Assembly: GCA_003697085.1 (NCBI GenBank)
Contig: RFFU01000110.1
Span: 1 to 9,554 of the forward strand
Direction of reading: 5' to 3'
DNA length: 9,554 nucleotides
From: Candidatus Hydrogenedentota bacterium
GTDB lineage: Bacteria; UBA8481; J006
Both the position numbers and the translations under genes were made by a program. The notes below the pieces were generated by a model. It searched no databases, had not been told where the DNA came from, and was given only the letters and a program-made list of their open reading frames with translations. Shown here one piece after another: positions 1-9,554 of this stretch (positions are counted from its first letter, which is position 1; every line of letters starts with the position of its first letter).

Positions 1-36
1 AGGGCAAGGGCAAGGGCAAGGGCAAGGGCAGGGGCT
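1..36. repeat. G-rich hexanucleotide tandem repeat (AGGGCA), cut by window edge
   Basis: Five exact copies of AGGGCA occupy 1-30, followed by a degenerate unit GGGGCT, and the array probably continues left of the window. Six runs of three or four G, spaced 2-3 nt apart (2-4, 8-10, 14-16, 20-22, 26-28, 31-34), fit the textbook G-quadruplex pattern on the plus strand. From 37 to about 90 the sequence stays G-rich with blurred hexamer-like units. From about 170 to 215 it becomes a pyrimidine-rich tract. I see no gene between 1 and 272. Confidence 0.9.
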
Positions 37-218
37 GGCGCGCGGGCGAGCGCGGGGGGAAAGCGTAAGTGCAAGCGCAGGGAAGAACGGAGGTGCGAGC
101 AAACACAAGGGCGCACAGGGACGCCCGCCCCTCCATCGCTTCGTTCGCTTCCGCACGCCGAAAGGTCGCGTTCGATTTCTCTTTCCCCCTTTCCTCTTTC
201 CCTTTTGCCTTCTTCAAC

Positions 219-248
219 AAAAAAAACGGGGCGGCCGGAGCCGCCCCG
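219..248 (-). terminator. Rho-independent terminator of the flaG-flagellin unit
   Basis: On the minus strand a perfect 9-bp GC-rich stem (CGGGGCGGC pairing with GCCGCCCCG) closes a TCCG tetraloop and is followed directly by eight T. It lies 24 nt past the stop codon of the 288-aa flagellin, so it ends that transcript. Confidence 0.95.
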
Positions 249-272
249 AGGACTTCCGCAAAGATAGAGGAT

Positions 273-1139
273 CTATTGCAGAAGCGAGAGCACGACCTGA
301 GGACCAATGTTGGCCTGTGACAGAGCCGAGATACCGGTCTGCTGCAGAATCTGGTCCTTGGTGAACTTCACGATCTCCTCCGCGAAGTCCGCATCGCGGA
401 TCCGGGACTCGGCCGCCGTGATGTTTTCGTTGCTGATCCCGACGAAGTCGATGACGTTCTCCAGTCGATTCTGAATTGCGCCAAGATCGCCGCGCTGGCG
501 CGACACGGTATCGATCGCGTTCTGGATCATCGTGATCGCGCTTTCCGCTCCTTTTTGGGTAATGAATCCCCCTTGGGTCGCGGAAGAGGGGTTGGTGACG
601 TTAAATCCGTCGATTTTCAACCCACTCGTGGAAACGGAGGCAATATGAACAGCGATTTTTTCGCCCTTGTTCGCGCCGATCTGGAAGACCAACGAGGACT
701 GTCCCGTCGCAAACGTTCCGGTCAGAAGAACTCGGCCGTTGAAGTTCGTGGCCGAGGCTTGACGATCGATTTCCGAAAGGAGTTGATTCACCTCGGTCTG
801 AATTACCCGCCGGTCCGCCGTCGTGTTCGTGTCGTTGGCCGCTTGGACCGCAAGCGTTCGGAGCCGCTGGAGCATCGTCGAGATCTGCGCCAGACCTCCC
901 TCGGCGACCTGAATCAAGGAAACGCCGTCCTGGGCGTTCCTCTTGGCCTGCGACAAGCCGTTGACCTGCGTCCGCATCCGCTCGGAAATACCGAATCCCG
1001 CCGCGTCATCCGCCGCGCGGTTGATCCGCAATCCCGAAGACAGTCGTTCAATGGATTTGTTGAGACGGTTGGTCGTCTCGGTCAAGAGCCGCTGGGAAAA
1101 CGCGGCCGTGATGTTCGTTCGAATCCTCAAACCTGACAT
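273..1139 (-). CDS. Flagellin, 288 aa (second flagellin, downstream of flaG)
   Basis: This is a flagellar filament subunit, exported by the flagellar type III apparatus and assembled outside the cell. The N-terminal D0/D1 region has the family signature LSSGLRINRAADDAAG at residues 33-48 and continues through LQRLRTLAVQAAND near 90. The C-terminal D1/D0 region has AIQNRLENVIDF near 211 and ends in SQANIGPQVVLSLLQ. Only about 50-60 residues of variable sequence lie between them, so the protein is compact, with no large D2/D3 domains. The ATG at 1139 (MSGLRIRTN) is chosen because AAGGAGG at 1149-1155 sits 9 nt upstream; the in-frame GTG at 1148 abuts the Shine-Dalgarno and is too close. It follows flaG after 108 nt and ends at a strong terminator. 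It is clearly a paralogue of the 306-aa flagellin here, with the same end domains but a different middle. Which fliC/hag/flaA-type name applies cannot be told. Confidence 0.97.
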   Translation of the reverse strand: MSGLRIRTNITAAFSQRLLTETTNRLNKSIERLSSGLRINRAADDAAGFGISERMRTQVNGLSQAKRNAQDGVSLIQVAEGGLAQISTMLQRLRTLAVQAANDTNTTADRRVIQTEVNQLLSEIDRQASATNFNGRVLLTGTFATGQSSLVFQIGANKGEKIAVHIASVSTSGLKIDGFNVTNPSSATQGGFITQKGAESAITMIQNAIDTVSRQRGDLGAIQNRLENVIDFVGISNENITAAESRIRDADFAEEIVKFTKDQILQQTGISALSQANIGPQVVLSLLQ

Positions 1140-1145
1140 TTCTCT

Positions 1146-1159
1146 CACCCTCCTTGGTG
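1146..1159 (-). promoter_or_regulatory. Shine-Dalgarno in a small hairpin loop; possible CsrA site (288-aa flagellin)
   Basis: On the minus strand CACC and GGTG form a 4-bp stem around the loop AAGGAG, which is the core of the ribosome-binding site. A GGA presented in a short loop, preceded by A-N, is the known CsrA recognition pattern (ANGGA). The stem is short, so this is suggestive only. It also supports the ATG at 1139 over the GTG at 1148, because that GTG is part of the stem. Confidence 0.4.
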
Positions 1160-1181
1160 CCTGAAAAAGGTATTATCCAAC

Positions 1182-1201
1182 GCGGAACCGCCGTGTTCCG
1201 C
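1182..1201 (-). other. Perfect 7-bp hairpin between flaG and flagellin
   Basis: The stem GCGGAAC pairs with GTTCCGC around the loop ACGGCG, 26 nt upstream of the flagellin Shine-Dalgarno. It has the same geometry as the hairpin at 3012-3031 ahead of the other flagellin, but its loop reads ACGGC rather than ANGGA. It could be a degenerate regulatory element, an mRNA-stabilising or processing structure, or chance. There is no T-run, so it is not a terminator. Confidence 0.4.
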
Positions 1202-1247
1202 ACAACGGCGCGGGAGCCACCCGCCCGCTGCATCCGTCGCCTACATT

Positions 1248-1610
1248 CTATCCTTCATTCGAGAAGAGAAGGCCCGCCATTGAGTTGAGCGATTCCTTGA
1301 GTTTGAGAACATCCTCCGAGGGGATACTCCGTATCACCTCGCCCTGTCCGTCCATCACTTTGATCACGATATCGCCCGTCTTGTCGTCCACGGAAAACGA
1401 TAGATCCCTGTCCATCACTTCCGCGACCTGACCCAAAGCCGTGGCCACCGTCTCCATCTCTTCCCGATCCGGCACTCCTTCCCGCTTCTCTTCCGAGAGC
1501 GGCGCGCCGCGATCCGGCGGAACATTCTCCGGAGCCGCATTCCTCTGCACGGGCGCCGCCGCTGGACTGCTTCCTCCCACCGGCACCGCCAACTCAACAC
1601 TTCCGGCCAT
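1248..1610 (-). CDS. flaG: FlaG family flagellar protein
   Basis: This is a 120-aa member of the FlaG family, small proteins encoded beside flagellin or fliD genes whose loss alters filament length in some species; the exact mechanism is unsettled. The conserved core spans about residues 66-118: SFSVDDKTGDIVIKVMDGQG, then EVIRSIPSEDVLKLKESL and the terminal GLLF motif. The first 50 residues are rich in Ala, Pro, Glu and Arg and look unstructured, which is usual for the family. The ATG at 1610 is chosen with an ideal Shine-Dalgarno (AAAGGAGGTGA, 1618-1628). The GTG directly before it (1613) is equally well spaced and would add one residue; the TTG at 1646 lies upstream of the Shine-Dalgarno. 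It is the first gene of a two-gene unit with the 288-aa flagellin, driven by the promoter at 1859-1886. Confidence 0.9.
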   Translation of the reverse strand: MAGSVELAVPVGGSSPAAAPVQRNAAPENVPPDRGAPLSEEKREGVPDREEMETVATALGQVAEVMDRDLSFSVDDKTGDIVIKVMDGQGEVIRSIPSEDVLKLKESLNSMAGLLFSNEG

Positions 1611-1858
1611 CACTCCGTCACCTCCTTTCCTCAAACCTCGTCTCAAAGAGAATTCGCGCTCGCCTCAACGAAGGAAGGATGAAGGAAGGTCACCGGTTGG
1701 AAACGGCGGAAAAAGTTCGAATCCCGCTTCGTTCCCCCGGGTCCAGCCTCCAACCTCCGTGTCGGCAGCCGACCTCTTTCGGAAAACCGGCACACTAAGC
1801 CGGCATCGGCGCGGCTCGACTCCGGCTCCGTCCGGAGAGTAAAGAGCCGCTGTTTCTG
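1611..1858 (-). other. Long 5' leader of the flaG-flagellin transcript
   Basis: If transcription starts about 7 nt past the -10 box at 1859, the leader is roughly 240 nt, long for a bacterial mRNA. No convincing ORF lies in it. Visible structures are a stem CCGGC/GCCGG around 1787-1803 and a GTCGGC/GCCGAC near-palindrome at 1761-1773. Two copies of CCTTCCTTC (minus strand) lie at 1681-1689 and 1670-1678, about 45-60 nt above the Shine-Dalgarno. No hairpin presenting ANGGA was found here, unlike the leader of the other flagellin. Confidence 0.5.
1670..1689. repeat. Two 9-bp direct repeats in the flaG leader
   Basis: GAAGGAAGG occurs twice on the plus strand with an 11-nt period (1670-1678 and 1681-1689). 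In the mRNA these read CCTTCCTTC and are partly complementary to the purine-rich Shine-Dalgarno at 1618-1628. An anti-Shine-Dalgarno role is possible but unproven. Confidence 0.45.
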
Positions 1859-1886
1859 TTATCGGTTGAGTCTCGAGAAAACTTAA
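1859..1886 (-). promoter_or_regulatory. Sigma-28 (FliA/SigD)-type promoter of flaG-flagellin
   Basis: The minus strand reads TAAG, 15 nt, then ACCGATAA, against the flagellar sigma consensus TAAA-N15-GCCGATAA. That is 10 of 12 positions with exact spacing. The wider -35 context is AAGTTTT, identical to that of the promoter at 3222-3249. It points at flaG and is directly preceded by A-tracts. Confidence 0.85.
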
Positions 1887-1887
1887 G

Positions 1888-1913
1888 CCTTTTTTTCAAT
1901 TTTTCTCTTTTTT
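1888..1913 (-). promoter_or_regulatory. Phased A-tracts, likely UP element of the flaG promoter
   Basis: Immediately upstream of the -35 box, the minus strand carries three A-tracts of 6, 5 and 7 nt (1908-1913, 1900-1904, 1890-1896) with centres 8.5-9 bp apart. AT-rich UP elements are known to raise output of the sigma-D flagellin promoter in Bacillus subtilis. The position fits contact by the RNA polymerase alpha subunit, or intrinsic curvature. The promoter of the other flagellin has no such tracts. Confidence 0.55.
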
Positions 1914-1922
1914 AAAAGGGGT

Positions 1923-1941
1923 CTCAGCATAAAGGGCTGAG
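1923..1941. other. 6-bp inverted repeat between the two flagellin units
   Basis: CTCAGC and GCTGAG flank a 7-nt loop. On the plus strand TTTT follows the stem (1942-1945), so it might act as a weak terminator against plus-strand transcription. On the minus strand no T-run follows directly. The rest of 1942-2007 shows nothing recognisable. Confidence 0.3.
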
Positions 1942-2007
1942 TTTTCGGGAATTGCAAGTATTCTTTGAGGGGTGAGGAAGTTTCCGAACCGTAAGAGATT
2001 CTCCCCC

Positions 2008-2045
2008 AAAAAAAAAAAAGGCGGAGCCGGATCACCGGCTCCGCC
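2008..2045 (-). terminator. Rho-independent terminator of the 306-aa flagellin
   Basis: On the minus strand a perfect 11-bp stem (GGCGGAGCCGG pairing with CCGGCTCCGCC) closes a TGAT loop and runs straight into twelve T. It starts 22 nt after the flagellin stop codon. It separates this flagellin from the flaG unit, which then needs the promoter found at 1859-1886. Confidence 0.96.
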
Positions 2046-2067
2046 CGGTCGAAATGAGACCGAATTC

Positions 2068-2988
2068 TTACCGCAGCAACTGCAAGACGCTCTGCGGCGC
2101 AACGTTGGCCTGAGCCAGGGCCGAGGTTCCCGCCTGTTGGAGAATCTGATTCTTCGTGAAACTCACGATCTCCGAGGCGAAGTCGAGGTCCCGAATCCGG
2201 GATTCGGCCGCCGCCTGATTCTCCATCTGGACCTGAACGAAATCGAAGGTCCTCTCCAGTCGGTTCTGAATGGCCCCCAGTTCGGCTCGCAAACCGTTGA
2301 TCTTCGTGATGGCGTTCGAAATGAGCGTAATCGCCGACTCGGCTCCCTTTCGCGTCACGACTCCAGCCGCGCTTGCACTCGCACCTGTGGCATTGGAAAT
2401 GATCGCGCTGATCAGCGTCTGGGTCGCCGTTTGCGTTCCCTTGACCTTGATATTGTCGATCCCCAAACCGGCGGTGCTGACCGTAAAGATGTTGACCGAG
2501 ATCGTCTCGGTTTCGTTCGCGCCGACTTGGAACGAAAGCGACGTTCCTCCGACCACCGAATAGGTACCGTCGAGCAGAACTTTCGTATTGAAGTTGACCG
2601 TCGAAACCTGCCGGTCGATCTCCGACAGAATCTGGTTGAACTCCAACTGAATCAGCGCCCGGTCGTTCGTGGTGAGCGTATCGTTCGCTGCTTGCACGGC
2701 CAGAGTACGCAGTCTCTGGAGCTGATCACTGATCTGCTCAATCCCCCCTTCGGCGGTCTGGATGAGCGAGATGCCGTCCTGAATGTTCTTGCTCGCCTGC
2801 TTCAAGCCGTTGATCTGGGTTCGGAATCGTTCCGAAATCGCCAAACCGGCCGCATCATCGGCGGCCCGGTTGATCCTCAAGCCCGAGGAGAGCTTTTCGA
2901 GATTCCGTTGAATGTTTCTGTTGGTGATTCCCAGCTGTCTCTGGGAAAAGATCGCAGGAATGTTAGTATTAATCCTGAATCCAGCCAT
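2068..2988 (-). CDS. Flagellin, 306 aa (first flagellin, downstream of csrA)
   Basis: This is a flagellar filament subunit. LSSGLRINRAADDAAG lies at residues 33-48, followed by the long D1 helix with LQRLRTLAVQAANDT near 91-105 and LSEIDRQVSTVNFN near 121. The C-terminal part has GAIQNRLERTFDFV near 238-251, AAESRIRDLDF, and ends SALAQANVAPQSVLQLLR. The variable centre is short, about residues 145-205, and includes an Ala/Ser/Thr-rich stretch; no D2/D3 insertion is present. The ATG at 2988 is supported by AAGGAGG at 2995-3001 with a 6-nt spacer and by the flagellin N-terminus MAGFRINTNI. It has its own promoter (3222-3249), a long leader with probable CsrA sites and its own terminator, so it can be expressed apart from the fliW-csrA operon upstream. 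Its place next to csrA matches hag in Bacillus. Confidence 0.97.
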   Translation of the reverse strand: MAGFRINTNIPAIFSQRQLGITNRNIQRNLEKLSSGLRINRAADDAAGLAISERFRTQINGLKQASKNIQDGISLIQTAEGGIEQISDQLQRLRTLAVQAANDTLTTNDRALIQLEFNQILSEIDRQVSTVNFNTKVLLDGTYSVVGGTSLSFQVGANETETISVNIFTVSTAGLGIDNIKVKGTQTATQTLISAIISNATGASASAAGVVTRKGAESAITLISNAITKINGLRAELGAIQNRLERTFDFVQVQMENQAAAESRIRDLDFASEIVSFTKNQILQQAGTSALAQANVAPQSVLQLLR

Positions 2989-2994
2989 GGGGTT

Positions 2995-3031
2995 CCTCCT
3001 TGAAAACCTTTGCCGAACGTCCTTGTTCGGC
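2995..3031 (-). promoter_or_regulatory. Probable dual CsrA-binding region in the flagellin leader
   Basis: Two AAGGA motifs lie 23 nt apart on the minus strand. One (2997-3001) is the Shine-Dalgarno itself, AAGGAGG. The other (3020-3024) sits in the loop AAGGAC of a perfect 7-bp hairpin, stem GCCGAAC with GTTCGGC (3012-3018 and 3025-3031). CsrA dimers are known to bind ANGGA in hairpin loops and to bridge two sites, one over the Shine-Dalgarno, as in the Bacillus subtilis hag leader. csrA and fliW are encoded just upstream, so autoregulation of flagellin translation is the natural reading. Binding itself is inferred. Confidence 0.7.
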
Positions 3032-3221
3032 CGTATTCCGGAACCCTCTACCTGGAGAACTCAATCGGGAAAGGCGGTTACGATGTTATGACAACAATGA
3101 TTCCACGGTTCGCCGGACCGTTGCGCGGGACGCCTTCCTTGCTTCGCCTCCTTTCTTCTCGAAACACGACCCCTTCCCGCGTGTCTGCCGGGGGCGGTTC
3201 CGCGAAGTTTCCTTGTTCTCC

Positions 3222-3249
3222 TCATCGGCAGATATCACGCAAAACTTGA
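3222..3249 (-). promoter_or_regulatory. Sigma-28 (FliA/SigD)-type promoter of the 306-aa flagellin
   Basis: The minus strand reads CAAG, 15 nt, then GCCGATGA, with the extended -35 context AAGTTTT shared with the flaG promoter. The -10 box matches GCCGATAA at 7 of 8 positions. A start about 7 nt downstream gives a leader of about 226 nt. There is no A-tract upstream; instead a dispersed-type repeat begins 13 nt beyond the -35 box. Confidence 0.8.
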
Positions 3250-3261
3250 GGGGAAAAGGAG

Positions 3262-3360
3262 ACCACGGAACACACTGAATCCACGAAAAAGATGGAAAAC
3301 CACGGAATACGCGGAATGACACGGAAAAGGTGGAAAAACCGCGAAGCGCTCGGAATGACA
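3262..3360. repeat. Degenerate ACCACGGAA-type tandem repeat
   Basis: Two similar units of 37-38 nt begin ACCACGGAA at 3262 and 3299 and end in GATGGAAA or GGTGGAAA. A third partial unit (about 3337-3360) ends CGGAATGACA. Within each unit shorter ACGGAA-like words recur. This low-complexity family gives spurious ORFs in several frames. I find no gene here. Confidence 0.7.
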
Positions 3361-3410
3361 AGTTCGCGATTACAGCGCAGGTTGGAGAACCTATGCTCCA
3401 TCTTCGCCGT

Positions 3411-3466
3411 ATTTTGGAGCGCAGACACTCTTGTCTGCGAAGGAACGGGCCGGCGCAGCCCAAAAC
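3411..3466. repeat. MITE-like element with terminal and internal inverted repeats
   Basis: Outer ends TTTTGG (3412-3417) and CCAAAA (3460-3465) are inverted repeats. Inside is a perfect 8-bp stem, CGCAGACA with TGTCTGCG around CTCT (3420-3439), then a GGGC/GCCC stem near 3448-3461. It has the build of a short non-autonomous palindromic element. Confirmation needs further copies elsewhere in the genome; none is inside this window. Confidence 0.5.
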
Positions 3467-3471
3467 TTCAT

Positions 3472-3510
3472 TGTCATTCCGAGGAGGGCGCAGCGCGACG
3501 AGGAATCCCC
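3472..3510. repeat. TGTCATTCC...GGAATCCCC dispersed-type repeat
   Basis: The short element opens TGTCATTCCGAG and closes CGAGGAATCCCC, with ATTCC (3476-3480) inverted as GGAAT (3502-3506) and a GC-rich centre. I recognise this style of extragenic palindrome from many uncultured-bacterium genomes, but only one copy is visible here. The remaining stretch, 3511-3620, shows nothing I can name. Confidence 0.5.
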
Positions 3511-3622
3511 CCCGAGCGCCAAGCCGCGGTCGCTACGGAGAAGCCTCGGAATATCCAGAAACCCACAAACATTCCGATGATCCATAGCCTCCGCAGGGGC
3601 CGCGGGTTATCGGAGAGACATG

Positions 3623-3652
3623 TCGGGTTTCCCCGAAAAGGATCGCTTTTCG
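3623..3652 (-). other. Two overlapping hairpins after csrA; possible weak terminator
   Basis: Just past the csrA stop (minus strand), a 7-bp stem CGAAAAG/CTTTTCG surrounds CGATC (3634-3652). It overlaps a second hairpin, TCGGG/CCCGA with a GAAA loop (3623-3636). They share 3634-3636, so both cannot form fully at once. No T-run follows either, so a standard intrinsic terminator is absent. The region may still slow or process the fliW-csrA transcript. Confidence 0.35.
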
Positions 3653-3654
3653 TC

Positions 3655-3924
3655 TTAGGAATTCTGCGTATCAGGTTTTTGAGACGGCTTTTTGCCCATC
3701 GTCTTCTTCAAAATTTCCGCTCCGGCGGCGGCGTCGCCCCGCGCTTGAGCGGCCCGGAGATTCTCCCTCTGGATTTCCTCGAAGATCTCTTTTCGATGCA
3801 CGGCCACGGAACGAGGCGCCCGGATTCCCAGCTTCACCTGGTCCCCTTGCACCGCCACCACGATCACCTCGATGTCATCGCCGATCATAATCGATTCGTT
3901 GAGATGTCTGGCCAGAACCAGCAT
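3655..3924 (-). CDS. csrA: CsrA, RNA-binding translational regulator
   Basis: CsrA is a dimeric RNA-binding protein that recognises GGA motifs in mRNA leaders; next to fliW its known main target is flagellin mRNA. The conserved core is at residues 1-52: [31 protein letters not shown], then [17 protein letters not shown]. Leu4 and Arg44, the residues central to RNA contact in Escherichia coli CsrA, are present. So is Asn55, a residue linked to FliW binding in Bacillus subtilis. At 89 aa it is longer than the 61-aa enterobacterial form, with a C-terminal tail of about 30 residues rich in Ala, Lys and Gln. The ATG at 3924 overlaps the fliW stop by one base (TGATG), so translation is probably coupled and the two proteins made in fixed ratio. 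The flagellin it probably controls is next downstream. Confidence 0.97.
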
Positions 3925-4391
3925 CAGCCTTTCTCCCCGGAGTCTTCTTGCGGAACGATATAGTAACGGATGGGATGCTGCGGATCCTGAGAGATGACCT
4001 GGCGCGCCAGACGTTTTCTCGGATTTATGATCAGCGGTCCTTGAAGATTGGCTGTCATCTTCCGCGGATCCTCCGGTATGACAACGACCGCCAGAACCAC
4101 CGCCTCCTCGATCCTCTCCAACTCCACCGCCGCCAAATCGTCCGAACTGACCTTGGGAAGATAATCCGGAACGAACAACCGAGGATCGATCACGATGAAC
4201 GCCAGCCCCTCCTCGCGCACGGACTGCAGCCAGAAAAAGGGGCTCTCCCCTCCATGAGGCACCAGGGCATACTCCTCGAGGTCCGGAAACCCCAGCAGTC
4301 CATCCACGACACGAAGGATATTCCCCTCGGGTATCTCCACTTCGTCCCCCGTCTTCAGTCGGATCGTACGCTTCGTCTGGCTTTCTTCCAT
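3924..4391 (-). CDS. fliW: FliW, flagellar assembly factor and CsrA antagonist
   Basis: FliW is a cytoplasmic protein that binds either CsrA or unexported flagellin. Flagellin takes FliW away from CsrA, which then represses flagellin translation, so expression follows export. The 155-aa length is typical. Family motifs in order are [13 protein letters not shown] at 31-43, PFFWLQS at 51-57, [11 protein letters not shown] at 63-73, the hallmark [12 protein letters not shown] at 112-123 and QVIS at 131-134. The ATG at 4391 is the only ATG/GTG/TTG start that fits. No purine-rich Shine-Dalgarno precedes it in the 23 nt after flgL, unlike most genes here, so it may depend on ribosomes arriving from flgL. 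The yviE gene that lies between flgL and fliW in Bacillus is absent. Confidence 0.96.
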
Positions 4392-4414
4392 TATGGGAGA
4401 ACCGTAAACGAGTT

Positions 4415-6061
4415 TCAGAGGAAATTCAAGAGCGTGAGGTTGAGGACCTGCGTGGTGGCGCGCAATCCGGCTTGGCGGGCCGCCTGTTCCGAACGTAATT
4501 CCGTAATCACCTCCGCGAGATCCGCATCCTTCGCTTTGCTCCGCTGTTCCTTGTATACCAGAAGAAGATCGTTGATGCGATCCCGTTGCTTTTCCATTCG
4601 CTCGGTCCGCACCCCCGTCTCCGTACGGGTCACTTCCACGGCATCCAAAGCCGAATCGATCTCAGGAAGGATCGTTTGGCGAATCGTATCGGTATCCCCC
4701 TGACGCAAGAGATCCCGGAGGTTGATAAGCGTCTCGAAGACCGAGCCGTCCTTCACGACCGCGGCCTGGGTATCGAGCCCGAGATCTTTCACGAGACTGC
4801 CCTGCGCATCCTCGATCGTGAAATCTCCGGGCGTTTCCCCTGTTATTTCCAAGGCATAGTTTTGCGTCACCGTACCGACAAGATTTCTCCCTGCGGGTTG
4901 CGGTGGCGTGATGGTGATTCCCAGCAGTTGAAAGATGTTCGAATCCGCCGCTCCGTCGTCGCTGATCGAGACCCCTCCGCTCAGACGAAGCCGCAAAGGA
5001 GCCGCGGCCGAACCGGCTTGCGGCGTTCCGTCGACGACGTTCCCGGCGGCGTCCACGACCGAAGCCGTCACCCCTGTCCCGCTGCCCAACGCATTGATCT
5101 TGTCACGAAGCGAAAATATCGTGTCGGTCGCGTTGACCTGAAGGCTCTGCCCGTTGATCGTTGCCGTCCCGGCTCGAAACCCTCCCCCGAATTCCGTCGC
5201 AAAATCGACCGGGGGAACGGAAACCCCGGCGGTTCCTTCCATCACACCGGTAACACGGGCCGTTACGCCCGCATTCGCCGCGTTGATGGAAGCGGCGAGG
5301 TCCAAAAGACTGTCTCCTTCCCCCGAGGTCGGATTCCCATCCAGGTCATAGGAGATCAGTTTTCCATTGATTCGAATCGCTCCTTCCGTCAAACCGGAAC
5401 TGGGAATGAAGGATGCAGCCAGTTCGCGATCGGCATAACGTTCCGTTCCTGATCCGTCGAAGAGCGTGGACGTGCTCTTGATCGTCCGGACCCCAGCCGC
5501 GAAGACCTCGCTTCCGGGAAAGGTCACGGGAACGTTCCCGAGCACATCGACGTTGAGTTCGACGTCGTCCCCGGCGTAGGAGACCGCCGTGATCTCACCG
5601 ATTCCGTTTCGCGTCACGTTGAAAGCGTCTCGGTTGGTCTCCGCACCGGCAAAGACGCTCCTTCCCAAAATCCTGGAATTCGCTGTGCGCACGAGCGCCT
5701 CCAATTGCTCGTTTATTTCCGAAGCGATATGTTCCTGATCCGCCGTCACGAAGGTTCCGTTGGCGGCCTGAAGCGCCAGGGTCCGAACCCTTTGGAGTTG
5801 GTCCACCGTGCTGTTGACGAAACCCTCGGCGTCCTGAAGGAAGCGGACGTTCGTATCGATATTCTTGAGGAGTTGTTCGTGCCGGCGGATCCGGGTATCG
5901 AAGCGGCGGGCTCGCGAGGCCGCCTCGGGATCGTCACTCGTTCTCTCAAAAGCATCTCCGGTCGAGAGTTTCCGTTGCAATTCGAAGAGTCTCTCGGACC
6001 CATCCTGAACACGCGTCAACAACCCGGAAACGAGCCCCCCGAAACCAACACGACCGGTCAT
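4415..6061 (-). CDS. flgL: FlgL, hook-filament junction protein (HAP3), enlarged
   Basis: FlgL is the distal hook-filament junction protein, the seat on which the flagellin filament grows. The flagellin-like N-terminus spans about residues 1-140: [23 protein letters not shown] at 28-50, [16 protein letters not shown] at 89-104 and the FlgL hallmark [13 protein letters not shown] at 131-143. The C-terminal flagellin-like helix (about 470-548) ends LNLTLLNFL. At 548 aa it is far longer than the roughly 300-aa enterobacterial and Bacillus forms. The extra middle contains two segments resembling the flagellin hook IN motif: EGAIRING with [17 protein letters not shown] (226-270), and AGTATING with [18 protein letters not shown] (297-335). 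The ATG at 6061 has AAGGAG at 6073-6078, an 11-nt spacer. It follows flgK by 29 nt. Order and termini identify it; the insert may form an extra surface domain. Confidence 0.93.
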
Positions 6062-6090
6062 CTTTCCCGCGGCTCCTTCATTTCAATTTC

Positions 6091-7959
6091 CTATCGCCCC
6101 AGCGTAAGTAATGTCTGGAGGACCTGATCGGCGACATTGACGATCCGGGCCGCTGCCTGATAACCGCGCTGGTACTTGATCATATTGATCATCTCCTCAT
6201 CGATCGAAACACCTTGAATCTCTTCGCGCCTCTGCTTCAACTGCTCGATCTGGGCGTCGAAACCGTCGGTCATCCTCGAGGCCGATCCGGCCTCGACTCC
6301 CAACTCTCCCAGCATCCCCGTCAAAAAATCCGAAAACGTCCCGGTGCGGGTCGTCGTGACCGTCGCATCGCGCAGTTGCGCCAATTCCAGGGCGTTCGCT
6401 CCGTCTCCGGGACCGCGGGACTGGTCACCGACACCGTCCGGAGGTTGTGTCAGATCGTCCCCTTTCGCCGCGGCGATCTTGTTCAAGTCCCCCTGAATCT
6501 CATCCGTGACCTTGAAATTCAACGCGGCCGAATCGTTCGGATGAAGAGCCGTCTTTCCGGAAAAGACCGCCGTGGCCGGAACGATCCCCACCGAGGGGGG
6601 ATAGGCGCTTCCGGAGGGAAGAATCCCGAGGCGTTCGAGAAGATTGCCGTTGTCGGCCATCGTCGAGATCGTGTAATCGGATTGTCGGGTCCCGACGATC
6701 TTGAGTTTGTTCTCCGGAGTGATCGACGCCACAACCCCCGCCGAAGCAGCGTTGATTCGGTCCACGATGTCCTGAAGCGAATCGGTACTTCCGTCGTAGG
6801 TGATTCCGATTCCGTTGATCACAAATCCTCCCACCCCGACGGGACTGCTTTCAAAGTTCTCCGGCGCGGTCGTCGAGGGATCCCCGTCCAAAGCGGAAGT
6901 CGGATCCTCCACGAACGTCGTTCCCTCGACGCTGAAGAGACGCGTCTCCGTGGAAGGAATACTCCCCGTCGTAAAGAAATCCACACCCGTCGAACCGTCC
7001 AAACCGAAACCGGTCTTGTGAATCTTGTTGAACTCCTCCGTAAGTGTTATCACGAATTCGTTCAAGTCCGATTTGATTCCCGCAAGCGTGGTGTCGCGCA
7101 ATTCGGTCAGCCCCTGTAGGATTCCGGATCGCGCCTCCAGAACGTCGTTCTCGTTCGAACCGACCGTCAAACGAGGAAGACCCGTTCCCGAGGGATTCTT
7201 CTCTACACTGACATCGAAGGACTGAAACCCTTGGACGATGACTTGGCCCGCGAGAAGGACCGTCAGCGAACCGGCCGGCTCCTGAACCGTCTGAACATCG
7301 CCGATCTCCGCCAACTGTTCCAACAACACCTGTCTTCGATCCTCGAAATCCCCTGCCGACATATCCGCCGATTGCAGCGCCGAGACCTTCTCGTTCAAGG
7401 AAGCGAATTCCTTCGAGATCGTGTTGATCTTGGCCGCCAGGTCCGATATTCGGTCCGAAAGGTCCGCCTCGATCGTCTCGATCTGGTCCGCCGTGGCGCG
7501 CACGAGGTCTGTTAGTTCGACGCCGCGAGCCCTGACGACGGAACGAGCAGTGAGGGATTCCGGCGCGGCGGAAAGGTCGTGGAGCGCGGAGAAGAAATCA
7601 TCGAGCGTGGAGTTCATATCCACCTCTCCCGTGAACAACGCCTCGACTTCGTCCAACACATCTCTCTTCAATTCACTCTGCTTGAACTCCGAGACGACAT
7701 CGCGGATTCGCTGGTTCAAACGAAGATCACGAATCGATTCGATCTTTGAAACCTCCACGCCCGTACCGACCTGAGCAAACCCGACGGGCCCCGTCACATC
7801 CGGAAGGTTCACAACCCCTCGGTTTTGAAGGCGGATGACTTTCCGCGCGTATCCTTCGGTGTTCGCATTCGAGAGATTCTGCGCCGTAACGTCCAGCGCC
7901 GTCTGTTGCGCCTGCAGTGCCGTTTTTCCGATCGAGAGACTCAAAAGACCGTTCGCCAT
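6091..7959 (-). CDS. flgK: FlgK, hook-filament junction protein (HAP1)
   Basis: FlgK is the first junction protein added to the finished hook and is needed before FlgL and flagellin can assemble. The N-terminal axial motif is textbook: LSLSIGKTALQAQQTALDVTAQN then LSNANTEGYARKVI (residues 7-42). A coiled-coil-rich part spans about 90-230. A flagellin hook IN-type motif (GGFVINGIGI through DRINAASAGVVASI) lies at 377-423. The C-terminal axial helix has VSIDEEMINMIKYQRGYQAAARIV at about 594-617. At 622 aa it is moderately longer than typical FlgK (about 500-550). The ATG at 7959 is chosen because the family N-terminus starts there; the 13 residues upstream in the open frame are not conserved. 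AAGGGA sits against the start and flgN ends only 4 nt before it, so coupled translation is likely. Confidence 0.97.
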   Translation of the reverse strand: MANGLLSLSIGKTALQAQQTALDVTAQNLSNANTEGYARKVIRLQNRGVVNLPDVTGPVGFAQVGTGVEVSKIESIRDLRLNQRIRDVVSEFKQSELKRDVLDEVEALFTGEVDMNSTLDDFFSALHDLSAAPESLTARSVVRARGVELTDLVRATADQIETIEADLSDRISDLAAKINTISKEFASLNEKVSALQSADMSAGDFEDRRQVLLEQLAEIGDVQTVQEPAGSLTVLLAGQVIVQGFQSFDVSVEKNPSGTGLPRLTVGSNENDVLEARSGILQGLTELRDTTLAGIKSDLNEFVITLTEEFNKIHKTGFGLDGSTGVDFFTTGSIPSTETRLFSVEGTTFVEDPTSALDGDPSTTAPENFESSPVGVGGFVINGIGITYDGSTDSLQDIVDRINAASAGVVASITPENKLKIVGTRQSDYTISTMADNGNLLERLGILPSGSAYPPSVGIVPATAVFSGKTALHPNDSAALNFKVTDEIQGDLNKIAAAKGDDLTQPPDGVGDQSRGPGDGANALELAQLRDATVTTTRTGTFSDFLTGMLGELGVEAGSASRMTDGFDAQIEQLKQRREEIQGVSIDEEMINMIKYQRGYQAAARIVNVADQVLQTLLTLGR

Positions 7960-7963
7960 TCCC

Positions 7964-8452
7964 TTAAACCGTCCTGTCCACCATCTTCGCCGGACCACCG
8001 GAAGACTCGCTTCCCGCGTTCAGCCCGGAATCCGTATATCCGACCGCGCGACTCTCCAACCCCCTCAAGACCTGGATCGTCTGTTGAATGATCTCCACGT
8101 TCGCGGAGAGGATTCCAGCGACCCGCGAGGCATTCCTGGCCACGCTCGAAAGCAATCCTCTCAGGGAATCCACCAGGTCCACCATCTCCGTCGAATCGTC
8201 CAGGTCCTTCAACTTCACGGCGGAGCGCGCCATTCCCCTCTCGCGCGCCGCCGACTCGATGAATTCGTTCACCGCCCCGTCCCGCTCTTCCACCTCACCG
8301 GCAATCTTCACAAGTTCATCCGCTAACGTTCCGATACGATCCCCCTCGCGCTTGCGCGCCGCTTCAATGATCTCCGCAAGCACTCCGTCCAGCCGGGTCA
8401 GCGCCTTCCGCTCCGCAACAAGAAGATTCCATAATTGTTCATTCCTTGGCAT
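7964..8452 (-). CDS. flgN: FlgN-like flagellar export chaperone
   Basis: FlgN proteins are small, all-helical cytoplasmic chaperones that bind the C-termini of FlgK and FlgL and hand them to the export apparatus. This 162-aa protein fits in length and in predicted structure. It has long amphipathic helices (about 4-35, 38-70, 95-138), many Leu, Ala, Glu and Arg, no membrane segment, and a flexible Gly/Ser-rich tail at 139-162 (YTDSGLNAGSES). Such a Y-containing, Gly-rich tail is common in the FlgN/YvyG family. Sequence conservation in this family is low, so the call leans on the position directly before flgK. The ATG at 8452 is preferred over a TTG at 8500 because AAGGA at 8464-8468 lies 11 nt upstream of it; that Shine-Dalgarno is inside a hairpin loop. 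Function is likely but not certain. Confidence 0.82.
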   Translation of the reverse strand: MPRNEQLWNLLVAERKALTRLDGVLAEIIEAARKREGDRIGTLADELVKIAGEVEERDGAVNEFIESAARERGMARSAVKLKDLDDSTEMVDLVDSLRGLLSSVARNASRVAGILSANVEIIQQTIQVLRGLESRAVGYTDSGLNAGSESSGGPAKMVDRTV

Positions 8453-8453
8453 G

Positions 8454-8474
8454 GCCGATACTTTCCTTATCGGC
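8454..8474 (-). promoter_or_regulatory. Hairpin presenting the flgN Shine-Dalgarno; possible CsrA site
   Basis: Directly before the flgN ATG, stem GCCGATA pairs perfectly with TATCGGC (7 bp) around the loop AGGAAAG, which holds the Shine-Dalgarno core AGGA. With the closing A this gives AAGGA, the ANGGA pattern bound by CsrA. The hairpin could lower flgN translation by itself or through CsrA. The 5' arm also spells GCCGATAA, a perfect sigma-28 -10 box, but the matching -35 is poor and a start there would remove the Shine-Dalgarno. Confidence 0.5.
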
Positions 8475-8673
8475 GTGATTCCAGCCTTTCTGAACGCCAA
8501 AGCCGACCGAATGTCGGACGAACTCCGCGAAACTCACCGCGCTGTTTCCGCTTCATCCGTCCTTTTCCCCCTCGGACCACCGCCTGGCTTGAAAGAATCG
8601 GTCCGCTTTTCTCGGATCAGCGCTCTCCAGGTCGAAATTCTCTCAAAAGGGATTCCTCACCCGATGTCGAAAC
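8475..8673 (-). other. Non-coding gap between yvyF and flgN where flgM is expected
   Basis: In Bacillus the anti-sigma factor gene flgM sits exactly here. All three minus-strand frames are broken by stops, and no FlgM-like C-terminal sequence is seen. One 29-codon open stretch (8642-8556) has coding-like composition but no start codon and is bounded by stops. No terminator or convincing promoter is seen, so flgN may still be read from upstream. Confidence 0.5.
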
Positions 8674-9042
8674 CTACCCTCCGCCGGTTTTTTTTGGCCT
8701 GATTCCTTGAATTGTCTTGGACAGTTCTTCTGTCAATTTTCTTGAGCAGGGACGGCAAAAACGGCCCGAAGTGATCTCCGTGCCACATTCTTCGCAACGA
8801 ATCTTCAGTGCGGGAGAATCGATACTGATTAATTTTCCCTCCCTCACGAATTGCAAAATCTTCTCCTTTTTTACGGCCGTAATTCTGGCAAGTTCATCGA
8901 GTTCCGCCATGGGATTCTCCGCAACGTACCGCCGCAACGTATCGATGATCTTCGCCTCCTCCTGCCGGCACTTAGGGCAAATATGAAAGCGTTCTCGTAC
9001 AAAGAGTTCTCCACACCTCGCGCATTTCGTCAATTCCGGCAT
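8674..9042 (-). CDS. yvyF: YvyF-type flagellar operon protein, zinc-ribbon plus HTH
   Basis: This 122-aa protein resembles the YvyF flagellar operon family found at the head of flgM-flgN-flgK clusters, proposed to be regulatory. It has two treble-clef-like cysteine sets. The N-terminal set is C7-x2-C10 and C22-x2-C25; the C-terminal set is C83-x2-C86 and C96-x2-C99. Each could hold one zinc ion. Between them, residues 30-75 look like a MerR-like helix-turn-helix (LDELARITAVKKEKILQFVREGKL). The tail is basic and Gly-rich (KKTGGG). The ATG at 9042 has AAGGAG at 9051-9056 with an 8-nt spacer, overlapping the end of the preceding gene, from which it is 5 nt away. The molecular role of this family is not established; DNA or RNA binding is an inference from the fold. 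Confidence 0.85.
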   Translation of the reverse strand: MPELTKCARCGELFVRERFHICPKCRQEEAKIIDTLRRYVAENPMAELDELARITAVKKEKILQFVREGKLISIDSPALKIRCEECGTEITSGRFCRPCSRKLTEELSKTIQGIRPKKTGGG

Positions 9043-9047
9043 CCGAA

Positions 9048-9554
9048 CTACTCCTTCACCATTCGAATCGCTCGAATCTTCCAGAGGAACTCGAGCGGTT
9101 TCGAAAATTCCAGATAAGCAACCCCTTTCTCATCGAACACATTACCACTGTCTCTGTCTCTAACTCTAAACCTGTAATGGTACCGCGCCGTGCCGCCTGT
9201 CTTCGCCGTGTCGACCTCTAAATCCTCGATTCGATAATCGATCCATCGCGCTCTCTCGAACAAACCCGAAAGATACTCTAAATAAGCCTTCTTGTCACGG
9301 CCGTGGTCGTCTTTAAAATCGTCGGCGAGTGCCTTGTCAACCATCTTGATCTGTCCTCGTACGATCCCGATCCTATAATTTTCGACAAGCGCGGCGATAT
9401 CCGAGGCGCCGGGATACTGCGCATAGGGAAGCGCCTTTCTTTCGTACACTTTCTTTCCCCGCAACTTTGTTCCCGGGTAACGATTTCTCCAGGGATCTTC
9501 CCGGGGAACACGGGGAATCCAGTTTCGGACGTGTTCGATTCGATCCCTGGTAAG
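9048..9554 (-). CDS. NTF2-like (SnoaL/DUF4440-type) protein, 5' end outside window
   Basis: The frame is open from the stop at 9048 to the window edge, at least 168 codons, and has no ATG. The only internal candidate I found is a TTG at 9464 with no good Shine-Dalgarno, so the true start is probably beyond 9554. The C-terminal part (visible residues about 55-168) looks like an NTF2-like cone: helices with VENYRIGIVRGQIKMVDKALADDF, a RAYLEYL-like helix (KKAYLEYLSGLF), then alternating strands ARYHYRFRVRDR, GVAYLEF and LWKIRAIRMV. The first 50 residues are basic, Pro/Arg-rich and unrecognised; a signal peptide could lie further upstream. It is 5 nt ahead of yvyF and its end overlaps the yvyF Shine-Dalgarno, so the two are co-transcribed. 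The function is unknown; such folds are found in enzymes, binding proteins and lipoproteins. No link to flagella is known to me. Confidence 0.7.
   Translation of the reverse strand, partial: LTRDRIEHVRNWIPRVPREDPWRNRYPGTKLRGKKVYERKALPYAQYPGASDIAALVENYRIGIVRGQIKMVDKALADDFKDDHGRDKKAYLEYLSGLFERARWIDYRIEDLEVDTAKTGGTARYHYRFRVRDRDSGNVFDEKGVAYLEFSKPLEFLWKIRAIRMVKE

Follow-up and report, generated by a model that had tools for sequence, protein, structure and literature searches.

A candidate CsrA operator in a flagellin leader of an uncultured Hydrogenedentota bacterium, with counterparts across bacterial phyla

Organization of the flagellin locus

The window, that is, the whole stretch of 9,554 nt analysed here from an uncultured Hydrogenedentota bacterium (contig RFFU01000110.1), carries a flagellar locus with the following main features:

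273..1139, minus strand: flagellin 2, 288 aa, assigned by Pfam
2019..2046, minus strand: intrinsic terminator after flagellin 1, with a 12-bp stem and a T run
2068..2988, minus strand: flagellin 1, 306 aa, the proposed controlled gene, with Pfam Flagellin_N and Flagellin_C
3655..3924, minus strand: csrA, 89 aa, assigned by Pfam and solved relatives
3924..4391, minus strand: fliW, 155 aa, assigned by Pfam and solved relatives

The best NCBIfam match of flagellin 1 was 'flagellin Hag', under the cut-off of that family. Upstream of this gene, Pfam analysis revealed, in order, CsrA, FliW, FlgL, FlgK and FlgN, beyond which lies a YvyF-like protein, while FlaG and the second flagellin were found downstream. 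A previous sequence-only reading of this DNA had named fliW and csrA as the next genes upstream of the flagellin and had placed the three within 2.4 kb; Pfam and solved relatives confirmed both identities, and the three genes span 2.3 kb (2068-4391). The TGA of fliW overlaps the ATG of csrA by one base (TGATG), and this csrA is the sole copy found in the genome. All the genes that a FliW-CsrA-flagellin partner switch requires, csrA, fliW and flagellin, are encoded at the locus. The YvyF-like zinc-ribbon protein (window 8674-9042) was recognized with an E value of 3e-27, below the curated cut-off, in the same position as in Bacillus flagellar loci, and no flgM was recognized between its gene and flgN.

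The alignment of CsrA to 1t3o and 5dmb revealed the presence of L4, R6, V42, R44 and N55, together with a C-terminal extension. Residues 2-65 aligned with chain D of 5dmb, the CsrA of the FliW-CsrA complex, and the FliW encoded here aligned with chain A, the FliW of the same complex. FliW has been linked to longer CsrA forms (PMC7366521), and N55D is the form in which B. subtilis CsrA has been made to lose a FliW site (PMC6529632). According to its sequence and these alignments, the protein carries the RNA-binding residues as well as the C-terminal extension and the N55 used by FliW, all of which the partner switch requires.

Anatomy of the flagellin 1 leader

The region preceding flagellin 1 contains the following elements:

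2990..2996, minus strand: GGAACCC, 3′ arm of an outer 7-bp stem, predicted only
2995..3001, minus strand: Shine-Dalgarno (SD) AAGGAGG, second CsrA-like site (BS2), from reading and predicted fold
3012..3031, minus strand: candidate upstream CsrA-site hairpin (BS1) GCCGAAC[AAGGAC]GUUCGGC, hexaloop 3024..3019, from reading, repeat search and fold
3040..3046, minus strand: GGGUUCC, 5′ arm of the outer 7-bp stem, predicted only
3222..3249, minus strand: putative sigma-28-like promoter TCAAGTTT-N12-GCCGATGA, with two mismatches to TAAA-N16-GCCGATAA

Direct reading of the minus-strand RNA before the 306-aa flagellin gave GCCGAAC-AAGGAC-GUUCGGC-AAAGGUUUUC-AAGGAGG-AACCCC-AUG, with the ATG at 2988. The arms of the BS1 hairpin (3031-3025 and 3018-3012) are 7 nt long, 100% complementary and separated by 6 nt (inverted repeat I18 in the repeat search), and the GGA of the hexaloop lies 23 nt from the GGA of the SD. 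The AAGGA at the SD and the AAGGAC in the loop of a perfect 7-bp hairpin, reported by the sequence-only reading at this distance, were exact to the base.

The 111-nt leader had a predicted fold of –41.2 kcal/mol (z = –3.8), which none of the 200 shuffles equalled. The fold of a 275-nt context was no better than shuffles (z = –0.7), with the hairpin still present in the centroid. In the predicted structure, AAGGA was unpaired twice, once in the hexaloop and once, at the SD, in a bulge of 5 nt flanked by two helices; a mini-hairpin of 3 bp, UUC[AAGGAG]GAA, was the predicted alternative for the SD site. The predicted outer stem GGGUUCC/GGAACCC would pair the end of the SD, the spacer and the UG of the AUG, and a 17-nt imperfect inverted repeat (I2 in the repeat search) underlies the fold.

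Chance would produce about 0.03 such sigma-28-like matches over the 320 nt scanned; if this putative promoter is used, the leader would be about 225 nt long. Another match, at –62, had three mismatches and overlapped the hairpin itself; it was discarded, the match at –261 being better. Given this putative promoter upstream and the strong terminator downstream, flagellin 1 is probably a single-gene transcript.

Rarity of the hairpin and other flagellins in the genome

The background consisted of 1.6 Mb of the same genome, about half of it, searched on both strands (3.2 Mb of strand). A Watson-Crick stem of at least 7 bp around an exact ANGGAN hexaloop occurred twice in this background, corresponding to about 1e-4 per 160-nt leader. 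The full descriptor, in which a stem of at least 5 bp is followed by an ANGGAG SD and then by an ORF, had one match in the 1.6 Mb, in a short frame, probably a spurious one. It also matched three flagellin leaders, namely those of flagellin 1, of L113, in the same genome (G000:C52), and of L118, from the one relative compared within the phylum. The L113 leader carries the 7-bp hairpin CGGCGAC[ACGGAG]GUCGCCG at 45 nt before its SD site, and a sequence that matches the sigma-28 promoter perfectly, spaced as in the putative promoter of flagellin 1. On these leader features, the L113 flagellin is likely a second CsrA target. The hairpin of L118, GAUAAUGUC[AGGGAU]GACAUUGUC, differs from that of the window. 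Two more flagellins of the same genome, L114 and L115, were found in very long ORFs (934 and 564 codons, respectively) with large central insertions.

Within the window, the second flagellin is preceded by two hairpins:

1146..1159, minus strand: SD of flagellin 2 in a small hairpin, CACC[AAGGAG]GGUG
1182..1201, minus strand: flagellin 2 hairpin GCGGAAC[ACGGCG]GUUCCGC, with the stem length and loop size of flagellin 1 and GGA absent from the loop

Since the loop of flagellin 2 reads ACGGCG in place of the GGA loop, CsrA control may differ between the paralogues: the two may respond differently to CsrA, with flagellin 2 possibly escaping the upstream docking.

Between csrA and flagellin 1, the plus strand carries a GGA-rich tract of the CCACGGAA type (window 3240-3365). 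This tract was considered as a CsrB-like decoy RNA and rejected, as it is a dispersed repeat with at least 44 matches in the genome, including itself. The genome also holds five copies (L177, L202, L206, L217 and L220) of the hairpin GCRGGC[ARGGAT]GCCYGC, by sequence a near-ideal CsrA ligand. None of these copies is close to an obvious gene start; they seem to form a dispersed repeat and might titrate CsrA.

Comparison of flagellin leaders across phyla

Protein matches were used to collect flagellin loci from related genomes without regard to their leaders, and start codons were set by rule, without curation. In 44 of the 101 flagellin leaders, an ANGGAN hexaloop closed by 5 bp or more was present at –100 to –22. 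Dinucleotide shuffles of the same leaders yielded a mean of 0.36 leaders with such a hairpin, and never more than two, while ten other hexaloop patterns were each found in 0-4 of the 101. As related leaders are not independent, these counts overstate the number of events, which the near-duplicate filter applied in the covariation analysis corrects partly.

For that analysis, sites were picked by the loop alone, ignoring pairing, and near-duplicates were removed, leaving 44 sites. In these, 67% of the stem cells were paired, compared to 42% in shuffles, and the covariation score was 0.594, against 0.189 in shuffled sites and at most 0.275 with slid stems. All four Watson-Crick pair types occurred at the inner stem positions, and the closing pair was mostly C-G, as is also observed in CsrA ligands obtained by in vitro selection (PMC7652899). 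The stems therefore covary while the ANGGA loop is held, across phyla rather than within the phylum of the window. An alignment of related leaders had been proposed together with the sequence-only reading as a check for stem covariation around a constant loop, and, when run on other phyla and scored against shuffles, it returned covarying stems and a preserved ANGGA.

The hairpin was found in leaders from Bacillota, Spirochaetota, Actinomycetota, Desulfobacterota, Gemmatimonadota, Planctomycetota, Zixibacteria and a Hydrogenedentes-labelled relative, and a Thermomicrobium flagellin leader presented an 8-bp upstream hairpin. The distance from the hairpin to the SD site was commonest at 21-25 nt among the flagellin leaders surveyed. 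CsrA has been reported to bridge sites placed 10-63 nt apart, with an optimum above 18 nt (PMC7652899), a range that includes the 23 nt of flagellin 1. The ligands obtained by SELEX for CsrA mostly had stems of up to 4 bp, and a highly stable stem may weaken binding (PMC7652899), which counts against the CsrA reading.

Association with csrA and fliW

Most genomes of the main set carry both csrA and fliW. Among the loci from genomes with both genes, a stem of at least 5 bp was present in 36 of 74 and absent in the other 38, which included several treponemes and KSB1. Since about half of these loci are without such a stem, the hairpin is common but not obligatory. Only four loci of the main set came from genomes without csrA/fliW, three of them without the hairpin and one with it, too few to judge an association. 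The hairpin was present at L055, in whose genome neither csrA nor fliW was found, perhaps through incompleteness.

Seven plasmid-borne proteobacterial flagellin leaders (four gamma, one beta and two alpha), from Aeromonas, two Pantoea, Burkholderia, Vibrio, Sulfitobacter and Indioceanicola, served as controls, with the lack of FliW taken at the level of the lineages. The beta- and alphaproteobacterial control lineages are not known to have FliW. For Gammaproteobacteria, the absence of FliW has been reported (PMC7652899). An upstream hairpin of the ANGGAN type was absent from all seven leaders. Altogether, covarying stems, a held loop, the spacing to the SD and the absence of the hairpin in the proteobacterial controls provide good comparative support for the FliW-CsrA-flagellin interpretation, as far as sequence can tell.

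Interpretation and alternative explanations

The flagellin 1 leader is most probably a translational operator for CsrA, acting in a FliW-CsrA-flagellin feedback, and a probability of about 0.85 was assigned to this reading. Under the proposed mechanism, the AAGGA hexaloop upstream would be the docking site of a CsrA dimer, which would bridge the 23 nt to the AAGGA of the SD. The bridged CsrA would block 30S binding and would probably also stabilize the partly paired start region. FliW would take CsrA off the leader, and unexported flagellin would bind and sequester FliW, restoring repression; thus, according to this proposal, flagellin synthesis would not outpace export. By analogy with Bacillus (PMC6529632) and Campylobacter (PMC4894983), we infer CsrA binding, bridging and repression, as well as FliW antagonism and flagellin-FliW binding. 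By the same analogy, the switch probably lets this uncultured bacterium halt flagellin synthesis until export. As for the complete circuit proposed by the sequence-only reading, its three genes are indeed encoded and homologous leaders keep the ANGGA loop, whereas its completeness is something that we infer.

Three other explanations were considered. The leader might repress mainly by its own structure, through the pairing of GGGUUCC (3046-3040) with GGAACCC (2996-2990), CsrA being secondary or absent. The 111-nt fold, far more stable than its shuffles, underlain by the inverted repeat I2 and with half of the SD and the UG of the AUG paired, agrees with such a role; however, this explanation does not account for AAGGA being unpaired in both places, for the loop specificity across phyla or for the adjacent csrA-fliW pair, and we consider it unlikely. 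Slightly less credible still is that CsrA binds the leader mainly to alter mRNA stability, or that the transcript mainly titrates or localizes CsrA. There are precedents, as the C. jejuni flaA mRNA titrates CsrA (PMC4894983) and, in B. subtilis, CsrA acts through the leader site to reduce the amount of hag transcript as well (PMC6529632), but here one of the two sites sits on the SD, and this position alone leads one to expect a block of translation. Finally, it is very improbable that the hairpin arose by chance or as a dispersed repeat and has no regulatory role, since, although dispersed repeats exist in this genome, one of them about 210 nt upstream, and 5 of 13 six-bp ANGGAN hairpins share GCRGGC[ARGGAT]GCCYGC, the flagellin 1 hairpin is not among the recurring sequences, the rate per leader is 1e-4, and the same architecture with different stems is found in flagellin leaders of other phyla.

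A proposed class of flagellin leaders

The switch itself is already known elsewhere; what this analysis adds is its proposed extension, from the few cultured bacteria in which the circuit was proved, to an uncultured lineage, and the recurrence of its signature across many bacterial phyla. The proposed class is a bipartite CsrA operator of flagellin genes, composed of an ANGGAN hexaloop hairpin and an SD site about 22 nt further on. Leaders of this kind occur in the groups from Bacillota to Zixibacteria named above, in Thermomicrobiota and in this Hydrogenedentes-related group. No flagellin-leader family of Rfam matched the window or seven further leader loci, and no published survey of such leaders was found in the literature searched, mostly outside subscription journals. 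The most interesting aspect is the breadth of this signature across phyla without an Rfam family. A broader proposal, to which we give even odds, is that the leader belongs to an undescribed, phylum-spanning class of cis-regulatory RNAs, that flagellin homeostasis is the ancient and general task of CsrA-FliW, and that flagellin 2 escapes the upstream docking. Flagellar control has been suggested as the older function of CsrA-FliW (PMC4894983), a suggestion that the cross-phylum signature supports and that becomes testable by a survey of leaders against csrA/fliW presence. In addition, a covarying-stem ANGGAN hexaloop placed about 22 nt before an ANGGAG SD could serve as a signature for reading CsrA control of flagellin from genomes.

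Relationship with known systems

On sequence comparison, the RNA architecture of the flagellin 1 leader most resembles that of Campylobacter flaA, and the gene order most resembles that of Bacillus. The arrangement found here is the same as the one that we take to be the Bacillus order, YvyF-like - flgN - flgK - flgL - fliW - csrA - flagellin. The likeness to Bacillus hag put forward by the sequence-only reading thus holds for the gene order, whereas the RNA, with two structured ANGGA sites about 21-23 nt apart, is nearer to C. jejuni flaA.

In C. jejuni flaA (Dugar et al. 2016, PMC4894983), two ANGGA likewise occupy neighbouring structured sites, of which the second covers the ribosome-binding site, with a spacing of 21 nt compared to 23 nt here; FliW is also present, and the stems are backed by compensatory changes. 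In contrast, the flaA 5′ UTR has 45 nt and both of its sites are hexaloops, whereas the leader studied here is probably longer and its SD site is predicted in a bulge or in a 3-bp mini-hairpin. Moreover, fliW lies apart from csrA in Epsilonproteobacteria, while both adjoin here.

The B. subtilis hag leader (Yakhnin 2007; Mukherjee 2011; PMC6529632, PMC8523840) similarly carries BS1 (A51-A55) and BS2 (C75-G82), the latter on the SD, and fliW also overlaps csrA in that species, where the overlap couples their translation (PMC6529632). Unlike hag, flagellin 1 has a perfect 7-bp hairpin as its upstream site, its start is separated from csrA by about 670 nt that include a dispersed repeat, and it is followed by a second flagellin. 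The fliC leader of Clostridioides difficile, from Bacillota and hence another phylum, is comparable in its TGACAAGGATGT upstream site and its SD-overlapping AAGGAGG site, with BS1 and BS2 also predicted there at the RNA level (PMC8523840).

A csrA that overlaps a hag flagellin gene was found on the plasmid NZ_CP114067.1 of Bacillus halotolerans (L253), with DnaA- and DnaN-like genes close by; in this case, the csrA-hag pair has been transferred to a plasmid.
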